A stretch of 64,000 bases of DNA, from positions 1 through 64,000 of the forward strand of contig DYJA01000006.1 in NCBI GenBank assembly GCA_020723345.1. The letters run 5' to 3'. Made by a program: the position numbers and the translations under genes. The notes under the pieces are model-generated. The model was not told the DNA's origin. It did no database searches and saw only the letters and a list, made by a program, of their open reading frames with translations. Origin of the DNA: Candidatus Aquidulcis sp. GTDB taxonomy: Bacteria; Chloroflexota; Anaerolineae; UBA4142. Within the stretch, counting starts at the first letter, position 1. Each line of letters opens with the position of its first letter. Positions 1 through 64,000 of this stretch are shown piece by piece.

Positions 1-231
1 GCCGTTTGTCCCTGCCACGAACTCAACTCAACCGGCTACCGGCTGAGTAGTAACGTCGGTCCTTGGATTCCCGGTTTGGAAAATCATCTCGCGAATTGCG
101 CGGTCAAGGCAGACGCGGAAACCCAAGTGATGTACAACGACACGCCCGATCCAATCTATCGCGCGCTCGCGTGGTCGGATGGAAAAGATCGCGTGATCCT
201 GCACATCAAGTGCGGCGGGAATTATCCGTAG
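1..231 (+). CDS. 3' end of a secreted or extracytoplasmic protein gene (partial)
   Basis: An open frame enters from the left edge and ends at a TAG at 229-231; 76 residues are visible. The fragment begins AVCPCHELNSTGYR and has four cysteines (two near the left edge, one in LANCAVKAD, one in IKCGGNYP). This pattern suits a disulfide-containing exported protein. No family is recognised and the start lies outside the window. A perfect terminator hairpin follows 20 bases downstream, which supports this as a real gene end. Confidence 0.6.
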   Translation, partial: AVCPCHELNSTGYRLSSNVGPWIPGLENHLANCAVKADAETQVMYNDTPDPIYRALAWSDGKDRVILHIKCGGNYP

Positions 232-250
232 CGACAAGCGGAAATATAAA

Positions 251-278
251 GCCGACGCGAAAAACGCGTCGGCTTGTT
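251..278 (+). terminator. Intrinsic terminator after the partial gene
   Basis: A perfect 9-bp stem (GCCGACGCG / CGCGTCGGC) with a five-A loop is followed by TTGTTTC. It lies 20 bases after the TAG of the partial gene. Confidence 0.7.
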
Positions 279-302
279 TCTCAATCGTCCTACGCACTTG
301 CC

Positions 303-378
303 TGTCATTTCGGCGAGCGGAGCGAGGACGCGCAGCGTCTCGCAAATGTGGAGATTTCTCGCTCCGCTCGAAATGACA
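303..378. repeat. Palindromic dispersed repeat, TGTCATTTCG type
   Basis: The element begins TGTCATTTCGGCGAGCGGAG and ends with the near-reverse complement, CGCTCCGCTCGAAATGACA. Related copies are at 13104-13220 and (half) 8689-8716; TGTCATTGCGAG variants are at 3997-4121 and 29892-29975. It carries no gene and looks like a MITE-like or REP-like element. Confidence 0.7.
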
Positions 379-392
379 CTGCGTAACGTCAA

Positions 393-1379
393 TCACTCAA
401 TCGTCAAGCGGAATGACGTTGGCGTCAAGTTCTCATTGTAGACCCGGACGTAAAACCGCGCCGCCACCGGGAATGCGCCGACCCACACCAGATCCTTGGT
501 GTGGCAACCGGTATCGGACGCCGGCGCGCCGGTATCGCAGTCTATCGTGTACGTCGTACCTTGACCGAGATGCGGACGTTCCCACCAAGTATGGAGATCT
601 TCAGCCGCGTACAGTTTGAAATTCACACCTGTGCCATCGCCGTTCACCAACCGGATCGTTTTCTTCGGACGCTCCGCCGGATCGGCGGTGCCGGGATAGT
701 CGAAGATATACCACACGCCGGATTGTGGAGCAAGGACGTGCTGTCCGCGTGGGAAGGAAAACGCTTTGGCTGGGTCATCCAGGTTGAACAAGACCCCGCT
801 GGTAGTCGACGCCGCGCCGAAACCGGTCACCGGCACCGGCAGCGGCGTCGCAGTTGCCCGGCTCACCGACGCGACGGGCGCACTGATGTCCAAACCGGTC
901 CCGCTCCCCGTCAGATAAACTCGGACGCCGAAGGGGTTCGCGTTTGTGACGCGGGCATAGTAGTCGCCGGTTGTTGTAAGTACACCCGACCAGAGCAGGT
1001 CATTCGATATACATCCGCCTTGCGCGGCGGCAAGACCGGTATCGCAGTTCACTTCGTACGGCGCGCCGCGCGCGAGCGGTTGGCTTTGGGGCCAATTCGT
1101 CGCGACGTCCGGCATCCAGATATCAAAGTCTAACCCGCGCCGATTTCCAAAAATCATTCGCAGTGTCGTCGCGGGCTGCGCGCCGGTTGCGCTTGCAGTG
1201 TGGGTGAAACGCAGCCACAGAGCCGACCCAGCCGGAACCACGTGCCGTTGATTGTCCAGGTTGATCGCGCTCGATGGTCCGGGATCGCTCAACCCCTGCG
1301 CCCCGGCAGTCAGCGCGCTCAGCGCCACGATCAGAGCCGCAAAGAGCGCGGCGGCGCTGGCGATGCGTATGTGCTTCAT
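393..1379 (-). CDS. Secreted protein with two tandem homologous domains, function unknown
   Basis: The 328-residue product starts with a clear signal peptide (MKHIRIASAAALFAALIVAL, then an AGAQG cleavage region). The mature part holds two similar domains of about 130 residues. Each opens with FNLD or INLD, contains a Trp-rich strand (LWLRFTH; VWYIFDYPG), a CDTG motif, a second cysteine and a final (Y)YxRV(T/Y)N strand. The repeated CDTG...C spacing suggests one disulfide per domain and a beta-sandwich fold. AGGAGGAACAGTT precedes the ATG. A TTGAAA-18-TATAAT promoter lies upstream. It is divergent from the MerR regulator. No function is assigned. Confidence 0.75.
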   Translation of the reverse strand: MKHIRIASAAALFAALIVALSALTAGAQGLSDPGPSSAINLDNQRHVVPAGSALWLRFTHTASATGAQPATTLRMIFGNRRGLDFDIWMPDVATNWPQSQPLARGAPYEVNCDTGLAAAQGGCISNDLLWSGVLTTTGDYYARVTNANPFGVRVYLTGSGTGLDISAPVASVSRATATPLPVPVTGFGAASTTSGVLFNLDDPAKAFSFPRGQHVLAPQSGVWYIFDYPGTADPAERPKKTIRLVNGDGTGVNFKLYAAEDLHTWWERPHLGQGTTYTIDCDTGAPASDTGCHTKDLVWVGAFPVAARFYVRVYNENLTPTSFRLTIE

Positions 1380-1421
1380 AACTGTTCCTCCTTCTGCTTG
1401 TCATTCGAAACAAGTGAAACC

Positions 1422-1451
1422 ATTATACGCCTATCTCGTCGGCGGTTTCAA
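1422..1451 (-). promoter_or_regulatory. Sigma-70-type promoter of the secreted two-domain protein
   Basis: Read on the minus strand, TTGAAA (1446-1451) and TATAAT (1422-1427) are separated by 18 bases. The start codon follows about 43 bases downstream. Confidence 0.55.
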
Positions 1452-1507
1452 GTCGGCGGGTTAATTTTTAACAAGTTTTTTGTACAAATTGCGATACGTC
1501 AAACCCC

Positions 1508-1538
1508 TTGACTCTCCCCTAGCGGGAGGGTGTATAAC
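1508..1538 (+). promoter_or_regulatory. MerR-type promoter/operator with 19-bp spacer
   Basis: TTGACT (1508-1513) and TATAAC (1533-1538) are separated by 19 bases. The spacer holds the inverted repeat CTCCC-CTAGC-GGGAG. A 19-bp spacer filled by a dyad is the hallmark of promoters that MerR-family activators untwist. It lies 17 bases before the merR-like start codon, so autoregulation is expected. Confidence 0.75.
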
Positions 1539-1555
1539 GTTGGCGAGGTACCTCG

Positions 1556-2383
1556 ATGTTCAAAATCGGTGATTTCTCAAAACTGTCTCAGGTGACGGTG
1601 AAGGCGCTGCGGTACTACGACGAACTCGGTCTACTGAAACCGGTATCGGTGGACCGCTTCACCGGCTATCGCTACTACTCCGCCGATCAACTGCCACAAC
1701 TCAATCGCATTCTCGCGCTCAAAGACCTGGGTTTGTCGCTCGAACAGATCGCGCAACTGTTCGCCTCGCGCGACAAACTCACCGTCGAGCAGATGCGCGG
1801 GATGCTGCGGCTGAAACAGGCGGAAGCGCAAGCGCGCGTGCGCGACGAGCAAGAACGGTTGGCGCGGGTAGAAGCGCGGCTGAGACAAATCGAAGAGGAG
1901 GGCAAAATGCCAACGTACGAAGTCGTGATCAAAAAGGTTCCGCCGCTGCGCGTCGCGTCGCTGCGCGGCACCATTCCAACTTTTCCGGAACAAGGCGAAC
2001 TGTGGAACGAACTGGAAGCGCATCTCGCGCAACAGCGCATCCAGCCGACGGGTCCGTGCTTGACGCTGTACCACGACGCCGAGTACAAAGAGCGCGACAT
2101 CGACGCCGAAGTGTGCGAGCCGGTCGACGCGTCCGCGCGCGGCGGCAGCGCGCGCGTGAAAATTTACGATCTGCCTGCCATCGAGATGATGGCGTGTGTC
2201 GTACATCACGGATCGTTCAACACGCTCACACAGGCGTACAACGCGCTGATGCAGTGGATTCAGCAAAACGGCTATCGCATCTGCGGACCCGACCGCGAAA
2301 TTTACATCAAGACCGGCGTTCCAGCGCGCCAAGACGATCCGAGTTACGTGGCGGAGATTCAGGTGCCGGTGGAGAAAGTGTAG
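1556..2383 (+). CDS. MerR-family transcriptional activator with GyrI-like effector-binding domain
   Basis: A 275-residue regulator. Residues 1-70 form the winged helix of MerR proteins (FKIGDFSKLSQVTVKALRYY, then DELGLLKP and a GYRYY stretch). Residues 75-118 are the dimerising coiled coil. From about residue 125 there is a GyrI-like/BmrR-type small-molecule-binding domain (PTYEVVIKKVPPLRVASLRG...). Members of this class sense hydrophobic drugs or metabolites and activate efflux genes; no efflux gene is adjacent here. GAGG lies 7 bases before the ATG. The promoter just upstream has the MerR 19-bp spacer. Confidence 0.9.
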   Translation: MFKIGDFSKLSQVTVKALRYYDELGLLKPVSVDRFTGYRYYSADQLPQLNRILALKDLGLSLEQIAQLFASRDKLTVEQMRGMLRLKQAEAQARVRDEQERLARVEARLRQIEEEGKMPTYEVVIKKVPPLRVASLRGTIPTFPEQGELWNELEAHLAQQRIQPTGPCLTLYHDAEYKERDIDAEVCEPVDASARGGSARVKIYDLPAIEMMACVVHHGSFNTLTQAYNALMQWIQQNGYRICGPDREIYIKTGVPARQDDPSYVAEIQVPVEKV

Positions 2384-2470
2384 CGCGGGGCAAACGCGCC
2401 AAAGACGCCAAAGATGCCAAAATGATTTTCGCGGAGGTTGCGAATTCAGCGCGGCGAGTGGAAACGACGA

Positions 2471-2502
2471 ACCCCGTTGTCAGCGGAGACAGCGGGGTTT
2501 TG
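2471..2502 (+). terminator. Intrinsic terminator after the MerR regulator
   Basis: An 11-bp stem with one G-T pair (ACCCCGTTGTC / GACAGCGGGGT), a 6-base loop and a TTTTG tail. Confidence 0.7.
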
Positions 2503-2539
2503 TTGCGGAATGTGTACCGGGAAGATCATGGTACTTGCG

Positions 2540-3217
2540 TCAAGCATTGTTTGTCTTGGTTTGTTTTGCCTGCCAACGCGATAGAATTGCTGCAAGAAGT
2601 AGGAGAACTGCTAACAAGGGCCACGAAAGCCACAAGTATGGTTTCCATTCTTCGGGCAATGTGTTGCTTGCGACATTGCTAACAAGCACAATAGCAACTC
2701 CAAGAATGGACAACGCAATGGACACTATGCGAACCGACCATTTTGCCGTCTTTGGCGCAAAAGTTGGTGCGGGTGTTTGCATCGCCATTGCTTGGTTCGC
2801 GGTCGGTATCTTAAGCGGCTTGTTCAATCGATCTTCGTTCAGGGCTTTGATGCTTTCTACCACCTCCCTCAGAGTCCGATTTTTCCCCAATCCCACAAAA
2901 TAACTCAAGACTGGATCGCCTTTTACTTCTGGTTGTTTCAGTCTTATCATCAACGCCCTATAATACACTTCATCTGCACCAAACTGCTTGGCTATTACCG
3001 AATCCCAAGTACTTGCTAACTGCTTCATCAAAGGCTTGAATTCTTTTTCTATGTACTCGTTCCAATTTTCATAACCGTCTTCGCGCACACAATCGTCAAG
3101 GATTTGTTGCGCCTCCAAGTCTCCGCGTTCAACTGCTTTTTCCAGGTCGCAGATTTCGTCCAGCGTCAAGTCATCGTTGCCCTCTTGCTTGCGTTTTTGC
3201 CAATCTTGTAGTCGCAT
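2540..3217 (-). CDS. Hypothetical protein with C-terminal membrane segments, AT-rich
   Basis: 225 residues starting MRLQDWQKRKQEGNDDLTLD. The first 150 residues are soluble, charged and helical. Two hydrophobic segments follow (VRIVSIALSILGVAIVLVSN; LWLSWPLLAVLLLLAAIL), with a short basic C-tail, so it is probably an N-in tail-anchored membrane protein. GGAG lies 8 bases before the ATG. Base composition is visibly lower in G+C than its neighbours, which suggests recent acquisition. No family recognised. A possible broken coding stretch starts beside its 5' end. Confidence 0.65.
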   Translation of the reverse strand: MRLQDWQKRKQEGNDDLTLDEICDLEKAVERGDLEAQQILDDCVREDGYENWNEYIEKEFKPLMKQLASTWDSVIAKQFGADEVYYRALMIRLKQPEVKGDPVLSYFVGLGKNRTLREVVESIKALNEDRLNKPLKIPTANQAMAMQTPAPTFAPKTAKWSVRIVSIALSILGVAIVLVSNVASNTLPEEWKPYLWLSWPLLAVLLLLAAILSRWQAKQTKTNNA

Positions 3218-3222
3218 TTCTG

Positions 3223-3414
3223 TTCTCCAAACAAGGATTCGCTCGCGTTCCGATTGACGCGGACAGCTTGTTGTGCGGCACTCATGTGTCTAACTCTGCA
3301 GCAAGATCGCCCACACTACTTGACGCAGTCCAGGCGATTGGTGCAGACGAACTTGCGCTGATGCGTCTTGGCACTCGCGTCAACGAATGTTCAACGAATA
3401 AACGAATGACGTGA
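3223..3414 (+). pseudogene. Possible coding remnant lacking a start
   Basis: One plus frame without stops reads FARVPIDADSLLCGTHVSNS, then a natural-looking helical stretch LLDAVQAIGADELALMRLG, then RVNE, to a TGA at 3412-3414. There is no start codon with a ribosome binding site. The composition looks protein-like, but the family is not recognised. It may be the 3' end of a gene cut off by arrival of the AT-rich minus-strand gene. Confidence 0.3.
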
Positions 3415-3665
3415 TCTCGGCGCGCGCTATTCGTTCATTCGTTCCCTCATTCGTTGACACCGAATTTCCCACATCCATATTTTACCAGAAAACCCAGGCG
3501 CGTGCAAGCAAAAATCGCGCGCCGCCGACGGTTGCAAACCGTCGTCTAACAAGGTCAAAACACGTTGGAAACGTGTTCGCGATTCCGCACAATCCGATTC
3601 ATCGGATCCTTCGACTACGCTCAGGACATGTTTTCACTTCGTTAGACGCCGAATTCGATTCGGCG
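3376..3665. repeat. Cluster of short hairpin repeats in a long intergenic region
   Basis: No gene is supported between 3415 and the T-box. The stretch holds an inverted repeat built on CATTCGTTGAC/GTCAACGAATG (3378-3457). Small hairpins follow (GACGGTTGCAAACCGTC; ACACGTTGGAAACGTGT; AATCCGATTCATCGGAT; CGCCGAATTCGATTCGGCG), plus one CCTTCGACTACGCTCAGG tag. A similar chain of hairpins occurs at 28431-28535. Confidence 0.55.
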
Positions 3666-3688
3666 GTCGGACGCGCGCGTCTTGCCAC

Positions 3689-3716
3689 TTGCCACAATCG
3701 CGAATCTGACTATAAT
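3689..3716 (+). promoter_or_regulatory. Promoter of the T-box/alaS transcription unit
   Basis: TTGCCA (3689-3694), 16-base spacer, TATAAT (3711-3716). The start site would be near 3723, just before the conserved T-box elements. Confidence 0.65.
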
Positions 3717-3722
3717 CGGAGC

Positions 3723-3993
3723 CAGTCAACGACAGGGAACAAGCGCCGCCTGATCGCCCAGCGAGCCGGACAAAGTCGGTGCAAGTCCGGCGCGAATTCA
3801 TCGGCGTTCGCCGCCCTCGAGACGCGAGAGGAAAACCGTAGGGGCAAAGCTGCGTCTTTGCCCACGCGGCAAGTAAACCTCGCCGGTCGCTCCCGTTACC
3901 GAGCGCACGAGGTTCGGCGCGCAAACGCCGGACGAATCGAGGTGGTACCACGAGATCAAACTCGTCCTCCGTTTTTGGGAGGGCGAGTTTTTC
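3723..3993 (+). promoter_or_regulatory. T-box riboswitch leader for alaS
   Basis: The 13-base T-box AGGTGGTACCACG is at 3940-3952. It is followed at once by a terminator hairpin (CTCG-CCTCC, loop GTTTTT, GGGAGG-CGAG, then TTTTT; 3958-3992). The distal Stem I signature is visible at 3759-3791, where CAGCGAGCCGGAC pairs with GGTGCAAGTCCGG. Uncharged tRNA should bind and favour antitermination, raising synthetase expression. The gene controlled is alaS, so the specifier should be an alanine GCN codon. GCG/GCC triplets occur in the expected 3' arm (about 3795-3815), but I could not fix which is the specifier. Confidence 0.88.
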
Positions 3994-3996
3994 TGT

Positions 3997-4121
3997 TGTC
4001 ATTGCGAGGAGCATCCTGAGCGGAGCGACGAACTTTGTCGCGGAGTCGAAGGACGCGACGAAGCAATCCCCAAACTGTGAGGTGGAGATTGCTTTGAGCG
4101 GAAAACGCTCTCGCAATGACA
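3997..4121. repeat. Palindromic repeat (TGTCATTGCGAG type) inside the alaS leader
   Basis: Ends are TGTCATTGCGAG and CTCGCAATGACA, with GAAGCAATCCCC and an inner reverse copy GGAGATTGCTTTGAG. It lies exactly between the T-box terminator and the alaS ribosome binding site. Its sister copy is at 29892-29975. Confidence 0.75.
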
Positions 4122-4139
4122 CAGGCGAATGGAGGAACC

Positions 4140-5927
4140 ATGAACGCAAACGAATTACGCGAACAGTATCAACAATTCTTCGAAGCGCGCGGACACAAAC
4201 GCATTCACTCCGCGCCGCTCTTGCCGGAAAACGATCCGACAGTTTTGTTCACGACTGCCGGAATGCATCCGCTCGTCCCGTTTTTGCTCGGTGAACCGCA
4301 TCCGCTGGGACGCCGACTCGTCGACGCGCAAAAATGTTTACGCACCGACGACATTGACGAGGTCGGCGACACGTCGCACCTGACATTTTTCGAAATGCTC
4401 GGCAACTGGTCGCTCGGCGATTATTTCAAAAAGGAATCGCTCGCGTGGAGTTACGAATTTCTGACGCGCGATCTCGCGCTCGATCCCGCGCGCCTGTCCG
4501 TCACCGTTTTCGCTGGCGACGCGGACGCGCCGCGCGACGACGACTCGGCGGAGATTTGGCGATCTCTCGGAATCCCAAACGCGCGCATCTACTTTTTGCC
4601 GAAGAAAGATAATTGGTGGGGACCCGTGGGCGCGACCGGACCGTGCGGTCCCGATTCCGAAATTTTCTACGACACCGGCAAGCCCGCTCATCCCGGTTGC
4701 GCGCCCGGCTGCGCGTGCGGCAAGTGGTTCGAAATCTGGAACAATGTTTTCATGGAGTACAACAAAACCAGCGACGGTCGCTACGAAAAACTGCGCCAGC
4801 AAAATGTCGATACCGGGATGGGGATTGATCGCACCGTCGCAGTCTTGAACGGGTACGACGACGTGTTCCGGGTGGACACGCTCGCGCCGCTCATCGCGCG
4901 CGTTGAAGAATTATCCGGGCGACGCTACGCCGACAACCTCCACGCGTTCCGCGTCATCGCCGATCACGTCCGCGCGGCGACCTTCGCGATTGCCGACGGT
5001 GCGACGCCGTCAAACGTACAAGCCGGATACATCGTCCGCCGCTTGATTCGCCGCGCGGTGCGGTACGGACGCGATCTGGGCATCGCGCACAATTTCTGCG
5101 CCGATTTGTCCGACATCGTCGTCGACACGTTCGCGCACGCGTATCCCGAATTGGAACGCAACCGCGCGCGCATCGGCGAGGAGTTGGAGCGCGAGGAAAC
5201 CAAGTTTCAAGCCACGCTCGCGCGCGGGCTGCGCGAGTACCAGAAAAAAGTCGAGCGGATTCAGGGCAAAGGCGAGACGATCATCTCCGGCGCGGACGCG
5301 TTCGATCTGTTCGAGACGTACGGCTTTCCGCTGCCGCTGACCGTCGAACTCGCGCGCGAACAGGGGTTGCGCGTCGACGAACCTGGGTTTGAGGCGTTGT
5401 ACCAAGAACACAAGGAAATGTCGCGGCGCGGCAGCGAGCACAAATTCAAAGGCGGCTTGGCGGATCACGCGGCGGAGACGACGCGCTTGCACACCGCGAC
5501 GCATTTGCTTCACCAAGCGTTGCGCCAAGTCCTCGGCGCGTCGGTGCATCAAATGGGATCGAACATCACGGCGGAGCGATTGCGTTTCGATTTTTCGTAC
5601 GCGGAGAAATTAACTCAGGAGCAAATCGCGCAAGTCGAAGAAATCGTCAACGCGCAAATTGCGAATGACTTGCCGGTTTCAGTACAAGTGACGTCGCTCG
5701 ATCAAGCCACTGCTTCCGGCGCGCTCGCGTTCTTCGGCGAAAAATATGGCGAGCAAGTCAAGGTGTACACGATTGGCGCGTTCTCGAAAGAAGTGTGCGG
5801 CGGTCCGCACGTCACGCGCACCGGCGAGTTGGGGAAATTCAAAATCACGAAACAAGAATCGGTGGGGCAAGGCGTCCGGCGCGTGCGCGCGGTGTTGGTT
5901 GATCAAACCTTGCGAAGGTTGACCTGA
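4140..5927 (+). CDS. alaS: Alanyl-tRNA synthetase, short form
   Basis: Attaches alanine to tRNA-Ala in the cytoplasm. The start at 4140 is chosen because GGAGG at 4132-4136 precedes it and the family N-terminus (MNANELREQYQQFF) begins there. The class II aminoacylation core spans about residues 1-260, followed by the helical tRNA-binding middle. The editing domain carries its zinc ligands HTATH (H451, H455) and CGGPH (C553, H557). The protein is only 595 residues; classical bacterial AlaRS has about 870. It ends right after the editing domain, lacking the DHHA1 and C-Ala parts. Short AlaRS forms are known in some bacterial groups. The last residues are encoded within a repeat (5903-5963). Control is by the upstream T-box. 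Confidence 0.95.
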   Translation: MNANELREQYQQFFEARGHKRIHSAPLLPENDPTVLFTTAGMHPLVPFLLGEPHPLGRRLVDAQKCLRTDDIDEVGDTSHLTFFEMLGNWSLGDYFKKESLAWSYEFLTRDLALDPARLSVTVFAGDADAPRDDDSAEIWRSLGIPNARIYFLPKKDNWWGPVGATGPCGPDSEIFYDTGKPAHPGCAPGCACGKWFEIWNNVFMEYNKTSDGRYEKLRQQNVDTGMGIDRTVAVLNGYDDVFRVDTLAPLIARVEELSGRRYADNLHAFRVIADHVRAATFAIADGATPSNVQAGYIVRRLIRRAVRYGRDLGIAHNFCADLSDIVVDTFAHAYPELERNRARIGEELEREETKFQATLARGLREYQKKVERIQGKGETIISGADAFDLFETYGFPLPLTVELAREQGLRVDEPGFEALYQEHKEMSRRGSEHKFKGGLADHAAETTRLHTATHLLHQALRQVLGASVHQMGSNITAERLRFDFSYAEKLTQEQIAQVEEIVNAQIANDLPVSVQVTSLDQATASGALAFFGEKYGEQVKVYTIGAFSKEVCGGPHVTRTGELGKFKITKQESVGQGVRRVRAVLVDQTLRRLT

Positions 5928-5963
5928 AGGCGCAAGCCGAATTCGAGATCAACCTTCGCAAGG
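5903..5963. repeat. Inverted repeat CCTTGCGAAGGTTG overlapping the alaS 3' end
   Basis: The copy TCAAACCTTGCGAAGGTTGA lies over the last alaS codons, and the reverse copy TCAACCTTCGCAAGGA is 26 bases downstream. The pair could act as a terminator-like hairpin. Related arms are at 9134-9184. Confidence 0.55.
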
Positions 5964-5968
5964 ATGAG

Positions 5969-6976
5969 CTACCGGAACGCCGCATCAAAAAATCCAATCA
6001 TCCGCGCGGCGTATTCATCGGGGCGATAATATGGTCCGTCGCAATGGTACGCTTCGGGAATGATCCACATCATCGCGTTCTTTCCGGCGTATCGCGCGAG
6101 GTACTCGACGCGGATAGACTCGCTGCCAAAATGTGGATGCGGTGTGCCACCAGCCACCATCATAATCGGGCGCGGCGCAATCGTGCCGATGATTTCGATC
6201 ATCGACGCGGGGGGCGGGACGTTCAGTCGCCATGTGAACATCCAATCGATGATGTAACCCGACAAAGTTGCAATACCGGTCGCCCAATTGTGCGGCGGCG
6301 GAAGATCGTTGGCGCGAATACCGGATGGTCCATCTGCCCAGACGGCTTTGATCTCCGGATAGTACGCCGCGCCTTGCAGCGCGATTTGTCCACCAATCGA
6401 ACACCCCGCGATCCCGATCTTTTGCGAACTGCCTTGCGCGCGAGTCTGAATATAACGCACCGCGCCGCCGACATCCGCCGCGTCCTGCCAACCGTACGAA
6501 CGATTTTTCCCCGCGCTTTCGCCGGACGCGCGCTCGTCGTACAGCAACACGCCGTAACCGGCGCGCACCAACTTGTCGGCGTGCCAGAGCATCCCCGCGC
6601 GATTGCCGCCGTACCCGTGCAGCAAAATGATCGTCGCGCCGTTCCGCGGCGGAACGAACCAGCCCGCCATTTTTAGATCGTCGCCGCCGGAAAAAGTCAC
6701 GGCTTCAACTTGAAACGGCAGACCACCTGGGATCTCAACCGTGCTGGGCGTGGGCGTAATATCACTGTCAACCGCTTTGTAATCTTCGTAAAGCAAAACA
6801 CTTCCGCCGATGATGACGAATGCGACGACCGCAAATCCGATCAGCCGCAACGCGTACGCGACGACGTTCCGCGCTTTGCGCGGCGATTGTCGCCGCGACA
6901 AAACGCGCACGGCAAATAACAGCGCGACGACCAACGCGGCAATCAACAACAAATCAGCAAGCGGTACTTGCGGCAT
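5969..6976 (-). CDS. Membrane-anchored alpha/beta hydrolase
   Basis: 335 residues. Two N-terminal membrane segments (LLLIAALVVALLFAVRVL; LIGFAVVAFVIIGGSVLLYE) place the catalytic domain outside the membrane. The hydrolase fold shows the oxyanion segment LLHGYGGNRAG, the nucleophile elbow GCSIGG (Ser193) and a late His in AYHCDG. It resembles the cephalosporin-C deacetylase/BAAT-like serine hydrolases; the substrate is unknown. The start at 6976 (MPQVPLAD) is preferred because GGAGG lies 10 bases upstream; an in-frame ATG at 6985 is too close to that site. It follows the asparaginase-like gene by 5 bases, so the two are likely co-transcribed. Confidence 0.85.
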   Translation of the reverse strand: MPQVPLADLLLIAALVVALLFAVRVLSRRQSPRKARNVVAYALRLIGFAVVAFVIIGGSVLLYEDYKAVDSDITPTPSTVEIPGGLPFQVEAVTFSGGDDLKMAGWFVPPRNGATIILLHGYGGNRAGMLWHADKLVRAGYGVLLYDERASGESAGKNRSYGWQDAADVGGAVRYIQTRAQGSSQKIGIAGCSIGGQIALQGAAYYPEIKAVWADGPSGIRANDLPPPHNWATGIATLSGYIIDWMFTWRLNVPPPASMIEIIGTIAPRPIMMVAGGTPHPHFGSESIRVEYLARYAGKNAMMWIIPEAYHCDGPYYRPDEYAARMIGFFDAAFR

Positions 6977-6981
6977 AGCAA

Positions 6982-7470
6982 TCATTCCTCCCAATCTTCA
7001 AAGATGCCGCGTTCGCGGTTCTTGCGGCATTTGAATGGATCGAAAATGCGACCGTTCATCGCGATGTAAACACCGTCGCGCAATGCCGAGACCACGCCCA
7101 CCGCGACGCCCACGTTGAACACCGCATCGCTCGATTTGAAATGCGCCGGTTCCATCGCGCCGGTCAAGACAATGCACTTGCCGGGAATATCGCTCAACCG
7201 TTTCGCAGTTTCGATCATCGTGTCGGTCCCGTGCGTCACGATGATCTTGGGGCAAGGTTCGGCGGCGACGTGCGCGCGCACCAACGCGCGATCTGCGTCG
7301 TCCATATCCAAACTATCTTTGCGTAACAGCGACTCGATTTCGTACTCGAACGCGATCGGCAACCCGTCGAGAATTTCCCGGACGTTTGGAAAGCCGACTT
7401 GGTACGCGCTCAGTCGATCAAAGTAAACCTTGTCAATCGTTCCGCCAACCGAGAATATTTTGATCTTCAC
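6982..7470 (-). CDS. Single-domain L-asparaginase-like protein
   Basis: 162 residues matching only the N-terminal domain of type I/II asparaginases: the VGGTIDK nucleophile loop and the THGTDTM loop with the second catalytic Thr and Asp. True asparaginases have about 330 residues and complete the active site with a C-terminal domain from a neighbouring subunit, which is absent here. One-domain homologues exist and their activity is uncertain. GTG at 7470 is chosen because GGAGG lies 5 bases upstream. It is probably the first gene of a two-gene unit with the hydrolase, driven by TTGACA-17-TATAAG. Confidence 0.8.
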   Translation of the reverse strand: MKIKIFSVGGTIDKVYFDRLSAYQVGFPNVREILDGLPIAFEYEIESLLRKDSLDMDDADRALVRAHVAAEPCPKIIVTHGTDTMIETAKRLSDIPGKCIVLTGAMEPAHFKSSDAVFNVGVAVGVVSALRDGVYIAMNGRIFDPFKCRKNRERGIFEDWEE

Positions 7471-7505
7471 TCGCACCTCCCAGGATGCCGCGCCAACCTG
7501 GTTTG

Positions 7506-7534
7506 CTTATATGCGATAGAATATTTTTTGTCAA
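7506..7534 (-). promoter_or_regulatory. Promoter of the asparaginase-like/hydrolase pair
   Basis: Minus strand: TTGACA (7529-7534), 17-base spacer, TATAAG (7506-7511). Near-consensus, 36 bases before the GTG start. Confidence 0.7.
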
Positions 7535-7536
7535 AA

Positions 7537-7564
7537 TTGACTTTCGGACAAAAGCCGGTACGAT
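7537..7564 (+). promoter_or_regulatory. Divergent promoter for the transglutaminase-like gene
   Basis: TTGACT (7537-7542), 16-base spacer, TACGAT (7559-7564). Its -35 box is only 2 bases from the -35 box of the minus-strand promoter, so the two face away back to back. Confidence 0.5.
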
Positions 7565-7609
7565 GCAAGACGTTGCAAGGTGGTTTTCCAAAAACCGTTT
7601 GCGATTGAG

Positions 7610-7651
7610 TTCGTAGCGCGCGATTTATCGCGCTCAAGCGCGCACTACGAA
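7610..7651. repeat. Palindromic repeat, TTCGTAG-CGCGC type
   Basis: TTCGTAGCGCGCGATTTATC pairs imperfectly with GCGCGCACTACGAA. Related copies lie inside coding regions at 9971-10025 and 44893-44914. Confidence 0.6.
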
Positions 7652-7673
7652 CCTATTTTCAAAGGAGACGTCC

Positions 7674-8570
7674 ATGGCTAACCCGCTAGAGTTTTACGCC
7701 GCGCTGGGCGCGATGACAGACCCACGCGCGCACGCCCCGCTCTTCGCCGACTTGCCGCGCGATGTCGCGTCGCTCTGCAAAATCGTGCAAGGGCTGATGA
7801 TTCACATTTTTTGGGCGGAGCGTTACGGGCTTAAACTGTCCGACGAACGCAAGAATGAAGTGCAGATTCGCGCGGTTGCCCGCAAACTTACGCGCATCCT
7901 CGAACTCGATCCGCGTGCATTGAGCGAACCGCGCGCGCTCGACCAGAAACTCGTCGGCAACTGCCGCGATTTCACGGTGATGCTGACGGCGATGTTGCAG
8001 CATCACGGCGTACCGGCGCGCGCGCGCTGTGGTTTTAGCAAATATTTTCTAGCGGGCAAGTACGAAGACCACTGGGTCTGCGAGTACTGGAACGCCGCGC
8101 AATCGCGCTGGATTCTCGTGGACGCGCAACTCGACGATTTTCAGCAACAAGCATTGCGAATTCGCTTTAGTCCGCTCGACGTGCCGCGCACGATGTTCAT
8201 CACCGGCGGCAAAGCGTGGCAAATGTGCCGCGCCGGGCAAGCCGATCCGGACAAGTTCGGCATTTTCGATATGCACGGCTTGTGGTTCGTCCGCGGCGAT
8301 TTTATCCGCGATGTTGCCGCGCTCAACAAAATGGAATTGTTGCCGTGGGACAGTTGGGGGCTGATGGACATCGGACACAGAAAGGAAACTGCCGAGCAAC
8401 TCGCGTTTCTGGATCGCGTCGCGGAATTGACGCAGGGCGACGTGCCGGAGTTCAACAAGGTGCGCGCGTTGTACGAAAGCGACGAACGCTTGCGCGTGCC
8501 GCCGGTGATCACTTTGTATCCAAGTGGTCACGGAGAAAAAATCGAACTAGCGAAGGAGATCGACGCATAG
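7674..8570 (+). CDS. Transglutaminase-like cysteine hydrolase domain protein
   Basis: 298 residues with the transglutaminase-like superfamily triad: Cys97 in NCRDF, His133 in EDHWVCEYW and Asp150 in VDAQLD. In bacteria such proteins act as proteases, peptide N-glycanase-like hydrolases or amide-bond remodelling enzymes. There is no signal peptide, so it is probably cytoplasmic. AAAGGAGACGTCC precedes the ATG. Flanking regions are repeats on both sides, so it is likely monocistronic. A palindromic repeat starts on the base after the stop codon. Confidence 0.85.
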   Translation: MANPLEFYAALGAMTDPRAHAPLFADLPRDVASLCKIVQGLMIHIFWAERYGLKLSDERKNEVQIRAVARKLTRILELDPRALSEPRALDQKLVGNCRDFTVMLTAMLQHHGVPARARCGFSKYFLAGKYEDHWVCEYWNAAQSRWILVDAQLDDFQQQALRIRFSPLDVPRTMFITGGKAWQMCRAGQADPDKFGIFDMHGLWFVRGDFIRDVAALNKMELLPWDSWGLMDIGHRKETAEQLAFLDRVAELTQGDVPEFNKVRALYESDERLRVPPVITLYPSGHGEKIELAKEIDA

Positions 8571-8644
8571 GTAAGGGCGAAGCATTTTTCGCATCCTTCG
8601 ACTCCACTGCGTTCCGCTCAGGACGAAAAATGCTTCGCCCTTAC
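8571..8644. repeat. Palindromic repeat GTAAGGGCGAAGCATTTTTCG
   Basis: A 74-base element with perfect outer arms (GTAAGGGCGAAGCATTTTTC / GAAAAATGCTTCGCCCTTAC) and an inner CCTTCGACTCC...CGCTCAGGA tag. The second copy is at 28667-28743. It begins at the base after a stop codon and may double as a transcription end. Confidence 0.8.
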
Positions 8645-8688
8645 TTGGCGCAACCACACAGCCGGCGCGGCAAGTTTGACGTACGCCG

Positions 8689-8716
8689 GAGATTTCTCGC
8701 TCCACTCGAAATGACA
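8689..8716. repeat. Half copy of the TGTCATTTCG repeat
   Basis: Contains GAGATTTCTCGCTCCACTCG followed by AAATGACA, matching one arm of the elements at 303-378 and 13104-13220. Confidence 0.6.
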
Positions 8717-8733
8717 AACGGCGGAGTAAATAA

Positions 8734-8763
8734 AAAACCTTCCGGGTTAGCCCGGAAGGTTTT
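8734..8763 (-). terminator. Bidirectional terminator for the small gene at 8777-8989
   Basis: AAAACCTTCCGGG, loop TTAG, CCCGGAAGGTTTT. On the minus strand it runs into TTTTTTATT. Confidence 0.75.
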
Positions 8764-8776
8764 CTTTGCGGCTTGG

Positions 8777-8989
8777 CTAGAAAAGCCCAACCCACGTCAA
8801 CAAACGCGTGATCGGCGACTTGTGCACAGCGGGTCTGCTCTTCGTCGATGCGCGCGTGGCGCGCTGCACTAACCGTCGCTGCTCTGCTTCGCGCAAAAGA
8901 TCGTAATATCGTTCTTGACCATAGTCTTCGATTTCGCCCAAGCCGTGCGACGACAATCCAGTTCGATGATTGAATGTGTTTCTCTGCAT
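8777..8989 (-). CDS. Small basic protein, 70 residues, function unknown
   Basis: Starts MQRNTFNHRTGLSSHGLGEI and continues with an acidic-aromatic helix (DYGQERYYDLLREAEQRR) and a basic tail. AGGAGG lies 7 bases before the ATG at 8989. A longer reading starting at 9106 is rejected because this site is strong. A terminator follows the stop. No family is recognised. Confidence 0.65.
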   Translation of the reverse strand: MQRNTFNHRTGLSSHGLGEIEDYGQERYYDLLREAEQRRLVQRATRASTKSRPAVHKSPITRLLTWVGLF

Positions 8990-9121
8990 GATATAACCTC
9001 CTGTTCGCAGAATTCGCAATTTGCCGCTTGACCATCCATTGCAATATACTCCTTGCCCGCATGGAGAATGTCCGAAAACCGCAAGCAGATCGCAAGGAGA
9101 TCGCACGCATTTTCAAAGACG

Positions 9122-9130
9122 TGGTATAAT
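9122..9130 (+). promoter_or_regulatory. Extended -10 promoter of the BTAD regulator
   Basis: TGGTATAAT (TG at 9122-9123, -10 at 9125-9130) without a convincing -35 box; typical of extended -10 promoters. The CCTTGCGAA inverted repeat follows in the leader. Confidence 0.5.
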
Positions 9131-9133
9131 GCC

Positions 9134-9184
9134 CCTTGCGAAAGTTTATTCTGGGCGGAGTCGAAGGAAACCTTCGCAAGGTTG
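9134..9184. repeat. CCTTGCGAA inverted repeat in the regulator leader
   Basis: CCTTGCGAAAGTTT and AAACCTTCGCAAGG flank a 20-base centre. The arms match the element overlapping the alaS end. In RNA it forms a hairpin 23 bases before the start codon. Confidence 0.55.
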
Positions 9185-9206
9185 AACGGCAAGATCAGGA
9201 GAGAGA

Positions 9207-12200
9207 ATGGCGCGACTTGCGCTGTCGCTGCTGGGATCGTTCCAAGTCAATCTCGATGGAAAACCCGTCACCGATTTTGAATCGGATCGCGTGCGCGCGC
9301 TCTTGGCGTACCTCGCAGTCGAAGCGAACCGTCCGCATCGCCGCGACGCGCTCGCCGCGCTGCTCTGGCCCGATTGGCCCCAACGCTCCGCGCTGACGAA
9401 TTTGCGGAACGCGCTCTCCAATTTACGCAAAACGATTGGCGACCGCGCAACGGCTGCGCCGGTCTTGCGCGTCAGTCGCGAAACGATCCAATTCGATTTG
9501 ACCAGCGATTGTTCGGTGGACGTCCAGACATTTCGATCCTCGACCGCCGCGGATCAAACCGCGACCCATTTGGAACAAGCGCTCGAACTTTATCGCGCGC
9601 CGTTTCTCGATGGTTTCGGTCTGGACGACAGCGCGCCTTTTGAGGAGTGGGTTCAAAGTACGCGCGAGCAACTGCACCGCCAATGTTTGGCGGCGCTGGA
9701 TCAACTAGCCGAACACTCCGAACAGCGCGGCGACCTGACGCAAGCCATCGAGTACGCGTGGCGACAGATCGATCTTGCGCCGTGGCAAGAGCAAGCGCAT
9801 CAACGCGTGATGCGTCTGCTCGCGTTGAGCGGCAATCGCAGCGCGGCGCTCTCGCAGTACGAAACGTGCCGGCGCGTGTTGCAGCAAGAATTGAACGTCG
9901 AGCCGTCGCCGGAAACGATCGCGCTGTACGAGCACATTCGCGCCGGAGACTTGGCGTCGCAAGCGGACGCGTTTGTAGTGCGCGCTTTAGTGCGAGACAA
10001 GCGCGATGAATCGCGCACTACAAACTTGCCGGTTTGGCTCACGCCTTTGGTTGGACGCGCGGACATGCTGGCGGAGATCAAAGATCGTTTGCAAGATCCA
10101 AATTGCCGATTGCTCACGCTGCTTGGACCCGGCGGCAGCGGCAAAACCCGGCTCGCGGCAGAAGTCGCCGCGCGACTCGCGAATACTTTTCCGCAAGGCA
10201 TCCACTTTGTCTCGCTCGCGTCGCTGCAAGCGCCGGAAAATATCGTGCCGACGGTGGCGCACACGCTCGGCTTGTCTTTTCAAGAACAAGACGACTCGCT
10301 TCAACAATTGCTCCACTACTTGCGCCAGAAAACCCTCCTTCTGATTTTGGATAATTTCGAGCACTTGATCTCCAGTCCCGAACCGGAATGTGAAAGCGGC
10401 GTCGAGATCGTCAACGCGCTGCTCCAAGCCGCGCCCGGCGTCAAAGTGTTGATCACTTCGCGCGTCGGATTGAACGCGCAAGGCGAATATTTGCTGCCGG
10501 TGCCGGGCATGGGATACCCGGAGCAATCGGCTGCCACGTCCGACGCGCTCACGTACAGCGCGGTGCAACTTTTCATCCAAGACGCGCGGCGCGTTCGTCC
10601 TGGGTTTGATCCAACCGGCGACGACCTCACGCCGATCGTCGAAATTTGTCGGCTGGTACAAGGCATGCCGCTGGGAATTTTGCTCGCGGCGGCGTGGATG
10701 CGGATGCTTTCGCCCGCTGAAATTGCAAGTAAACTTGCCGCGCACAAATTGGATTTCTTGGAATCGGAATGGCGCGATGTGCCGGAGCGGCAGCGCAGTA
10801 TGCGCGCGGTATTTGATTATTCGTGGCGGCTGTTGAGCGAACGCGAGCGACAGGTACTCGCGGGACTGTCGGTCTTTCGCGGCGGTTTCACTTTTTCGAC
10901 GGCGCAGCACATCGCCAAGGTCGATGGAACAGCGGCGACCCTGCGCGATTTGATGGGGCTGATCAACAGTTCGATGTTGCAGCGCGCGCCGACCGGTCGG
11001 TACGAGATTCACGAATTATTGCGGCAGTACGCCGAAGAAAAACTGCGCCAGTTGCCCGACGGCGAGCAAGCGACGCGCGACCGGCACGCGGCGTACTTTA
11101 CGACGGCGCTGCGCCGCTGGGCGACGGATTTGCAAACGACGCGCCAGCCAGACGCGCTCGCGGAAATGGACGCCGAACACAACAACGTGCGCGCGGCGTG
11201 GGCGTGGGCGATCAAACATGGACAGATCAATTCGCTCGCCGATGGAATGCGCGGGCTGGGATTGTTTTGCGATTGGCGCGCGCGCTACAAGGAAGGCGAA
11301 AAAGCGTTTCGCGCGGTCGCCGAGAATATCGCCGCGAACGATTCGGCGCAATCTATCGAGCAACTTGAATTGTGGGCGAGCGCGCTCGCCTGGCAGGCGC
11401 GTTTCAATCAACGCCTCGGACGCGTCGAAAGCGCGCGCGAATTGGCGCAGGAGAGTTTGGACGCGCTCGAAGAATTGACGCTCGACGGCGAAGATGTGCG
11501 GCGGCAGCGCGCGCTCGCGCTCGAAGTAATCGGCGAGATCGAGTTGCACTTGGGCAATTCCGTCAACGGCAGAGAGCCGCTGGCGCAGAGTTTGGCGTTG
11601 TACCGCGAATTGAACGATCGTCGGTCGGTCGCGAACTGCTTACGAAGTTTCGGGCGGCTGGCGGAGCGGATGGGCAATTACGAATGGGCGGCGCAAATGC
11701 ACCAGGAAAGCGTCGAGATCAGTCGCGCGCTCGGCACACCGCGCGATACCGTGGACGCGCTTTTGGATCTGTACGTCGATCTGCAATGCCTGGGTCGCTA
11801 CGACGAGTCCGGGCGTTTGTTGATCGAGAGTCAAACGATTTGCGAAAAACTCGGCGACCGCGCCGCGCTCGCCGCCGTTCGTTATCGGATGGCGATGGAT
11901 CAGATGGACGGTTCACCCGCCGAGAGTCTCGCGATGTTGGAAGAGTGCGTCGCCGCGTACGCCGACCTGGGGGATCGGCATCGGCAAATGCTCGCGCTCA
12001 TGCGCGCGGGCGAAGCGCAAATGTACCTGGGTCGGTACGCTCCGGCGCGCGCGGCATTGCAAGAGAGTCTCGCGTGGTATCGCAAAGTCGATAATCGCTG
12101 GGGCACCGGTGCCGCGCTCCGGTTGTTGGGAGAACTCGCGCTCGCGCAAGGTCGCTACGCGGAGGCAGTGCACCTCGCGCAAGAGAGCATCGTCGCGTTT

Positions 12201-12614
12201 CGCCGGAGCGGCGCGCGTTCGGACGTGGGCTGGGCGCTCGCGTGTCTCGGCGCGGCAGCCGCCGCCGCGCGCGAATTTGATCAGGCGCGCCAAGCGTTGG
12301 CGGAAGCGCTGGACGTCGCGCTCGAATTTCGCCATCGCGCCGCGCCGACACACATCTTGCTGGGCGCGGCATTGCTCGCGGCAGGAAAAGGACGCGCCGC
12401 CCGCGCAGTCGAACTGTGGGCGGCGGCGTCAGCGTACTCGTCCTGGTTTACGACGGCGCGCTCGTACCAAGACATTTATCGCCAACACATTGCGCCGGTC
12501 GTCGATTCACTACCGCGCGATGTGATCGCCGCGGCGGAAGAACGCGGGCGCGCTACAGATGTGTGGGCGACACTCGAAGAATTAAAGCGCGAAATTACTT
12601 TTCCCTCAGATTAA
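9207..12614 (+). CDS. Large AfsR/SARP-like regulator: winged helix, BTAD, NB-ARC ATPase, TPR
   Basis: 1135 residues. Residues 1-95 resemble an OmpR-like DNA-binding domain and about 96-250 the BTAD helical domain. After a repeat-derived linker comes a STAND/NB-ARC ATPase, with Walker A GPGGSGKTRLA near residue 307 and Walker B LLLILDNFEH near 375. The C-terminal 500 residues are TPR-like helices that would sense a ligand or partner. Such proteins are ATP-gated activators; the targets are unknown. GGAGAGA precedes the ATG. The stop overlaps the convergent gene by 20 bases. Confidence 0.9.
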   Translation: MARLALSLLGSFQVNLDGKPVTDFESDRVRALLAYLAVEANRPHRRDALAALLWPDWPQRSALTNLRNALSNLRKTIGDRATAAPVLRVSRETIQFDLTSDCSVDVQTFRSSTAADQTATHLEQALELYRAPFLDGFGLDDSAPFEEWVQSTREQLHRQCLAALDQLAEHSEQRGDLTQAIEYAWRQIDLAPWQEQAHQRVMRLLALSGNRSAALSQYETCRRVLQQELNVEPSPETIALYEHIRAGDLASQADAFVVRALVRDKRDESRTTNLPVWLTPLVGRADMLAEIKDRLQDPNCRLLTLLGPGGSGKTRLAAEVAARLANTFPQGIHFVSLASLQAPENIVPTVAHTLGLSFQEQDDSLQQLLHYLRQKTLLLILDNFEHLISSPEPECESGVEIVNALLQAAPGVKVLITSRVGLNAQGEYLLPVPGMGYPEQSAATSDALTYSAVQLFIQDARRVRPGFDPTGDDLTPIVEICRLVQGMPLGILLAAAWMRMLSPAEIASKLAAHKLDFLESEWRDVPERQRSMRAVFDYSWRLLSERERQVLAGLSVFRGGFTFSTAQHIAKVDGTAATLRDLMGLINSSMLQRAPTGRYEIHELLRQYAEEKLRQLPDGEQATRDRHAAYFTTALRRWATDLQTTRQPDALAEMDAEHNNVRAAWAWAIKHGQINSLADGMRGLGLFCDWRARYKEGEKAFRAVAENIAANDSAQSIEQLELWASALAWQARFNQRLGRVESARELAQESLDALEELTLDGEDVRRQRALALEVIGEIELHLGNSVNGREPLAQSLALYRELNDRRSVANCLRSFGRLAERMGNYEWAAQMHQESVEISRALGTPRDTVDALLDLYVDLQCLGRYDESGRLLIESQTICEKLGDRAALAAVRYRMAMDQMDGSPAESLAMLEECVAAYADLGDRHRQMLALMRAGEAQMYLGRYAPARAALQESLAWYRKVDNRWGTGAALRLLGELALAQGRYAEAVHLAQESIVAFRRSGARSDVGWALACLGAAAAAAREFDQARQALAEALDVALEFRHRAAPTHILLGAALLAAGKGRAARAVELWAAASAYSSWFTTARSYQDIYRQHIAPVVDSLPRDVIAAAEERGRATDVWATLEELKREITFPSD
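9971..10025. repeat. Palindromic repeat inside the regulator gene
   Basis: GTTTGTAGTGCGCG pairs with CGCGCACTACAAAC. It is in frame and encodes FVVRALVRDKRDESRTTN between the BTAD and ATPase domains. Confidence 0.6.
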
Positions 12615-13011
12615 AGCCGGAGACTTTCCACGTTCCACCGACTTGCTCCAGCACGAGCCGCACTGTTCCTTCGCGATTACCGGTGAACGTCACCGTCCCG
12701 TCGAGTTGTCCCGTGTCGTTTTCGATATTGCGCGAGGAAAAAGACCACGCCGTCGGTTGGACGCGCCCGTTTTTGATGCGCGTGTCCAAGCCCTGCGCGC
12801 TGCCCAGTTCTCTTTGCAAAGCGGGCGTGCAAAGGTTGTATGCCGCAGCCGCGTCGCCGTTTTTCAGCGCGGTCATAAAATTTTCGCCCGCGGTGGCGGC
12901 CGGTTGAGTCGCTCCAAAACCCAGCGCGACTGCCACCCCAATCAAGCACACGCACAAAAAACACAATCCCAGGATTGCGCCGCCGATAATCAAAAGCCAT
13001 TTTTTATTCAT
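12595..13011 (-). CDS. Membrane-anchored DUF4878/NTF2-like protein
   Basis: 138 residues: a cysteine-rich N-terminal membrane segment (WLLIIGGAILGLCFLCVCLI), then a compact extracytoplasmic domain of about 100 residues (GENFMTALKNGDAAAAYNLC... GTWKVSGF). That layout is typical of lumazine-binding/NTF2-like DUF4878 domains, which often accompany secretion or stress functions without a known reaction. It overlaps the 3' end of the large regulator by 20 bases on the opposite strand. Confidence 0.7.
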   Translation of the reverse strand: MNKKWLLIIGGAILGLCFLCVCLIGVAVALGFGATQPAATAGENFMTALKNGDAAAAYNLCTPALQRELGSAQGLDTRIKNGRVQPTAWSFSSRNIENDTGQLDGTVTFTGNREGTVRLVLEQVGGTWKVSGFNLREK

Positions 13012-13103
13012 ATCGTGCCTCCTTTGCGAACAAAGGTAACATGGTTTCCAAGTTTAGTCAATAGACCCTGTAAAAAACCTGGGCTTGTAGGTCAAGCATG
13101 TCT

Positions 13104-13220
13104 TGTCATTTCGAGCGGAGCGAGAAATCTTCGCCAACGGAAAAGAGATTTCTCGTCGGCAATCCTTCGACTCCACTCCGCTTCGCTCCGTTCCGCTCAG
13201 GATGCCGCCTTGAAATGACA
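13104..13220. repeat. Palindromic repeat, TGTCATTTCGAG type
   Basis: Ends are TGTCATTTCGAGCGGAGCGA and TTGAAATGACA, with inner AGATTTCTCG and a CCTTCGACTCC...CGCTCAGG tag. It lies between the cytochrome maturation operon terminator and the DUF4878-like gene. Confidence 0.7.
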
Positions 13221-13252
13221 ACTCCGTCAGAGCGTTGCGCTCTGACGGAGTT
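13220..13252 (-). terminator. Terminator of the cytochrome c maturation operon
   Basis: A 15-bp perfect stem (AACTCCGTCAGAGCG / CGCTCTGACGGAGTT) with a three-base loop, 7 bases past the ccdA stop. The T tract on the minus strand is weak (TTGTCATTT). Confidence 0.65.
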
Positions 13253-13258
13253 TCGCGA

Positions 13259-13969
13259 CTAGAGCAACTGGAACAACCATTCCGGCGTCAATTGGAAAAA
13301 GAGCGCGTTTAATCTTTGAAAGTTATCGGTCAACAGCAGCACGCCCATCAGCAAAAGCAAGACGCCGCTCGCGATCTCTACTTTCCGCAAATGCGGACTG
13401 AATTGCTTGAGCCAGCGCGTCGCGCTCCCCAACGCGAACGCGGTCAACAAAAACGGAATCCCCAAACCTGCCGCGTACGCGATCAGCAACCCCGTGCCTT
13501 GCCACACTGTCGCCTCTTGCGTTGCAAGCGCGATCACGCCGGACAACGTGGGACCGATGCAGGGCGTCCACCCGGCGGCGAACGCCATTCCGGTCAGCAG
13601 CGAAGTAGGGTAGCCGAGCGCGCGGTTGCGAATTTCGACGCGCGCTTCCTGATACAAAAATGGAATGCGGACGATGCCGATGAAATGAATGCCAAAGACG
13701 ATCAGGATCACGCCTGCCGCGCGCGCCAGATCGGTCTTTGTAAAAATCACCGTGAGCACCGAGAGCGCGCTCCAGATCGCGATAAAGATCAGCGTAAAGC
13801 CAAGCACGAACGCCGCCGCGTGCGCGACGGCTTCACGCCGCGCGGTCGTGATTCCTTCCGGCGTCACCGCCGCGCCGCTCAAGTAACCAATGTAAATCGG
13901 CACCATCGGCAGGACGCACGGCGAGAAAAAGGACAACAGTCCTGCGCCTATTGCAATTAGTACAGACAT
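13259..13969 (-). CDS. ccdA: CcdA/DsbD-like membrane thiol transporter
   Basis: 236 residues, about six membrane helices. The two halves each carry a conserved Cys-Pro signature: FFSPCVLPMVP near the N-terminus and GWTPCIGPTLSG in the middle. CcdA passes reducing equivalents across the membrane to extracytoplasmic thioredoxins for cytochrome c haem attachment. GAGG lies 8 bases before the ATG. It is the last gene of the operon, after the glutaredoxin-like gene and with the TlpA/ResA protein as the obvious partner. Confidence 0.92.
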   Translation of the reverse strand: MSVLIAIGAGLLSFFSPCVLPMVPIYIGYLSGAAVTPEGITTARREAVAHAAAFVLGFTLIFIAIWSALSVLTVIFTKTDLARAAGVILIVFGIHFIGIVRIPFLYQEARVEIRNRALGYPTSLLTGMAFAAGWTPCIGPTLSGVIALATQEATVWQGTGLLIAYAAGLGIPFLLTAFALGSATRWLKQFSPHLRKVEIASGVLLLLMGVLLLTDNFQRLNALFFQLTPEWLFQLL

Positions 13970-13988
13970 ATTTGAACCTCGTGGGAAA

Positions 13989-14249
13989 TTAGAGGAAATC
14001 GAAAGAACTCTGGGCTTTCAGGGCGACGCGCAATTGTTCGTGTTGGATCGGCGCAGCGATAGTTACGCGGTGGTCAATCAACAGTACAGGGATTTTGTCG
14101 AAATAGCGTTTGAAGAGCGCGTCGTCAGTCGTGATATCGATTTCGTCAATCGTCAAATCGAACTCGCCGCGCAAATCGTTCAACATGCGCCGCGCGTCGT
14201 CGCACAAATGACAACCGGGTTTGGAATATAGAACTGCCCGTCGTGTCAT
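13989..14249 (-). CDS. Glutaredoxin-like thiol protein (DUF836 type)
   Basis: 86 residues with a CHLC redox motif at residues 13-16 (YSKPGCHLCDDARRML) and the cis-Pro strand KIPVLLID. It has no signal peptide, so it is cytosolic. Its start overlaps the TlpA-like stop by 4 bases (ATGA), so translation is coupled. It may pass reductant to CcdA; this is inference from position. Confidence 0.85.
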   Translation of the reverse strand: MTRRAVLYSKPGCHLCDDARRMLNDLRGEFDLTIDEIDITTDDALFKRYFDKIPVLLIDHRVTIAAPIQHEQLRVALKAQSSFDFL

Positions 14250-14833
14250 GGCTCACTGATTTGCGCGAACTTGAGATCGATGAACGCTTCCTCCATCGGA
14301 CCGCCGATCACAATGTCGCGCACGATGCCTTTGCGATCGATAAAGACGCTCGTCGGCAAACCGCGGACGTTGTACATCCGCGCGGCGCGTTCATCGCGGT
14401 CGCGCACGATAGGGAAATTGACAAGCGTGTTGCGCGCGAACGTCAGCACGCCTTCGTCCGAGTTAGAATCGCCGGTGTTGACGCCAATAATGACGAATCC
14501 TTGGTCCTGATATTGTTTGTATTTGCGAACGAACGCGGGAAATTCCTGCCGACACGGTCCGCACCACGTCGCCCAGAAATTGACGAGCACCGGACGCCCT
14601 TGCAATTTCGACAACGTGATTTGCTCGCCTGTCAGCGCGGGCAGATCGATCTCCGGCGCGAGTTCGCCGATCTTGACGGTCGTTGGACGTCCGGACGCGG
14701 TACCGGACGCGCCGCCCAGGTTCGTCGGGATCAAATTGCACGCGCCCAGCACGAGCAAGAGCAAGCCGACAAATGCCCCGATGCCAAGCGCAGTCGCTTT
14801 CGTCTGCGCCGATTTGTCATTTGTCATTTTCAT
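14246..14833 (-). CDS. TlpA/ResA-like thioredoxin lipoprotein
   Basis: 195 residues with an N-terminal membrane segment ending in LVLGAC, a plausible lipobox. A thioredoxin domain follows, with WATWCGPCRQEFP (WCGPC, residues about 99-103) and the cis-Pro strand GLPTSVFID. ResA-type proteins reduce apocytochrome c cysteines outside the membrane and are re-reduced by CcdA, which is in the same operon. Starts overlap on both sides by 4 bases. Confidence 0.9.
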   Translation of the reverse strand: MKMTNDKSAQTKATALGIGAFVGLLLLVLGACNLIPTNLGGASGTASGRPTTVKIGELAPEIDLPALTGEQITLSKLQGRPVLVNFWATWCGPCRQEFPAFVRKYKQYQDQGFVIIGVNTGDSNSDEGVLTFARNTLVNFPIVRDRDERAARMYNVRGLPTSVFIDRKGIVRDIVIGGPMEEAFIDLKFAQISEP

Positions 14834-15501
14834 TCTTCCACCACATATTCAAACACCCAGAACGCGACGACGACAAACAGCACGTCGTACAGAATCAGGA
14901 TGTTAAACCACAGCGCAACTTCGGAAAATGCGCGCGCCTGCAACGCGCCGACGGTCAATTTCACTGCCGCCATCAGCAACGGAATCGAAACCGGGAAGAG
15001 CAAAATCGGCAGCATCACTTCGCGCATCTTGGTGCTCGCGGCAATCGCGGACAAGAGCGTGCCCATCGCCGCGAAACCGATGGTGCCGAGAACGATGTAA
15101 AGGACGAGCGGAAACCACGGGAGCGCGACGTTGTTGAGAATCGCAAAAAGCGGCAGCGTCACCGCTTGCATCGCGGAGATGAAAATGAAATTGCTGATCG
15201 CTTTGCCGAGAAAGATCGCGCCGCGATCCACCGGCGACAGCAGCACGCCTTCCAAACTGCCCTTGTCCTTTTCCGCCGCGAACGAACGACCGAGACCCAG
15301 GATGCCGCTGAACGTGAAGGCAACCCACAAAACCCCCGCGCCGACAACCGTGATGTCCACACCTTGCAATTCAAACGCGAAATTGAAAATCACCAGGACG
15401 ATGAGCGAAAAAACAACCATCGCCGACAAGTTCTCTTTGGTGCGGAGTTCGGCGGCGAGGTCTTTTTGAACGATGGCGAGAACTTGGCGGAGAAATCTCA
15501 C
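14830..15501 (-). CDS. ccmB: Haem exporter membrane protein CcmB
   Basis: 223 residues with six membrane helices; the N-terminus RFLRQVLAIVQKDLAAELRT and the SFAAEKDKGSLEGVLLSPVD segment are typical of CcmB. It forms the membrane part of the CcmAB complex needed to release haem-loaded CcmE. The GTG at 15501 is chosen because GGAGG precedes it and the GTGA overlaps the ccmA stop. The frame extends further upstream but runs through ccmA. Confidence 0.9.
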   Translation of the reverse strand: MRFLRQVLAIVQKDLAAELRTKENLSAMVVFSLIVLVIFNFAFELQGVDITVVGAGVLWVAFTFSGILGLGRSFAAEKDKGSLEGVLLSPVDRGAIFLGKAISNFIFISAMQAVTLPLFAILNNVALPWFPLVLYIVLGTIGFAAMGTLLSAIAASTKMREVMLPILLFPVSIPLLMAAVKLTVGALQARAFSEVALWFNILILYDVLFVVVAFWVFEYVVEE

Positions 15502-16226
15502 TTGCGATCCTCCAAAACGCGCGCGTAAATTTCCATGAACCCGGCGAGGTTGTGCCACGCGCCGCGCGCCAAGTCGTGGACGACGCGTCCCGCTTTCAGA
15601 ATGATCGCGCGGTCGCACACCGCGAGTCCGCGTTCAAGATCGTGCGTCGAAAACAACACCGCGCGCCCCGCGCGCTGCGCGTCCAGCATGATTTGATCGA
15701 GCAGGTCCGCCGCGACTTTGTCCAGTCCGGTGTACGGCTCGTCGAGCAAAAGCACCGCCGGGTCGTGCAGCAACATTCGCGCGATGGTCAGGCGCTGCTG
15801 CAAACCGCGCGAGAGCGTGCGCGTCACATCGTTCAAGCGATGCTCGATGCCGACGCGCGCGGCGACGGCGCGAATTTGTTGCGCGCGATTCGGCAAATCG
15901 TACAGCCGCGCGTAGAAATTCAAGTTCTCCCACGCGGTCAGATCGTCGTACATGAACGTCTGATGCCCGACAAAGCCGATTGCCGCGCGCGCCGCGTTCG
16001 CGCGTTCCAGCGTTGGAATATCGCCGACGAACACGCGCCCCGCGTTCGGTCGCGCGAGCGTACCGAGAATGCGGAGCAGCGTCGTTTTGCCCGCGCCATT
16101 CGGTCCGACGAGCGCGACAATCTCGCCGGGCGCGACTGAAAAAGTCACGCCGCGCAGCGCCCAGCGCGCGCCGAACTGCTTGTCCAGTTTTTCAACCGTG
16201 AGCAGCGGCGCGCTCACTTTACTCAT
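15498..16226 (-). CDS. ccmA: Haem exporter ATP-binding protein CcmA
   Basis: 242 residues, ABC ATPase: Walker A GPNGAGKTTLLRIL (about residue 40), signature LSRGLQQRLTIARML, Walker B VLLLDEPYTGLD. Partner of CcmB. It overlaps the upstream surface-protein gene by 8 bases and ccmB by 4. CcmC, CcmE and CcmF were not seen in the window, so the rest of the pathway must lie elsewhere or differ. Confidence 0.9.
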   Translation of the reverse strand: MSKVSAPLLTVEKLDKQFGARWALRGVTFSVAPGEIVALVGPNGAGKTTLLRILGTLARPNAGRVFVGDIPTLERANAARAAIGFVGHQTFMYDDLTAWENLNFYARLYDLPNRAQQIRAVAARVGIEHRLNDVTRTLSRGLQQRLTIARMLLHDPAVLLLDEPYTGLDKVAADLLDQIMLDAQRAGRAVLFSTHDLERGLAVCDRAIILKAGRVVHDLARGAWHNLAGFMEIYARVLEDRK

Positions 16227-17463
16227 CGATCTCCGCGAGTTGCGCTTTCAGCGCAGCGCGCTGTTCCTTGTATTCGGCTTCGTCGATCTTGCCGGCTTCA
16301 AACGCGTCGTCGAGATCGGCGATGTCTTGCAAAAGGTCTTCGTGCGATTCGTCTTGCTCTGCGTCGTCCGCATCTTCCGCGCTCGCCGCGCGTCGCCGCA
16401 ACATCGGGAAGACGAGCAGCGCGACTGCCGCGACAATCGCCGCGCCGAGAATGACCAAGCCGATCGTTTGCGGATTAACCGGCAACGCGGTGGGCTGTCC
16501 AGCGGGCGCGGTCTGTCCGGGCTGTGTTGCTGCCGCGGGCAGTTTGTCCAGCGTGGCTTTGATCGTCGTGCCCGCCGTGAATTTATCCCCCGCCAACGCG
16601 ATGAGTTTGGGCGCGTTAGGCACATTTCCCATTGGGCTGGGCGCGGGAACAAGTTGCTGGCTCTGCACCGTCTCGCCAACATCCGCGACGTAAAGCCCAA
16701 ACCGCGCGACATCATTCGGCAACAGCAAATTGAATTCGTACTTGGGCGGGGCGACCGGCACATCGTACTGAAACAAAATTTGATCTTTGCCGGGACCGAT
16801 CGGCAAGGTGTACGTCAAGACGCCCTCGCCGCGCATCGTCGTTTGATCCGCCGTCTGATCATCGAATTGAATATTGATCGCCTTCGCCAAAATCGGCAAA
16901 CTCAGCGACAGCCGGTGCGGTCCGATCGACTTGCCGATGTAGATGCGGTCGCTTGTATTCTGAACGACGACGATTTGTTGAACCGCGAGCCAGGGCGATT
17001 GGACATCTACGACGAGGTGCATCTCGGTCACTTGGACGGCCGATGGATCTTCCGTCGCGTCGTAAACCGTAATCTCGGCGGGCAGTGTCGTCGAATTGGG
17101 CGAGGTGAACGCCATCACGTCGGAATAATATTCTACGTCGGCGTACCGCGCGGTGACTAGATACCGCGTCGTGGAAATCGTGTCGAGGTTCGTGAAGGAA
17201 AATTTTCCGCTTGCATCACTCATCGCCGTCTGGGTAACAATCGAGGTCGCGCCTTGCGCGGCGAACATCAAGGTCACTGTCAAATTCGCGGTGCTGGATG
17301 GCTTGGCGTCCTTCGTGCCGTTGACGATTTTCCCTTCGATTTTGCCTTGCCCGCCGGTTTGCGCCTGCGCGCGCGGCGACGGCAACGCCATCCACGCGAG
17401 CGCGCCAAAAGCAAAGACGGCGAGCGTCAAACAAATCTTTTTGAGGAGAGACGAATTTTGCAT
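16219..17463 (-). CDS. Exported protein with C-terminal membrane helix, first gene of the ccm operon
   Basis: 414 residues. A signal peptide (ICLTLAVFAFGALAWMALPS) is followed by a beta-rich extracytoplasmic region that begins like a carboxypeptidase-regulatory domain (KIEGKIVNGT). A Pro/Thr linker, one membrane helix (IGLVILGAAIVAAVALLVFP) and an acidic, coiled-coil cytoplasmic tail follow (DIADLDDAFEAGKIDEAEYK). The start at 17463 follows AAAGGA by 8 bases. Co-transcription with ccmAB suggests a role in cytochrome maturation or haem handling, but no known Ccm family is recognised. Confidence 0.75.
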   Translation of the reverse strand: MQNSSLLKKICLTLAVFAFGALAWMALPSPRAQAQTGGQGKIEGKIVNGTKDAKPSSTANLTVTLMFAAQGATSIVTQTAMSDASGKFSFTNLDTISTTRYLVTARYADVEYYSDVMAFTSPNSTTLPAEITVYDATEDPSAVQVTEMHLVVDVQSPWLAVQQIVVVQNTSDRIYIGKSIGPHRLSLSLPILAKAINIQFDDQTADQTTMRGEGVLTYTLPIGPGKDQILFQYDVPVAPPKYEFNLLLPNDVARFGLYVADVGETVQSQQLVPAPSPMGNVPNAPKLIALAGDKFTAGTTIKATLDKLPAAATQPGQTAPAGQPTALPVNPQTIGLVILGAAIVAAVALLVFPMLRRRAASAEDADDAEQDESHEDLLQDIADLDDAFEAGKIDEAEYKEQRAALKAQLAEIDE

Positions 17464-17581
17464 TTCAAATCCTTTACTCGATAAAATGATCCAGGAGAAA
17501 ACATCTTTCTCGTGAAAATGACAAACGCGCCAAGCGAACAGAATGTCTGGCGCGATGTGTCCCAGCGTCAGGACGGTCGAG

Positions 17582-17610
17582 AGTATAACACGCGATAGCG
17601 AATCGGTCAA
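17582..17610 (-). promoter_or_regulatory. Promoter of the ccm operon
   Basis: Minus strand: TTGACC (17605-17610), 17-base spacer, TATACT (17582-17587), about 119 bases before the first start codon. Confidence 0.65.
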
Positions 17611-17632
17611 TTAGAAATGCCCGGACCGGAAT

Positions 17633-17983
17633 TCAAACCCGCTTGACCGCGCGCCGACCGCGCGCGCCGCTCGCTTCGCGCGGCACCAGCCGCACTTCGA
17701 CCCGCGCGTCGAGCGCGTTGGCGATGCGTTGCAAATAATCCAGGTTCTTGACCCGCCCGCGCGCTTCCAGCCGCGCGATGCTAGGTTGTTGCGTGCCGAC
17801 GCGCTGGGCAAGTTGCGCCTGCGACATTTGCCGCTTGATGCGGAGGTCTATGATTTGCTTGATGATGGCAAACTCCGGTTCCAACGCTTCGTACTCGCGC
17901 CGAAATTCGGGGTCTTGCATTTGATCGGCAAGGAACACTCGAAAAGATGCGCTGCCCGCCGCTAGTTTATTGGTTTTGCCCAT
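17633..17983 (-). CDS. higA: HigA-type antitoxin, XRE-family DNA-binding protein
   Basis: 116 residues. A helix-turn-helix near residues 58-90 (MSQAQLAQRVGTQQPSIARL) is of the XRE/HigA type. GAGGGGATCG precedes the ATG at 17983. It overlaps the toxin gene by 17 bases. It neutralises the toxin and probably represses the shared promoter through the inverted repeat at 18374-18391. Confidence 0.88.
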   Translation of the reverse strand: MGKTNKLAAGSASFRVFLADQMQDPEFRREYEALEPEFAIIKQIIDLRIKRQMSQAQLAQRVGTQQPSIARLEARGRVKNLDYLQRIANALDARVEVRLVPREASGARGRRAVKRV

Positions 17984-18359
17984 TCGATCCCCTCTCCTCT
18001 CTTGCTTGGTACTCTCGCATCCGCCGTTCAGCAATCCCCAAGTCGCCTTTAGGTATCTTGGTGGTCTTTTTGTCAAGACTGTGTAGCAAGATAAACCGTC
18101 GCCCAATCGCTGCGAAGTAAAGCACACGATAGTCACGCCGACCAACTGCTATGCGGAGTTCCCAAATCTTGCCTTGTACGTGTTTGCAATGGGGCATCCG
18201 CAGTAGTGTGCCATACATTTCCAGAAGATCAATCGTGCGTGCGATCCGTGCGCGGTCTTTCACCGGTAAAGCCGCCATCCATACTTTAACGGGATACTCA
18301 CCGCGCGCGTCCTGGAAAAAGTCAACCTGCCATTTCAATGATCCTGACGTCATCGTCAT
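17967..18359 (-). CDS. higB: HigB/RelE-superfamily toxin
   Basis: 130 residues, RelE/ParE fold: WQVDFFQDARGEYPVKVWM, KHVQGKIWELRIAVGRRDYR, VLYFAAIGRRFILLHSLDKK. This is the phage-derived Gp49/HigB type with the toxin gene first, which cuts mRNA on the ribosome. The start at 18359 follows AGGAGG by 5 bases. The -10 box TATAAT overlaps that ATG, so a leaderless start at 18353 is also possible. Confidence 0.88.
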   Translation of the reverse strand: MTMTSGSLKWQVDFFQDARGEYPVKVWMAALPVKDRARIARTIDLLEMYGTLLRMPHCKHVQGKIWELRIAVGRRDYRVLYFAAIGRRFILLHSLDKKTTKIPKGDLGIAERRMREYQAREERGSNGQNQ

Positions 18360-18391
18360 TATAACCTCCTTGTTATGGCATGTCAACCATA
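18358..18391 (-). promoter_or_regulatory. Consensus promoter and operator of higBA
   Basis: Minus strand: TTGACA (18381-18386), 17-base spacer, TATAAT (18358-18363), a perfect consensus. The inverted repeat TATGG-8-CCATA (18374-18391) is centred on the -35 box, where antitoxin binding would block polymerase. Confidence 0.75.
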
Positions 18392-18413
18392 CCGCACCTT
18401 CCCGATCGCCTGC

Positions 18414-19316
18414 TTACGGCAAGATCGTCGTGCCCAACACTGCGTAGCGCATCGCCGACAGCACGCCGAGTTCGATCAGCGCGAAAAAAACGCCCGCCGC
18501 GAATGGGTTGAGCGCATCGAACAAAGTATCGGCGAGTCCCTCTTTGCGGAAGACCGAAACGAGAAAGACCGCGTTGATCAAGCCGACGAGAATCGGTACG
18601 CTCGCGCTCGTCACGATCGCGAGCGGATAGAGCAAAATGCCGAGGCGCGATTCGTTCGCGATGTACAACACCGCGCAGATCGCCAACGCGACGAGCACGC
18701 GTTTCCAGTTGTCGATGATCGGACGATTGTCGTCCACACGCCATAAGGAAAAATTCACGACCGGCGTCAGAATTCCGGCGAACGCGATGCCGGTCAACAA
18801 GCCGGTCGCAAGGCGCAGTTGCAGACGCGGTTCGTACAAGTACGGGATCATCGGCACGTTTTTGTGGAGATCGAACGCGAACGCGTTGACGCCGTCAAAG
18901 CCCATCACGCCGACGAAGAGAATGAGCGTGACGAGAATCGGCGCGGGCGGCATTCCTTTCGCGCGTCCGCGTCCGATGACCGTCAAGTACGCCCACACCG
19001 CGAGAAAGCCGACGTACATTCCAAAATCGCGCGCTTCGAGCGGCAGCTTGACCGGCTCTTCAGGATCGATCAGCGCAAACCCAGGAACGTTCGCGCGCAG
19101 AAACGCTTCACCCGGAAGCGTCGTGCCACCCAACCAGTACGAGTGGCTGATTCGCTGCGGTCAGATGCCGAAGCAAACGCCGTGCAGTTTGTCCATCAAC
19201 GGAAACGGCAGCAGCAGAAAGATGGCGATCAGCGCGATCAAAAACGCGGGACCGATCCAGGGGATGATTTTCGCGCGCCGTGTTGATTCTGCGTTATTTG
19301 CTTTGAGCGATTCCAA
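18414..19316 (-). pseudogene. DUF2085-like membrane protein interrupted by an in-frame TGA
   Basis: One frame runs from TTG at 19316 (GGGAGA 6 bases upstream) to TAA at 18414, with a TGA at 19161-19163 as the only interruption. The upstream part ends MDKLHGVCFGI; after the TGA the frame continues PQRISHSYWLGGTTLPGEAF and then several membrane helices. The sequence flows naturally across the stop and the downstream part lacks its own ribosome site. From recollection of the family a cysteine would be expected at the TGA. It may be a nonsense mutation (TGC or TGT to TGA), a selenocysteine codon or a sequencing error. The downstream neighbour of the same type is intact. Confidence 0.6.
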
Positions 19317-19437
19317 AGTTGCTCTCCCGAAAAAGGGACACAGATAGACACCGATGCGCACTGATTTCTTATCTGTGTCAATCTGTGTAAATCAGTGTCC
19401 TAATGTGTTTCATCCGAACGGCGTTGAGCCAAGTTCA

Positions 19438-20148
19438 TCACAAATTCTCTTGGATCGCGCGCGCGCGTTCGAATTGATAGCGCGCGTCTGTGTGCGCGTC
19501 GCGCATCGCATCGGCGAGGTACGGGAAAGCGAGCCACACCGAACCCGCGCCGAAGAGCGTACCCGTGATCGTCCGCAAGAGCGCGGTGCTCTCGTGAACC
19601 GGCAGGAACGGCAAAAGGTGAAGCGGGCTGGTGACGAGTTGCCACAGACCGTCAATCGCCATCGGCAGAATGGCGATGACAATGTAAACGCGCCAATCGA
19701 GTTTGGGGATATAGCGCCGGAACAATCCCATCACGACGAACGCGACGATCATCGCGCCATAGATCGCCGCGTCGCGTTCGCACCACGCCATCTTGTAGCC
19801 GAGTTGCGCGTTGCCCAGAAACTCGCGCCAGAAGAACGCGTCGGCGGGATCGTTCGTCACGTTGAGCGCGCGCTGCAATTCGTCAATCGTGTACGCCGGT
19901 TGATCGCCGAAGAAAAAGAAAGTCCGGTACGCGAGTTGATGACAGGTGAAACTGTACGCCTTGTAAATCAGTTCGGCGGGCGCGATCATACCGGCGCGCA
20001 GCAACACGGGCGCGAGGAACGGCAAGCCCGCAAAGAGCGCGAGAGAGATGATCGCGAACCAAAACCAATACTTTGTGATATACAAAACGACGCGATCAAC
20101 GGCTATAATAAAACGCCGCATGCGCGGCGAGAGTGTCGAAGTTGTCAT
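19438..20148 (-). CDS. DUF2085 family membrane protein
   Basis: 236 residues with four to five membrane helices. The DUF2085 signature is visible as SFTCHQLAYRTFFFFGDQ, and a second conserved Cys lies at MAWCERDAAIYG. The function is unknown; the conserved Cys/His suggest metal or haem binding, which is inference. Start at 20148 (MTTSTLSPRM) with AGGA upstream. It precedes the TGA-interrupted relative in the same direction, separated by 120 bases that include a short dispersed repeat (TCTGTGTCAATCTGTGTAAA type). Confidence 0.8.
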   Translation of the reverse strand: MTTSTLSPRMRRFIIAVDRVVLYITKYWFWFAIISLALFAGLPFLAPVLLRAGMIAPAELIYKAYSFTCHQLAYRTFFFFGDQPAYTIDELQRALNVTNDPADAFFWREFLGNAQLGYKMAWCERDAAIYGAMIVAFVVMGLFRRYIPKLDWRVYIVIAILPMAIDGLWQLVTSPLHLLPFLPVHESTALLRTITGTLFGAGSVWLAFPYLADAMRDAHTDARYQFERARAIQENL

Positions 20149-20165
20149 TCGAGTCCTATTTGGTG

Positions 20166-20222
20166 GCAATCAGGCAATCGGTCAACCGGTCAACCCAGTT
20201 GCCTGATCACCTGATCGGCCGA
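20166..20222. repeat. GATCAGGCAATCGG-type repeat cluster
   Basis: Alternating short direct and inverted words (CAATCAGGCAATCGGTCAAC, CAGTTGCCTGATCACCTGAT). The same vocabulary recurs at 50791-50853 and 52543-52610. Confidence 0.6.
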
Positions 20223-20224
20223 TA

Positions 20225-22009
20225 CTACGGTCCCAGCACATTCCATCGCCACGCGGCAGGCGGCATCGGAATGCCTTTGAGAAAAAGAATGTAGGGATCG
20301 TATCCGGCGCGCGCGAGCGCGTTCCAATCGGCGAGCGATTTCAGATCGGCTTCCGCGTACACTTCGCGCATCGCTTGGTACCAATTCAGCCCATGCATCT
20401 TTTGATAGTGCCAGTACTCCGCGCCGAGTTTGTTCGTCTTCCAATCCAGGTCTTCGCTGTCCTGCGACGAAATGCGTTCCCAACCGTACTGGCGCGCGAG
20501 TTCGGTGAAATCGACGTAGAAGCCGTACGGCACCGGTTTGCGCGTGCCGCCTTCGCCTTTGCCGACGACCCAGCGCGCGCGGTAACTGAAATCCCAGGGC
20601 GCGTCCTTCAACGGTTCGCCTTGCGTGCCGTCTTGCGCGGCAGTTTTCAAGTACATTCGCCAGTACGTTTCGCCCTGCTGATCTTCGCGCACAACTTCCA
20701 GTCCGCCGATGCCGCGCGGGTCGCTGTAATCGAGCCGCGTGTCGACGGCGCGCCCGGACTTGTGCCACGACAGTGTGTCGCACGTGTTGTCGCAGCGATA
20801 CTCCAACGCGCGGAACATATCCGCGACGAGGGCGAAGAAATCGTAGCCGACTTCTTGTTTGACGCGCGTTTGCAGCGCGAGCAGCGAATCCGCGACGCGT
20901 CCGTTCAACTTGGTGAGACCCGAATCGAGACGAATCGTCGTGACCCGCCGAAACTCGTATGGATGCCCGCTGTTCGCTGGGGCAAGATCGGGCTGCTCTT
21001 TGTACAGCGGCGCGCCGTTCGAATAATCGCTTGCGCCGGCGATCACGTCCGTCGCCCACGCGACGGACGACGCGACCGTGGGTCCGTTTTCGACGATGCG
21101 CGGGATGCCGCTGCCGTCCGCCGCGGTGATGTAAATCGGCTGACGCGTGGGACGCACGGAGACGAACGCGAGCCACTTGCCATCCGGCGACCACGCGGGC
21201 TGATCGTCCCAGCCGGAGAAAGTGACGCGCCGCGCGTTTTGGAGGGGCGCAATTGAATTGCGCCCGTCCGTTACGAAATCGGCGACGTAAATCGCGCGCT
21301 GACCATCGCGATTGGAGACGAACGCGAGTTTGCTGCCGTCGGGCGACCACGCCGGCTCTTGATCGTCGAATTTGTTCTGACTGAGATTCGTCGCTTTGCA
21401 CGCGGTTTTGCAATCGGCGGCGACGACAAAAATCTGCTGTGTGCCGGTGCGCCAACTCGTGAACGTGATCCATTTGCCGTCCGGCGACCACGCGGGCGCG
21501 TAATCGTGCGTCTTTTCGTTGTCGGTCAAATCAATCGCCTGCGTGCCGTCCGCGTTCATCACCCAAATATCGAGATCGCCGCGCGCGTACGATTCGAACG
21601 CGATTTTTTTCCCGTCGGGCGACCAGACCGGCGCGCCGCTGTACGTCATGCCGCGCGTGAGGCGCGTCGCGCCGCCGCCGGTCGCGGGCATCGCGTAAAT
21701 ATCCCAGGTTCCCTCGCGCTTGCTGCGGAACGCAATCGTCTTGCCGTCCGGCGCGATCGCCGGATCGCGTGCGGGTGCGTTAGTCGCCGCGAGTTTTTGC
21801 CACGCGCCGCCGTTCGGATCGGCGGCAAAAATATTCCACGCGCCGCCGCTTTCGGCGGAAACGATCAGGCGACCGGTGGGAGAATTGGAGATTGGAGGTT
21901 GGAGGTTGGAGGTTGACGCTGCCGCCGAGCGCGTCGATGGGAGAATGTTGGCGGCGAGCGCGAGCGCGACGAGAATCAAAGCGAGTTGAAAAAAGCGCAG
22001 ACGAATCAC
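20225..22009 (-). CDS. Secreted TolB-like beta-propeller fused to an M15-like metallopeptidase domain
   Basis: 594 residues with an N-terminal signal segment. Residues about 45-330 hold six or more PD40/WD40-like blades with the SPDGK(K/W) turn (for example APAWSPDGKWITFTSW). The C-terminal part shows SWHKSGRAVD (His416, Asp423) and EYWHYQ (His534), the zinc-ligand pattern of VanY/D-Ala-D-Ala carboxypeptidase-type M15 enzymes. A role in cell-wall peptide trimming is inferred. GTG start with only a distant GAAGGA. A short minisatellite lies just after the signal region (21886-21916). Confidence 0.75.
   Translation of the reverse strand: MIRLRFFQLALILVALALAANILPSTRSAAASTSNLQPPISNSPTGRLIVSAESGGAWNIFAADPNGGAWQKLAATNAPARDPAIAPDGKTIAFRSKREGTWDIYAMPATGGGATRLTRGMTYSGAPVWSPDGKKIAFESYARGDLDIWVMNADGTQAIDLTDNEKTHDYAPAWSPDGKWITFTSWRTGTQQIFVVAADCKTACKATNLSQNKFDDQEPAWSPDGSKLAFVSNRDGQRAIYVADFVTDGRNSIAPLQNARRVTFSGWDDQPAWSPDGKWLAFVSVRPTRQPIYITAADGSGIPRIVENGPTVASSVAWATDVIAGASDYSNGAPLYKEQPDLAPANSGHPYEFRRVTTIRLDSGLTKLNGRVADSLLALQTRVKQEVGYDFFALVADMFRALEYRCDNTCDTLSWHKSGRAVDTRLDYSDPRGIGGLEVVREDQQGETYWRMYLKTAAQDGTQGEPLKDAPWDFSYRARWVVGKGEGGTRKPVPYGFYVDFTELARQYGWERISSQDSEDLDWKTNKLGAEYWHYQKMHGLNWYQAMREVYAEADLKSLADWNALARAGYDPYILFLKGIPMPPAAWRWNVLGP
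21886..21916. repeat. GGAGGTTGGAGGTT minisatellite inside a coding region
   Basis: Four tandem units (GGAGATT or GGAGGTT) lie in frame after the signal peptide of the TolB/M15 protein and encode SNLQPPISNS. This type of tract is usually intergenic in related genomes (recollection), so it looks like an in-frame repeat insertion. Confidence 0.5.
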
Positions 22010-22080
22010 AATTGAACCAATTCCTTCAAGGTGGGCGGATTATACTCTAGTTCCGGCGGGGCGTCAAACGATTTCCCAAT

Positions 22081-22213
22081 TTGACGCGATGTATCCTTTT
22101 CGGCTATAATGATTACAGACAAGCGTTTCGGCGCGTGCTGGCGCGCGTCGCGTCGGCGTTTTTCGCGTGGTAATGAATGCCTCTCGCAACTCTAAAGTTG
22201 GAGAGGTGTTTTA
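22081..22213 (+). ncRNA. Candidate small RNA or leader transcript of about 95 nt
   Basis: A strong promoter (TTGACG 22081-22086, 18-base spacer, TATAAT 22105-22110) is followed by a GC-rich hairpin region (22124-22168). An intrinsic terminator comes next (CCTCTC-G-CAACT / AGTTG-GAGAGG, then TGTTTTATT; 22180-22213). No convincing reading frame fits between them. It may be a free small RNA or an attenuated leader of the transporter gene 250 bases downstream. No known RNA family recognised. Confidence 0.45.
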
Positions 22214-22460
22214 TTGTACGAGCGTCGAATCATTCTCAAGATACGTCTTTAGTATGATAGACCTGACTTTTCCCTGTGGTATACTGGTTGAGAAAATTCG
22301 CCGTTCCGCGTTTCGATTCTCTGGAACGTTCAGACAATAGGGAGGTGATAACCAAACGCGACCATCGGGTTCGCAACCCTGTGCTCCAGTTGGAAGGAGT
22401 GATCAATCAAAAAAACGCACCTGGTACCAACGATCTTTAATTCATCTTCAAGGGGGAAAC
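22214..22460 (+). promoter_or_regulatory. Leader region of the transporter gene with extended -10 promoter
   Basis: TGTGGTATACT (22276-22286) is an extended -10 box without a clear -35. Between it and the ATG are a GTTCC...GGAAC pair, a GGGTTCGCAACCC hairpin and a CTCCAGTTGGAAGGAG hairpin, so the leader can fold. No known riboswitch recognised. GGGGGAAAC precedes the start codon. Confidence 0.4.
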
Positions 22461-23924
22461 ATGAAGCTCAACTGGAAAGTTGTCATTCCGCTGGCGGTCT
22501 GGGCAGTGCTGGTGCTCTACGAGGTGCTCTTTGGAGCGCCTCCGGGCTTGACCCGGAGCGCGTGGTGGTATTTTGCGCTGTTTGTCGCCGTTATTCTCGG
22601 CGTGATCTTGGAGCCGATTCCTGCGGCAGCCGTTGGTTTGATCGGTGTGACCGTCGCCGCGACGATGCGGTACGTGAATGCAAGCGCCAGCACATCCATC
22701 ACGTGGGCGCTCAGCGGTTTTCAGGACACGACCGTGTGGTTGATCTTCGGCGCGTTCGTCTTTTCGATGGGCTACAACAAGACCGGCTTGGGTCGCCGCA
22801 TCGCGTTGGTGCTCGTCAAATGGCTGGGCGGGCGCACGCTCGGCTTGGGGTACGCCATCGAGTTGGCGGATCTCGTGCTCTCACCCGGCACGCCGTCGAA
22901 CACCGCCCGCAGCGGTGGCACGATCTATCCGGTCATTCGCAACATCCCGGCGCTGTACGGCTCGGAACCGAATTCGACGGCGCGCAAGATCGGATCGTAC
23001 ATCATGTGGACTGCGATTGCCGCGACTTGCGTCACCAGTTCGATGTTCATCACGTCGCTTGCGCCGACCGCCACCGCGCTTGCCATCGTCAAGACCACAA
23101 CCAAGGTTGATGTCAACTGGCTCCAGTACGCCATGGGATTTCTGCCCGTCGGGATCGTTTTGCTCATTTTGGTCCCGCTGCTCGTTTACGTGATCTATCC
23201 GCCGGAAATCAAAAACAGCAAGGAAATTCCGCAGTGGGCAGCCGGTGAATTGGCGAAGATGGGCAATATCAGCCGGGGCGAAATCATCATGATCGTGCTC
23301 GTCCTTTTGGCGATTTTCCTCTGGATTACCGGATCGAACACGCTCATTTCGTTGCCCTACTTTAACACGAACTTTATCAACGCGACGACTGTCGTATTGG
23401 TCGGCGTCACATTGATGATCGTCACGGGCGTCGTCACTTGGGAAGAAATCCTCGCCAACAGGAGCGCGTGGAATGTGTTGGTGTGGTTCGCGACCCTCGT
23501 CACCCTGGCAAGCGGATTGAGCACCGTCGGTTTTGTTGGTTGGTTTGCCAAACTGGCATCTGCGCCGATGAAGGGGATGGACCCGATCATGGTCATCGTT
23601 CTGCTCGTCCTGTTGTTCTTCTTCATCCACTACTTTTTCGCATCGCTCACCGCGCATACCAACGCTGTCTTGCCCTTGGTTCTTGGCGTGGGTGTTGTGC
23701 TCTTGCCGGCGAACATGGTCCTGCCCTTCGCGCTGCTCTGCGTCTACTCGCTCGGCTTGATGGGCATCATCTCGCCGTACGCGACGGGACCCTCGCCGAT
23801 CTACTATGGCAGCGGCTACATCAGTCGCACCGACTATTGGAAGTTGGGGCTGATCTTTGGCATCGTCTTTGTCGCCGCACTATTGATCATCGGCATCCCG
23901 TACCTCACGTCAGTCAAACTGTAA
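22461..23924 (+). CDS. DASS/SLC13-family anion transporter (citrate/dicarboxylate type)
   Basis: 487 residues, about 12 membrane helices. Both signature loops of the divalent anion:sodium symporter (CitT/SodiT) family are visible: SPGTPSNTARSGGTIYPVIR and MFITSLAPTATALAIV, with a late HYFFASLTAHTNAVLP and YATGPSPIYYGSGYI. Members import C4- or C6-dicarboxylates, tartrate or citrate, often by exchange. AAGGGGGAAAC precedes the ATG. It is a single gene ending in a strong terminator. Confidence 0.9.
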   Translation: MKLNWKVVIPLAVWAVLVLYEVLFGAPPGLTRSAWWYFALFVAVILGVILEPIPAAAVGLIGVTVAATMRYVNASASTSITWALSGFQDTTVWLIFGAFVFSMGYNKTGLGRRIALVLVKWLGGRTLGLGYAIELADLVLSPGTPSNTARSGGTIYPVIRNIPALYGSEPNSTARKIGSYIMWTAIAATCVTSSMFITSLAPTATALAIVKTTTKVDVNWLQYAMGFLPVGIVLLILVPLLVYVIYPPEIKNSKEIPQWAAGELAKMGNISRGEIIMIVLVLLAIFLWITGSNTLISLPYFNTNFINATTVVLVGVTLMIVTGVVTWEEILANRSAWNVLVWFATLVTLASGLSTVGFVGWFAKLASAPMKGMDPIMVIVLLVLLFFFIHYFFASLTAHTNAVLPLVLGVGVVLLPANMVLPFALLCVYSLGLMGIISPYATGPSPIYYGSGYISRTDYWKLGLIFGIVFVAALLIIGIPYLTSVKL

Positions 23925-23938
23925 CGACGACAAAAACG

Positions 23939-23979
23939 ACGAGACCTGACAAACTTTATTTGTCAGGTCTCGTTCTATT
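23939..23979 (+). terminator. Terminator of the anion transporter gene
   Basis: A perfect 15-bp stem (ACGAGACCTGACAAA / TTTGTCAGGTCTCGT), 5-base loop and TCTATTT tail. It may also serve the convergent nucleotidase gene. Confidence 0.8.
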
Positions 23980-23994
23980 TGGAGATGATGCCGA

Positions 23995-25848
23995 TCACTT
24001 GTCGTCTCTAAACCGATCGGGAGGATCGGCTGGACGACAACCCACCGCGCAAGGAACCAAGAACTTGGGCAAGACCGGCTGAAGCGAAAAAGTTGGGTAC
24101 GGCAATGGCGTCCACAGCGGCAACGGGAACAAAGTTGGCGTCGGCGTTGCAGTGGGCGCGGCGACGACCGGCGACGGTACGGCAGTTGGCGTCGCGGTCG
24201 TCGTCGGCGCGGCGGTGGGCGCGGGCGGCGGCGTGCCGGTCAAGGTGATGCGTCCTTCCGTTTTGATCGCGATGGGCGCGTTCAAGAATTTGATGTAATC
24301 GGTCAACGCTTGATCAATCGGCACATCGCCCCCGTTGACATTCTTGCCGTTCTTGAACATCGCGTATCCGTCGCCGCCGCCCGCCATAAAATCGTTCGTG
24401 ACGATGCGGTACGTCGCGTTTTTATCGAGTGGCTTGAACCCGGTCTTCGCGTTGCCGATTTGAACGTCCGTCACGCGCGATCCGACCGGCTTGCTCAAGT
24501 CCGCGCTAAACTTCAAACCCGCGACTTGCGGAAAGCGTCCACCCGAACCGCCGCCCGCGTAAATTTGACTGATCCCGTTTTCGAGCGCGGCAGCAACATC
24601 CGCGCCGGTCAAATCGATTTGGACGAGCCGATTGCCGAACGGCAAAACTTCGAGGACATCGCCGTACGAAATATCGCCGGTCTTGATCGTGCGCCGAATG
24701 CCGCCGCCGTTCACGATTGCGATCTGGGTCTTGTCCCACGCGGTCGACCACAGCACCGCGTCCGCGACGAGATCGCCGAAATTCGTTTCCTGATTGCGAA
24801 TGATCTGCGCGTCGGCGATCAGATCAACCGATGTTTTGCCGATGACTTGCTTTTTCAGATCGTCGAGCGGCTTCGCCAAGTCAAGCAATTTCTTCGCGAC
24901 ATCCGGATCGTCCGCGAGTTTGCTATCCACCAAAATCGGCTGACCGTCGTACGCGGTCACCTCGCCTTTGGCGTCGAACGTCAAATCGATCTTACCGAGC
25001 AGTCGCCCGAACTCGAAATCTTGGACGACGAGCGTTCTGCCGCCGTTCGGCGTTTTGACGACCGTGGGATACGCGCCCGTCGGCGCGCCGAGCGACTTGT
25101 CGAGTTTCGCGGCATCGCCCAGAAGCGTGTGCGAGTGTCCGCCGACGATGAGATCGATCCCGTCTACTTTCGCCGCGAGATCCAAATCCGCGCCGTAGCC
25201 GCGATGACTGAGCAAGATAATTTTGCCGACGCCTTGCTTCGTCAGTTCGGCGACAACGTCTTGCGCGGTCTTGAGCGCGTCTTTCATCTTGGCGTTCGAT
25301 CCGATGTTCGTGCTGATCAGCAAATCGTCGAGGATCATTCCAAAGACGCCGATTTTTTCGCCGCCGATTTCTTTGACGACGTACGGCGGCAATTTCCCGG
25401 CGAGCGTCGGCTCGTTCGACAGGTCAACGTTTGCCAGCACGATGGGGAATTTCGCGCCGCTCACAAAATTATCGGCGAAGACTTTGGAACCGAGATCGAA
25501 TTCGTGATTGCCCGGCGTGACGACGTCGTAACCGAGCAAGTTGTAGAAATCGCGCGACTCTTGTTCGCGGTACTGGACAAAGTACAACGTGCCTTGCGAA
25601 ATGTCGCCCGCGTCGAGCAGCAAGGTGTTTGGATTCGCGGCGCGCAGTTGCTTGACGAGCGCGGCGCGGCGCGCGATGCCACCTTGCGAGACGTTGGAAT
25701 ACGTCATCGGCTCCCAATGTCCGTGCATGTCGTTCGTGTGCAGGATGGTGAGTTTGTAGCCGCCGGTTTGCGCGCTAACCGGCGCACCGACGAGCAGCGC
25801 GGCGAGCAGCGCGAGCGCGATCAATGCGATGAAAAGTTTGGTACGCAT
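23995..25848 (-). CDS. Secreted 5'-nucleotidase / UshA-like phosphoesterase
   Basis: 617 residues. The start at 25848 (MRTKLFIALIALALLAALLV) follows GGAGGAACC and gives a signal peptide. The metallophosphatase domain shows HTNDMHGHWEP, GDISQGTL, GNHEFDLG and GGHSHTLLG. The C-terminal nucleotide-binding domain follows (NGGGIRRTIKTGDISYGDV, then FMAGGGDGYAMFKNGKNVNG). A Thr/Pro/Ala-rich tail of about 80 residues could span the cell wall. Such enzymes release phosphate and nucleosides from extracellular nucleotides. It is 23 bases downstream of the methyltransferase gene but functionally unrelated. Confidence 0.92.
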   Translation of the reverse strand: MRTKLFIALIALALLAALLVGAPVSAQTGGYKLTILHTNDMHGHWEPMTYSNVSQGGIARRAALVKQLRAANPNTLLLDAGDISQGTLYFVQYREQESRDFYNLLGYDVVTPGNHEFDLGSKVFADNFVSGAKFPIVLANVDLSNEPTLAGKLPPYVVKEIGGEKIGVFGMILDDLLISTNIGSNAKMKDALKTAQDVVAELTKQGVGKIILLSHRGYGADLDLAAKVDGIDLIVGGHSHTLLGDAAKLDKSLGAPTGAYPTVVKTPNGGRTLVVQDFEFGRLLGKIDLTFDAKGEVTAYDGQPILVDSKLADDPDVAKKLLDLAKPLDDLKKQVIGKTSVDLIADAQIIRNQETNFGDLVADAVLWSTAWDKTQIAIVNGGGIRRTIKTGDISYGDVLEVLPFGNRLVQIDLTGADVAAALENGISQIYAGGGSGGRFPQVAGLKFSADLSKPVGSRVTDVQIGNAKTGFKPLDKNATYRIVTNDFMAGGGDGYAMFKNGKNVNGGDVPIDQALTDYIKFLNAPIAIKTEGRITLTGTPPPAPTAAPTTTATPTAVPSPVVAAPTATPTPTLFPLPLWTPLPYPTFSLQPVLPKFLVPCAVGCRPADPPDRFRDDK

Positions 25849-25871
25849 GGTTCCTCCGTAGCGAGAATCAA

Positions 25872-27662
25872 TCAAGCAAACTTCAGAATTCGAGTTTCAA
25901 CACTTTCGCCAGCAACGCGGTGTCTGAAATTGTCCAGAACCGTTGAGGTAATTGAAACGCGCGGTTGATAGCCAATGCTCTTCCAGAAATCACTGAGCGA
26001 CTCGAGGGACAAATCTGAGATGGCTCTGCTAACATTTACGCGCATCAAAACTTCCTTGGTGTATGGTCGCTTGGCGTCCGTAAAAACGAGCGCCGCCAGC
26101 AATTGTTTGACGTGTGCGCTGTTGAAAAGCGATGCTGCAATGAGCGCGTCTTGGTACGTGTCGAAGCCAAGAAAATAGCAGGTGTCGTCGAGCATAACAG
26201 GGCGTCCATCAATGGGACACACCAACGAAAAGTTAGATCCTTTGTACAACCCCGAGATCGCAACCTTATACGGCGCAAATGTATAGTCGCCGACTCCAAA
26301 GATCGCAAAGCGCGGCTTGCCGCGATAAATACTCGACTTGCGCCGATCCAAGCACTCGGCGTTTTTCATCAAGTACTTCCAGAGTTTCGGTGCGCTATCT
26401 TTCAACCGCGCGGTATCTTCACCAAGACGCCTTTGGGTTACGATGACTTGCTTGCGCGGCGGGTCTGCGAGAAAATGTCGAACGTCAGAACTTTTCAGTA
26501 ACCAATAACGGTATTCCTCCTCGATCTCGACTTCCTCGCTATCGCCATTGGTCAACGTTCCATCGCGCGCGTCCAATTCCATCACGCGTGCACAATCATG
26601 TTTCACGCCCTGCCGCCAGACCAAGGGCGACTTGCCATCCAAGTCGGCATTTCTTTCGTAATCCTGGACGTTCGCCACGAATCTGTCGCGCACCCAACCG
26701 AAAGTTCGCACAGTGCGCGCAGGGTCTGCCAAACTAGCAACCCGGCACGTCTGCTCCGGCGTCGTCGCGCCCAGATCCATCGCCAGCAAACACGCCTCGA
26801 CTGCCACCCCGAATTCGCGCGCCGCATCAAATTCGAGTTTGCGAATATTGGCGACGCGATATTGCTTTTGAGGTAGAACTTGAACGATGTTCTTCGCCGT
26901 CGAGTTCTTGCACAGCATCGCCAGCATTCCGTGGCAAGTCGAAAATTGATCGAGCAAGCGCAACAAAATGGACTCGCTAATGTCAAAATTGCTCTTGCCT
27001 GTGAGCGCGTCCATTCCATTCAGCGATTTGATATTTCGCTTCGTCGGCAGATTCTGCGATCCCAGAGCGCCCAACTCGGCGCTGGTCACCCATGGTGGAT
27101 TCCCAACGATCAAAATGCTCTGAGATTGCGCGACCCGTTCAGGAAATTGATGAGTAAAAATGTTATCTTGATGTAGTTCGATGTCTGCGGAAATATGACG
27201 ACCCAAGAATGCCCTAATCAACAAAACCGTTTTCAAATACCAGGCATAGTCTGACTGAACTTCGACGCCGTAAACCAATTTTAGATTGGGAAATGTGTCG
27301 AGGGCGGCGAGGATAAAATTCCCCAAGCCATACGTTGGTTCGATTACAACAGTCGGCGAGACGCCTGTTTCAGCAAGATAGTGACATACTTGTTTGGCAA
27401 GAGCGGGCGGGGTTTGAAAGTCACCCCACTCGCGATTCTTCCGGGTATTTGAGGCGTGTACAGGCGTTGCGACAATTCGACGAAACTCTTGAAACTCGTG
27501 TTGGTTCGCGAAGAAAGGCCGAACACCCGTGATATATCCCAATTCGTTATTCGCACGGCTCAAAGTCTTGTAGGACGCGACTAGTTCAGCCAAACGCGTT
27601 TGGCTTAGCTCAAGAACATGCTCTGAAACTGCCTCGGCAATGCGATGCGCCGTACCGCTCAT
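25872..27662 (-). CDS. N6-adenine DNA methyltransferase of a type II restriction-modification locus
   Basis: 596 residues. The SAM motif is IEPTYGLGNFILAAL (about residues 115-129) and the catalytic motif is GNPPWVTSAELG. NPPW marks an N6-adenine (gamma/TaqI-like) methylase, and the remaining 350 residues would be target recognition. It starts at 27662 with an ATGA overlap to the restriction gene, so the two are translationally coupled. With the endonuclease broken, it is now probably an orphan methylase. Lower G+C than flanking genes suggests acquisition. Confidence 0.85.
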   Translation of the reverse strand: MSGTAHRIAEAVSEHVLELSQTRLAELVASYKTLSRANNELGYITGVRPFFANQHEFQEFRRIVATPVHASNTRKNREWGDFQTPPALAKQVCHYLAETGVSPTVVIEPTYGLGNFILAALDTFPNLKLVYGVEVQSDYAWYLKTVLLIRAFLGRHISADIELHQDNIFTHQFPERVAQSQSILIVGNPPWVTSAELGALGSQNLPTKRNIKSLNGMDALTGKSNFDISESILLRLLDQFSTCHGMLAMLCKNSTAKNIVQVLPQKQYRVANIRKLEFDAAREFGVAVEACLLAMDLGATTPEQTCRVASLADPARTVRTFGWVRDRFVANVQDYERNADLDGKSPLVWRQGVKHDCARVMELDARDGTLTNGDSEEVEIEEEYRYWLLKSSDVRHFLADPPRKQVIVTQRRLGEDTARLKDSAPKLWKYLMKNAECLDRRKSSIYRGKPRFAIFGVGDYTFAPYKVAISGLYKGSNFSLVCPIDGRPVMLDDTCYFLGFDTYQDALIAASLFNSAHVKQLLAALVFTDAKRPYTKEVLMRVNVSRAISDLSLESLSDFWKSIGYQPRVSITSTVLDNFRHRVAGESVETRILKFA

Positions 27663-28306
27663 ACGATCTTCACAATTCCCGACACTGGTTCATTCAGATC
27701 AACGATCCTACCGTACTGCAATCGCCACTGCAATGCATTCGAAATCGTCAAATATCCCTGTGTGGGCGGCGATTGAACGATCTCGTCGGCGAGCGCGTTC
27801 AGAACAATCTCATCACCCGGCAAATTTCGATCCGCCAAAAGCGCAAACACCTCTTCACGGTTTGCATTCTCGGCGAGCAATTTGAGGATACCGCGCGTCG
27901 TTTGATAATCCGCCGTGCGGCTGCTCTCAATGAACGCGCAACTCACGAAAGTCAGTTTCGCTTTTTTCGTCCGTGGATTATCTCGTTTGTCGTACACGAA
28001 TAACAGCAGATTGTAACCGAGTCCATACACCTTTTGCCGCGCCGAGCGAAACGGACAAGATGATTGCGGCTAGCGAATGGATGTAACCTTGATGTCGGTT
28101 TCAAGCGCGGGTATGTCCAATCCCGTCGCGGAATTTCCGGCTTGGGTCTCGTACTCTCTTTCGAGTTGCTCTTGAAACGCGTGCTCGATAAAAGTGCCAA
28201 CCGCCTTGCCATCGGTGACGCCATACAACTTGGCGTAGACATGATTGCGCGCGCAAAATTGCTTTGCGGCGGTGATAAGTTCATGCTAGGTGAGCGTCTT
28301 CTTCAT
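27659..28306 (-). pseudogene. Type II restriction endonuclease gene with two in-frame TAG codons
   Basis: One frame runs from ATG 28306 (AGGAGG 10 bases upstream) to TGA 27659, overlapping the methylase ATG. TAG codons occur at 28286-28288 (after MKKTLT) and 28070-28072 (after DIKVTSIR). Between and after them the protein reads well: HELITAAKQFCARNHVYAKL, then LETDIKVTSIR, then PQSSCPFRSARQKVYGLGYN, then LLLFVYDKRDNP. Both TAGs fit CAG (Gln), so two C-to-T changes are the simplest history. The fold suits a PD-(D/E)XK-type enzyme; the recognition site is unknown. The host uses TAG as a normal stop elsewhere in the window. Confidence 0.75.
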
Positions 28307-28636
28307 TGTTGGTGAGTTCCTCCTCTTTCGCGCGCTGATATTTCTCCTCAATCATCGCCGCCAACTCTTGCTCGATGCCGTAATACATCGCGATTCGCAA
28401 CGCGGCGCGCAGTGCCGCCGTGTGATCGAATCACACGGCTAGCCAAGCCGCAAGCCCGATAGAATCGGGCTGACGCGCAATCGGCTTCCAGCCGATTTTC
28501 AGATTTGCTAGCCGCCGATTTGCAATCGGCGGCGTTCTTCGAGCAGGCACGTCATAATATGAAACGGATCGTTGCCATCGGGAAAACGGCGGTTGAGTGC
28601 GCGACAACTCGCGTACAGTTTTTCGAGTGTGTCCAT
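28281..28636 (-). pseudogene. MazG-like protein gene broken by hairpin repeats
   Basis: The first part, 28636 to 28508, reads MDTLEKLYASCRALNRRFPD and then NDPFHIMTCLLEE, with a stop formed inside a repeat hairpin. The second part, about 28430 to 28281 in another frame, reads ALRAALRIAMYYGIEQELAA and then MIEEKYQRAKEEE. Together these look like the two ends of a small MazG-like nucleotide pyrophosphohydrolase with its middle (the ExxE metal region) replaced by about 75 bases of hairpin repeats. The end overlaps the restriction gene start by 26 bases, so it probably headed that operon. The family call rests on the N- and C-terminal patterns only. Confidence 0.5.
28431..28535. repeat. Chain of short hairpins interrupting the MazG-like gene
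   Basis: Consecutive hairpins: CCCGATAGAATCGGG, AATCGGCTTCCAGCCGATT, GCCGCCGATTTGCAATCGGCGGC, preceded by GTGTGATCGAATCACAC at 28420-28436 and joined by GCTAGC words. The organisation is the same as the chain at 3515-3665. Confidence 0.6.
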
Positions 28637-28666
28637 TATTATTTCTGCCACAGACCACGGATGCTC

Positions 28667-28743
28667 GTAGGGGCGAAGCATTTTTCGCCGTTCGACTCTG
28701 GTTCATACGACTTTCACTTGAACGAAAAATGCTTCGCCCTTAC
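28667..28743. repeat. Second copy of the GTAAGGGCGAAGCATTTTTCG palindrome
   Basis: Arms GTAGGGGCGAAGCATTTTTC and GAAAAATGCTTCGCCCTTAC match 8571-8644; the centre differs (TTCGACTCTGG...). Confidence 0.8.
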
Positions 28744-28759
28744 CCTATCGCGAGCAAGA

Positions 28760-29842
28760 TCACCGCTGGATGCGCGCGGAGCCGCCCTTCGCAAACGCGC
28801 GTACCTGATCCACCGTCACCATCGTCGTGTCGCCGGGGGTCGTGGTCAGCAGCGCGCCGTGCGCCCAACCCAGGTTGACCGCGTCTTGTTCCGGTTCGCC
28901 AGTGAGCAAGCCGTAGAAAAAGCCGGACGCGTACCCGTCGCCGCCGCCGACGCGATCAAGGATGTCGAGTTCGCACGTCGGCGAAACGTACGTCTTGCCG
29001 TCAATCCACGCGACCGCGCCCCAACTATGCCGATTCGTCGAATGAACTTCGCGCAAGGTCGTCGCGACGATTTTGACTTGTGGGAATTTCTTGACCACTT
29101 CGTCGATCATTCCAAAGAACGTGCTCGGATCGAGTTTCGATTTCGCTTCGACTTTCGGTCCCGGCACGCCGAGTCCGAGTTGCAAATCTTCTTCGTTTCC
29201 GACGATGACGTCCACGTTCTCGACGATGCGCTTGACGATGGATTGCGCGCGTTCCGCGCCGCCCCACAAACTCCACAATTTCGCGCGATAGTTCAAGTCA
29301 AACGAGACGATCGCGCCTTGCGCTTTTGCGGCTTTCATCCCTTCGATGATCACTTCGCCGGTCGTTTCCGAGAGCGCGGCGAAAATGCCGCCGGAGTGAA
29401 ACCAGCGCGTGCCGCCCGCGAAAATCGTTTTCCAATCGAAATCGCCGGGTTTGAGTTGCGCCGCAGCTTCGTTCGAGCGATTGTAGAACACGACCGGCGC
29501 GCGCACGCCCTGCCCGCGATCACTGTACACCGTCGCCATGTTAGGACCGGTGACGCCGTTGTGCTTGAATTTTTTGTAGAACGGCTTGACGCCCATCGCG
29601 CGCACACGTTCCGCGATCAGATCGCCAATCGGATAATCCACCATCGCGGTCGCAATGCCGGTTTTCATTTGAAAGCAATCGGCGAGATTCGCCGCGCAGT
29701 TGAACTCGCCGCCGCTGACGTGGATCGCGCACTCGTTCGCTTTGCGAAACGGAATGATGCCGGGATCGAGCCGGTGAATCAGCGCGCCGATGGAAACGAA
29801 ATCGAGCGCGCCGTCGGGACGAATGTTTAAGCCGTATTTCAT
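28760..29842 (-). CDS. kdgK: PfkB-family sugar kinase, probably 2-keto-3-deoxygluconate kinase
   Basis: 360 residues of the ribokinase/PfkB fold: N-terminal substrate loop HVSGGEFNCAANLADCF and the C-terminal motif DRVGGGDGYASGFFYG with catalytic Asp302. Phosphorylation of 2-keto-3-deoxygluconate, or a close sugar acid, is inferred from similarity and from the adjacent 6-phosphogluconate dehydrogenase; other PfkB sugars cannot be excluded. AAGGAGGATACC precedes the ATG. A repeat separates it from gnd, so co-transcription is uncertain. Confidence 0.75.
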   Translation of the reverse strand: MKYGLNIRPDGALDFVSIGALIHRLDPGIIPFRKANECAIHVSGGEFNCAANLADCFQMKTGIATAMVDYPIGDLIAERVRAMGVKPFYKKFKHNGVTGPNMATVYSDRGQGVRAPVVFYNRSNEAAAQLKPGDFDWKTIFAGGTRWFHSGGIFAALSETTGEVIIEGMKAAKAQGAIVSFDLNYRAKLWSLWGGAERAQSIVKRIVENVDVIVGNEEDLQLGLGVPGPKVEAKSKLDPSTFFGMIDEVVKKFPQVKIVATTLREVHSTNRHSWGAVAWIDGKTYVSPTCELDILDRVGGGDGYASGFFYGLLTGEPEQDAVNLGWAHGALLTTTPGDTTMVTVDQVRAFAKGGSARIQR

Positions 29843-29865
29843 GGTATCCTCCTTGTGTAGACGAC

Positions 29866-30005
29866 CGCCGACGACCGACCGCAGCCCACCGCGTCATTGC
29901 GAGCGTTTTCCGCGAAGCAATCCCCAAATCACAGCGTGGGGATTGCTTCGGACAAAAAACGTCCTCGCAATGACAGAGCGGCTGTCGGTCGTCGGTGGTC
30001 TGCGG
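29866..30005. repeat. Nested palindromic repeat between the sugar kinase and gnd
   Basis: An inner TGTCATTGCGAG-type element (29892-29975; GAAGCAATCCCC facing GGGGATTGCTTC) lies within outer imperfect arms made of GACGACCG words (ACGACCGCCGACGACCGACC; GTCGTCGGTGGTCTGCGGTC). The inner core is a sister of the element at 3997-4121. Confidence 0.6.
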
Positions 30006-30011
30006 TCGTCG

Positions 30012-31466
30012 TTATCCTTTCTTCCAGACCGTTGACGTCACATTGCCGCCGCGGCCGGTCCAATTCGTGTGGAAATATTGCCCGCGCGGCTTGTCAATGC
30101 GCTGGTACGTGTGCGCGCCGAAATAATCGCGCTGCGCTTGCAGCAGATTCGCGGGCAGCGACTCGCGGCGATAGCCGTCGAAGAACGCGAGCGCGGACGA
30201 CATCGCCGGAACCGGCACGCCTTTTTGGATCGCTTTCGCGACGACGCGCCGCCACGCGGCTTGCGCCGATTTGATCTGCGCCGAAAAGTACGGATCGAGC
30301 AGCAAGTTGGTCAAGCCCGGGTTCTGGTCGAACGCGTCTTTGATCTTGCCAAGGAACGCGGAACGAATAATGCAGCCGCCGCGCCACATCAACGCGATGC
30401 CGCCGTAATTCAGATTCCATTTGTATTCCTTTGCCGCCGCGCGCATCAGCATGTAACCTTGTGTGTACGAAATGAGTTTCGACGCGTAAACGGCTTGCTC
30501 CAAATCCGCGATGAACGCTTTCTTGTCGCCGGACAATTTCGCTTTGGGTCCCGTCAAAACTTTCGACGCGGCGACGCGTTCGTCTTTCAACGCCGATAGC
30601 GCGCGCCCCAGCACCGCTTCGACGACCATCGTCAGCGGAATGCCCATGTCGAGCGCGGAGATGCCCGTCCACTTGCCGGTGCCCTTTTGTTCCGCGGTGT
30701 CCAAAATTTTGTCGACGATGGGCTTGCCGTCTTCGTCTTTGTACGCGAGAATATCGCGCGTGATCTCAATCAAGTACGAATCGAGTTTGCCCTTGTTCCA
30801 CTTGGCAAAGACTTTGTGCATTTCCGGCGCGCTCATGCCCAGCCCATCGCGCATCAATTGATACGCTTCGCAGATCAACTGCATATCGCCGTACTCGATC
30901 CCGTTGTGCACCATTTTGACGTAATGCCCCGCGCCATTTTCGCCGACCCAGTCGCAGCACGGCGAACCGTCCGCGACTTTAGCCGCAATCGCTTGGAAGA
31001 TCGGCTTGACGTGCTGCCACGCCGCGGGTGATCCACCCGGCATGATCGAAGGTCCGTGCCGCGCGCCTTCTTCGCCGCCGGAAACGCCGGTGCCGATGTA
31101 CAACAATCCTTTCGATTCGACGTACGCGGTGCGACGCATCGTGTCGTTGTAGTTCGAGTTGCCGCCGTCGATGATGATGTCGCCTTGTTCGAGATGCGGG
31201 ATCAGTTGCTCGATAAAATCGTCCACCGGCTGACCGACTTGCACCATCAACATCACGCGGCGCGGTCGTTCCAGCAAACTCACCAATTCTGGAATCGAAT
31301 GTGCGCCGACGATTTGGGTGTCCTTCGCGCCTTGCGCGAGAAACTCGTCCACTTTGGACACGGTGCGATTGAACACGGCGACCTTGAACCCGTGATCGTT
31401 CATGTTCAACGCCAGGTTTTGTCCCATCACCGCAAGCCCGATGAGACCAATGTCTGCTTTACTCAT
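30012..31466 (-). CDS. gnd: 6-phosphogluconate dehydrogenase, decarboxylating
   Basis: 484 residues, the full length of the family. The Rossmann motif is [13 protein letters not shown]; the substrate signature is [13 protein letters not shown], with [17 protein letters not shown] and catalytic [13 protein letters not shown]. It oxidises 6-phosphogluconate to ribulose 5-phosphate with NADP+. AAGGAG lies 9 bases before the ATG. A perfect 22-base palindrome lies 23 bases further upstream. With the adjacent sugar kinase it suggests a sugar-acid/pentose phosphate locus. Confidence 0.96.
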
Positions 31467-31487
31467 AAATTATGCTCCTTATAATGT

Positions 31488-31511
31488 TGGACAAATTTGC
31501 AAATTTGTCCT
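31488..31511. promoter_or_regulatory. Perfect 22-base palindrome upstream of gnd
   Basis: GGACAAATTT-GC-AAATTTGTCC at 31489-31510, between the phosphatase end and the gnd start. It could be an operator, a terminator stem or another dispersed repeat; no regulator is assigned. Confidence 0.5.
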
Positions 31512-31516
31512 ACGTC

Positions 31517-32131
31517 TTACGGATCCAAATGCCGCGTATCATTCATCAACGTCACCACAAAACCACGTTCGCGTTTCTCGAAGAAATTCACGCACGCGTT
31601 GTCCTGCTGAATTCGCCACAATCCGTTTGGATCGATACCCAGGACGACACACAACATCGCGCAGCAGACGACGCGATGCGTGACGAGCGCAATCGTTGCG
31701 CCGTCGTGTTTCGGCGCGAGTTCGTCCAGCAGCGCGACGATCCGCGCGCGCATCGTCTTGAACGCTTCGCCTTTTGGGAATTTGGTTTGACCCGGAGTGG
31801 TCAGCCACTTTTCGATGACATCCGGGAACGCTTGCCGCGCCTCGTCAATCGTCATCCCTTCGAGCGCGCCGACGTCAATATCGAGCAAATTCGGGTGCGG
31901 CTGCACCGGCAATTTCAGCGCATCGGCGAGCGGCTGCGCGGTGTGGAGCGTGCGCTGCTGCGGGCTGGCGTAAATCGCCGCGATCTTTTCGTGCGCGAGG
32001 CACGCGGCGACGCGCTGCGCCTGCGCGCGTCCCAGATCGTTCAACGGCACATCGGCGCGCCCGCGAAAGCGTTCCGCGCCGCGATTCCATTCGGTTTGAC
32101 CGTGGCGGATGAGGATAAAACGAGTCGTCAT
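31517..32131 (-). CDS. Histidine phosphatase family protein (phosphoglycerate mutase-like)
   Basis: 204 residues with the catalytic RHG motif at residues 9-11 (FILIRHGQTEWN), LNDLGRAQAQRVA, YASPQQRTLHTAQ and the second histidine in LVTHRVVCC. Proteins of this type act as cofactor-dependent mutases or small-molecule phosphatases; the E/D region (DIDVGALEGMTIDEA) suits a broad phosphatase. It precedes gnd in the same direction with 50 bases between. Confidence 0.88.
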   Translation of the reverse strand: MTTRFILIRHGQTEWNRGAERFRGRADVPLNDLGRAQAQRVAACLAHEKIAAIYASPQQRTLHTAQPLADALKLPVQPHPNLLDIDVGALEGMTIDEARQAFPDVIEKWLTTPGQTKFPKGEAFKTMRARIVALLDELAPKHDGATIALVTHRVVCCAMLCVVLGIDPNGLWRIQQDNACVNFFEKRERGFVVTLMNDTRHLDP

Positions 32132-32138
32132 CGAATCT

Positions 32139-32217
32139 CCCGATTTCAGATTTCAGATTTCAGATTTTCTGCCATTGGTCGGTAAATCTGAAATCATAAA
32201 TCTGCAATCTGAAATTT
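32139..32217. repeat. CAGATTT word repeat
   Basis: Direct copies of ATTTCAGATTTCAGATTTCAG face AAATCTGAAATC...CTGCAATCTGAAAT, giving a long imperfect hairpin. No gene lies in 32218-32372 beyond the leader of the next gene. Confidence 0.6.
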
Positions 32218-32372
32218 CGTCTGCGATTATATACCCAAGATGTACAGGCGTCAAAGAAATGTTTTCATCTCCACATTCGCAATTTGCGATTTTGACCGCC
32301 CTATGCTAGAATCGCTCCCGTGAACTTTCCGCAAGTTGCTCTATCCTCAAGTTCGAACCGAGGTCTAAACAA

Positions 32373-35195
32373 TTGAACACACGCTTGAACAATCCCTTGT
32401 TACGCGCCCTCGATAGTCTCCTGGAGGGACAGATCACCGGTTGGGTGCTCAATCTCATCATCATTCCCTTTTTGGTCCTCCTGGCAATCGTTCTGCCGCC
32501 CATCGCATTACCGCAGCGCGTTCTTTCGGCGGGGTACACCGGCATCGCAGCCAAAACCGGCGGGAGCGTCACCAGCGCCGATGGCGCGCAATTCTCTGTC
32601 CCGCCCGACCTGAAATCCGGCGTCTCGATCCGGCTCACCGCGCAGCCGCGCGACGCGTTTCTAAAAAGTTCGCTCGCCAAAGATTTGCCGCCGACGCTCG
32701 ATGTCAAAGGTCCGCTGTACCAGCCGGGCTTGCAAGGACAAACCCCGGCGCAATCGGTTCTTTCGGTTCCAATTCCCGATGCCGCGGATCCTTTTTCGAC
32801 GCTCGACGTGTACGGTTACGACGGGAAAAAGTGGAACAAAATCCCCTTCCAATTTTTCCTTGAAGATCAACGGCTCGAAGCATACTTTACGACGATCATT
32901 CCGCAAGCCGTCGTCCTCGCGCAGACTGCCGCGCTCGCGCCGACAATCAGCGCAGACCTGACCGCGCGCACGACTTTGCCCAGCCAAGTCAGCGCGCTGC
33001 TCGCCGAAGTCAACCCGGTTGGCTTGACACTTGCGCCGGAAGGCGGCGTGGCGGGCAGCGTGCCCGAAGCGAGCGCCGCCAGTCAGTACCAAGTTTTGCC
33101 CACCGTCAGCAACTTTGACGGCGAAAACGTGCGCGGCGACCTCGTGGACGAAATGATCACGACGCCGGACTTGCGCAAAGAACACATCAAGGCGCTCGTC
33201 GATCTCGCGGTCGAGAAATTATATCCCGGCTTGAATATCGATTACCAGGAAGTCAATCCGGATAACCAAAAAGATTTCACTGCGTTCGTACGCGAATTGG
33301 CGGCGGCGCTCCACGCGAAAGAGAAAATCTTGAGCGTGACGATGGCGTTGCCGAATCAAATATCAGCGGACACGTGGGAAACCGGCGCGTACGATTGGGA
33401 CGCGCTCGGTCAAGCCGCCGACGTGGTCAAGATTCCGCTCCCCGGACGCGAAGCGTTTGCCGGCGATCCGTCCGGCGTCGAAACGTACTTGACTTGGGCG
33501 GTCGGACGCGTGGATCGCTACAAACTGCAATTGACCTTTTCGGTGATGGGACGCGATGAATTTGCGAACGCGTACGCGCCGCTCGCGTTTGCGAGCGCGG
33601 CGAAGTTGATCGGTCCCGTCGAAGTCTCGCCTGCCAACATTACGCCGGACACCAAAGTCACTTTGGATTTGCCGAAACTGCGCGAAAGTCGCGGCATCAA
33701 GCGCGACGCGCCCACCGGTTTGTATTCGTTCACGTATCTCGACGATAAAGCGCAGGTGCATACCGTCTGGGTGGAAAACGCGGAGAGTTTCGCGAAAAAA
33801 GTCTCGTTCGCGCTGCAATTCAATCTGCGCGGCGTCGCGCTGCGCGACGTGACGAACGAAGCGATGGATTCACGCGCGTGGCGCGCGCTCGAACAATATC
33901 GCGACTCGCAGATCGGCGCGTTCAAGTCGACGCCGGTGATCGTGTGGCGCGTCAACAACCAGGTCGTCGGCAAATCGCCCGCGACGGATCCGCGCTTTAC
34001 CTGGACGGCGCCGAATCAGCCCGGCGAAGCCAAAGTGGAAGCCGCGCTGTCGTTTGACGATGGCGCGTCGCTCGCCGGTTCAACCGAGCCCAAGCCGGTG
34101 CAAATCGCGCAGGCAGTGCCGCCGACGCCCACGCCGCGTCCTACTTCCGCCGCGCCGGTCGCGACGAAACCACCCGCTGCGCCCGCGCCGCCCTCGAGCG
34201 CGTTTCGCGGCAAGAACATGTTCGGCTACGGCATCCAGGTTCACGGCGGCGACCCGAATGGCGAAGCCGCGGACATCAAGGCGATGGGCTTTAACTGGGT
34301 CAAAGTGCAATTGCCGTGGAAAGACGGCGAGCCGCAGAAAGGGAATTACACGCTCGGTTCGTACGATAATTTTGTCAGCGTGATGAATTCCAATGGCATC
34401 AAAGTTTTGCTCAGCATCGTCAAAGCGCCACGCTGGTCACGGACGGTGAATTATAGCGGCGGCTCGCACGGCGACGAAGGTCCGCCGGACAATATGCAAG
34501 ACGCGGCAGACTTTATGGGCAACGTCGCCGGGCGTTATTGCGGCAAGGGCGTCGAGGCAATCGAAGTGTGGAACGAAGAAAATCTCGATGTGGAATGGCA
34601 CGACAAGCGCGGGTTGTCGGCGGCGTTGTATATGGATATGCTCAAACGATCGCACGCGGCAATCAAAGCCAAATGCCCCGGCATCGCCGTGATTTCCGGC
34701 GCGCCGACGCCCAATGGTTTGAACAACGCGACGGCGATTGACGATGTGCAATGGATGCACCAACTTTATCAGAACGGCTTGAGAGATTATTCCGATGGCA
34801 TCGGCGCGCACCCAAGCGGTTTCCGCACGTCGCCGCTGACGGCGTGGACCGGCGCGTCGCTCGGCTCGTTCGCCGATCATCGCTCGTTCCTCTTTCGCGG
34901 GACGATGGATTCGTACCGCGCGGTGATGGTGCAGTACGGCGATGCGAACAAGCAGATCTGGCCCACCGAATTCGGCTGGCCCGTCGGCACCGGCGGCGGC
35001 GCGCATCCCGCCGGACAGTACAATAATCCGAACGATGTCGCGAATTTTTACGCGCAAGCGTATCAATGGGGCAAGCAAGTTGGTTGGGTCGGCGTGATGT
35101 TCGCGTGGCAGTTGGATTTCTCCGGCGGCGAGGTCGGCGCGTTCCGCATCAAGGGTGCGCCTGCTTATGACGCGCTGAAGAATATGGCAAAGTGA
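32373..35195 (+). CDS. Membrane-anchored protein with GH18-like and clan-A glycoside hydrolase domains
   Basis: 940 residues from a TTG (GAGG 10 bases upstream). One membrane helix (WVLNLIIIPFLVLLAIVLPP) anchors it. Residues about 250-500 resemble a GH18 domain with a weak DxxDxDxE region (YPGLNIDYQEV), so that part may be non-catalytic. After a Pro/Thr linker (about 585-610) comes a TIM-barrel domain like GH39/GH5, with acid/base Glu735 in VWNEEN and nucleophile Glu866 in WPTEFGWP. It probably binds and cuts extracellular polysaccharide. A copy of its last 55 residues is repeated at 35807-35974. Confidence 0.8.
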   Translation: MNTRLNNPLLRALDSLLEGQITGWVLNLIIIPFLVLLAIVLPPIALPQRVLSAGYTGIAAKTGGSVTSADGAQFSVPPDLKSGVSIRLTAQPRDAFLKSSLAKDLPPTLDVKGPLYQPGLQGQTPAQSVLSVPIPDAADPFSTLDVYGYDGKKWNKIPFQFFLEDQRLEAYFTTIIPQAVVLAQTAALAPTISADLTARTTLPSQVSALLAEVNPVGLTLAPEGGVAGSVPEASAASQYQVLPTVSNFDGENVRGDLVDEMITTPDLRKEHIKALVDLAVEKLYPGLNIDYQEVNPDNQKDFTAFVRELAAALHAKEKILSVTMALPNQISADTWETGAYDWDALGQAADVVKIPLPGREAFAGDPSGVETYLTWAVGRVDRYKLQLTFSVMGRDEFANAYAPLAFASAAKLIGPVEVSPANITPDTKVTLDLPKLRESRGIKRDAPTGLYSFTYLDDKAQVHTVWVENAESFAKKVSFALQFNLRGVALRDVTNEAMDSRAWRALEQYRDSQIGAFKSTPVIVWRVNNQVVGKSPATDPRFTWTAPNQPGEAKVEAALSFDDGASLAGSTEPKPVQIAQAVPPTPTPRPTSAAPVATKPPAAPAPPSSAFRGKNMFGYGIQVHGGDPNGEAADIKAMGFNWVKVQLPWKDGEPQKGNYTLGSYDNFVSVMNSNGIKVLLSIVKAPRWSRTVNYSGGSHGDEGPPDNMQDAADFMGNVAGRYCGKGVEAIEVWNEENLDVEWHDKRGLSAALYMDMLKRSHAAIKAKCPGIAVISGAPTPNGLNNATAIDDVQWMHQLYQNGLRDYSDGIGAHPSGFRTSPLTAWTGASLGSFADHRSFLFRGTMDSYRAVMVQYGDANKQIWPTEFGWPVGTGGGAHPAGQYNNPNDVANFYAQAYQWGKQVGWVGVMFAWQLDFSGGEVGAFRIKGAPAYDALKNMAK

Positions 35196-35196
35196 C

Positions 35197-35236
35197 AAAA
35201 ACCTGTCAGGTTTCCAAAAACCTGACAGGTTTTTTT
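35197..35236 (+). terminator. Terminator of the glycoside hydrolase gene
   Basis: AAAAACCTGTCAGGTTT pairs with AAACCTGACAGGTTTTT, loop CCAA, followed by TTT. Confidence 0.85.
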
Positions 35237-35240
35237 GTGG

Positions 35241-35269
35241 TTGACGCGTTTTGGGGGATGATGTAAAAT
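35241..35269 (+). promoter_or_regulatory. Promoter of the first toxin-antitoxin pair
   Basis: TTGACG, 17-base spacer, TAAAAT (35264-35269). The same sequence with two changes recurs at 36021-36049 before the second pair. Confidence 0.7.
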
Positions 35270-35300
35270 GTGAGTAATTGATTGGAATGAAGGAGGCAAA

Positions 35301-35519
35301 ATGCAAACTGTAGCCCAATTGACCGTACCTCAATTTGAGACGCTCGTCGAACGCATCGTCGAACGCAAAATCTTTGAGTTGTTCGGTGATCCGGATGCGG
35401 GACTGGAACTCAAGCCCAGTGTAAAAGCCAAACTACGTCGCTCAATGGCGGCTGTAAAACGCGGTGAGCGTGGAATTCCGATTGAACAGGTTGCCAAAGA
35501 GTTAGGGCTGAAATGGTAG
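35301..35519 (+). CDS. Antitoxin of a RelBE/ParDE-like pair
   Basis: 72 residues starting MQTVAQLTVPQFETLVERIV; the C-terminal part (LKPSVKAKLRRSMAAVKRGE) is basic and helical. AAGGAGGCAAA precedes the ATG. It overlaps the toxin gene by 7 bases. A truncated relative of the same antitoxin is found at 36829-36990. Confidence 0.75.
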   Translation: MQTVAQLTVPQFETLVERIVERKIFELFGDPDAGLELKPSVKAKLRRSMAAVKRGERGIPIEQVAKELGLKW

Positions 35520-35785
35520 AGCCATACAAAGTTGATCTTCATCCCGAGGCGCGCGAGGGGTTGGCGCGATTGAGTAAACTCGAGACGCAGCGAGTCTTGG
35601 ACAAGATCAAATGGCTTTGCGAAAATTATGACGCGATGCGTCACGTAGCACTGAAAGGTGAATTCAAAGGACTGCTCAAGCTCTACGTTGGCAATTATCG
35701 GGTGATCTACTCCGGTGACCGCACGGCACGCCTGGTCACTGTTCACATGATTGACCATCGCAGCAGCATCTACAAGCGACGGTAG
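35513..35785 (+). CDS. RelE/ParE-superfamily toxin
   Basis: 90 residues with the compact RelE fold: YKVDLHPEAREGLARLSKLE, HVALKGEFKGLLKLYVGNYR and VIYSGD...VTVHMIDHRSSIYKR. The C-terminal basic residues and Tyr fit an mRNA-cutting RelE-type toxin. It overlaps the antitoxin by 7 bases, as expected for a coupled pair. Confidence 0.85.
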   Translation: MVEPYKVDLHPEAREGLARLSKLETQRVLDKIKWLCENYDAMRHVALKGEFKGLLKLYVGNYRVIYSGDRTARLVTVHMIDHRSSIYKRR

Positions 35786-35806
35786 TCTGTCAAGCCCAAA
35801 CCAAAG

Positions 35807-35974
35807 CCCAACGATGTGGCGAACTATTACGCGCAAGCGTACCAGTGGGGCAAATCCGTTGGTTGGGTCGGCGTGATGTTCGCGTGGCAGCTGGACTTTT
35901 CCGGCGGCGAGGTGGGCGCGTTCCGCATCAAGGGCGCGCCCGCGTACGACGCGCTGAAGAATATGGCGAAATGA
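35807..35974 (+). pseudogene. Truncated duplicate of the glycoside hydrolase 3' end
   Basis: Encodes PNDVANYYAQAYQWGKSVGW and continues to the end (DALKNMAK, TGA at 35972-35974), differing from the intact gene by only two residues but at about 17 bases. Most changes are synonymous. This suggests the end of a former paralogous gene rather than a fresh copy. A terminator and promoter like those after the intact gene follow it. Confidence 0.8.
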
Positions 35975-35979
35975 TGGCA

Positions 35980-36016
35980 GACCCTTCGGGTTTCCGAAAC
36001 CCGAAGGGTCTTTTTT
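35980..36016 (+). terminator. Terminator after the truncated duplicate
   Basis: GACCCTTCGGGTTT, loop CCG, AAACCCGAAGGGTC, TTTTTT. Confidence 0.85.
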
Positions 36017-36020
36017 GTGG

Positions 36021-36049
36021 TTGACGCGTTTTGGGGGATGAGGTAAAAT
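36021..36049 (+). promoter_or_regulatory. Promoter of the VapBC pair (duplicated)
   Basis: TTGACG, 17-base spacer, TAAAAT (36044-36049), nearly identical to 35241-35269. Confidence 0.7.
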
Positions 36050-36072
36050 ACGAGTATAAAGGGGAGGTCGCG

Positions 36073-36369
36073 ATGACAATAATGGTTCGCAAGCAAATCT
36101 ATCTCAAGAAACGGCAAGCCATCTCGCTCAAGCGTCAGTCACGCTCGCGCGGGATCAGCGAAGCCGAACTGATTCGCCAGGCAATTGATCACCAAATTGA
36201 CCGAGACCCGATGGAATCTTCGCACCCCGATCCTGCCGCGTGGGAAAAAGCACATAAATTCATGTTGGCGTTGCAAGCCGCTGGTCCTATCCCTGATCGT
36301 CCTCGTCGATGGACGCGCGAAGAACTCTACGAGGAGCGAATGAATCGCTATGCCCGCCACCCTCGTTGA
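36073..36369 (+). CDS. VapB-like ribbon-helix-helix antitoxin
   Basis: 98 residues. An N-terminal ribbon-helix-helix pattern (VRKQIYLKKRQAISLKRQSR, RGISEAELIRQAIDH) would bind operator DNA; the C-terminal part would wrap the toxin. GGGGAGG precedes the ATG at 36073; the frame is open further upstream but lacks a site. It overlaps vapC by 20 bases. Confidence 0.82.
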   Translation: MTIMVRKQIYLKKRQAISLKRQSRSRGISEAELIRQAIDHQIDRDPMESSHPDPAAWEKAHKFMLALQAAGPIPDRPRRWTREELYEERMNRYARHPR

Positions 36370-36799
36370 CACGAATATTCTCGTCTACGCCTATGATCGC
36401 GGCGAGTTCATCAAGCAACAACAAGCCATCCGCGTCCTTGAATTCTTGCAAGCATCCGGCGCTGGACGACTCAGTGTGCAATGTCTCGCCGAATTCTTTC
36501 GCGTTACAACCAAGGGAATATCGCCGATCCTACCTATTCAGCAAGCGAAAGAACAAACAGAAGCATTGGCACTTTCTTGGCAAGTTCTGAACGTGACGCC
36601 GCAGATTGTCTTGGAGGCAACGCGCGGCGTGCGTGATCATCAATTTTCATACTGGGACGCGCAAATCTGGGCAAGCGCGCGGTTGAATCAGATTCCATTG
36701 GTGTTGAGCGAAGATTTCCAAGATGGCGCGAATATCGAGGGAGTACGCTTTCTGAACCCATTCGCGCCGGAGTTTGAGATTCAGAAAATTATCGGATAA
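36350..36799 (+). CDS. vapC: VapC-like PIN-domain ribonuclease toxin
   Basis: 149 residues. PIN acidic residues are visible: Asp7 in LVDTNILVYAYD, a middle Glu in LAEFFRV, and the later Asps in SYWDAQIWA and LSEDFQDG. VapC toxins cut tRNA or rRNA with Mg2+. Coupled to the upstream antitoxin. Confidence 0.9.
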   Translation: MPATLVDTNILVYAYDRGEFIKQQQAIRVLEFLQASGAGRLSVQCLAEFFRVTTKGISPILPIQQAKEQTEALALSWQVLNVTPQIVLEATRGVRDHQFSYWDAQIWASARLNQIPLVLSEDFQDGANIEGVRFLNPFAPEFEIQKIIG

Positions 36800-36828
36800 A
36801 AGCCATACACGACGGACATCCAATCATC

Positions 36829-36990
36829 TTGTTGCCTGAAATTACCAAAGAGACAGATCTGAAACCCGGCGTCAAAGCGAAATTGCGGCGATCCATGGCG
36901 GCGGTTCGGCGCGGCGAACGCGGAATTCCTGCTAAACAAGTCGCCAAAGAGTTGGGATTGAAGTGGAAAAAAGACCTTCCAGGTTTTTAG
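36829..36990 (+). pseudogene. Remnant of a second antitoxin copy
   Basis: The frame reads LPEITKETDLKPGVKAKLRR and then SMAAVRRGERGIPAKQVAKE and LGLKW, followed by residues read through the terminator (KKDLPGF, TAG). It aligns with the C-terminal two-thirds of the antitoxin at 35301. The N-terminal third and any toxin are missing. It starts only from TTG codons without a good ribosome site, so it is likely dead or an orphan antitoxin. Confidence 0.6.
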
Positions 36991-37008
36991 AAACCTGGAA
37001 GGTCTTTT
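36971..37008. terminator. Terminator between the antitoxin remnant and the TPR gene
   Basis: AAGACCTTCCAGGTTT, loop TTAG, AAACCTGGAAGGTCTT, TTTC. Symmetrical, so it can end transcription from both sides. Confidence 0.8.
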
Positions 37009-38208
37009 TCATTTCCTCCGCGGCGTTGGACTGGGCGGGACTTCGCAGTGCTGCTGGTACCACGTCAGCGCGCCTTGCACTGCCGTATCTTGCGAATTGA
37101 CTTGGAGCGCTTTTTCGATCCACGGTCGCCCCTTGCCGCAATCCCTCAAGTTCACGTACGCGATCCCGAGTTTGTAAAAATACTCCAAGCGCGTTCCCCC
37201 AAGTTGAATCGCCTTTTCGAGATTCGTCACCGCGTCCTGCCAATTCTGCTGCACGAAATAGACGTGACCGAGATGCCCGTACGGCACTTCGTAATCCGGA
37301 TCCACTTCAATCGCTTTTTTGAGTTGCGCGATCGCGCGCGCCGAATCGCCGGAGAGCGAGTACGTCCAGCCGAGTTCGTCGTACACTTGCGGATCCTTCG
37401 GCGCGATTTTTTGCGCTTGCTGCAACGTCGCAATCGCGTCTTTGGAATTGTTCAAGATGCGATAGTTGCGCGCGAGATTGATGTACAGGTACGCCCATTT
37501 CGGACGAAGTTGCACCGCGCGCTGATACGCCGCCGTCGCGCCGCGATAGTTGCCGCGCGCTTCCTGGACATATCCGAGGTTGCGATGCGCGTCCGCGTTG
37601 TTGTCGTCCAACTGCACCGCTTTTTGCGCGGCAGGCAGCGCGCGCTCCGGACGATTCAAGTCGGCGTACACTTCGGCGACGACCGCCCACGCGCTCGCCG
37701 AGTTCGGCGTCAATTCCGTCGCGCGCAACGCGTAATCGAGCGCTTCGACGTAATTGCCTTGCCAATCGAGCGCCTCCGCGAGCGCGGTGAGATTTTCGGC
37801 GCGCTGATCGTTGATTTGCAGCGCGCGTCGCGCGGCTTTGACCGCGTCGTCCACTTTGCGTGACAAGATCAACGGTTTGACCAAGCGCGCGTACACCACG
37901 TCGTTGAGCGGTTCCAGCGCGAGCACCGCGTTGTATTCCGCAACCGCCGCGTCGAACTGCCCATCGATGAAGAGCGCGTCGGCACGCTGCAAACGCGTCG
38001 CCGCCGTTTCAGTCGGCGGAGGCGTGGGCGTCGCCGTCGGTTTGAACGAATCGGGGATTGGAATTTTTTCCGAAATGTAATGCCCGTTCGCCGCGAGCAT
38101 CAAGATCGCCAGGTACGCGCCGACGACAAGAATGAGCAGCGTCAAAAGGCAACCCTGCCACCACGGCGCGCCGTGTTTTTTCGGACCAATGTAAAGATCA
38201 ACCGGCAT
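37009..38208 (-). CDS. Membrane-anchored TPR protein
   Basis: 399 residues: a short cytoplasmic start, a membrane helix (LLTLLILVVGAYLAILMLAA), a Thr/Pro linker and then about eight TPR units from residue 68 (for example QFDAAVAEYNAVLALEPLND). The TPR part lies outside and would bind other proteins. It is downstream of the GT39 gene in the same direction with a 32-base gap, so they may form an operon concerned with surface glycans. Confidence 0.82.
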   Translation of the reverse strand: MPVDLYIGPKKHGAPWWQGCLLTLLILVVGAYLAILMLAANGHYISEKIPIPDSFKPTATPTPPPTETAATRLQRADALFIDGQFDAAVAEYNAVLALEPLNDVVYARLVKPLILSRKVDDAVKAARRALQINDQRAENLTALAEALDWQGNYVEALDYALRATELTPNSASAWAVVAEVYADLNRPERALPAAQKAVQLDDNNADAHRNLGYVQEARGNYRGATAAYQRAVQLRPKWAYLYINLARNYRILNNSKDAIATLQQAQKIAPKDPQVYDELGWTYSLSGDSARAIAQLKKAIEVDPDYEVPYGHLGHVYFVQQNWQDAVTNLEKAIQLGGTRLEYFYKLGIAYVNLRDCGKGRPWIEKALQVNSQDTAVQGALTWYQQHCEVPPSPTPRRK

Positions 38209-38240
38209 AGTCCAACTCCCTTATCCCATCTATCCCTTCT

Positions 38241-40262
38241 TCATTTCACCTGTACCATTCCCAGGATTAAATGATCGCCGCCGCCGACCGGCAAGCGCGC
38301 GCCATTGTCCGCGCGATACATCCCGATTTCGACGCGATAGGCGCCGGGCGGTATGCCGGGTTCGATGAAGATACCGTAGTTGTCCGCGACGATTTCACCG
38401 ACGCGCCACGTCGTCGTCGGGCGCAGATCGCCGACCGGTTCGCCGTCGCGCTGCGCGACGACTTGACCGTTCGCGTCGAGCAGATGCACGAAGACTTTGC
38501 CGCGCGCGTTCGGCGATTGCTCGACGCGCCAGTTCAGCGTCAACGTCAGCACGTCGCCCGTGCGAACCTCGCGCGAATCCAATTGATAATTTGCCAGCAC
38601 AATCGCGTCGCCGAAGCGCGCATCGAGTGTTTGCGGCGCGCCGCGCGCGTTCGGCGCGCTGCCGTAAACCGCGAGCCGAACATCGCCGCGCCACTCGTCG
38701 CGCGCTTTGAACGCGCGTTCCGCCAACCGCGTTTCGACGATGCGCTGCGGATCGCTCTGATCGGTCGACCAGTAAATTGCAAACAGTCGCTGCGTCTTGC
38801 CGATCATTTCGTCCACGTCGGCGCGCGTCGTGGTCGGATCGGGCGGACGCATGCGCGGCAACAAAAACAATGGCTGATTGCCGCGCCGATAATAGCGCAC
38901 GACGTCAATCTGCCCCGGCGCGTTGATCAAGATGCCGTCGCCCGCGCGTTCGTTCGCGTCGATGAAACGCGCGATCGCGCGGTAATCGTCGCGCGCGTAA
39001 CGCGGATTGAAATAATAATTTTCGAGCGACGGAAAAAAGCCAACCGCGACGACAATCGAAAACGCCCAAAAGAGATAACTCAACAGCGGCGCGGGACGCG
39101 GATACGCTTCGCCGCGCTCGAAAATGCCCGGATGGATCCGCGCCAAGCCGCGCGCAACGAGAATGAGAAACGCGGGCGTCGCGAGCAAAAGAAATTTTGG
39201 ATTGTACGCCGGACGCGAGAGCGAGATGACGTACATCGCGCCAATCGGAACGAGCGTCCACAAAATCAGCGTGACGATGCCCCAATCGGCGCGTGGTTTG
39301 CGCGCGCGCCACCAACCGATCAAAAACACAATGCCGAACACCAACGCGACACCTGCCGCCGTACCGTCGTCCACCGTCAAGCCGACGCTGAAAACGTTGA
39401 GCACGCGCCAGAGCAGCGTCGGCAAATCGAGCGGCTCGCTGATCGAGGGCCACGTCGCGAGTTGTCCACCGGCGAACAAGTACCAAGGAAGAAACGCGAG
39501 ACCGATGACTAGTTGACTGATCGACCAAGTGACCAATGAACGTATTGCGTGTTGCGTGTTGCGTGTTGCGACGAGCCACCAAATTGCAAACACGAGATTT
39601 TCCGCCAGCACGATGAACGCGCCGACGTACTGCGTGTACAGCGCGGCGAGAGTGGCGGCGATGTAGAGCAACCAAATTCGTAATTCGTAATTCGTAATTC
39701 GTAATTCAAAATTCGCAATTCGCAGTTCGCGTCTTGACCCTTCGACTTCGCTCAGGGCATGATTTTGAATTTTGAATTTTGAATTGCGGGTGAACATCTG
39801 CGCCATTGCCAGTACGGATATTGCGCTCCACAACGTCACCCAGATGTACATCCGCGCTTCTTGCGAGTAGTAAGCCTGGAACGGCGAGAGCGCGGTGAGA
39901 AACGCGGCAATGACCGCGACTTGTTCATCAAAGAACGCGCGCGCGACGCGGTACGTGACGGCGACGATCAGCACGCCGGCGATGACGGAGAGGAAACGTG
40001 TGGCGTATTCTGTATTGCCTACGAATGGCATCCAGAAATGCAAAAGCAAGTAGTACAGCGGCGGATGAATGTCGCGCGCCGCGCCATTGATGATCGCTTC
40101 GAGCGACAGCGACGACAGCGCGACGCTTGTTCCCTCGTCGTTCCACAAACTTTGCGCGCCAAGAAACGCCACGCGCAGCGCAAACGCGACAAAGAGCGCG
40201 ACGATCAGCCAGAAATAGTTTTTGTATTTGCGAATCAGAGGCGAGAAGAGTATTTTGCTCAC
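38241..40262 (-). CDS. GT39-like membrane glycosyltransferase with C-terminal beta domain
   Basis: 673 residues. About ten membrane helices with the ArnT/PMT-type loop LWNDEGTSVALSSLSLEAII, the DIHPPLYYLLLHFW motif and YYSQEARMY; these mark GT39/GT83-type enzymes that transfer sugars from lipid-linked donors outside the membrane. The C-terminal 150 residues form a beta-rich extracytoplasmic domain. Residues about 159-195 (NSKFKIQNHALSEVEGSRRE and following) are encoded by dispersed repeats. The first 35 residues are duplicated at 41165-41264. Confidence 0.85.
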   Translation of the reverse strand: MSKILFSPLIRKYKNYFWLIVALFVAFALRVAFLGAQSLWNDEGTSVALSSLSLEAIINGAARDIHPPLYYLLLHFWMPFVGNTEYATRFLSVIAGVLIVAVTYRVARAFFDEQVAVIAAFLTALSPFQAYYSQEARMYIWVTLWSAISVLAMAQMFTRNSKFKIQNHALSEVEGSRRELRIANFELRITNYELRIWLLYIAATLAALYTQYVGAFIVLAENLVFAIWWLVATRNTQHAIRSLVTWSISQLVIGLAFLPWYLFAGGQLATWPSISEPLDLPTLLWRVLNVFSVGLTVDDGTAAGVALVFGIVFLIGWWRARKPRADWGIVTLILWTLVPIGAMYVISLSRPAYNPKFLLLATPAFLILVARGLARIHPGIFERGEAYPRPAPLLSYLFWAFSIVVAVGFFPSLENYYFNPRYARDDYRAIARFIDANERAGDGILINAPGQIDVVRYYRRGNQPLFLLPRMRPPDPTTTRADVDEMIGKTQRLFAIYWSTDQSDPQRIVETRLAERAFKARDEWRGDVRLAVYGSAPNARGAPQTLDARFGDAIVLANYQLDSREVRTGDVLTLTLNWRVEQSPNARGKVFVHLLDANGQVVAQRDGEPVGDLRPTTTWRVGEIVADNYGIFIEPGIPPGAYRVEIGMYRADNGARLPVGGGDHLILGMVQVK
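39676..39787. repeat. Dispersed repeats in frame inside the glycosyltransferase gene
   Basis: Tandem TTCGTAATTCGTAATTCG units, a CCTTCGACTTCGCTCAGGGCA tag and TTTGAATTTTGAATT units occupy about 110 bases without breaking the frame. A further ACGCAACACGCAACACGCAAT-like tract (39543-39570) lies in the same gene. Confidence 0.75.
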
Positions 40263-40274
40263 GATTTCTCTGCG

Positions 40275-40691
40275 TTATTCTCGCCGCGCGCGCAATCGCT
40301 GAACTGTCGCGTCGTCAAGCAGATCGGTTTGCTGGGTGGGTCCGTCGAGGAAGAGCGCGAGTTTGTTGAGGACGTTGCGACCCAAGACGATTTCTTGCGC
40401 TTCTGGATCGGCGGCAACGACAACACCGGGCAAGCGAAGATCGCCTACCTGCATTTCCAGTAGGTAAATCGTGACGGGATGAATGTCGCCCCACTGCGTT
40501 TCGAGTTGACCGGGATTCAGCGGCGTCGCTTTGAGTTTGCGCGCAATCTCTTCTGGCACAATGGTTGCATCCGCGCCCGTATCCACGATGGCATCAAACG
40601 TTCCCAGCCACGGACGATCCTCACCATAGCCGAAAGTGACCTGGAGCACCGGCGCAGGAGGCGCGTAGTTGGAATCGTATGCAACGCTCAT
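40275..40691 (-). CDS. Retropepsin-like aspartic protease (clan AA)
   Basis: 138 residues with the single-lobe aspartic protease signature AIVDTGADATIVPEEIA and a later hydrophobic-Gly flap region (GLGRNVL-like: IVLGRNVLNKLALFL). Such proteins must dimerise to form an active site. It overlaps the upstream partner by 4 bases (ATGA). The pair (helical protein plus single-lobe protease) recurs as a mobile two-gene unit in bacteria and may behave like a toxin-antitoxin pair; this last point is inference. Confidence 0.82.
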   Translation of the reverse strand: MSVAYDSNYAPPAPVLQVTFGYGEDRPWLGTFDAIVDTGADATIVPEEIARKLKATPLNPGQLETQWGDIHPVTIYLLEMQVGDLRLPGVVVAADPEAQEIVLGRNVLNKLALFLDGPTQQTDLLDDATVQRLRARRE

Positions 40692-41059
40692 CGCTGACCT
40701 CCGCGTCGTCGCGCGCCAAGAATCTTGATGACTTGAACTGGCTCAGAAGTCACGGGCGTCATCAAAATCGGCTCATCGCCGTACCTGGCGCGGACGCGAT
40801 TGTGCAACGCTGCCAGATCAGCATCGTGGTCAATAACGATGCCGTCGCGCATCGCGATGTACTGCCCGGCGTATTGCGCGAGCAATTCAGAATGTTGCGC
40901 GCGAAAACGCGCGGCTTCTTCATTGATTTTCTCGCGTTTGACTTCCCAGAGTTGTTCTTCCAGCCAATCGTTCGCCAGCATCTCTACACTCGTATGCCGA
41001 CGCGCGGCTTCATTTTGCAATTGGTCAGCCAGGTTTGAACGTAATGGTACGGTAATCAT
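40688..41059 (-). CDS. Small partner protein of the aspartic protease module
   Basis: 123 residues. The N-terminus ITVPLRSNLADQLQNEAARR looks like a ribbon-helix-helix antitoxin. The second part (LAQYAGQYIAMRDGIVIDHD, then ARYGDEPILMTPV) resembles DUF5678-type domains. Start at 41059 with AAAGGA 8 bases upstream. Coupled to the protease gene. Confidence 0.7.
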   Translation of the reverse strand: MITVPLRSNLADQLQNEAARRHTSVEMLANDWLEEQLWEVKREKINEEAARFRAQHSELLAQYAGQYIAMRDGIVIDHDADLAALHNRVRARYGDEPILMTPVTSEPVQVIKILGARRRGGQR

Positions 41060-41111
41060 AGTTGTATCCTTTCTACCCAAGCAACGCGCGCTTGATCTGT
41101 CCGTTCAATCC

Positions 41112-41134
41112 GACCCTTCGACTGCGCTCAAGGC
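41112..41134. repeat. CCTTCGACTGCGCTCAAGGCA tag
   Basis: Member of a short dispersed family (CCTTCGACTNCGCTCAGG). Other copies: 3608-3630, 39738-39760, 42829-42848, and inside the larger palindromes. Confidence 0.55.
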
Positions 41135-41164
41135 AAGTCTTGTTCGTTGTCCTCTGTTCCACCA

Positions 41165-41264
41165 ACGCGACGCGCAACGCAAACGCGACGAAGAGCGCGA
41201 CGATCAGCCAGAAATAGTTTTTGTATTTACGAAGGAAAGGCGAGAAGAGTATTCTGCTCACTGG
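41165..41264 (-). pseudogene. Truncated duplicate of the glycosyltransferase 5' end
   Basis: Encodes SRILFSPFLRKYKNYFWLIV and ALFVAFALRVAL, matching the start of the GT39 protein (SKILFSPLIRKYKNYFWLIV). About 90 of 100 bases are identical to 40165-40264. The frame then runs into a repeat tag. The aspartic protease module lies exactly between the two copies. Confidence 0.8.
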
Positions 41265-41309
41265 CGTTGTCCGTTCAATCTGATGTTGTCTGTTGTCATT
41301 CCCCCGCAA

Positions 41310-42761
41310 CTATTGGGCGCAACGGAAACCGACGAGGCTGCTCCTATAGTCTGAACCGACAGCGAAGCGGCGCGCCGCGCGGACATTGCCCGTACCGTTG
41401 TCCCACGACCCGCCGCGCAGAACGCGCATTTGCCCCAATACTGGACCCGTCGGATCGCGCTGGGGTGAACTGGAGTAACTCCCGTACCAATCCATGACCC
41501 ATTCCAAAACATTGCCTGCCATATCCATTGCGACATACGGGCTTGCGGCAACAGGATAACTGCCAACTGCTGTTGTATCACCTCTCCCACCATCAGTCGA
41601 ATTGAGTAAGTTCTTGTCAAAAGTATTCCCCCACGGATATACTCTACCATCCATTCCACGCGCAGCTTTCTCCCATTGCGCTTCGGTTGGTACGCGCTTG
41701 TCTGCCCACGTGCAGAACATGTTTGCATCATTCCACGAAACGTAAATCACAGGATGGTTGTCGTACTGCGAACTATCGTAATACGAATCCCGCGTGAATG
41801 ATTTTTTCTCACGCGGCGGCTGGCATTTGCCGGCGCTAACGCATTTTTTGTACAATGCGTTTGTCACTTCAAACTTGTCAATCCAGAACGCGTCAAGGTA
41901 AACAGTATGCACCGGTTTTTCATCGCTCTCACCATCATTGCTCCCCATTGTGAATTCGCCCGCAGGTACGTACACCATCGTCGCGCCATCAATTGGAGAA
42001 ATCTTACTTGAGCCAATCCAAGGTGTCGGCGTCGGGGTTGGACGCGGCGTATCAGTTGGCTTGGGCATGACAGTTACCGTTGGGCTTGCTGTCTCTGTCG
42101 GTTTGGGCGAAATCGTCGGCGTATTTGTGAGAGCGACAATTGGCACGCTAGTCGTCGGCGCAATAACCGCAGCACGCGTCGGTGTTGCAGTTGGCTGGCT
42201 ATTCCAAATACTGTTTGCAATCGTGCCAAGTAAAATACACGCCACGACGACAACCACCACCACTGCCGCAACAGGCACAAACCAATTGGGGAGTGGTTGT
42301 GTGCGCGCTGGAACTGCTGGCGGAGCAACAAATGTTGGTCGCGGCTTGAGTGTTACGCCAAAACCTTTGGTCAACAACTCGTTCAACGCTGTCTGGTATG
42401 TACTTTCAGCAGACCAGCCAATAAAACTCACATAGAGTATATGTCGCAAACGCCGTGGCACATCACATTTCTCGGCTATTACTGGAATAATGTGCGGGCG
42501 ACCCTGTTCTTGGCGCATCATGATCGCCATATCAATTTCCCAGTCAGCCCAACGCGACTTGAGCGCAGCGGGCGAGAGCACAGGGATGTAGACATCACAT
42601 TGCTCCAACCCTTGCTCAATTCGCTTAGGAATACTTTCGCCAGGACGAACCGAACGCTCATCGAAAAACCCGTCCAGCCCGCTTGCGCGCAGATCATCGC
42701 ACAGTTTCCGCGCAAAATCAATGTCTTTCCACGAATGTGTGATGAAAAATTTTTGCGGCAT
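41310..42761 (-). CDS. TIR domain - membrane helix - FGE/C-type-lectin-like fusion
   Basis: 483 residues; start at 42761 with GGAGG 6 bases upstream. Residues 1-135 form a TIR domain ([18 protein letters not shown]; putative NADase Glu75 in [11 protein letters not shown]). A membrane helix follows at about 160-182 ([20 protein letters not shown]), then a Thr/Pro linker to residue 248. From about 250 is an FGE-sulfatase domain ([62 protein letters not shown]). The copper-binding Cys pair of true FGE enzymes is missing in the GGSW segment, so it is probably a ligand-binding fold outside the membrane, signalling to the TIR domain inside. Base composition is lower in G+C than neighbours. Confidence 0.88.
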
Positions 42762-42900
42762 CTTTGCCTCCAAAGCGGCAGTTGAAACTGCACCAACAAC
42801 TTCACCAAGTCTGCCTTCGCAGGCTTCCTTCGACTTTGCTCAGGATCAGCCGACGAAGGTCGGCTTCGTGCCCTTGTTGCTGCGAATTCATTCGCCCGCG

Positions 42901-44514
42901 TTACTTGACTAGAAATCCGTTGACCGCCACCGTCCCGCGCGTCACCGTGATCGTAACACGATGCTGTCCGCTTGGCAAACCGCGCGCCAGCGCAACGCGC
43001 CCGCCCGCGCTCGGATCCGTACGCCACAACTCAATCTCGCGCGGCGCGTCGTTGTCAACCTGCACGCGCACCGCGCCGCCGTACGGATTCTGCAACACCA
43101 CGAGATCAAGATCGCTCCCGCGCCAAACAAAACTCACACTGTCCAACTGTCCCACTGTCCCACTGCCACCACTGCCCTGCTTGTATTCCCCAAAATACGC
43201 GCGCGCGTCGCGCCGCGTCTCCCACGCGCCGCGCCAATCCATCGCCCAGTGACTCGTGCTGCGAAAACCGCGCTGGACGACGCGCGCGGTCGGCGTGTAC
43301 GCTTTCATCGTCGCGTACACCGGCATTGCCGTGAAATCCGGTTCGAACATTCGGAAATAGTAGAACGACTGGTTTTTCTCGCTATCGTTCACGCGCCGGA
43401 AAAACCAGTACATCATCGCGCCCATCCAGGGCCATTCCGTTTGCGCGCGCGCGTACGCTTGCGGCGTGTAGCGCGCTTGCCGCGCTTCGCTCACGCGTCC
43501 GTACGGCACGTCCTTGAACTCGGCGGGCTGTGTGTTCCACCCCATCTCCATCGCCCAGATCGGCGTGTGCGCGTCGCCGTTCCGCACCATGATCTCGCGC
43601 AGTTGAATCGGACGCGAAAAATTGATGCGATCATTTTCGTCCAAGCGCCGGTCGCCCGGACCCGAGAACAAGCCGTAATCCATCACCGCAAGAATATCGA
43701 AATAGCCGCGCGCGCCGGCATCGTACATTTGCTGCAAAAAAATTCGATCATTCAAACCGCGCCCGCCCTCTTCGACCGTCTGCGCGAGTCCGGCGCTGAT
43801 GATCACGCAATCGGGATCGGCTTGTTTTGCTCTTGTGTAACCGATTTTCAGCAAGCGCACGTACTCTTTCGGATTCACATCCTGCTCGCCCCACTCCGGA
43901 TAAATGTTCGGCTCGTTCCACAACTGATAAAACCGAATCTTGCCGCGATAACGATTGACGACCGTCGCGACGAAATCGCCATAGTCGTCGAAATTATCCG
44001 GCGGCGCGAAATCGCCGCGCGCGCGTCCGTCTTTGCGCGACCACGCGGGCGGATGATCGAGCCGCGCGACGATTTCCAAGCCGTACTCGCGCGCGAGTTC
44101 GACGATGCGATCGTACTTTTGCCACGCGCTCTTGCTGTACTTGGTATCCCAGTATTGCCCCTTGCTCGGCATCTCGATGTCTTCCCACGGAAATTCTTGC
44201 CGAATCCAGTGAAAGCCCGCGTCGCGAATCAGTTCGAGCGACTTGCGAATTTTGACTTCTTCGACTTCTTGTTCGAGAAAAACGTTGATGCCGAATGGGT
44301 TCACGTCGGTGTACTTCATCGGCGCGAAATCAGCGGTCTCGTGCGATTCCTGGATCGCGGCGAGCGCGAGATAGTACAGCCCTTTGATCTGCCACTCGGT
44401 ATCTTCTTCGCCGGTCCAATCGGCGAGCGATTGACCGATCGAATCGCGCGCGAGGAACGCGCCGAGCGCGAGCAAAAGGAGAATCAATGGAATGATGATG
44501 AGGAGACGTTTCAT
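42901..44514 (-). CDS. Membrane-anchored GH39/GH5-like glycoside hydrolase
   Basis: 537 residues. An N-terminal anchor or signal (LLIIIPLILLLLALGAFLA) is followed by a TIM barrel of clan GH-A: acid/base Glu201 in LWNEPNIYPEW and nucleophile Glu323 in AMEMGWNTQ. A C-terminal beta domain of about 120 residues closes the protein. The substrate is unknown; the similar layout to the second domain at 32373-35195 suggests related polysaccharide targets. Start at 44514; the ribosome site is weak. Confidence 0.85.
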   Translation of the reverse strand: MKRLLIIIPLILLLLALGAFLARDSIGQSLADWTGEEDTEWQIKGLYYLALAAIQESHETADFAPMKYTDVNPFGINVFLEQEVEEVKIRKSLELIRDAGFHWIRQEFPWEDIEMPSKGQYWDTKYSKSAWQKYDRIVELAREYGLEIVARLDHPPAWSRKDGRARGDFAPPDNFDDYGDFVATVVNRYRGKIRFYQLWNEPNIYPEWGEQDVNPKEYVRLLKIGYTRAKQADPDCVIISAGLAQTVEEGGRGLNDRIFLQQMYDAGARGYFDILAVMDYGLFSGPGDRRLDENDRINFSRPIQLREIMVRNGDAHTPIWAMEMGWNTQPAEFKDVPYGRVSEARQARYTPQAYARAQTEWPWMGAMMYWFFRRVNDSEKNQSFYYFRMFEPDFTAMPVYATMKAYTPTARVVQRGFRSTSHWAMDWRGAWETRRDARAYFGEYKQGSGGSGTVGQLDSVSFVWRGSDLDLVVLQNPYGGAVRVQVDNDAPREIELWRTDPSAGGRVALARGLPSGQHRVTITVTRGTVAVNGFLVK

Positions 44515-44595
44515 CGTGAGTATTTTACCACAAGTGTAACGAAACGTGCCAAACAAGCCAAATGTGCCAAACGCGCCAAATCAAGCGGATGCCAG

Positions 44596-44624
44596 TTGAC
44601 GCGTCCGCTGGTCTCGGATAGAAT
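44596..44624 (+). promoter_or_regulatory. Promoter of the methyltransferase/M48 peptidase unit
   Basis: TTGACG, 17-base spacer, TAGAAT (44619-44624); GGAGGAAAA follows just before the start codon. Confidence 0.6.
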
Positions 44625-44639
44625 CAGCGCGGAGGAAAA

Positions 44640-45464
44640 ATGACGCAAGACCTTCTGCGCGCCACGCGCGACATTTGGAACGAGAACGCCGATTTCTGGG
44701 ACGAACGCGGCGGCGACGACGGTCTGCCGATGCAGCGCGCGTTGATCGCGCCGATCACCGAACGCCTGCTCGATTTGAAACGCGGCGAGCGCGTGCTGGA
44801 AATCGCGTGCGGCAACGGCGCGTTCGCGCGACGAATGGCGGCGCTCGGCGCGCGCGTCGTCGCGTGCGATTTCGCCGAGACGTTCATCGAACGCGCTAAA
44901 GCGCGGACTACGAACAACGCCGTCGAGTACCGCGTGATCGACGCGACAGATGAAGCCGCGCTGCGCGCGCTCGGCGCGCAATCGTTCGACGCGGCGGTTT
45001 GCGCGATGGGAATGATGGACATGCCGGAGATCGAGCCGCTGCTGCGCGCGTTGAGTCAACTATTGAAACCGCGCGCGCGCTTTGTCTTTTCGATCATGCA
45101 TCCATGTTTCAACTCGACCGCTGGAATGAAGATGGTCGTCGAGCGCGAAGAGAATCGCGACGGCGAACTCGTCACCGTCCACGCGATCAAGATTTCGCAG
45201 TACGCGACGCCGACGACGTACAAAGGAACCGGCATCATCGGGCAGCCCGCGCCGCAGTACTATTTTCATCGCCCGCTGAACGCGCTGTTCGGCGCGTGCT
45301 TTCGCGCCGGTTTCGTTCTCGATGCGCTGGAGGAGCCGACGTACGACGCGCGCGCGCAGCCAAGTCGTCCGTTCAGTTGGGAGAATTATCACGAAATTCC
45401 GCCGGTGCTGATCGCGCGCGTGCAGTTGTCGCAGAACACGATTGGAACACAAGATGCCGATTGA
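44640..45464 (+). CDS. Class I SAM-dependent methyltransferase
   Basis: 274 residues. Motif I is VLEIACGNGAFARRMAALGA (about residues 51-70), with D in VVACDFAETF and a motif IV region FDAAVCAMGMMDM. It is a UbiE/type 11-like small-molecule methylase without an identifiable substrate. A short palindromic repeat (44893-44914) supplies part of the coding sequence around KARTTNN. It overlaps the M48 gene by 11 bases. Confidence 0.88.
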   Translation: MTQDLLRATRDIWNENADFWDERGGDDGLPMQRALIAPITERLLDLKRGERVLEIACGNGAFARRMAALGARVVACDFAETFIERAKARTTNNAVEYRVIDATDEAALRALGAQSFDAAVCAMGMMDMPEIEPLLRALSQLLKPRARFVFSIMHPCFNSTAGMKMVVEREENRDGELVTVHAIKISQYATPTTYKGTGIIGQPAPQYYFHRPLNALFGACFRAGFVLDALEEPTYDARAQPSRPFSWENYHEIPPVLIARVQLSQNTIGTQDAD

Positions 45465-46614
45465 TCCAGAACGCCAACGCCAAGCCAAAGAATACGCGCG
45501 CATCAGCCATCGTTTGCTCGCGCTCGATGTCGCGTTCAGCGCGCTCGTGATCCTCGCGGTGCTTGCGCTCGGAGTAAATGTGTGGCTCAAACAGATCGTC
45601 ATCGCGATTTCGAGCAACGTTTGGATCGCGACGTTCCTCTATTTTGCCGCCGGGTTCGTCGCGTACGAAGTGCTGTTCTTTCCACTTTCATATTACAGCG
45701 GCTTTGTGCTGCCGCATCGCTACGGACTCTCGACGCAAACGCTGCGCGCGTGGTTGATTGACGTCGCGAAAGGCGGCGCGCTCGGCATCGTGCTGGGCGG
45801 CATCGTGATCGAAGTGATTTACTTTGTGCTGCGGACTGCTCCGCCTCTCCCCCTGCTTGCGGGGGGAGTCGGAGGGGGGTCATCGTGGTGGCTGTGGGCG
45901 AGCGCGTTCATGATCGTGTTCAACATCCTGCTCACGAATCTTTCACCCGTGCTGATCCTGCCGATCTTTTTCAAATTCAAGCCGCTCGAAGACGCGGACC
46001 TCGTCGCGCGCTTGACCGCGCTGGCGGCGCGCGCCCACACGCGCGTGCGCGGCGTGTTTACGATGATGCTGTCGGAAAAAACGACGGAAGCGAACGCCGC
46101 GCTGATGGGCTTGGGGAACACGCGCCGCATCGTTTTGGGCGACACGTTGTACGACAAGTACACCCATGATGAAATCGAAACGATCCTCGCGCACGAACTG
46201 GGGCACCACGTCCATCGCGATATCGCGTGGGGACTCGTCGTCGAAACCGCATTGACGCTTGCCGGGTTTTTCATCGCCGATCTCTTTTTGCGCGGGAGCG
46301 TCGCGTGGCTCCATTACGAAAATATCGCGGACCTCGCCGCGATGCCGCTCTTTTCGCTCGCGCTCGGCGCGTTCGGCGCGGTGACGCTGCCGCTGGGCAA
46401 CGCGTTCTCGCGCTGGCGCGAATCGCTCGCCGACGCGTACGCGCTGGAGGCGACGCGCAACGCGTCCGCATTCATCGGCGCGATGGAAAAACTGGCGAAT
46501 CAAAATCTCGCGGAAGTCGAACCCGAACGCTGGGTCGAACTCTTGCTATACTCGCATCCGCCGATTGGCAAGCGGATTAAACAGGGTGAACGCTTTGCGA
46601 TGACAACCCAATAA
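45454..46614 (+). CDS. M48-family membrane metallopeptidase (Ste24/HtpX-like)
   Basis: 386 residues, several membrane helices and the zinc motif HELGHH at about residue 249, with the third ligand Glu in SLADAYALEATR. CAAX-type/Ste24 proteases cleave prenylated or membrane-quality-control substrates. A Gly/Pro stretch (APPLPLLAGGVGGGSSW, about residue 130-147) is encoded by a dispersed repeat. Translationally coupled to the methyltransferase and ended by a terminator. Confidence 0.9.
   Translation: MPIDPERQRQAKEYARISHRLLALDVAFSALVILAVLALGVNVWLKQIVIAISSNVWIATFLYFAAGFVAYEVLFFPLSYYSGFVLPHRYGLSTQTLRAWLIDVAKGGALGIVLGGIVIEVIYFVLRTAPPLPLLAGGVGGGSSWWLWASAFMIVFNILLTNLSPVLILPIFFKFKPLEDADLVARLTALAARAHTRVRGVFTMMLSEKTTEANAALMGLGNTRRIVLGDTLYDKYTHDEIETILAHELGHHVHRDIAWGLVVETALTLAGFFIADLFLRGSVAWLHYENIADLAAMPLFSLALGAFGAVTLPLGNAFSRWRESLADAYALEATRNASAFIGAMEKLANQNLAEVEPERWVELLLYSHPPIGKRIKQGERFAMTTQ
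45836..45889. repeat. CTCCGCCTCTCCCCCTGC palindromic repeat inside the M48 gene
   Basis: CCGCCTCTCCCCC and GGGGGGAGTCGGAGGGG form an imperfect inverted repeat, in frame, in a loop between two membrane helices. Confidence 0.55.
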
Positions 46615-46650
46615 GAAACACGCCCGGTTTCTGAATCGGGCGTGTTTCTT
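46613..46650. terminator. Terminator between the M48 gene and the Fe-S gene
   Basis: A perfect 14-bp stem AAGAAACACGCCCG / CGGGCGTGTTTCTT, 10-base loop. It overlaps the M48 stop codon and serves both convergent units. Confidence 0.8.
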
Positions 46651-46659
46651 ACTCTGCGT

Positions 46660-47211
46660 CTACTCGCGCCAGAACGAACTCGGCGCATCGTACTGCCCCA
46701 CCATTTCGACTAGCGTCGCGCGTTGCGCGGCGACCTCCGTATGCGCGAGCGCGCCACATTCGTCGATCTTGCGCCGCGCTTCGAGCAGCGCGAATGCGAA
46801 CGCCATGCACGTCGCTTCGCCGCACGCGCGGCAATTGGTCTGCGGCAGCAGCGCGTACACGTCGAGCGGACGCGGCGTGCGGCGCGCATCGCGGCGCGGC
46901 TGAATCGTCTCGCGCTGTTCCCAAGTTTGATTGAGTAAATCACGCACCGCGTTCAGTAACTCGATTCCTGCGTCCGCGTCTTGGACTTGCGTGATGAAAA
47001 TTTCATTTGCCTGCAACGTGATAAAGCCCGGCTTGCGCCGCAAGACGAGCACGCCCGCGCGCGGATTGTAACTGATCACGTTCGGCAGAATCGCGTTGAG
47101 CAGCGGAAAGACCGCGTCAATCGCGCCGGACGGTTTCCCCGCGACGACGATTTTGCCGGGCTCGGCGATGCACGGACGCGTGTGATCGAACGAGATGTAA
47201 TCAATAAACAT
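46660..47211 (-). CDS. Fe-S cluster-binding protein of the PF04060 type
   Basis: 183 residues. The C-terminal part holds the four-cysteine cluster motif LPQTNCRACGEATCMAFAFA with a later CGALAH, as in the putative Fe-S domain of corrinoid and RnfB-like proteins. The N-terminal part is an unclassified alpha/beta domain. It is the last gene of the ars-like operon, after a repeat; a link to arsenic metabolism is only positional. Confidence 0.78.
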   Translation of the reverse strand: MFIDYISFDHTRPCIAEPGKIVVAGKPSGAIDAVFPLLNAILPNVISYNPRAGVLVLRRKPGFITLQANEIFITQVQDADAGIELLNAVRDLLNQTWEQRETIQPRRDARRTPRPLDVYALLPQTNCRACGEATCMAFAFALLEARRKIDECGALAHTEVAAQRATLVEMVGQYDAPSSFWRE

Positions 47212-47217
47212 TGAGAT

Positions 47218-47293
47218 TCCGAAACGCCAAATGCGCCAAACGCGCGAGGAATTTGGTTTGGCAGATTTGGCACATTTGGTACTTTGGCGCGTT
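47218..47293. repeat. GCGCCAAA word repeat
   Basis: Facing words CGAAACGCCAAATGCGCCAA and TTGGTACTTTGGCGCGTTTG. Related words at 2391-2425 and 44542-44583. Confidence 0.5.
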
Positions 47294-47298
47294 TGTCT

Positions 47299-47613
47299 TT
47301 ACGCCGCTTTCAACTCGGCGAGACGTTCTTCCACGGCTTGGATCTCGGCTTTCAGATCCTTCAAGTACTCTTCCAACTGCGCGATCCGTTCCGCGCGCGT
47401 CGCAAAGCGGCGTTCGAATTTTCCGCCGCACTCGCACGCGTGTTCCCCACAATCGCAGCCGCCGTCATGATGTCCGTGATGCCCGCTGCCGTGACGTTCA
47501 CATTCGCATGCGTGCTCGTGACATTCGCAATCACACTCGCGGTGATGTCTGCCGTGCCGGTGGCGATGGCAGTCGCACTCGCCGCCGCAATGTTGTTCGT
47601 GACAGTGACACAT
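47299..47613 (-). CDS. His/Cys-rich metal-binding protein with C-terminal coiled coil
   Basis: 104 residues; AGGAGG lies 8 bases before the ATG at 47613. Residues 1-72 are packed with His and Cys in CxCH and CxCxxH patterns (MCHCHEQHCGGECDCHRHRH; CDCECHEHACECERHGSGHH), which would bind several metal ions or arsenite. Residues 80-104 are a short coiled coil (RIAQLEEYLKDLKAEIQAVE), which may oligomerise. No metallothionein family is recognised. It lies directly downstream of the permease in the ars-like operon, so metal buffering or delivery is a fair guess. Confidence 0.8.
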   Translation of the reverse strand: MCHCHEQHCGGECDCHRHRHGRHHRECDCECHEHACECERHGSGHHGHHDGGCDCGEHACECGGKFERRFATRAERIAQLEEYLKDLKAEIQAVEERLAELKAA

Positions 47614-47644
47614 TTTTTTCACCTCCTTCGAAAATATTTTCATC

Positions 47645-48691
47645 TCACATCACGAGATTGAACAGGTATCCGGTTAAGATAATCGCGATCCCCACCACGC
47701 CGATAAACACCGCGAGCAATTGCGGCTTCAACACGCGTCGCAAAATGATCGTCTCCGGCAAACTCAAACCGATGACCGCCATCATAAACGCGAGCGCGGT
47801 GCCGAGCGACGCGCCCTTTTCGATCAGCGCGGAGACAATCGGAATGATGCCTGCCGCGTTCGAGTAGAGCGGAATGCCGATCAACACCGCGACCGGCACC
47901 GACCACCACGCCGATTTGCCCATCACGTCCGCGAGCGCGTCCGTCGGCACGTAGCCGTGAATCCCCGCGCCAATCGCGATGCCGATCACGACGTACAGCC
48001 ACACTTTGCCGACGATGTCGCGCGTCGTGCTCGCGGCGCGCTGAACGCGCTCCTCCCAGGTCATCGCGGTCGCGTCGCCTGGCGCGGCTTGGAACTGCAT
48101 CTGCCACACAAAATCCTCGACCCAGCGCTCCAATTTCAGTTTGCCGATGATGATTCCCGCGATAATCGCAATCGTCAAACCCGAAGCGATGTACAACGCG
48201 GCGACGCGCCAGCCGAACAGTCCGAACAGCAGCACGACGGCGACTTCATTGATGACCGGCGCGGCGATCAAAAACGAAAACGTCACGCCGAGCGGAATCC
48301 CCGATTCGACGAACCCGATGAAAAGCGGCACCGCGCTGCACGAACAAAACGGCGTCACGATTCCCAACATCGCGGCAAGCACGTTCCCGATCCCAACGCG
48401 CTCGCTCCGCGCGCCGAGCAGTTGCCGCGTTCGCTCCGCGCTGAAGAATGTGCGAACGATCGTGATGATAAAAATCATCCCGCTCAGCAACAGCAAAATT
48501 TTTGGCACGTCGTACAGAAAAAACGCGACCGACTCGCCCAGGTGCGTCCCACGCTCGAATCGCAGCAGATCGAACGTGACGTACTCGGTCACGGGTTGCA
48601 GAAACGCGTACGCGACGTACCATGCGACTGCCGCGAGTCCGAGGATGAAAAATGTTTGAGTATTTCGTTCTGCGCTCGAGTCTTCGATCAT
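47645..48691 (-). CDS. DUF318/ArsP-like permease
   Basis: 348 residues, about ten membrane helices in two halves. The family motif TPFCSCSAVPLFIG is present. Relatives include ArsP, which exports trivalent organoarsenicals, and permeases paired with small CxxC thioredoxins like the one in this operon. Start at 48691 (MIEDSSAERNTQTF); the frame is open further upstream but runs antisense through another gene. Confidence 0.85.
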   Translation of the reverse strand: MIEDSSAERNTQTFFILGLAAVAWYVAYAFLQPVTEYVTFDLLRFERGTHLGESVAFFLYDVPKILLLLSGMIFIITIVRTFFSAERTRQLLGARSERVGIGNVLAAMLGIVTPFCSCSAVPLFIGFVESGIPLGVTFSFLIAAPVINEVAVVLLFGLFGWRVAALYIASGLTIAIIAGIIIGKLKLERWVEDFVWQMQFQAAPGDATAMTWEERVQRAASTTRDIVGKVWLYVVIGIAIGAGIHGYVPTDALADVMGKSAWWSVPVAVLIGIPLYSNAAGIIPIVSALIEKGASLGTALAFMMAVIGLSLPETIILRRVLKPQLLAVFIGVVGIAIILTGYLFNLVM

Positions 48692-48714
48692 CGTTGTTCT
48701 TTCTTCCCTGGTTT

Positions 48715-49707
48715 TTACGGGACAGTTGAGCACGGCGTCGGACTTGGCAGCGGAGTTGCCGCCAAGATCGTCGGCGGAAGACACTGCGGAAATGTTTGCG
48801 TCTTGAGGTTTCTGATCTGGAATGGTATCTCGGTCTCCGCCCAATATTTTTTGTCGGCAGGCACAAAGCGCGCGAGAACTTGCTCCAGATGAATCAGCCA
48901 GATCGTCGAGTAGTATTCGATCTTCAGATGTTCCAACTCCGATGGACACGCATTCGGCAAGCCGCGAAACTGAGCATAGTAAATCACCATCGCTTCTTTC
49001 AGCGTCCAAACAGTGGTGAAAATTTCGCGCGTTGCTTGGCTCACGGTTTGCCAACCCGGCGCAGCGAACAGAATCGTTTCGCCGCCGTACTCGATCAAAC
49101 CCAGATGGCTGTGCGCGTAATTGCACGTCCGCCGCTCACGGATCAGCGCGAGCGATTTGACTCGACTCAAGCCCTCGAACAGCGTGACTTGATTCATCGG
49201 CGGACCGTCCGCTTGCCAATGTATCGCGATTTCGGACTCGCGCGGCAACGCGAAATCGTCAACGCGCGGGAGCCATTTCGTCAGCGCGTCCTGCACCCAG
49301 GTTTCGCGATCGGCAAAATTCACATAGCGCATTTGTTTCGGGTCGAGGATCCAGCGCAGGGCTTGATCTTTTTCTGGCGGCGACATCCGTTCCCAATGCC
49401 AAGTCAGTTGGCTATTGTGCGTCTTGTCTTGCGGATCGAAGGTCGCGATTTCAACTCCCGCCGCATTGCGATAACGGCTCGCGATCAATGTGCCTTGCGC
49501 GTTATGCTCAGCGCACGCCGCCAGCCCGGTAACTTGCGGCGCGTTCTCGACGGGCAGGCAAGGTGTGGGAGTGACAGTCGGCGCGACGATGGTGATGGGA
49601 CTGACTGTCATTGTCGAAGGCGCGGTTGGCGCGATTGGACGCGTTGGTTCGGGCGCGCATCCTGTCGCGCCGATCGCAAAAGCACAAAGCAGAATTGCGC
49701 GGTTCAC
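48715..49707 (-). CDS. Lipoprotein of unknown function in the ars-like operon
   Basis: 330 residues with a lipobox (CAFAIGATGCAPEP), a Thr/Pro linker and a soluble domain of about 260 residues containing five conserved-looking cysteines. No family recognised. The start overlaps the acr3 stop by 4 bases, so it is translated with it. Position suggests a surface role linked to metalloid handling, but the sequence gives no proof. Confidence 0.7.
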   Translation of the reverse strand: MNRAILLCAFAIGATGCAPEPTRPIAPTAPSTMTVSPITIVAPTVTPTPCLPVENAPQVTGLAACAEHNAQGTLIASRYRNAAGVEIATFDPQDKTHNSQLTWHWERMSPPEKDQALRWILDPKQMRYVNFADRETWVQDALTKWLPRVDDFALPRESEIAIHWQADGPPMNQVTLFEGLSRVKSLALIRERRTCNYAHSHLGLIEYGGETILFAAPGWQTVSQATREIFTTVWTLKEAMVIYYAQFRGLPNACPSELEHLKIEYYSTIWLIHLEQVLARFVPADKKYWAETEIPFQIRNLKTQTFPQCLPPTILAATPLPSPTPCSTVP

Positions 49708-50774
49708 TTGCTAAACCACGCGCGCTTGATCCACAGCGCGACGTACACCAAACCCACCAGCACCGGCACTTCGATCAGCGGACCGATCACCGCCGCGAGC
49801 GCTTCTTGCGACGCGATCGTGAACGTGCCCACTGCGACCGCAATCGCGAGTTCGAAATTGTTGCTCGCCGCGGTGAACGATTGCGTCGCCGCGAGTTCGT
49901 ACGGGAATTTGCGCCAGAGCGACAGCGCGAACGACACAAAGAACATGATGACGAAATACACGAGGAGCGGAATCGCCACGCGCAGCACGTCGAGCGGCGC
50001 GGCGAGAATCTTGTCGCCTTGCATCGAGAACATCACGACAATCGTGAACAGCAAACCGATCATCGCGGTTGGTCCCAGGCGCGGCATCAAGCGCGTTTCG
50101 TACCACTCGCGCCCACGCGTCCGCAAGAAATAGAATCGTGTGATGATGCCTGCCGCAAGCGGAATGCCGAGGAAGATCAACACGCTCTTCGCAATATCCG
50201 CCATGCTGATATTGACGACGGTGCCCGCGACGCCGAACCAGCCCGGCACGACGACCAAAAAGAAATATGCCAGCGGCGAGTACATCACGATTTGGAAAAC
50301 GCTGTTCAGCGCGACGAGCACCGCGCAGTACTCGCTGTCGCCGCCCGCGAGCATGTTCCAGATCAGCACCATCGCGATGCAGCGCGCCAAGCCGGTGATG
50401 ATCAGCCCGGTGCGAAAGTGCGGCAGGTCGGGCAGCAAGACCCACGCGAGAATGAACATGATCACGGGACCGATCGCCCAGTTGAGAATCAGCGAGACGC
50501 TGAACTGTTCCCACGCCTGCGCGACCTTGCCGAGTTCTTCGTACTTGACCTTCGCCAGCACCGGATACATCATCCACAACAAACCGACGGCAATCGGAAA
50601 TGACACTGTGCCAATCGCGAGCGCGTTGAATACATCTTTGATCCCCGGTGTGACCGCGCCCAAAATCACGCCGAACGCCATCGCAAGGAAAATCCACAAC
50701 GGCAAAAAGCGATCGAGCAGAGAAAGTTGTTGAAAGACGCCTGCTTGTTTGGGTTGTGCGATTGCTTGAGCCAT
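49704..50774 (-). CDS. acr3: Arsenite efflux permease ACR3
   Basis: 356 residues, ten membrane helices. The ACR3 hallmarks are LLWMMYPVLAKVKYEEL in the second helix region and GLARCIAMVLIWNMLAGG, which holds the essential helix-4 Cys. It exports As(III) (and possibly Sb(III)) using the proton gradient. It follows arsR and the thioredoxin-like gene after a repeat-filled gap of 77 bases. Confidence 0.95.
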   Translation of the reverse strand: MAQAIAQPKQAGVFQQLSLLDRFLPLWIFLAMAFGVILGAVTPGIKDVFNALAIGTVSFPIAVGLLWMMYPVLAKVKYEELGKVAQAWEQFSVSLILNWAIGPVIMFILAWVLLPDLPHFRTGLIITGLARCIAMVLIWNMLAGGDSEYCAVLVALNSVFQIVMYSPLAYFFLVVVPGWFGVAGTVVNISMADIAKSVLIFLGIPLAAGIITRFYFLRTRGREWYETRLMPRLGPTAMIGLLFTIVVMFSMQGDKILAAPLDVLRVAIPLLVYFVIMFFVSFALSLWRKFPYELAATQSFTAASNNFELAIAVAVGTFTIASQEALAAVIGPLIEVPVLVGLVYVALWIKRAWFSK

Positions 50775-50790
50775 GGTTCTCCTCTTTGTA

Positions 50791-50853
50791 GTTGGTCAAT
50801 CGGTCAATCAGTCAACTGGTTGCCCAATTGCCTGATCGCCTGATCGCTTTGTC
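50791..50853. repeat. GATCAGGCAATCGG-type repeat in the ars operon
   Basis: Words TTGGTCAATCGGTCAATCAG, GCCCAATTGCCTGATCGCCT; the same vocabulary as 20166-20222 and 52543-52610. It separates acr3 from the thioredoxin-like gene and just overlaps the latter's last bases. Confidence 0.6.
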
Positions 50854-51097
50854 ACACCAGCGCATCCGTGATCATCGTCGTGATTTGCGAAAGCGCGGGC
50901 ACGCGTCCGGATGAGACAAGTTTCTCGTTGATGACGACCGCGGGCGTACTCATCACGCCGTACCGCATGATCTCTTTCACGTCTGACACCAATTCAACTT
51001 TGGCTTCGACGCCGAGTTGCGCGACCGCTTGCTTTGCCAACGCTTCGACCTTGTGGCAATTCGCGCAGCCCGAACCCAAAACTTTGATATTCAGCAT
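50852..51097 (-). CDS. Small thioredoxin-fold protein with CANC motif
   Basis: 81 residues of the redox-active disulfide protein 2/MTH895 type: IKVLGSGCANCHKVEALAKQ with Cys-Ala-Asn-Cys, and a cis-Pro strand MSTPAVVINEK. These proteins accompany DUF318 permeases and ars genes and are thought to act as thiol donors. The start at 51097 follows GGGGGAAG; it overlaps the arsR end by 7 bases. Confidence 0.88.
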   Translation of the reverse strand: MLNIKVLGSGCANCHKVEALAKQAVAQLGVEAKVELVSDVKEIMRYGVMSTPAVVINEKLVSSGRVPALSQITTMITDALV

Positions 51098-51480
51098 TTC
51101 TTCCCCCTCGGCAGGTGTCGTTTGCATTTGCACGCGTTCGAATGTTTATCCACACACTTGGGACAGGGGCACGCGGCGAGCGTGCGCGCCTCCGCCGCGA
51201 TCTCTTTGACGCCCACCATCGCGTTCGCCGCGTCGAGCAGATCGAACACGCGCGGGTCTTGTACGCGGTAATACACGCGCAAGCCGTCTTTGCGATCTGC
51301 GATCAGACCGGCTTGGCGGAGGAACATCAATTGCTGGGAAACGTACGCCTGGCGCTGGCGAAAGAGCGTCGTCAAATGACACACGCACTCTTCGCCGTCG
51401 CGCAGCGCGTAGAGCAGGCGCAATCGCGCCGGATGCGCGACCGCACGGAGCAGTTGGGCGGAATGACGGTAAGAATTCAT
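51091..51480 (-). CDS. arsR: ArsR-family metalloid-responsive repressor
   Basis: 129 residues. The winged helix (LTTLFRQRQAYVSQQLMFLR) and the As(III)/Sb(III)-binding motif EECVCHL in its first recognition-region helix match the classic ArsR CVC site. A long C-terminal tail is rich in Cys (CPCPKCVDKHSNACKCKRHL), unusual for the family. It would release the operator at 51491-51520 when metalloid binds. GAGGAAC precedes the ATG at 51480. Confidence 0.93.
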   Translation of the reverse strand: MNSYRHSAQLLRAVAHPARLRLLYALRDGEECVCHLTTLFRQRQAYVSQQLMFLRQAGLIADRKDGLRVYYRVQDPRVFDLLDAANAMVGVKEIAAEARTLAACPCPKCVDKHSNACKCKRHLPRGKKC

Positions 51481-51490
51481 CGTTCCTCGA

Positions 51491-51520
51491 AAACTATATT
51501 CGGATTCCTGAATATAGTTT
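51491..51520. promoter_or_regulatory. ArsR-type operator, perfect inverted repeat
   Basis: AAACTATATTC (51491-51501) and GAATATAGTTT (51510-51520) are perfect inverted copies with 8 bases between. It lies 11 bases before the arsR start codon and between two divergent units, so it could govern both. Confidence 0.85.
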
Positions 51521-51554
51521 AGCCGCGCTGGGTCAGAATTGAGTCGCAATTTGG

Positions 51555-51582
51555 TTGCAATTTTGGACAAGTCTGCTATACT
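51555..51582 (+). promoter_or_regulatory. Promoter of the PhnD-like lipoprotein gene
   Basis: TTGCAA, 16-base spacer, TATACT (51577-51582), 28 bases before the start codon. Confidence 0.6.
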
Positions 51583-51610
51583 GTCGTTCGATAGAAATGG
51601 AGGTCTGGCG

Positions 51611-52546
51611 ATGATGCGATGGCAACACTCTAGCGCGTGGCGGCTCGGCGCGCTGCTCGTTCTACTCGGGCTGGTCGCGTGCGCCAGCCCCGCGCCCAAG
51701 CCCGACTTTCGGTTCAGCGATGTTGATCCTGCATCCACGGTCTCCTATTCTCCGAGCGCGACCAAGCCCTTGCGCGTCGCCGTCGCCGCCGTGATCTCGC
51801 CCAAAGGTACGGTCGAAAGTTACACCGATCTGCTGAACTACCTGGGACGCAAACTCAATCGTCCCGTCGAACTCGTGCAGCGTCAGACGTACGCCGAGAT
51901 CAACGATCTGATCAAGAATGGCAACGTGGACGTGGGATTTGTTTGCACGAGCGCGTACGTCGTCGGGCAGCGCGACTTTGGAATGGAGTTGCTCGCCGCG
52001 CCGCAAGTCAATGACGAGACCGTCTACTATTCGCTCCTGATCGTGCCCGCCGATAGCTCGGCGCGCGCGATGGCGGATTTGCGCGGCAAGGTCTTTGCGT
52101 TCACCGATCCGATGTCGCTCACCGGACGCGTCTATCCAACTTCGCTCGTGCGCTCGCTCGATGCGTCGCCCGAAGTATTTTTCACGCGCGTCTTCTTCAC
52201 CTACAGTCACGATAACGCGATCAAAGCCGTCGCCAACAAGGTTGCGGACGGCGCGAATGTGGATAGTCTGGTGTACGATTATCTGATCGCGCGCGAACCG
52301 GCGATGGCGCAGCGCGTCCGCGTGATTCATCGGTCGCCCGCGTTCGGCATCCCGCCCGTCGTCGTCAATCCCAACCTCAGTCCGCAGTTGAAAGAGACGC
52401 TGCGCGAACTATTGCTGAAAATAAATTCGGATCCCGAAGGACAACCGATCCTCCGCAATCTGCTGATCGAGCGCTTCGTCCAAGTGTCGGATCGCATCTA
52501 CGATTCCGCGCGCGCGCTCGAACTCCAAGTCAATACAGTCCAGTGA
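51611..52546 (+). CDS. PhnD-like periplasmic-type oxyanion-binding lipoprotein
   Basis: 311 residues with a lipobox (LVLLGLVACAS) and a type 2 periplasmic-binding domain of the phosphate/phosphonate PhnD type (LRVAVAAVISPKGTVESYTD, LLNYLGRKLNRPVEL, VDVGFVCTSAYVVG). No ABC transporter genes are adjacent. It is followed by a histidine kinase, as in AioX/ArxX-type systems where a PhnD-like protein presents arsenite or another oxyanion to the kinase. GGAGGTCTGGCG precedes the ATG at 51611. Confidence 0.88.
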   Translation: MMRWQHSSAWRLGALLVLLGLVACASPAPKPDFRFSDVDPASTVSYSPSATKPLRVAVAAVISPKGTVESYTDLLNYLGRKLNRPVELVQRQTYAEINDLIKNGNVDVGFVCTSAYVVGQRDFGMELLAAPQVNDETVYYSLLIVPADSSARAMADLRGKVFAFTDPMSLTGRVYPTSLVRSLDASPEVFFTRVFFTYSHDNAIKAVANKVADGANVDSLVYDYLIAREPAMAQRVRVIHRSPAFGIPPVVVNPNLSPQLKETLRELLLKINSDPEGQPILRNLLIERFVQVSDRIYDSARALELQVNTVQ

Positions 52547-52610
52547 TCAGGCAATCAGGCGATCGGGCAACCGATTGCCCGATTACTGGTCGCCCAATCG
52601 ACTGATTGAC
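52543..52610. repeat. GATCAGGCAATCGG-type repeat between binding protein and kinase
   Basis: Words GTGATCAGGCAATCAGGCGA, GGGCAACCGATTGCCCGATT, ATCGACTGATTGAC, starting in the stop codon of the lipoprotein gene. Third copy of the family seen at 20166 and 50791. Confidence 0.65.
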
Positions 52611-52619
52611 TATGCAATC

Positions 52620-54551
52620 ATGCGACTCAACGATCATTTGACTAAACGACTGCGCCACTGGCTCCTGCGCCCTAGCATTCGCGCCAAGATCATGGGCATC
52701 GTGCTCGCGCTCGTCTTGCTCCTGGGGTTTGGTATCACTTGGGAGGTGCGCGCGAAAATGTCGAGCGCGCTCAAGTCGCAACTCCAAGAGCGCGGTATTT
52801 CAATCGCGCGCGACCTGGCTGCCCGTTCGACCGATCTGATCCTCATCAACAATACCTACGCGCTGCACGAACTGGTCACCGATACGCTGCGGGACAATAC
52901 CGATCTTCGGTACGCGTTCATCCTGGACGCGAACGGTCGCATCTTGGCGCACTCGTTCGACCAGGGGTTTCCGCGCGCGCTGGCGGAGAAAAATCGCGTG
53001 ACGCCAAATGCGCGCGCCAACGTCACCGTACTCACCAGTGACGAAGGCGCGATTCACGACATCGCCGCGCCGATTTTCGCTGGGCGCGCCGGCAGCGCGC
53101 GCGTCGGTCTGACCGAAACCGGGCTGAACGCCACGGTCGACGCGCTGACGCGCGAAATGCTGCTGACGACGTTCGTCGTGTCCTTGCTCGGCGTCGGCGC
53201 GGCTTACTTGCTCACGCTGTTTCTCACGCGTCCCGTACTCGCGCTGGTGGATGTCACTCAATCTGTCGCGCGCGGCGACCTGTCCCGGCGCGTGCAGCCC
53301 TGGGGCGATGACGAAATCGGACAACTCGCGACCGCGTTCAATCGGATGACCGCCGAACTCGATCAGACGCAGCGCGCGATGCTGCGCCGCAATCGCGAAC
53401 TCGCCGCGCTGAACGCCGTCGCCAACGCGGTGAACGCGCCCGCGCCGCTTGCCGAAACTCTGGAGCGTTCGCTGCGCGCCCTGCTCGACACGCTCGATTT
53501 ACCGGCGGGCTGGATTTTCTTGCTCGACGGCGAGCACATTCAACTGACAACCTGGCTGGGCTTGCCGCGCGAAATCGGAGACCGTGAGGTCGTGACTGCG
53601 CTGCACGGTTGTCCCTGCACCGTCGCGCTGGCAGACAAGCAATCCATTGTCGTCGCGCCGCTGCCGGAACGTTGTCCGCTGCGCGAGGGCAGACTAGACG
53701 ACGCGCGCGCGATTGCGTCGCATGTTACCGTGCCGATTCTTGCGCGCGACCATGTGCTGGGCGTGCTAGGCATCGCGAGCGCGGACGCGCACGCGTTCAG
53801 CGACGCCGAAGTGAAATTACTCGAAGCCGTCGGACAGGAACTTGGCGTCGCGGTGGAAAACGCGCGTTTGTGGGACGACCTGCGCGATAAAGAACGCGTG
53901 CGCGGGCAGTTGCTGGAAAAAGTGATCGGCGCGCAGGAGGAAGAACGCAAACGCATCGCGCGCGAATTGCACGACGACACCGGGCAAGCGATTACGTCGT
54001 TGATGGTCGGCTTGCGCGCGACTAGCGACGCGAGTGAGCCGACAACGCGGTCGCGCCTTGACGCGCTGCGAGACATCGCCGCGCAAACTCTGGAATCGGT
54101 GAAACGGCTCGCGCGCGAATTGCGCCCGCCCTTGCTCGACGACCTGGGATTGCCCGCCGCGCTCGAACGCTACGTCGCGAGTTATCGCGCGAACTTTGGC
54201 TTGAACGCCGATTTGCAAATGACGGGATTCAGCAACAATGGTCGCTTGGTGCCCGAAGTCGAAATCGCGCTGTACCGCATCATTCAAGAATCGCTGACGA
54301 ATGTCGCCAAGCACGCGCACGCGCACAACGTGAGCATCGTCGTCGAACGCAAACCGCGCGCGGTTGTCGCAGTGATCGAAGATGACGGCTGCGGCTTCGA
54401 CGTGCGCGCCGTGTCCGAATCGCCGCACGAGGAAAGTCGGCTGGGGTTGCACGGCATGCGCGAGCGCGCTGAGTTGGTGGGCGGGCGCTTGCAGATCGAA
54501 TCCGCGGTGGGAAGCGGGGGCAGTGTGTTTGTAGAGATACCGATAACGTGA
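52620..54551 (+). CDS. Membrane histidine kinase, NarX/HisKA_3 type with HAMP and GAF
   Basis: 643 residues. Two membrane helices (IMGIVLALVLLLGFGITWEV; LLTTFVVSLLGVGAAYLLTL) flank a sensor domain of about 110 residues. A HAMP domain, a GAF domain (about 270-420) with a GCPC motif, the H-box EEERKRIARELHDDTGQ (His451) and a HATPase domain ending in GLGLHGM-like LGLHGMRERAELVGG follow. It would phosphorylate the NarL-type regulator at 55982. No ribosome site is visible before 52620, where the leader is repeat sequence. Confidence 0.9.
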   Translation: MRLNDHLTKRLRHWLLRPSIRAKIMGIVLALVLLLGFGITWEVRAKMSSALKSQLQERGISIARDLAARSTDLILINNTYALHELVTDTLRDNTDLRYAFILDANGRILAHSFDQGFPRALAEKNRVTPNARANVTVLTSDEGAIHDIAAPIFAGRAGSARVGLTETGLNATVDALTREMLLTTFVVSLLGVGAAYLLTLFLTRPVLALVDVTQSVARGDLSRRVQPWGDDEIGQLATAFNRMTAELDQTQRAMLRRNRELAALNAVANAVNAPAPLAETLERSLRALLDTLDLPAGWIFLLDGEHIQLTTWLGLPREIGDREVVTALHGCPCTVALADKQSIVVAPLPERCPLREGRLDDARAIASHVTVPILARDHVLGVLGIASADAHAFSDAEVKLLEAVGQELGVAVENARLWDDLRDKERVRGQLLEKVIGAQEEERKRIARELHDDTGQAITSLMVGLRATSDASEPTTRSRLDALRDIAAQTLESVKRLARELRPPLLDDLGLPAALERYVASYRANFGLNADLQMTGFSNNGRLVPEVEIALYRIIQESLTNVAKHAHAHNVSIVVERKPRAVVAVIEDDGCGFDVRAVSESPHEESRLGLHGMRERAELVGGRLQIESAVGSGGSVFVEIPIT

Positions 54552-54571
54552 TGCGTGATCGCGCAGCACAA

Positions 54572-54600
54572 TTGTCGGCAATACTTTTTTCTGGTAAAAT
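54572..54600 (+). promoter_or_regulatory. Promoter of hicBA
   Basis: TTGTCG (54572-54577), 17-base spacer, TAAAAT (54595-54600), 34 bases before the hicB start. Confidence 0.55.
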
Positions 54601-54634
54601 GTGGTTGGTGATTTCCTCGGACGAGGGGGGCCCG

Positions 54635-54886
54635 ATGGCATTGTATGATCTGAAAATCAAAGTTGAGAAACTAGACGATGGCGGCGATTACCGCTATATG
54701 GCGACCAGTCCCGATTTGCCCAATCTGATTGTTGCAGGCGATACGGAAGACGAAGTACTCGCGCTCGCGCCTCAAGTTGCCGCCGCGTTGATTGCCTCCA
54801 TGCAAGCCGCAGGCGATCCGCTTCCCAAAAAACTGCGCCCGATCACTACCCGCCCAGCGCTGGCGCACATCACGGTGGCAGTATGA
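54635..54886 (+). CDS. hicB: HicB-type antitoxin
   Basis: 83 residues with the HicB partial RNase-H-like fold (KVEKLDDGGDYRYMATSPDL, NLIVAGDTEDEVLALAPQVA). It lacks a DNA-binding tail. GAGGGGGGCCCG precedes the ATG. The stop overlaps hicA by 4 bases. Confidence 0.82.
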   Translation: MALYDLKIKVEKLDDGGDYRYMATSPDLPNLIVAGDTEDEVLALAPQVAAALIASMQAAGDPLPKKLRPITTRPALAHITVAV

Positions 54887-55092
54887 AGTATGCGGAATTG
54901 ACGCGGAAATTACGGCGACTGGGCTGTGAGTTTACGCGACATGGCGCAGGTAGCCACGAAATCTGGCGCAATCCGGTCACGCGGCAACAAGCGCCGATTC
55001 CGTATCATCGCACGAAAGATATTGGACCGAAACTGCTCGCGCGGATTCTGCGCGCGTTGGGCATCGCGCGTCGAGACTTTGATTCGGCGTGA
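54883..55092 (+). CDS. hicA: HicA-type mRNA interferase toxin
   Basis: 69 residues, double-stranded RNA-binding-like fold with the catalytic His in FTRHGAGSHEIWRN and IPYHRTKDIGPKLLARILR. It cuts mRNA independently of the ribosome. Coupled to hicB; a terminator follows. Confidence 0.9.
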   Translation: MKYAELTRKLRRLGCEFTRHGAGSHEIWRNPVTRQQAPIPYHRTKDIGPKLLARILRALGIARRDFDSA

Positions 55093-55106
55093 TCCCATCG
55101 CCATAG

Positions 55107-55130
55107 AAGGCGACCCAGTCGCCTTTTTGT
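55107..55130 (+). terminator. Terminator of hicBA
   Basis: AAGGCGAC, loop CCA, GTCGCCTT, TTTGTTT. The stretch 55131-55304 beyond it holds no gene I can support. Confidence 0.75.
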
Positions 55131-55304
55131 TTGGATTTGTAGATGACAAAAATCGCAATCCCGCAAGATTCACTCTGAGGCACACTCAGTCAAAGTAACT
55201 CTTGCGGTATTGCCAAAAATCAGAATTCGCCGATTCGCCCTTCTCCCCTTGGCGAATGTCCTGGTGATCCGCAACACGACAACAATGTAGCAACGAAAAT
55301 GGGA

Positions 55305-55619
55305 TCAGGCGAACGCAACTTCGAGGTTTGCCGACTTCACCTGGTTGACCGCGTTTCGCAGTTGAAGCACATCGTCGCTGAGATGTTGTAGAGAGACGTT
55401 TTTCTCCAAGCGCTGTAGGATCGCGCTGACGCGATTGGCGGTATCGCCTGTGACGACTTGCTTGCCACACTTGGCGCAAACCCAAGCCGGCACATCACGA
55501 ATTTGCAGGACGACTTCACCTTGAGTATAGGTCAAAGTGATTGTACGCTCAGTGATCGCGCCATGACACTCTGGGCAGTGCGCTCTATTCTTCGTTCGGT
55601 GCGTTTTCTTTTCAATCAT
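55305..55619 (-). CDS. YgiT/MqsA-type zinc-finger antitoxin
   Basis: 104 residues. The N-terminal half carries a CPECHG...CAKCG zinc finger as in YgiT/MqsA antitoxins. The C-terminal half is short and helical (VSAILQRLEKNVSLQHLSDD) without a clear DNA-binding helix-turn-helix. It overlaps the DUF4258 gene by 4 bases. Confidence 0.8.
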   Translation of the reverse strand: MIEKKTHRTKNRAHCPECHGAITERTITLTYTQGEVVLQIRDVPAWVCAKCGKQVVTGDTANRVSAILQRLEKNVSLQHLSDDVLQLRNAVNQVKSANLEVAFA

Positions 55620-55924
55620 CGCTTTTTCCAACCCTTCTTTCTCGTGCGCCAATCAGGTTCCCAGCGATCGTCGGGAATGTAAATGGTGTGGATATAGATG
55701 ACATCGTGGATTGCCCAATAACTACACGCAACATGGAGCGGATGTCCATCACGGGTGAATCCTAATACAAGCGTGTGCGGAAAGGTTTCGATAATTTCGC
55801 CATTCAAGACCGCGTGCGCCATATCTACTGCTGAGATGCCGTACTTGTTCAGCATCAAGATATGCGCGGGGTCAACGACGTACTCCCTACGTTTGAACTT
55901 GGCGCGAACGAAATCAAGTTCCAT
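55616..55924 (-). CDS. DUF4258 putative toxin
   Basis: 102 residues, BECR/RelE-like small fold: MELDFVRAKFKRREYVVDPA, HAVLNGEIIETFPHTLVLGF, PLHVACSYWAIHDVIYIHTI. DUF4258 proteins are commonly paired with YgiT zinc fingers, as here, and are viewed as toxins. The promoter at 55947-55975 gives a leader of about 16 bases and no ribosome site is obvious. Confidence 0.78.
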   Translation of the reverse strand: MELDFVRAKFKRREYVVDPAHILMLNKYGISAVDMAHAVLNGEIIETFPHTLVLGFTRDGHPLHVACSYWAIHDVIYIHTIYIPDDRWEPDWRTRKKGWKKR

Positions 55925-55946
55925 CGGAGGCGGCTCTTTGCAACCA

Positions 55947-55975
55947 ATGATAAAGGAATCTTGCAGAAAAGTCAA
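55947..55975 (-). promoter_or_regulatory. Promoter of the DUF4258/YgiT pair
   Basis: Minus strand: TTGACT (55970-55975), 17-base spacer, TATCAT (55947-55952). It lies only 7 bases from the start codon of the divergent response regulator, whose own promoter must overlap this pair. Confidence 0.6.
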
Positions 55976-55981
55976 ACAAGG

Positions 55982-56626
55982 ATGAACAAAACAAAAATTC
56001 TCATCGCCGACGATCACGCAGTCTTGCGCTCGGGCTTGAAAATGCTCTTGAACGCGCAGGACGATCTGATCGTCGTCGGCGAGGCGACGAACGGGCAAGA
56101 AGCGCTCGCGGCGGTACGCGACCACACGCCCGACTTGCTCTTGCTCGACATCACGATGCCAAAGACGGACGGCTTGCAAGTGCTGAGTCAGGTCAAACGC
56201 GCGTATCCGAACGTGCGCGTGCTCGTGCTGACGATGCACGAGGAAGAAGGATACTTGCGCCGCGCGCTCGAAGCGGGCGCGGCGGGCTATTGCCCCAAAA
56301 GCGCGGCGGACGCCGAACTGATTTCCGCGATTCGCGCGGTGATGCGCGGCAACGTGTACATTCATCCGTCGCACACGAAAATCCTCATTGACAAAATGAT
56401 TCCATCGAGCGCGCCGAGCGCGTCCGCCGCCGATTTGAGCGAGCGCGAGCGCGCGGTGCTGAAACTCGTCGCGCTCGGGCACACGAATCAAGACATCGCG
56501 CGTCAATTGTCGCTCAGCGTGAAGACGGTCGAGAGTTATCGCGCGCGCGGGATGGAAAAACTGGGACTGCAAAGCCGCGCCGCGCTCGTGCGGTACGCGA
56601 TTGAAGAAGGGTGGATGAATGAATAG
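55982..56626 (+). CDS. NarL/FixJ-family response regulator
   Basis: 214 residues. Receiver domain with acidic pair ADDH, phospho-acceptor Asp56 in LLLLDITMPK and Lys in YCPKSAAD. LuxR-type helix-turn-helix at about 150-205 (LSERERAVLKLVALGHTNQD, TVESYRARGMEKLGL). The probable partner is the HisKA_3 kinase at 52620. It lies directly before the molybdoenzyme operon and is the obvious candidate activator. The ribosome site is poor. Confidence 0.9.
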   Translation: MNKTKILIADDHAVLRSGLKMLLNAQDDLIVVGEATNGQEALAAVRDHTPDLLLLDITMPKTDGLQVLSQVKRAYPNVRVLVLTMHEEEGYLRRALEAGAAGYCPKSAADAELISAIRAVMRGNVYIHPSHTKILIDKMIPSSAPSASAADLSERERAVLKLVALGHTNQDIARQLSLSVKTVESYRARGMEKLGLQSRAALVRYAIEEGWMNE

Positions 56627-56737
56627 CGCGATAGCGCAAGGTTTTCACCTACAACTTTTCCAAAACGCCAGGGTTTTCCCTCACATAGTTCTGAAACGCA
56701 CGGAATTTCCCTGCTAGAAAATAAACAGAGGACATTT

Positions 56738-56786
56738 TATAATGCACGCGGTAACGTCGTCGGCGACGTTGCCGCGTTTTTGTTTG
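56738..56786 (+). promoter_or_regulatory. Promoter -10 and terminator-like leader hairpin of the molybdoenzyme operon
   Basis: TATAAT at 56738-56743 without a good -35 suggests an activator-dependent promoter. Five bases later begins a 13-bp hairpin (CGCGGTAACGTCG, loop TCG, CGACGTTGCCGCG with one G-T pair) followed by TTTTTGTTT. It is a complete intrinsic terminator 25 bases before the first start codon, so either an attenuator or the end of the regulator transcript. Confidence 0.55.
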
Positions 56787-56810
56787 CCCAATTTTAAGGA
56801 GGAAGAAGGT

Positions 56811-57602
56811 ATGCCTGTCACGACTCAGGAACTCGTCTCGTTCATCGTCGCTGGCGCGCCGGTCGGAACACCCGAAGATCCGCTCCTCACAATGCAAGAA
56901 GATCTCCAGCGCGCGCTCAAGAAGCAAGTCAAAGATCGCCGCTGGGTGATGGCGCTCGATCTTCGCAAGTGCGTCGGCTGTTCGGCGTGTACGATCGCGT
57001 GCATCGTCGAAAACAAACTGCCGCCGGGCGTCGTGTATCGTCCTGTGATGGAAGAGGAAATCGGCACGTACCCCAACGTCACACGCCGCTTTGTGCCGCG
57101 TCCGTGTATGCAGTGCGACAATCCCCCGTGCGTGCCGGTCTGCCCGGTCAGCGCGACGTACAAACGCGCCGACGGCGTCGTTGAAGTCAATTACGATCAA
57201 TGCATCGGCTGTCGCTACTGCGTGACCGCGTGTCCGTACGGCGCGCGCACGTTCGACTTTGGCGAAAAGTACACGAGCGGCGCGCCGACTCAAGCCGGGA
57301 TTATCGTCGGGCGCGCGCGCGTCGAGGTGTATGAAACTGCTGCCGGTTATGAGTACGGGCGCGCCTGGGAGCGCCAGGGACAGGAATCGCCGATCGGCAA
57401 CGTGCGGAAATGCCACTTTTGTCTGCATCGCTTGAACGCGGGAATGTTGCCCGCGTGCGTGACGACGTGCATCGGGCGCGCGACGTACTTTGGCGATGCG
57501 AACGATCCGGACGCGCTCATCGGCGATTTGATTGGCTCGGCGAACGTCACGCGTCTGAAAGAAGAACTCGGCACGCAGCCCAAAGTGTTCTATCTGCTCT
57601 AG
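56811..57602 (+). CDS. Four-cluster ferredoxin subunit of a DMSO-reductase-family enzyme (TtrB/PsrB-like)
   Basis: 263 residues; AAGGAGGAAGAAGGT precedes the ATG at 56811. Four Fe-S cluster groups are visible: [39 protein letters not shown] and the pair [20 protein letters not shown]. It would carry electrons from the NrfD anchor to the catalytic subunit. No Tat signal, so it is exported with its partner. First gene of the operon. Confidence 0.93.
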
Positions 57603-57619
57603 TCAAGGAGAGAAGCAAC

Positions 57620-58750
57620 ATGTTAAAACGATTACTTTATCTCGCCAGCGCCGTCGCGATTGTCATTGGGCTGTGGGGTTTGTACGACCGCCTCACGGCG
57701 GGGCACGCGAACGCCGCGTATGGCAGTTACGTCGTGTGGGGATTCTGGGTCGCGATGTACTTGTTCTTCGTCGGCATCGCCGCGGGCGCGTTTGTGCTCG
57801 CCACGCTGGAGTACGTATTCGACGTCGCGTTGTTCAAAGGCACGGGACGCCTCGCGCTGTACTTGACCCTCGTCACGCTCGGCGCGGGCTTGCTCCACAT
57901 CTGGTTCGACCTGGGACATTTGGAGCGCATTTGGAAAGTGTACTTGCAAGGCAGTCCCTCCTCCGTGATGACGCAAATCGTATGGGGCTATACGATCTTC
58001 GGGCTGCTCGCGCTCGCGGCGCTCGTTCTCACGTTTCGTCCGGCGCAACAAAAATTGCTCAAGCCACTCATGGCGCTCGGTCTTCCGCTGGCGTTGTACC
58101 TGAGCGGCGCAGTCGGCGCGCTGATGGGCGTGCAAGCCGCGCGCGCGTTCTGGCACGTCGGCTTGTTCCCGGTCCAATTCCCGTTCTTTTCGCTTGCGTC
58201 GGGCATCGCCGTGATGTTGGGCGCGCTCGGCTTGTTCGGCGATCCAAAGAACGCGCGCTTGCCGCAGCAGTTGTGGACACTTGCGGTTGCCAGCATCGTA
58301 CTGCAAATCGTCAAACTCTATTTCCTCTGGGCGGATTTTTCGCAGAGTTTGTACGGCGGCGTCCCCCAAAATATCGCCGCAGTGAACCAAGTGATGTTCG
58401 GGCAGTACGGGTGGGCATTTTGGATTTTGCAAATCGGGATCGGCTCGCTGTTGCCGATTGTCGTCTTGCTGACGCCGGGGATGGCGCGGCGTCCGCAGGT
58501 GGCGGGCTGGATGGGCGTGTGCATTCTCGTCGGTTTTGCGGTCGCGCGCGCGAACATCGTCTTTCCCGCGCTCACCGTGCCGGAACTCGACGCGCTGATG
58601 ACCGCGTTCCAGGATCCGCGATTGCAGTTCGCGTACTTTCCCAGTCTGACGGAATGGGCGCTCTCGGCAGGCATCATCGGACTGGCGATTGCCGCGTTCT
58701 TGGTCGGGTATGATCGTCTGCCGATTGCGCGCGAGGCGAGCACTCTCTAA
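57620..58750 (+). CDS. NrfD/PsrC/TtrC-like quinol-oxidising membrane anchor
   Basis: 376 residues, about nine membrane helices (start MLKRLLYLASAVAIVIGLWG). The NrfD pattern is VVWGFWVAMYLFFVGIAAGA in helix 2, with LLHIWFDLGHLERIWKVYL. It transfers electrons between the quinone pool and the ferredoxin subunit. AAGGAGAGAAGCAAC precedes the ATG. A perfect 14-bp hairpin overlaps its stop codon. Confidence 0.92.
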   Translation: MLKRLLYLASAVAIVIGLWGLYDRLTAGHANAAYGSYVVWGFWVAMYLFFVGIAAGAFVLATLEYVFDVALFKGTGRLALYLTLVTLGAGLLHIWFDLGHLERIWKVYLQGSPSSVMTQIVWGYTIFGLLALAALVLTFRPAQQKLLKPLMALGLPLALYLSGAVGALMGVQAARAFWHVGLFPVQFPFFSLASGIAVMLGALGLFGDPKNARLPQQLWTLAVASIVLQIVKLYFLWADFSQSLYGGVPQNIAAVNQVMFGQYGWAFWILQIGIGSLLPIVVLLTPGMARRPQVAGWMGVCILVGFAVARANIVFPALTVPELDALMTAFQDPRLQFAYFPSLTEWALSAGIIGLAIAAFLVGYDRLPIAREASTL

Positions 58751-58777
58751 TCTCGAATCACAAGAGATTAGAGAGTG
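58741..58777 (+). other. Perfect intercistronic hairpin between anchor and catalytic subunit genes
   Basis: CACTCTCTAATCTC / GAGATTAGAGAGTG, 14 perfect pairs, loop GAATCACAA, no T tract. It includes the stop codon of the anchor gene, so it is more likely an mRNA processing or stability element than a terminator. Confidence 0.7.
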
Positions 58778-58802
58778 GAGATTGACAACAGGAGAATGAT
58801 AA

Positions 58803-61800
58803 ATGAGCAACGAAATTACACGCCGCGATTTTCTCAAGATCAGCGCGTTCCTCGGCGGCGCGGCGGCGTTCGCGGGCACGCTGAATGTCGCGTGGGATAT
58901 GATGACCAACACCGCAGAAGCCGCGGGCGAATCAGGTTACGCGCTCGCGAATCCGGCGAATATCATCTACAGCGCGTGCCAGCAGTGCAACACCAACTGC
59001 GGCATCAAAGTCAAACTCGTCAACGGCGTCATCTCGAAAATTGACGGCAATCCGTTCAACCCGTTCACGCTGAATCCGCACCTGCCGTACAAGACTTTGA
59101 TGCAACAAGCCGCGACGATTGACGGTGGAGTTTGTCCCAAAGCGCACACCGCGATTCAAACAACGTACGATCCGTACCGCATCGTCAAGGTATTGAAGCG
59201 CGCGGGCAAGCGCGGCGAAAACAAATGGCAGACGATCGAGTTCGACAAAGCGATCACCGAAATCGTACAAGGCGGCAAACTGTTTGCGAACGTGCCCGGC
59301 GAGGAGAATCGCGTCGTCACCGGCTTGAAAGAGTTGTACGCTTTGCGCGACCCCAAAATCGCCAAAGCGATGGCGGACGCGCTGCCGCCGATCCTCGCGG
59401 AAAAAGACAAGGACAAGAAAAAGCAACTCGTCGAAGAATTCAAAAAGAAATTCGCGAACGACCTCGACAAGTTGATCGATCCCGATCATCCCGATCTCGG
59501 GCCCAAGAACAATCAGTTGAATTTCTCGTGGGGTCGCTTGAAGGGCGGGCGCAGCGATTTCATCAATCGCTTTACGCGTGACGCGTTCGGCTCGACCAAC
59601 ACGCATGGTCACACGACCGTCTGCCAGGGCTCGCTGTACTTTTCCGGCAAAGCGATGAGCGAACAATTCGCGGCAGGCAGTTTCACCGGCGGCGAAAAGT
59701 TCTACTGGCAAGCCGACACCGAGAACGCGGAATTCGTCGTGTTCGTCGGCGCGTCGCCGTTCGAGGGCAACTATGGTCCCAGCAATCGCGTGCCGCGCAT
59801 CACGAACCGGCTAGCCGAAGGCAAACTGCGCTACGCGGTGATCGATCCGCGCCTGTCGAAACTCGCGGCAAAGGCGTGGAAGTGGATGCCGAACAAACCC
59901 GGCACCGAAGGCGCGCTTGGTCTCGCGCTCATTCGCTACTTGATCGAGAACAAAAAGTACGACGAGAAATTCCTTCGCAACGCGAACAAAGCCGCCGCGG
60001 CCGCGAACAAGGAGTCATCGTGGTGCAACGCGACCTGGCTCGTCAAACTGGATGACAAAGGCGCGCCGACCGTGTTCTTGCGCGGCGCGGAAGCCGGGCT
60101 CGCGACGAAAGAAACTATTAAAGACAAGGACGGCAAGGACGTTGCGGTTTGGAAAGTCAGCGACAAGCAGTTCGCGTTCGACCCACTCGTCGCGCTGGTG
60201 GACGGCAAGCCGGTCGCGCTCGATCCGAACGACGACAAGACCGCGGTCGTCGGCGATCTCGTCGCGGACGCGACGATCAAAGATTTCAAAGTCAAATCAT
60301 CGTTCGTCATCCTGACCGAATCGGCGAACGCGAAAAAGTTCGAAGAGTGGGCGGAGATCGCGGGCGTGAATGCGCGCGACCTCGAAGAAATCGCGCGCGA
60401 GTTGACGCTGCACGGCAAAAAAGCGGTGTGCGATATTCATCGCGGCGTGTCGCAGCACACGAACGGTTTCTACAACGTGCTCGCGTGGAACACCGTCAAC
60501 TTGCTGCTCGGCAATTTCGATTGGAAGGGCGGGTTCGTGCGCGTCTCGACGTACGATGTCGGCGGCGGCAAAGCTGATGGTCCGTTCAACCTCAGCAAGT
60601 TGACGCCGAACAAACACAATCCGTTCGGACTTTCGATCATTCGCCACGACGCCAAGTACGACGAGTCCACACTCTTCGCGGGTTATCCCGCGAAACGCAA
60701 CTGGTATCCGCTCGCGTCGGACATTTATCAGGAACTGATTCCTTCGATGGGCGACGCGTATCCGTATCAGATCAAAGCGTTGTTCCTGTATATGGGTTCG
60801 CCGGTGTACGCGCTCCCGGCGGGCAACACGAACATTGACATCCTCGCCGATCCGAACAAGATTCCGCTCTTCATCACGAACGACATCGTCGTCGGCGAGA
60901 CTTCGATGTACGCGGATTACATCTTCCCCGACTTGTCGAATCTCGAACGCTGGGAATTCACCGGCTCGCATCCTTCGATGACCGTCAAGGTGCAACCGGT
61001 GCGCCAACCGACCATCGCGCCGCTCATCGAAACGGTCAAAGTGTACGGACGCGAAATGCCGATCTCGCTCGAAGCGATGATCCTCGCGCTCGCCGAAAAA
61101 CTCAATCTGCCGAATTTCGGTCCGAACGGTTTCGGCGAAGGCAAGCCGCTGACGCACATGAACGATTTGTACGTGCGGATGATCGCGAATCTCGCGTTCG
61201 GCGAGAAGAACGACGGCTCGGATGGCGTGCCGGACGCGGACGCGGACGAAATCAAACTTTTCCTCGACGCGCGCAAGCACCTGCCGAAAACCGTGTTCGA
61301 TCCGGACGCGTGGAAGGCAATTGTCGGCGACAAACTGTGGGCGAAATTCGTCTACGTGTTGAATCGCGGCGGACGGTTCCAGGACTATGCCAAGATTTAC
61401 GATAGCGACAAGGTCGCGAACAAGTACGGCAAACTGATCAATCTGTATCAGGAAAAGACCGCGAAACTGAAACACGCGATGACCGGCAAACCGATCCTGG
61501 GTTATCCCACCTTCATCCCGCCGGGCATGGACGTGACGCAAAATCCGTTGCCCGACGAAGGACAAGGATTCGATTTGTCGCTGATCACGTACCGCGAGAT
61601 CTTTCAAACGAAATCGCGCACGGCGACGAACTATTGGCTGTTGTCGCTCTTGCCGGAAAACTTTATCCTGATGAACGCGGCGGATGCGGCGAAACGCGGA
61701 ATGAAGACCGGCGACCGCGTGCGCGTCGTCTCAGCGACGAATCCGAACGGCGAATGGGATTTGAAGAACGGACAAAAGGTCCCCATCGTCGGCAAGTTAA

Positions 61801-62045
61801 AAGTCGTGCAGGGGATTCGCCCCGGCGTCGTTTCGTTTCCGCTCGGTTTTGGACACTTTGCCTACGGCGGCGTGGATGTGACGATTGACGGGCAAATCGT
61901 CAAGGGCGATGCGCGGCGCACGCGCGGCGTTCATGCCAACGCGGCGATGCGCGTCGATCCGTATCTCAAGAACACGACGCTCGTCGATTCGTTCGGCGGC
62001 AGCGCGGTGTTTTACGATACCAAAGTCAAAGTGGTCAAGGCGTAG
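58803..62045 (+). CDS. Tat-exported molybdopterin oxidoreductase, TtrA-like catalytic subunit
   Basis: 1080 residues. A Tat signal ([20 protein letters not shown]) is followed by a 4Fe-4S motif [12 protein letters not shown] with a distant fourth Cys (GGVCPKA; C-x2-C-x3-C-x44-C). The likely Mo ligand is Cys274 in [10 protein letters not shown]. The long insert at about 165-235 and total length fit tetrathionate-reductase-like (TtrA) enzymes better than the shorter arsenate reductases (about 850). Terminal reduction of a sulfur, arsenic or selenium oxyanion is inferred; the substrate is not provable from sequence. Reductant comes from the two upstream subunits. Confidence 0.85.
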
Positions 62046-62054
62046 GTGGAAAAA

Positions 62055-62091
62055 GACCTGTCAGGTTTTCGCGCAAGCGACCTGACAGGTC
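62055..62091 (+). other. Hairpin after the catalytic subunit gene
   Basis: GACCTGTCAGGT / ACCTGACAGGTC, 12 perfect pairs, loop of 13. The T tract is absent (CGCGTTG), so read-through into the following genes is expected. Confidence 0.6.
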
Positions 62092-62103
62092 GCGTTGACG
62101 ATC

Positions 62104-62349
62104 ATGAACCAACTATCGCGTCGCGAGCTCTTTCGATTTGTCACACAGCCAATCCGGCGCGTCGGAGCAAGCGAGAAACGCGCGCACGCGCTCGCCGCGC
62201 TCACGCGCGTCGACGCTCCTCCGTCGCAGCAATGCGCGCGCTGTTACGCGCCGTTTGATGCGGCAGTGGACGAAACGTTCTGCCCGACGTGTCGCGCGAA
62301 CGACGCCAAGAATCGCGAACTGATACGCGCGCTGACGAAAGACTCCTAG
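62104..62349 (+). CDS. Small zinc-ribbon protein of the molybdoenzyme operon
   Basis: 81 residues. It starts MNQLSRRELFRFVTQPIRRV, with a twin-arginine-like motif but no hydrophobic stretch. The C-terminal half has a CARCYAP...CPTCRAND zinc ribbon. It may be an assembly or chaperone protein for the molybdoenzyme; this is based on position only. Confidence 0.65.
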   Translation: MNQLSRRELFRFVTQPIRRVGASEKRAHALAALTRVDAPPSQQCARCYAPFDAAVDETFCPTCRANDAKNRELIRALTKDS

Positions 62350-62398
62350 TTCGCTTTGCCAGTCTCACGACTGGCAATTTTGTTGCGGAGAAACAACG

Positions 62399-63070
62399 AT
62401 GCAAGATTTACAAGACCTGCTCGCGCAGTCCGCGCGTCAACATCGCAATCATCTGTGTCCGCGCCAAGTGCTTGGTGTGCGGATGGGCATGTATGCCGCT
62501 GAACTCTTTGATCTCGTTTTGCCTCAAACCGACAAACGATTGCTTGCGTTTGTCGAAACCGATGGCTGTCTCGTGGATGGTATCACGGCGGCGACTGGCT
62601 GCGCCGTAGGACATCGCACGTTGCGCGTGATGGATTACGGAAAAAGCGCGGCGACGTTCGTAGACACGCTCACCGAACGCGCGATGCGAATCGCCCCCAC
62701 GCGCGAGTCGCGTACGCGCGCGCTCGCCTACGCGCCGGATGCCCCAGATCGATGGCACGCGCAACTTGAAGCGTACCAGGTGATGCCAACCGCCGGACTT
62801 TTGCGCGCCGGCCCGGTGTTCCTGACAGTTTCACTCAAAGCGATGATCAGTCATCACGGTCGGCGGATTGTTTGCGAGCAATGTGGCGAAGACATCATCA
62901 ACGAACGCCAAACGCACGCGAACGGGAAAATACTCTGCCGCGCCTGCGCCTTTGGAGCATACTATCAAGTTGCAGAAAGCGCAGATCAAAACTATCTCCG
63001 TTTGACACAACCGCGAGAACGCGGTACACTATTGCTAGATCATGCAAGACTCTTTTGGGCGAACGATTGA
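62399..63070 (+). CDS. FmdE-family protein with C-terminal zinc ribbon
   Basis: 223 residues. The FmdE domain shows HLCPRQVLGVRMG and ETDGCLVDGITAATGCAVGH, with Cys/His for metal binding. A Zn ribbon ends the protein (CEQCGEDIINERQTHANGKI, CRAC). FmdE-family proteins accompany tungsten/molybdenum enzymes and bind metal, but their biochemical role is unsettled. GGAG precedes the ATG. It overlaps moaA by 29 bases. A small GCCAGTC/GACTGGC hairpin lies upstream (62358-62375). Confidence 0.85.
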   Translation: MQDLQDLLAQSARQHRNHLCPRQVLGVRMGMYAAELFDLVLPQTDKRLLAFVETDGCLVDGITAATGCAVGHRTLRVMDYGKSAATFVDTLTERAMRIAPTRESRTRALAYAPDAPDRWHAQLEAYQVMPTAGLLRAGPVFLTVSLKAMISHHGRRIVCEQCGEDIINERQTHANGKILCRACAFGAYYQVAESADQNYLRLTQPRERGTLLLDHARLFWAND

Positions 63071-64000
63071 CTATCTCCGAATTTCAGTCACCGAGGCGTG
63101 CAACTTCCGCTGCGTCTACTGCGCGCCGAATGGGCACGTTGCGCCGCAAACCTCGCCGCTGACGGTGGAAGAAATCGAGCGCGTCGCGCGCGCGGCAGTC
63201 GCGCTCGGCGTCAGCAAGATCCGTCTGACCGGCGGCGAGCCGCTGCTCCGCCGCGATATCGTCGAGATCGTGCGCGCGGTCGCGTCGGTCCAAGGTGTGC
63301 GCGATCTCGCGTTGACGACGAACGGCTTTTTGCTCGCGCGCCTCGCGCGCGAACTGGCGAACGCCGGACTGAACCGCGTCAACATCTCGCTGGACACGCT
63401 GCGCCGCGAACGTTTCGCGCAAATTACGGGCGTTCGCGCGATTTCGCCGACTGGCACAAGTGAGGCGCAACCGGAAAGGCAGGCAGGCGAAAGCGCGCGA
63501 CAAGACGCGTTCGACGCGGTGTGGGCGGGCATTCGCGCGGCGGAGGACGCCGGACTCGCGCCGGTCAAGATCAACGTCGTCGCGCTGCGCGGCATCAACG
63601 ACGACGAGTTTGAAGATTTCGCGCGGCTCACGCTCACGCATCCCTGGCACGTGCGCTTTATCGAACTGATGCCGGTCGGCGCGAACGACGCGGCGCGCGA
63701 GTTGTTCAATCGCCATTTCATTTCCGCCGACGAATTGATCGCGCGCTTGCCCGAACTCGCGCAAAGCGACGCGCCGCGTGGCAATGGACCCGCGCGCACG
63801 TATCGCCTACCGGGCGCGGAAACCACTATCGGTTTCATCACACCGGCGAGCGAGCATTTCTGTAACGCGTGCAATCGAATCCGCGTGACCGCACACGGCG
63901 CGGTGTGCGCGTGTCTGTTCGGCAGCAACCAGATGGATTTGCGCCAAGTGCTGTGCGAAAACGTCAACGAGAATGCGCTGCAAGAATTACTCGCGCGCGC
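63042..64000 (+). CDS. moaA: GTP 3',8-cyclase MoaA (3' end outside the window)
   Basis: 319 residues visible, no stop before the edge. The radical-SAM motif CNFRCVYC lies at residues 20-27, then KIRLTGGEPLLRRD and NISLDTLR. The second cluster has CNACNRIRVTAHGAVCACLF. MoaA with MoaC makes cyclic pyranopterin in molybdenum cofactor synthesis, matching the upstream molybdoenzyme. It starts inside fmdE-like coding sequence. About 25 extra residues (from VRAISPTGTSEAQPERQAGE) follow QITG where most MoaA proteins continue directly. Confidence 0.95.
   Translation, partial: MQDSFGRTIDYLRISVTEACNFRCVYCAPNGHVAPQTSPLTVEEIERVARAAVALGVSKIRLTGGEPLLRRDIVEIVRAVASVQGVRDLALTTNGFLLARLARELANAGLNRVNISLDTLRRERFAQITGVRAISPTGTSEAQPERQAGESARQDAFDAVWAGIRAAEDAGLAPVKINVVALRGINDDEFEDFARLTLTHPWHVRFIELMPVGANDAARELFNRHFISADELIARLPELAQSDAPRGNGPARTYRLPGAETTIGFITPASEHFCNACNRIRVTAHGAVCACLFGSNQMDLRQVLCENVNENALQELLAR

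Follow-up and report, generated by a model that had tools for sequence, protein, structure and literature searches.

Two in-frame amber codons in a type II restriction endonuclease gene beside an intact adenine methyltransferase gene in Candidatus Aquidulcis: a probable recent loss of the nuclease

The stretch of DNA analysed here (the window, positions 1 to 64,000 of contig DYJA01000006.1 of Candidatus Aquidulcis sp., an uncultured bacterium) carries a type II restriction-modification (R-M) pair which, in all likelihood, has recently lost its nuclease and is decaying toward a solitary methyltransferase (MTase). The endonuclease gene (27659..28306, – strand) is interrupted by two TAG codons, and the MTase gene that overlaps its end (25872..27662, – strand) is whole. 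In the course of events that we propose, the pair would have been acquired horizontally, next to the 3′ end of what was a MazG-like gene, a single C-to-T change would have converted the near-invariant Gln codon 79 of the endonuclease into TAG, and a second TAG would have arisen at codon 7, probably from a Gln codon too.

The endonuclease frame and its two stop codons

The endonuclease frame runs from 28306 to 27659 on the – strand and comprises 215 codons, from an ATG start to a TGA that sits within ATGA, the overlap with the MTase start. Translation of the whole frame shows no frameshift and exactly two internal stops, both TAG, at codon 7 (28286..28288, –) and at codon 79 (28070..28072, –). 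A Shine-Dalgarno-like AGGAGG is found 12 nucleotides 5′ of the ATG (28319..28324, –), inside the end of the MazG-like remnant. When TAG is read as Gln, the frame matches the NCBIfam family NF052465 over its full length (314.3 bits for a cut-off of 290, E 2.5e-94) and the PADLOC model REase_II with 263 bits (4.9e-79), while a Pfam search returned no family and a sequence search of the PDB no relative. Excluding the stop sites, all 75 columns of the alignment that are at least 95% conserved hold the family residue. The first-pass annotation, which had described a frame with two in-frame TAG codons that was otherwise perfect, overlapped the methylase by ATGA and kept its ribosome site, and which had proposed a comparison with restriction enzyme families, is therefore borne out on all these points. 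Its family matches identify the frame as a genuine type II restriction endonuclease, full-length when read through. A functional product of the NF052465 family needs an uninterrupted reading frame, which the TAG codons at positions 7 and 79 break, and on the basis of NCBIfam, PADLOC and 80 homologues the gene is annotated here as a pseudogene. It is the single copy of the family in its own genome (6.34 Mb in 132 contigs, 95.5% complete).

The residues that preceded the two stops were sought in an alignment of the best 80 homologues. Position 79, just past the putative D71-x-K73 active-site motif and followed by a near-invariant P-Q-S-S, is Gln in 76 of the 80, encoded nearly always by CAA or CAG. 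The genome G003, of the same family, reads CGC CAG CCG CAA at this site and, since CAG stands exactly at codon 79, the passage to TAG would be one C-to-T step. Position 7 is variable, with Ile in 64 of the 80 homologues and Gln in 4; three of the five nearest homologues (L001, L003 and L004) have Gln there and G003 has His. The alignment thus makes an ancestral Gln firm at codon 79, which is near-invariant, and only plausible at codon 7, which is variable, so that the earlier proposal of Gln at both stops holds for the former but is uncertain for the latter. Both TAG codons stand in a CTAGC context (CCAGC if the ancestral codon was CAG), and among the gene's 14 further Gln or CGA codons not one is flanked by C on both sides, an observation made post hoc that may be due to chance; no CCAGC-to-CTAGC mutational bias was seen across the genome.

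The structure predicted for the endonuclease (pLDDT 88), examined for the core, the acidic residues and the D/E-x-K motif of the PD-(D/E)XK nuclease fold, contains the invariant D64 and D71-I-K73, the latter on a predicted strand spanning residues 70–76. The best structural matches of the model are NlaIV, MvaI, HincII and EcoRV (Z 7–9) and, with Foldseek E values no better than 0.1, they are too weak for a closer family assignment. In the gene as it stands, translation would end after 6 residues. Internally started products would comprise residues 93–215, devoid of the putative catalytic residues, or residues 27–78, devoid of the rest of the fold. Because translation halts so early, and because each restart product lacks the putative active site or else the remaining fold, no cleavage is expected, and restriction activity is presumably lost. 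In-frame TTG and GTG codons are present past each stop, and the enzyme could be imagined as made in separately started pieces (TTG27–78 and GTG93–215) which reassemble into an active form. However, such pieces would miss residues 1–26, with the conserved F17 and C18, and residues 79–92, with the invariant P80, Q81, S82, S83, P85 and K92; inspection by eye revealed no ribosome site for the internal starts, and a homologue split in this manner was not encountered. We give this explanation almost no credence.

The methyltransferase and the genomic setting of the pair

The gene following the endonuclease encodes a protein of 596 aa, without internal stop, in which motif I (EPT-G-GN at 108–115) and the NPPW of motif IV (188–191) are kept and in which only 4 of 100 conserved columns are altered, each by a conservative replacement. 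It matches the PADLOC type II MTase model PDLC03310 with 453 bits over residues 74–546, the N-terminal 70 residues falling outside the model, and its predicted structure (pLDDT 86) resembles CamA (Foldseek 1e-21) and M.BseCI (3.5e-20). Pfam gave only a weak hint of Eco57I. The Alw26I/Eco31I/Esp3I MTase family, TIGR02987, was considered and rejected (29 bits vs a cut-off of 353.5). By predicted fold and motifs, the protein is an N6-adenine DNA MTase of the gamma type. In nearly all of the 80 homologous loci the endonuclease adjoins this MTase, the type II R-M arrangement that is also found in the window, and the ATGA overlap recurs in L001–L003, L104 and L106. The earlier description of the methylase as intact is in keeping with the absence of stops, the conserved columns and this habitual partnership. 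No ribosome site is obvious by eye at the MTase start and, since the start also overlaps the endonuclease stop, the MTase may have depended on translational coupling, the loss of which through the ATGA overlap might lower its expression. The MTase may still methylate.

Upstream of the endonuclease lie the remains of a MazG-like gene, whose 5′ part (28535..28636, –) is separated from its 3′ part (28281..28415, –) by an inverted-repeat-rich element that replaces the middle of the gene (28416..28534, –; boundaries from comparison with G001 and G003) and of which about 22 partial copies occur elsewhere in the genome. The end of the 3′ part overlaps the endonuclease start. The gene is intact in G001 (L243:9499-9804) and in G003 (L202:2295-2606), and it is through these homologues that the remnant was recognised, a Pfam search of it giving no match; the name MazG-like is our presumption from reading the homologous sequences, with no family search behind it. 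The same-genus genome G001 shares the kinase with the window (94% identical) and has the MazG-like gene intact and followed by other genes, with neither the endonuclease nor the MTase beside the MazG-like gene, and the DNA similarity between it and the window ends at about 28322, in the last codons of this gene. Since G001 is without the pair and the similarity stops at that point, the R-M pair was probably gained by the lineage of the window, a reading that rests on the near boundary, the matching G001 contig ending at the far side.

Recent loss, readthrough or artefact

When intact pairs are taken as the reference, the endonuclease has not evolved faster than the MTase, the mean difference in identity between the two (R minus M) being 16.3 against 16.9. 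Under a simple mutation model, in which about 15% of the mutations that create a stop or alter a conserved residue are nonsense, the chance that two nonsense mutations precede any missense at a conserved site is about 0.02 if both are neutral, and it rises to about 0.15 if selection favoured the first. Because no conserved residue has been lost besides the stops, the loss of the endonuclease would be very recent. The state of the gene fits a very recent or a selected loss, but it also fits a consensus artefact. In the latter case, an error of consensus or assembly, or a mixture of strains, would conceal an endonuclease that is intact in part or all of the population, the TAG codons being errors or a minority haplotype. 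The perfect conservation of the remaining gene and its normal evolutionary rate agree with such an origin, and the assembly is a draft, split into 132 contigs and with a contamination of 2%. On the other hand, it is unlikely that two single-base errors would arise independently, both produce TAG and fall within 216 nucleotides, next to an otherwise flawless methylase gene of 1.8 kb, and the neighbouring MazG-like gene is damaged too, as expected of a decaying locus. An artefact is therefore considered unlikely, although it retains some small weight.

As both stops are TAG in a frame that is otherwise intact, amber readthrough or suppression could be envisaged, by which some full-length endonuclease would be made at a low level, whether the trait is genome-wide or a valve acting on this one gene. 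The decoding apparatus of the genome argues against it: none of the 44 tRNAs detected and typed has a CTA anticodon, the genome encodes release factor 1 (505 bits), PylS was searched for and is absent, and TAG is a normal stop, with which 140 of the 542 long ORFs end in the 764 kb that were analysed. When coding continuation past the stops was scored with frame competition, coding-like sequence on both sides was seen at 7 of 133 TAG vs 9 of 118 TAA codons, many of which look like neighbouring genes in the same frame. Furthermore, no other homologue examined has an in-frame TAG, the broken endonuclease copies in the class carrying TAA, deletions or fragments and the window copy alone TAG. Genome-wide recoding of TAG is effectively ruled out by the lack of a CTA-anticodon tRNA, the retention of release factor 1 and the absence of an excess of in-frame TAG, and readthrough at the endonuclease is very unlikely, to the point that we would scarcely count on it. 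That the two ambers in their CTAGC context were programmed, or were selected, to restrain the nuclease by regulated readthrough or reversible silencing, instead of arising through random decay, is likewise hardly believable. Recent decay of the nuclease is the preferred explanation, as the first-pass annotation had proposed, ranking readthrough below it; the intact conserved columns, the intact MTase and the lack of a detectable suppressor are in line with that ranking.

Related loci and known solitary methyltransferases

Among 396 sampled genomes of the class, the endonuclease is found in 36 and the MTase in 39. Approximately 33 loci combine a complete MTase with upstream DNA that could be read, and in 8 of them, about one quarter by our own count (G000, G017, G134, G164, G228, G242, G279 and G367), the endonuclease is broken, fragmentary or absent; in G279 the upstream DNA is readable for only about 516 nucleotides, to the contig end. 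In G364 endonuclease and MTase are both damaged. The sister of the window MTase is that of the same-order genome G017 (L182 1044-2858; 64% identical, support 96/91), which is full-length, solitary and adjoins an unrelated gene resembling those of membrane proteins. No endonuclease of the NF052465 family was found in the G017 genome, and this MTase is a true orphan.

Two further loci were examined as possible endonucleases without an MTase. The one in G119 (L203 2058-4069) was rejected as such, because an MTase of a different class, with a TSPPY motif, follows the endonuclease homologue, which has Glu at the near-invariant Gln79; the sequence of this pair suggests partner swapping. In G003 (L202 3991-4644) an open endonuclease frame, placed after small genes that by eye are BrnT/BrnA-like, has no MTase beside it, neither this one nor any other. 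R130, otherwise invariant, is missing from it together with the TISNALQWRLQY block and, because of their loss, the G003 endonuclease is probably inactive.

That solitary MTases occur next to degraded endonuclease genes is documented (PMC6471742, citing Seshasayee et al.), and work cited in the same paper finds this route to be rarer than spread by mobile elements. The view, already expressed in the first-pass annotation, that loss of the nuclease with retention of the methylase is a known route thus agrees with what that paper reports from surveys (PMC6471742), and relatives of the window show the same decay. As the overlapping MTase is whole and N6-adenine-specific by fold, the locus would lie on the path from an R-M system to a solitary methylase. 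With the only family copy in the genome carrying two stops, the MTase appears to have no functional cognate endonuclease, as is the case for an orphan MTase, and an orphan epigenetic methylase may be the outcome. The locus offers a clean early snapshot of this transition, with the nuclease probably just broken, the MTase whole and a sister lineage, that of G017, without the nuclease gene. It contributes one more example, along with approximate counts for a single class of Chloroflexota; it brings no new principle and may be seen as the ordinary wear of such systems.

Among known systems, CamA, a known orphan MTase of Clostridioides difficile, and M.BseCI have the adenine MTase fold in common with the window MTase, at an identity of only about 14%. 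The endonucleases of NF052465 and of PADLOC PDLC03454 share with the window gene the full length, all near-invariant residues except that at the stop site and the endonuclease-MTase order, and the window alone adds two in-frame ambers. Finally, the solitary MTases described in PMC6471742 are, like that of the window, intact and adjacent to an inactivated endonuclease, whereas the decay in the window, as read from its sequence, would be at a very early stage and amount to two base changes.

Follow-up and report, generated by a model that had tools for sequence, protein, structure and literature searches.

A TIR–membrane helix–FGE-fold protein of Candidatus Aquidulcis, probably descended from targets of a diversity-generating retroelement

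The stretch of 64,000 nucleotides analysed here (the window; assembly GCA_020723345.1, contig DYJA01000006.1, positions 1 to 64,000) belongs to the Chloroflexota bacterium Candidatus Aquidulcis sp. and contains a gene whose product joins a TIR domain, through a membrane helix, to a domain with the FGE fold, a fold that an earlier note on this DNA named as a frequent target of diversity-generating retroelements (DGRs). The locus raises the question of whether this protein has the makings of a surface receptor and whether its putative binding surface is, or once was, rewritten by such an element. The best explanation, to which a probability of about 0.62 is assigned, is that it derives from a surface TIR receptor once diversified by a DGR and has since become frozen.

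The gene is an intact open reading frame on the minus strand encoding 483 amino acids, with an ATG at 42761 preceded by GGAGG at 42767-42771, and its product is organized as follows.

41310-42761, minus strand: protein of 483 residues with TIR domain, membrane helix, Ser/Thr/Pro-rich stalk and FGE-fold domain (open reading frame and Pfam)
42384-42749, minus strand: TIR domain, residues 5-126 (Pfam TIR_2, E 4e-26; PDB 3h16, 7uxr, 8g83 AbTIR)
42537-42539, minus strand: codon of Glu75 (E75), the candidate NADase glutamate (alignment of 12 relatives; alignment with AbTIR and 3h16)
42204-42281, minus strand: single membrane helix, residues 161-186, with positive charges on the TIR side (hydropathy, charges, AlphaFold)
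41988-42203, minus strand: Ser/Thr/Pro-rich stalk, residues 187-258, mostly predicted to be disordered (AlphaFold, composition)
41316-41984, minus strand: FGE/C-type-lectin-like domain, residues 260-482 (Pfam FGE-sulfatase, E 3e-55; model pLDDT 93)

The receptor-like layout claimed in the earlier note, with one membrane helix and a Thr/Pro stalk, is supported, the four elements following one another in the order given above. Residues 161-181 form the sole strongly hydrophobic stretch of the protein (mean Kyte-Doolittle value of 2.97) and lie within a helix predicted by AlphaFold at 161-186; Ser, Thr and Pro account for 38 of the 70 residues that follow this stretch, and low model confidence between residues 186 and 245 points to disorder. 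Since inspection of the sequence revealed no hydrophobic stretch at the N-terminus and the positive charges precede the helix, a topology with the TIR domain inside and the FGE domain outside the cell is likely, as predicted from hydropathy, charge and one low-confidence full-length AlphaFold model, poor in its FGE half; the TIR-side charge bias is weak in some relatives. The resemblance to an innate immune receptor proposed previously holds for the layout but not for the order of the domains: the protein begins with its TIR domain and ends with its ectodomain, whereas in an animal Toll-like receptor the order is the other way round. Both are single-pass proteins with a cytoplasmic TIR domain and a ligand domain predicted outside, and the window TIR model resembles the TIR domain of Hydra TRR-2; the ectodomains, however, are non-homologous, with Pfam and AlphaFold showing an FGE domain C-terminal to the helix of the window protein instead of leucine-rich repeats N-terminal to it, so that the likeness is one of analogy only.

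The candidate NADase glutamate put forward for the TIR domain was confirmed as E75, a residue that does not vary among 12 relatives and that occupies the alignment position of the conserved glutamate in AbTIR and 3h16. In such bacterial TIR domains the equivalent glutamate is catalytic. A TIR domain lacking its catalytic pocket had been regarded as grounds for abandoning the proposal, and E75 is present; the window TIR has the fold and the conserved glutamate of a TIR-domain NADase and may also possess the activity. The likeness to the NADases AbTIR and 3h16 and to Thoeris ThsB lies in this fold and glutamate, while the window protein differs from them in being fused to an ectodomain and in having no ThsA-type partner among the neighbouring genes tested.

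Modelled alone with 58 relatives, the FGE domain reached a pLDDT of 93, and its model matched FGE (Z 29), the Treponema denticola DGR variable protein TvpA (PDB 2y3c, Z 28.5) and, at about 14, Mtd and TaqVP. TvpA shares with the window protein the FGE-type C-type-lectin (CLec) fold and a C-terminal variable loop, while its solved chain has no TIR domain. The C-terminal CLec/FGE-fold variable domain expected of a DGR variable protein is present in the window protein. Missing from it, as the earlier note had claimed, is the copper Cys pair: sequence and profile alignment against the C-x4-C of 'GGSYLCHDSYC' in the FGE enzyme 6muj found, in place of the GGS(Y/W)-x-C-x4-C loop, a variable loop that is shorter. 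Nor did the domain prove to be a standard enzyme with both cysteines elsewhere, the counter-possibility raised at the time, there being no pair at the copper-site positions. The strong match to FGE in sequence and fold would suit an ordinary membrane-tethered enzyme, whether formylglycine-generating or sulfoxide-synthase-like, but such a role is scarcely credible, given that the Cys pair is missing in all aligned relatives, that the active-site loop is the hypervariable one and that relatives have the equivalent loop targeted by DGRs. The absence of the pair led to the rejection of an enzymatic role for the domain.

The evidence that receptors of this kind are DGR targets comes from the relatives. 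Among 99 related genomes, full-protein relatives were found in those labelled G001, G003, G004, G008, G009, G010, G031 and G066. In G008 and G003 the order of genes is receptor, reverse transcriptase (RT), Avd and template, and in G001 it is receptor, Avd and template, with no RT in cis. Template and receptor differ at 15 of 32 adenines versus 1 of 87 other positions in G001, 16/34 versus 1/85 in G008 and 15/34 versus 0/77 in G003 (Fisher, about 1e-9 each); the DGR RTs carry the motif LPIGNLTSQFW, and the Avd proteins of G001 and G008 score above the NCBIfam Avd cut-off. At the G001 locus (L129, G001:C168, 3792-4529), variable region, Avd and template are kept without an RT, while RTs sit on other contigs of that genome (C253 and C182), which suggests either that RT is supplied in trans or that it was lost very recently. 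The membrane forms of C129, G009, G004 and G010, which have no obvious cis DGR, matched none of the templates compared, a part of those genomes' set. Of 396 genomes from the class, 14 have close relatives of the window TIR and helix segment; because 10 of the 14 belong to the window's own family, the TIR-FGE proteins are a family-level expansion in which membrane and soluble forms stand side by side, and the two forms are intermixed in a poorly resolved tree of TIR domains.

The earlier note had suggested searching the window's own genome (G000) for a reverse transcriptase and for a template repeat matching the 3' end of the gene at 41310-41420, of which only the former was found. There are four DGR RTs, all with the LPIGNLTSQFW motif; the small genes adjoining them read as Avd, that on C66 matching Pfam bAvd, and three of the four have Asn-rich short copies of the FGE C-terminus next to them. 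Template A (C66) differs from the adjoining NACHT-FGE gene at 19/30 adenines and 1/92 other positions and, in trans, from a soluble TIR-FGE gene on C107 (C107a) at 18/30 and 1/92. Template B (C116) differs from a DUF4062-NACHT-FGE gene on C100 at 14/31 and 0/96 and, again in trans, from a soluble TIR-FGE gene on C102 (C102a) at 22/33 and 0/98, and for template C and a DUF4062-NACHT-FGE gene on C128 the counts are 19/28 and 2/88 (Fisher, 1e-10 to 1e-17 across these pairs). For the fourth DGR, on C9, the template match is shorter and falls at the end of C43. With RTs, Avd and templates that diversify TIR-FGE paralogues in this genome, and membrane-form relatives that are targets as well, the idea that FGE folds serve as DGR targets was upheld.

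In two independent DGRs of this genome (C66/C107 and C116/C100/C102), one template serves both a NACHT-FGE gene and a distant TIR-FGE gene (L056, L062, L057, L070, L061). Contigs C9, C43, C100, C116 and C128 start or stop near DGR RT or variable-region genes. The receptor layout also occurs with other signalling domains, as nSTAND1, membrane helix and FGE on G000:C70 (L064) and as protein kinase, membrane helix and FGE on G000:C66 at 209 kb (L065), neither of which matched any of the templates compared.

At the window locus itself, comparison with G001, which is of the same genus, reveals what remains of the element.

41310-41426, minus strand: homologue of a DGR variable region, aligned base for base with the G001 template (mismatches at 19/32 adenines versus 16/85 other positions, p 6.5e-5)
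41331-41402, minus strand: hypervariable codons, residues 454-477 (dN 0.75 / dS 0.36 against the G001 syntenic gene)
41180-41262, minus strand: 82-bp duplicate of the 5' end of a PMT_2 gene, 93% identical to 40181-40262 (sequence comparison with G001)

The window is syntenic with G001:C168, with about 80% nucleotide identity over 3.1 kb and shared flanking genes, and has a deletion of about 0.8 kb at the position of the G001 Avd and template; the 82-bp duplicate is a probable scar of DGR loss. Two A-only pattern scans (118 and 96 nt, at most 3 mismatches) found no template for the window gene in the assembly, a criterion under which three known targets recovered their own templates, and tblastn found neither RT nor Avd in 36001-48000. 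An adenine-restricted template, the mark of a DGR target, accompanies the G001, G003 and G008 relatives as well as C107a and C102a and is lacking for the window gene, which is filed as a descendant of targets and not as a current target because there is no template in the assembly.

The variable region nevertheless bears the footprint of such a past. It is 70.8% identical to the G001 template versus 63.1% to the G001 variable region, and the excess of mismatches at template adenines (listed above) has no counterpart in the reverse test (p 0.23). Between the window gene and its G001 counterpart, dN/dS is 0.75/0.36 in the variable region versus 0.24/1.34 in the FGE core and 0.20/1.64 in the TIR domain, a ratio of about 2 in the former and 0.2 elsewhere. 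In the hypervariable columns of 12 membrane forms, codons ending in C or T make up 80% versus 50% elsewhere, and 72% versus 43% when fourfold codons are considered (p 1e-4). This excess was absent from a small control set of FGE sequences from other phyla, and in the loop codons of the own-genome DGR targets and other FGE genes, both small groups, the fourfold-site excess was not significant. The several tests of the footprint draw on sequences that are related to one another and so are not wholly independent.

FGE loops vary generally and the window gene is without a template, so that ordinary surface-loop divergence, with no DGR history at the locus, might be thought sufficient; it is very unlikely, given that the syntenic G001 locus retains an Avd gene and a template that matches at all non-adenine positions but one, and that the codon footprint is absent from the small control set. 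The main rival account of the history of the gene is that it is still being diversified, by a template and an RT that lie outside the assembly or persist in strains keeping both. Indeed, the assembly is 95.5% complete and split into 132 contigs, several of which stop at DGR genes, the G001 locus, with an Avd gene and a template but no RT of its own, makes supply in trans plausible, and trans targets do occur in the window's own genome. Continued diversification is nonetheless an improbable alternative, as the two scans that found no window template sat beside three known targets that found theirs, and the window has a deletion where the syntenic template would sit. On this comparative evidence, the window gene probably encodes a receptor that was once diversified and then frozen.

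If the protein works as its layout suggests, the FGE/C-type-lectin-like domain would be held outside the cell on a flexible stalk and would bind a ligand through the surface formed by its C-terminal loop. Binding would cluster the receptor, and the cytoplasmic TIR domains brought close together would cleave NAD+ or make a nucleotide signal, so that the cell stops growing or dies, possibly in defence. In the lineage, the RT and Avd of the DGR would copy the template with random changes at adenines, and the mutated copy would overwrite the 3' end of the receptor gene, creating a new binding surface. The receptor of this genome would have lost template, Avd and RT and kept a single fixed surface, whereas the genome still contains DGR templates that match others of its TIR-FGE and NACHT-FGE genes.

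The main rival on the side of function is a surface adhesion protein or environment sensor, responding to particles, kin or surfaces and signalling through the TIR domain, instead of a defence receptor. Cellular DGR targets are widely membrane-anchored and tied to cell–particle and cell–cell binding (PMC8144416), a membrane-helix kinase and an Ig-like protein of the window's own genome bear similar FGE domains, and no defence gene was found by Pfam among the seven neighbouring genes of the window (37009-46614). On the other hand, a TIR domain with an intact candidate catalytic glutamate and the NACHT-FGE co-targets of shared templates both resemble conflict systems proposed in PMC10907252 and PMC8195603; this alternative function is possible but doubtful. 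Membership of a Thoeris system was rejected, as Pfam detected no ThsA (SIR2/SLOG-type) among the same seven genes. Just downstream of the receptor, at 40275-41080, lie a DUF5678 gene and a gene with a retroviral-type aspartyl protease domain, the latter kept at the syntenic G001 locus.

Fusions of DGR-diversified FGE/CLec sensors to conflict effectors, TIR among them, have already been described (PMC10907252, PMC7159879, PMC8195603, PMC7517822), and in a global survey cellular DGR targets were often membrane-anchored (PMC8144416). The systems of Thiohalocapsa PB-PSB1 (PMC10907252) and the VMAP and STAND-FGS systems (PMC7159879, PMC8195603) resemble the proteins described here in that a C-terminal FGE/CLec domain containing a DGR variable region is attached to conflict effectors, one of which is TIR, and also in having trans targets and multiple DGRs per genome. 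As described in the available sections of these papers, they are mostly linked to STAND, vWA or MoxR, with the TIR-bearing DGR 2 target predicted to be cytoplasmic; in the window protein, by contrast, a single membrane helix and a stalk connect the TIR domain directly to the sensor, and there is no NTPase. Cyanobacterial DGR variable proteins likewise carry a TIR-like domain on a C-terminal CLec variable domain but are mostly predicted to be cytosolic, and the available part of that report (PMC7517822) does not describe a TIR, single helix and stalk arrangement. While DGR-diversified TIR-lectin proteins are known, the single-pass membrane layout is apparently new: no earlier report of a DGR target with TIR, single helix, stalk and FGE was found in the open-access literature, taken as main texts without supplements, where a stray mention is possible.

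One small protein thus joins immune-type TIR signalling, a membrane helix and a ligand domain that is diversified in relatives by targeted mutation. It may be, as a tentative proposal, that these Chloroflexota carry a Toll-like surface receptor with an extracellular loop rewritten in advance by a retroelement and a TIR NADase output, beside soluble TIR-FGE and NACHT-FGE sensors that share templates, the window copy being one whose specificity was fixed by loss. If function follows layout, this would be a minimal bacterial surface receptor with anticipatory diversity and, at about 480 amino acids and with no NTPase, a simple test case for DGR-made binding surfaces wired to a cell-death output. 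The window gene would also illustrate how a diversified receptor is frozen through the loss of its retroelement.
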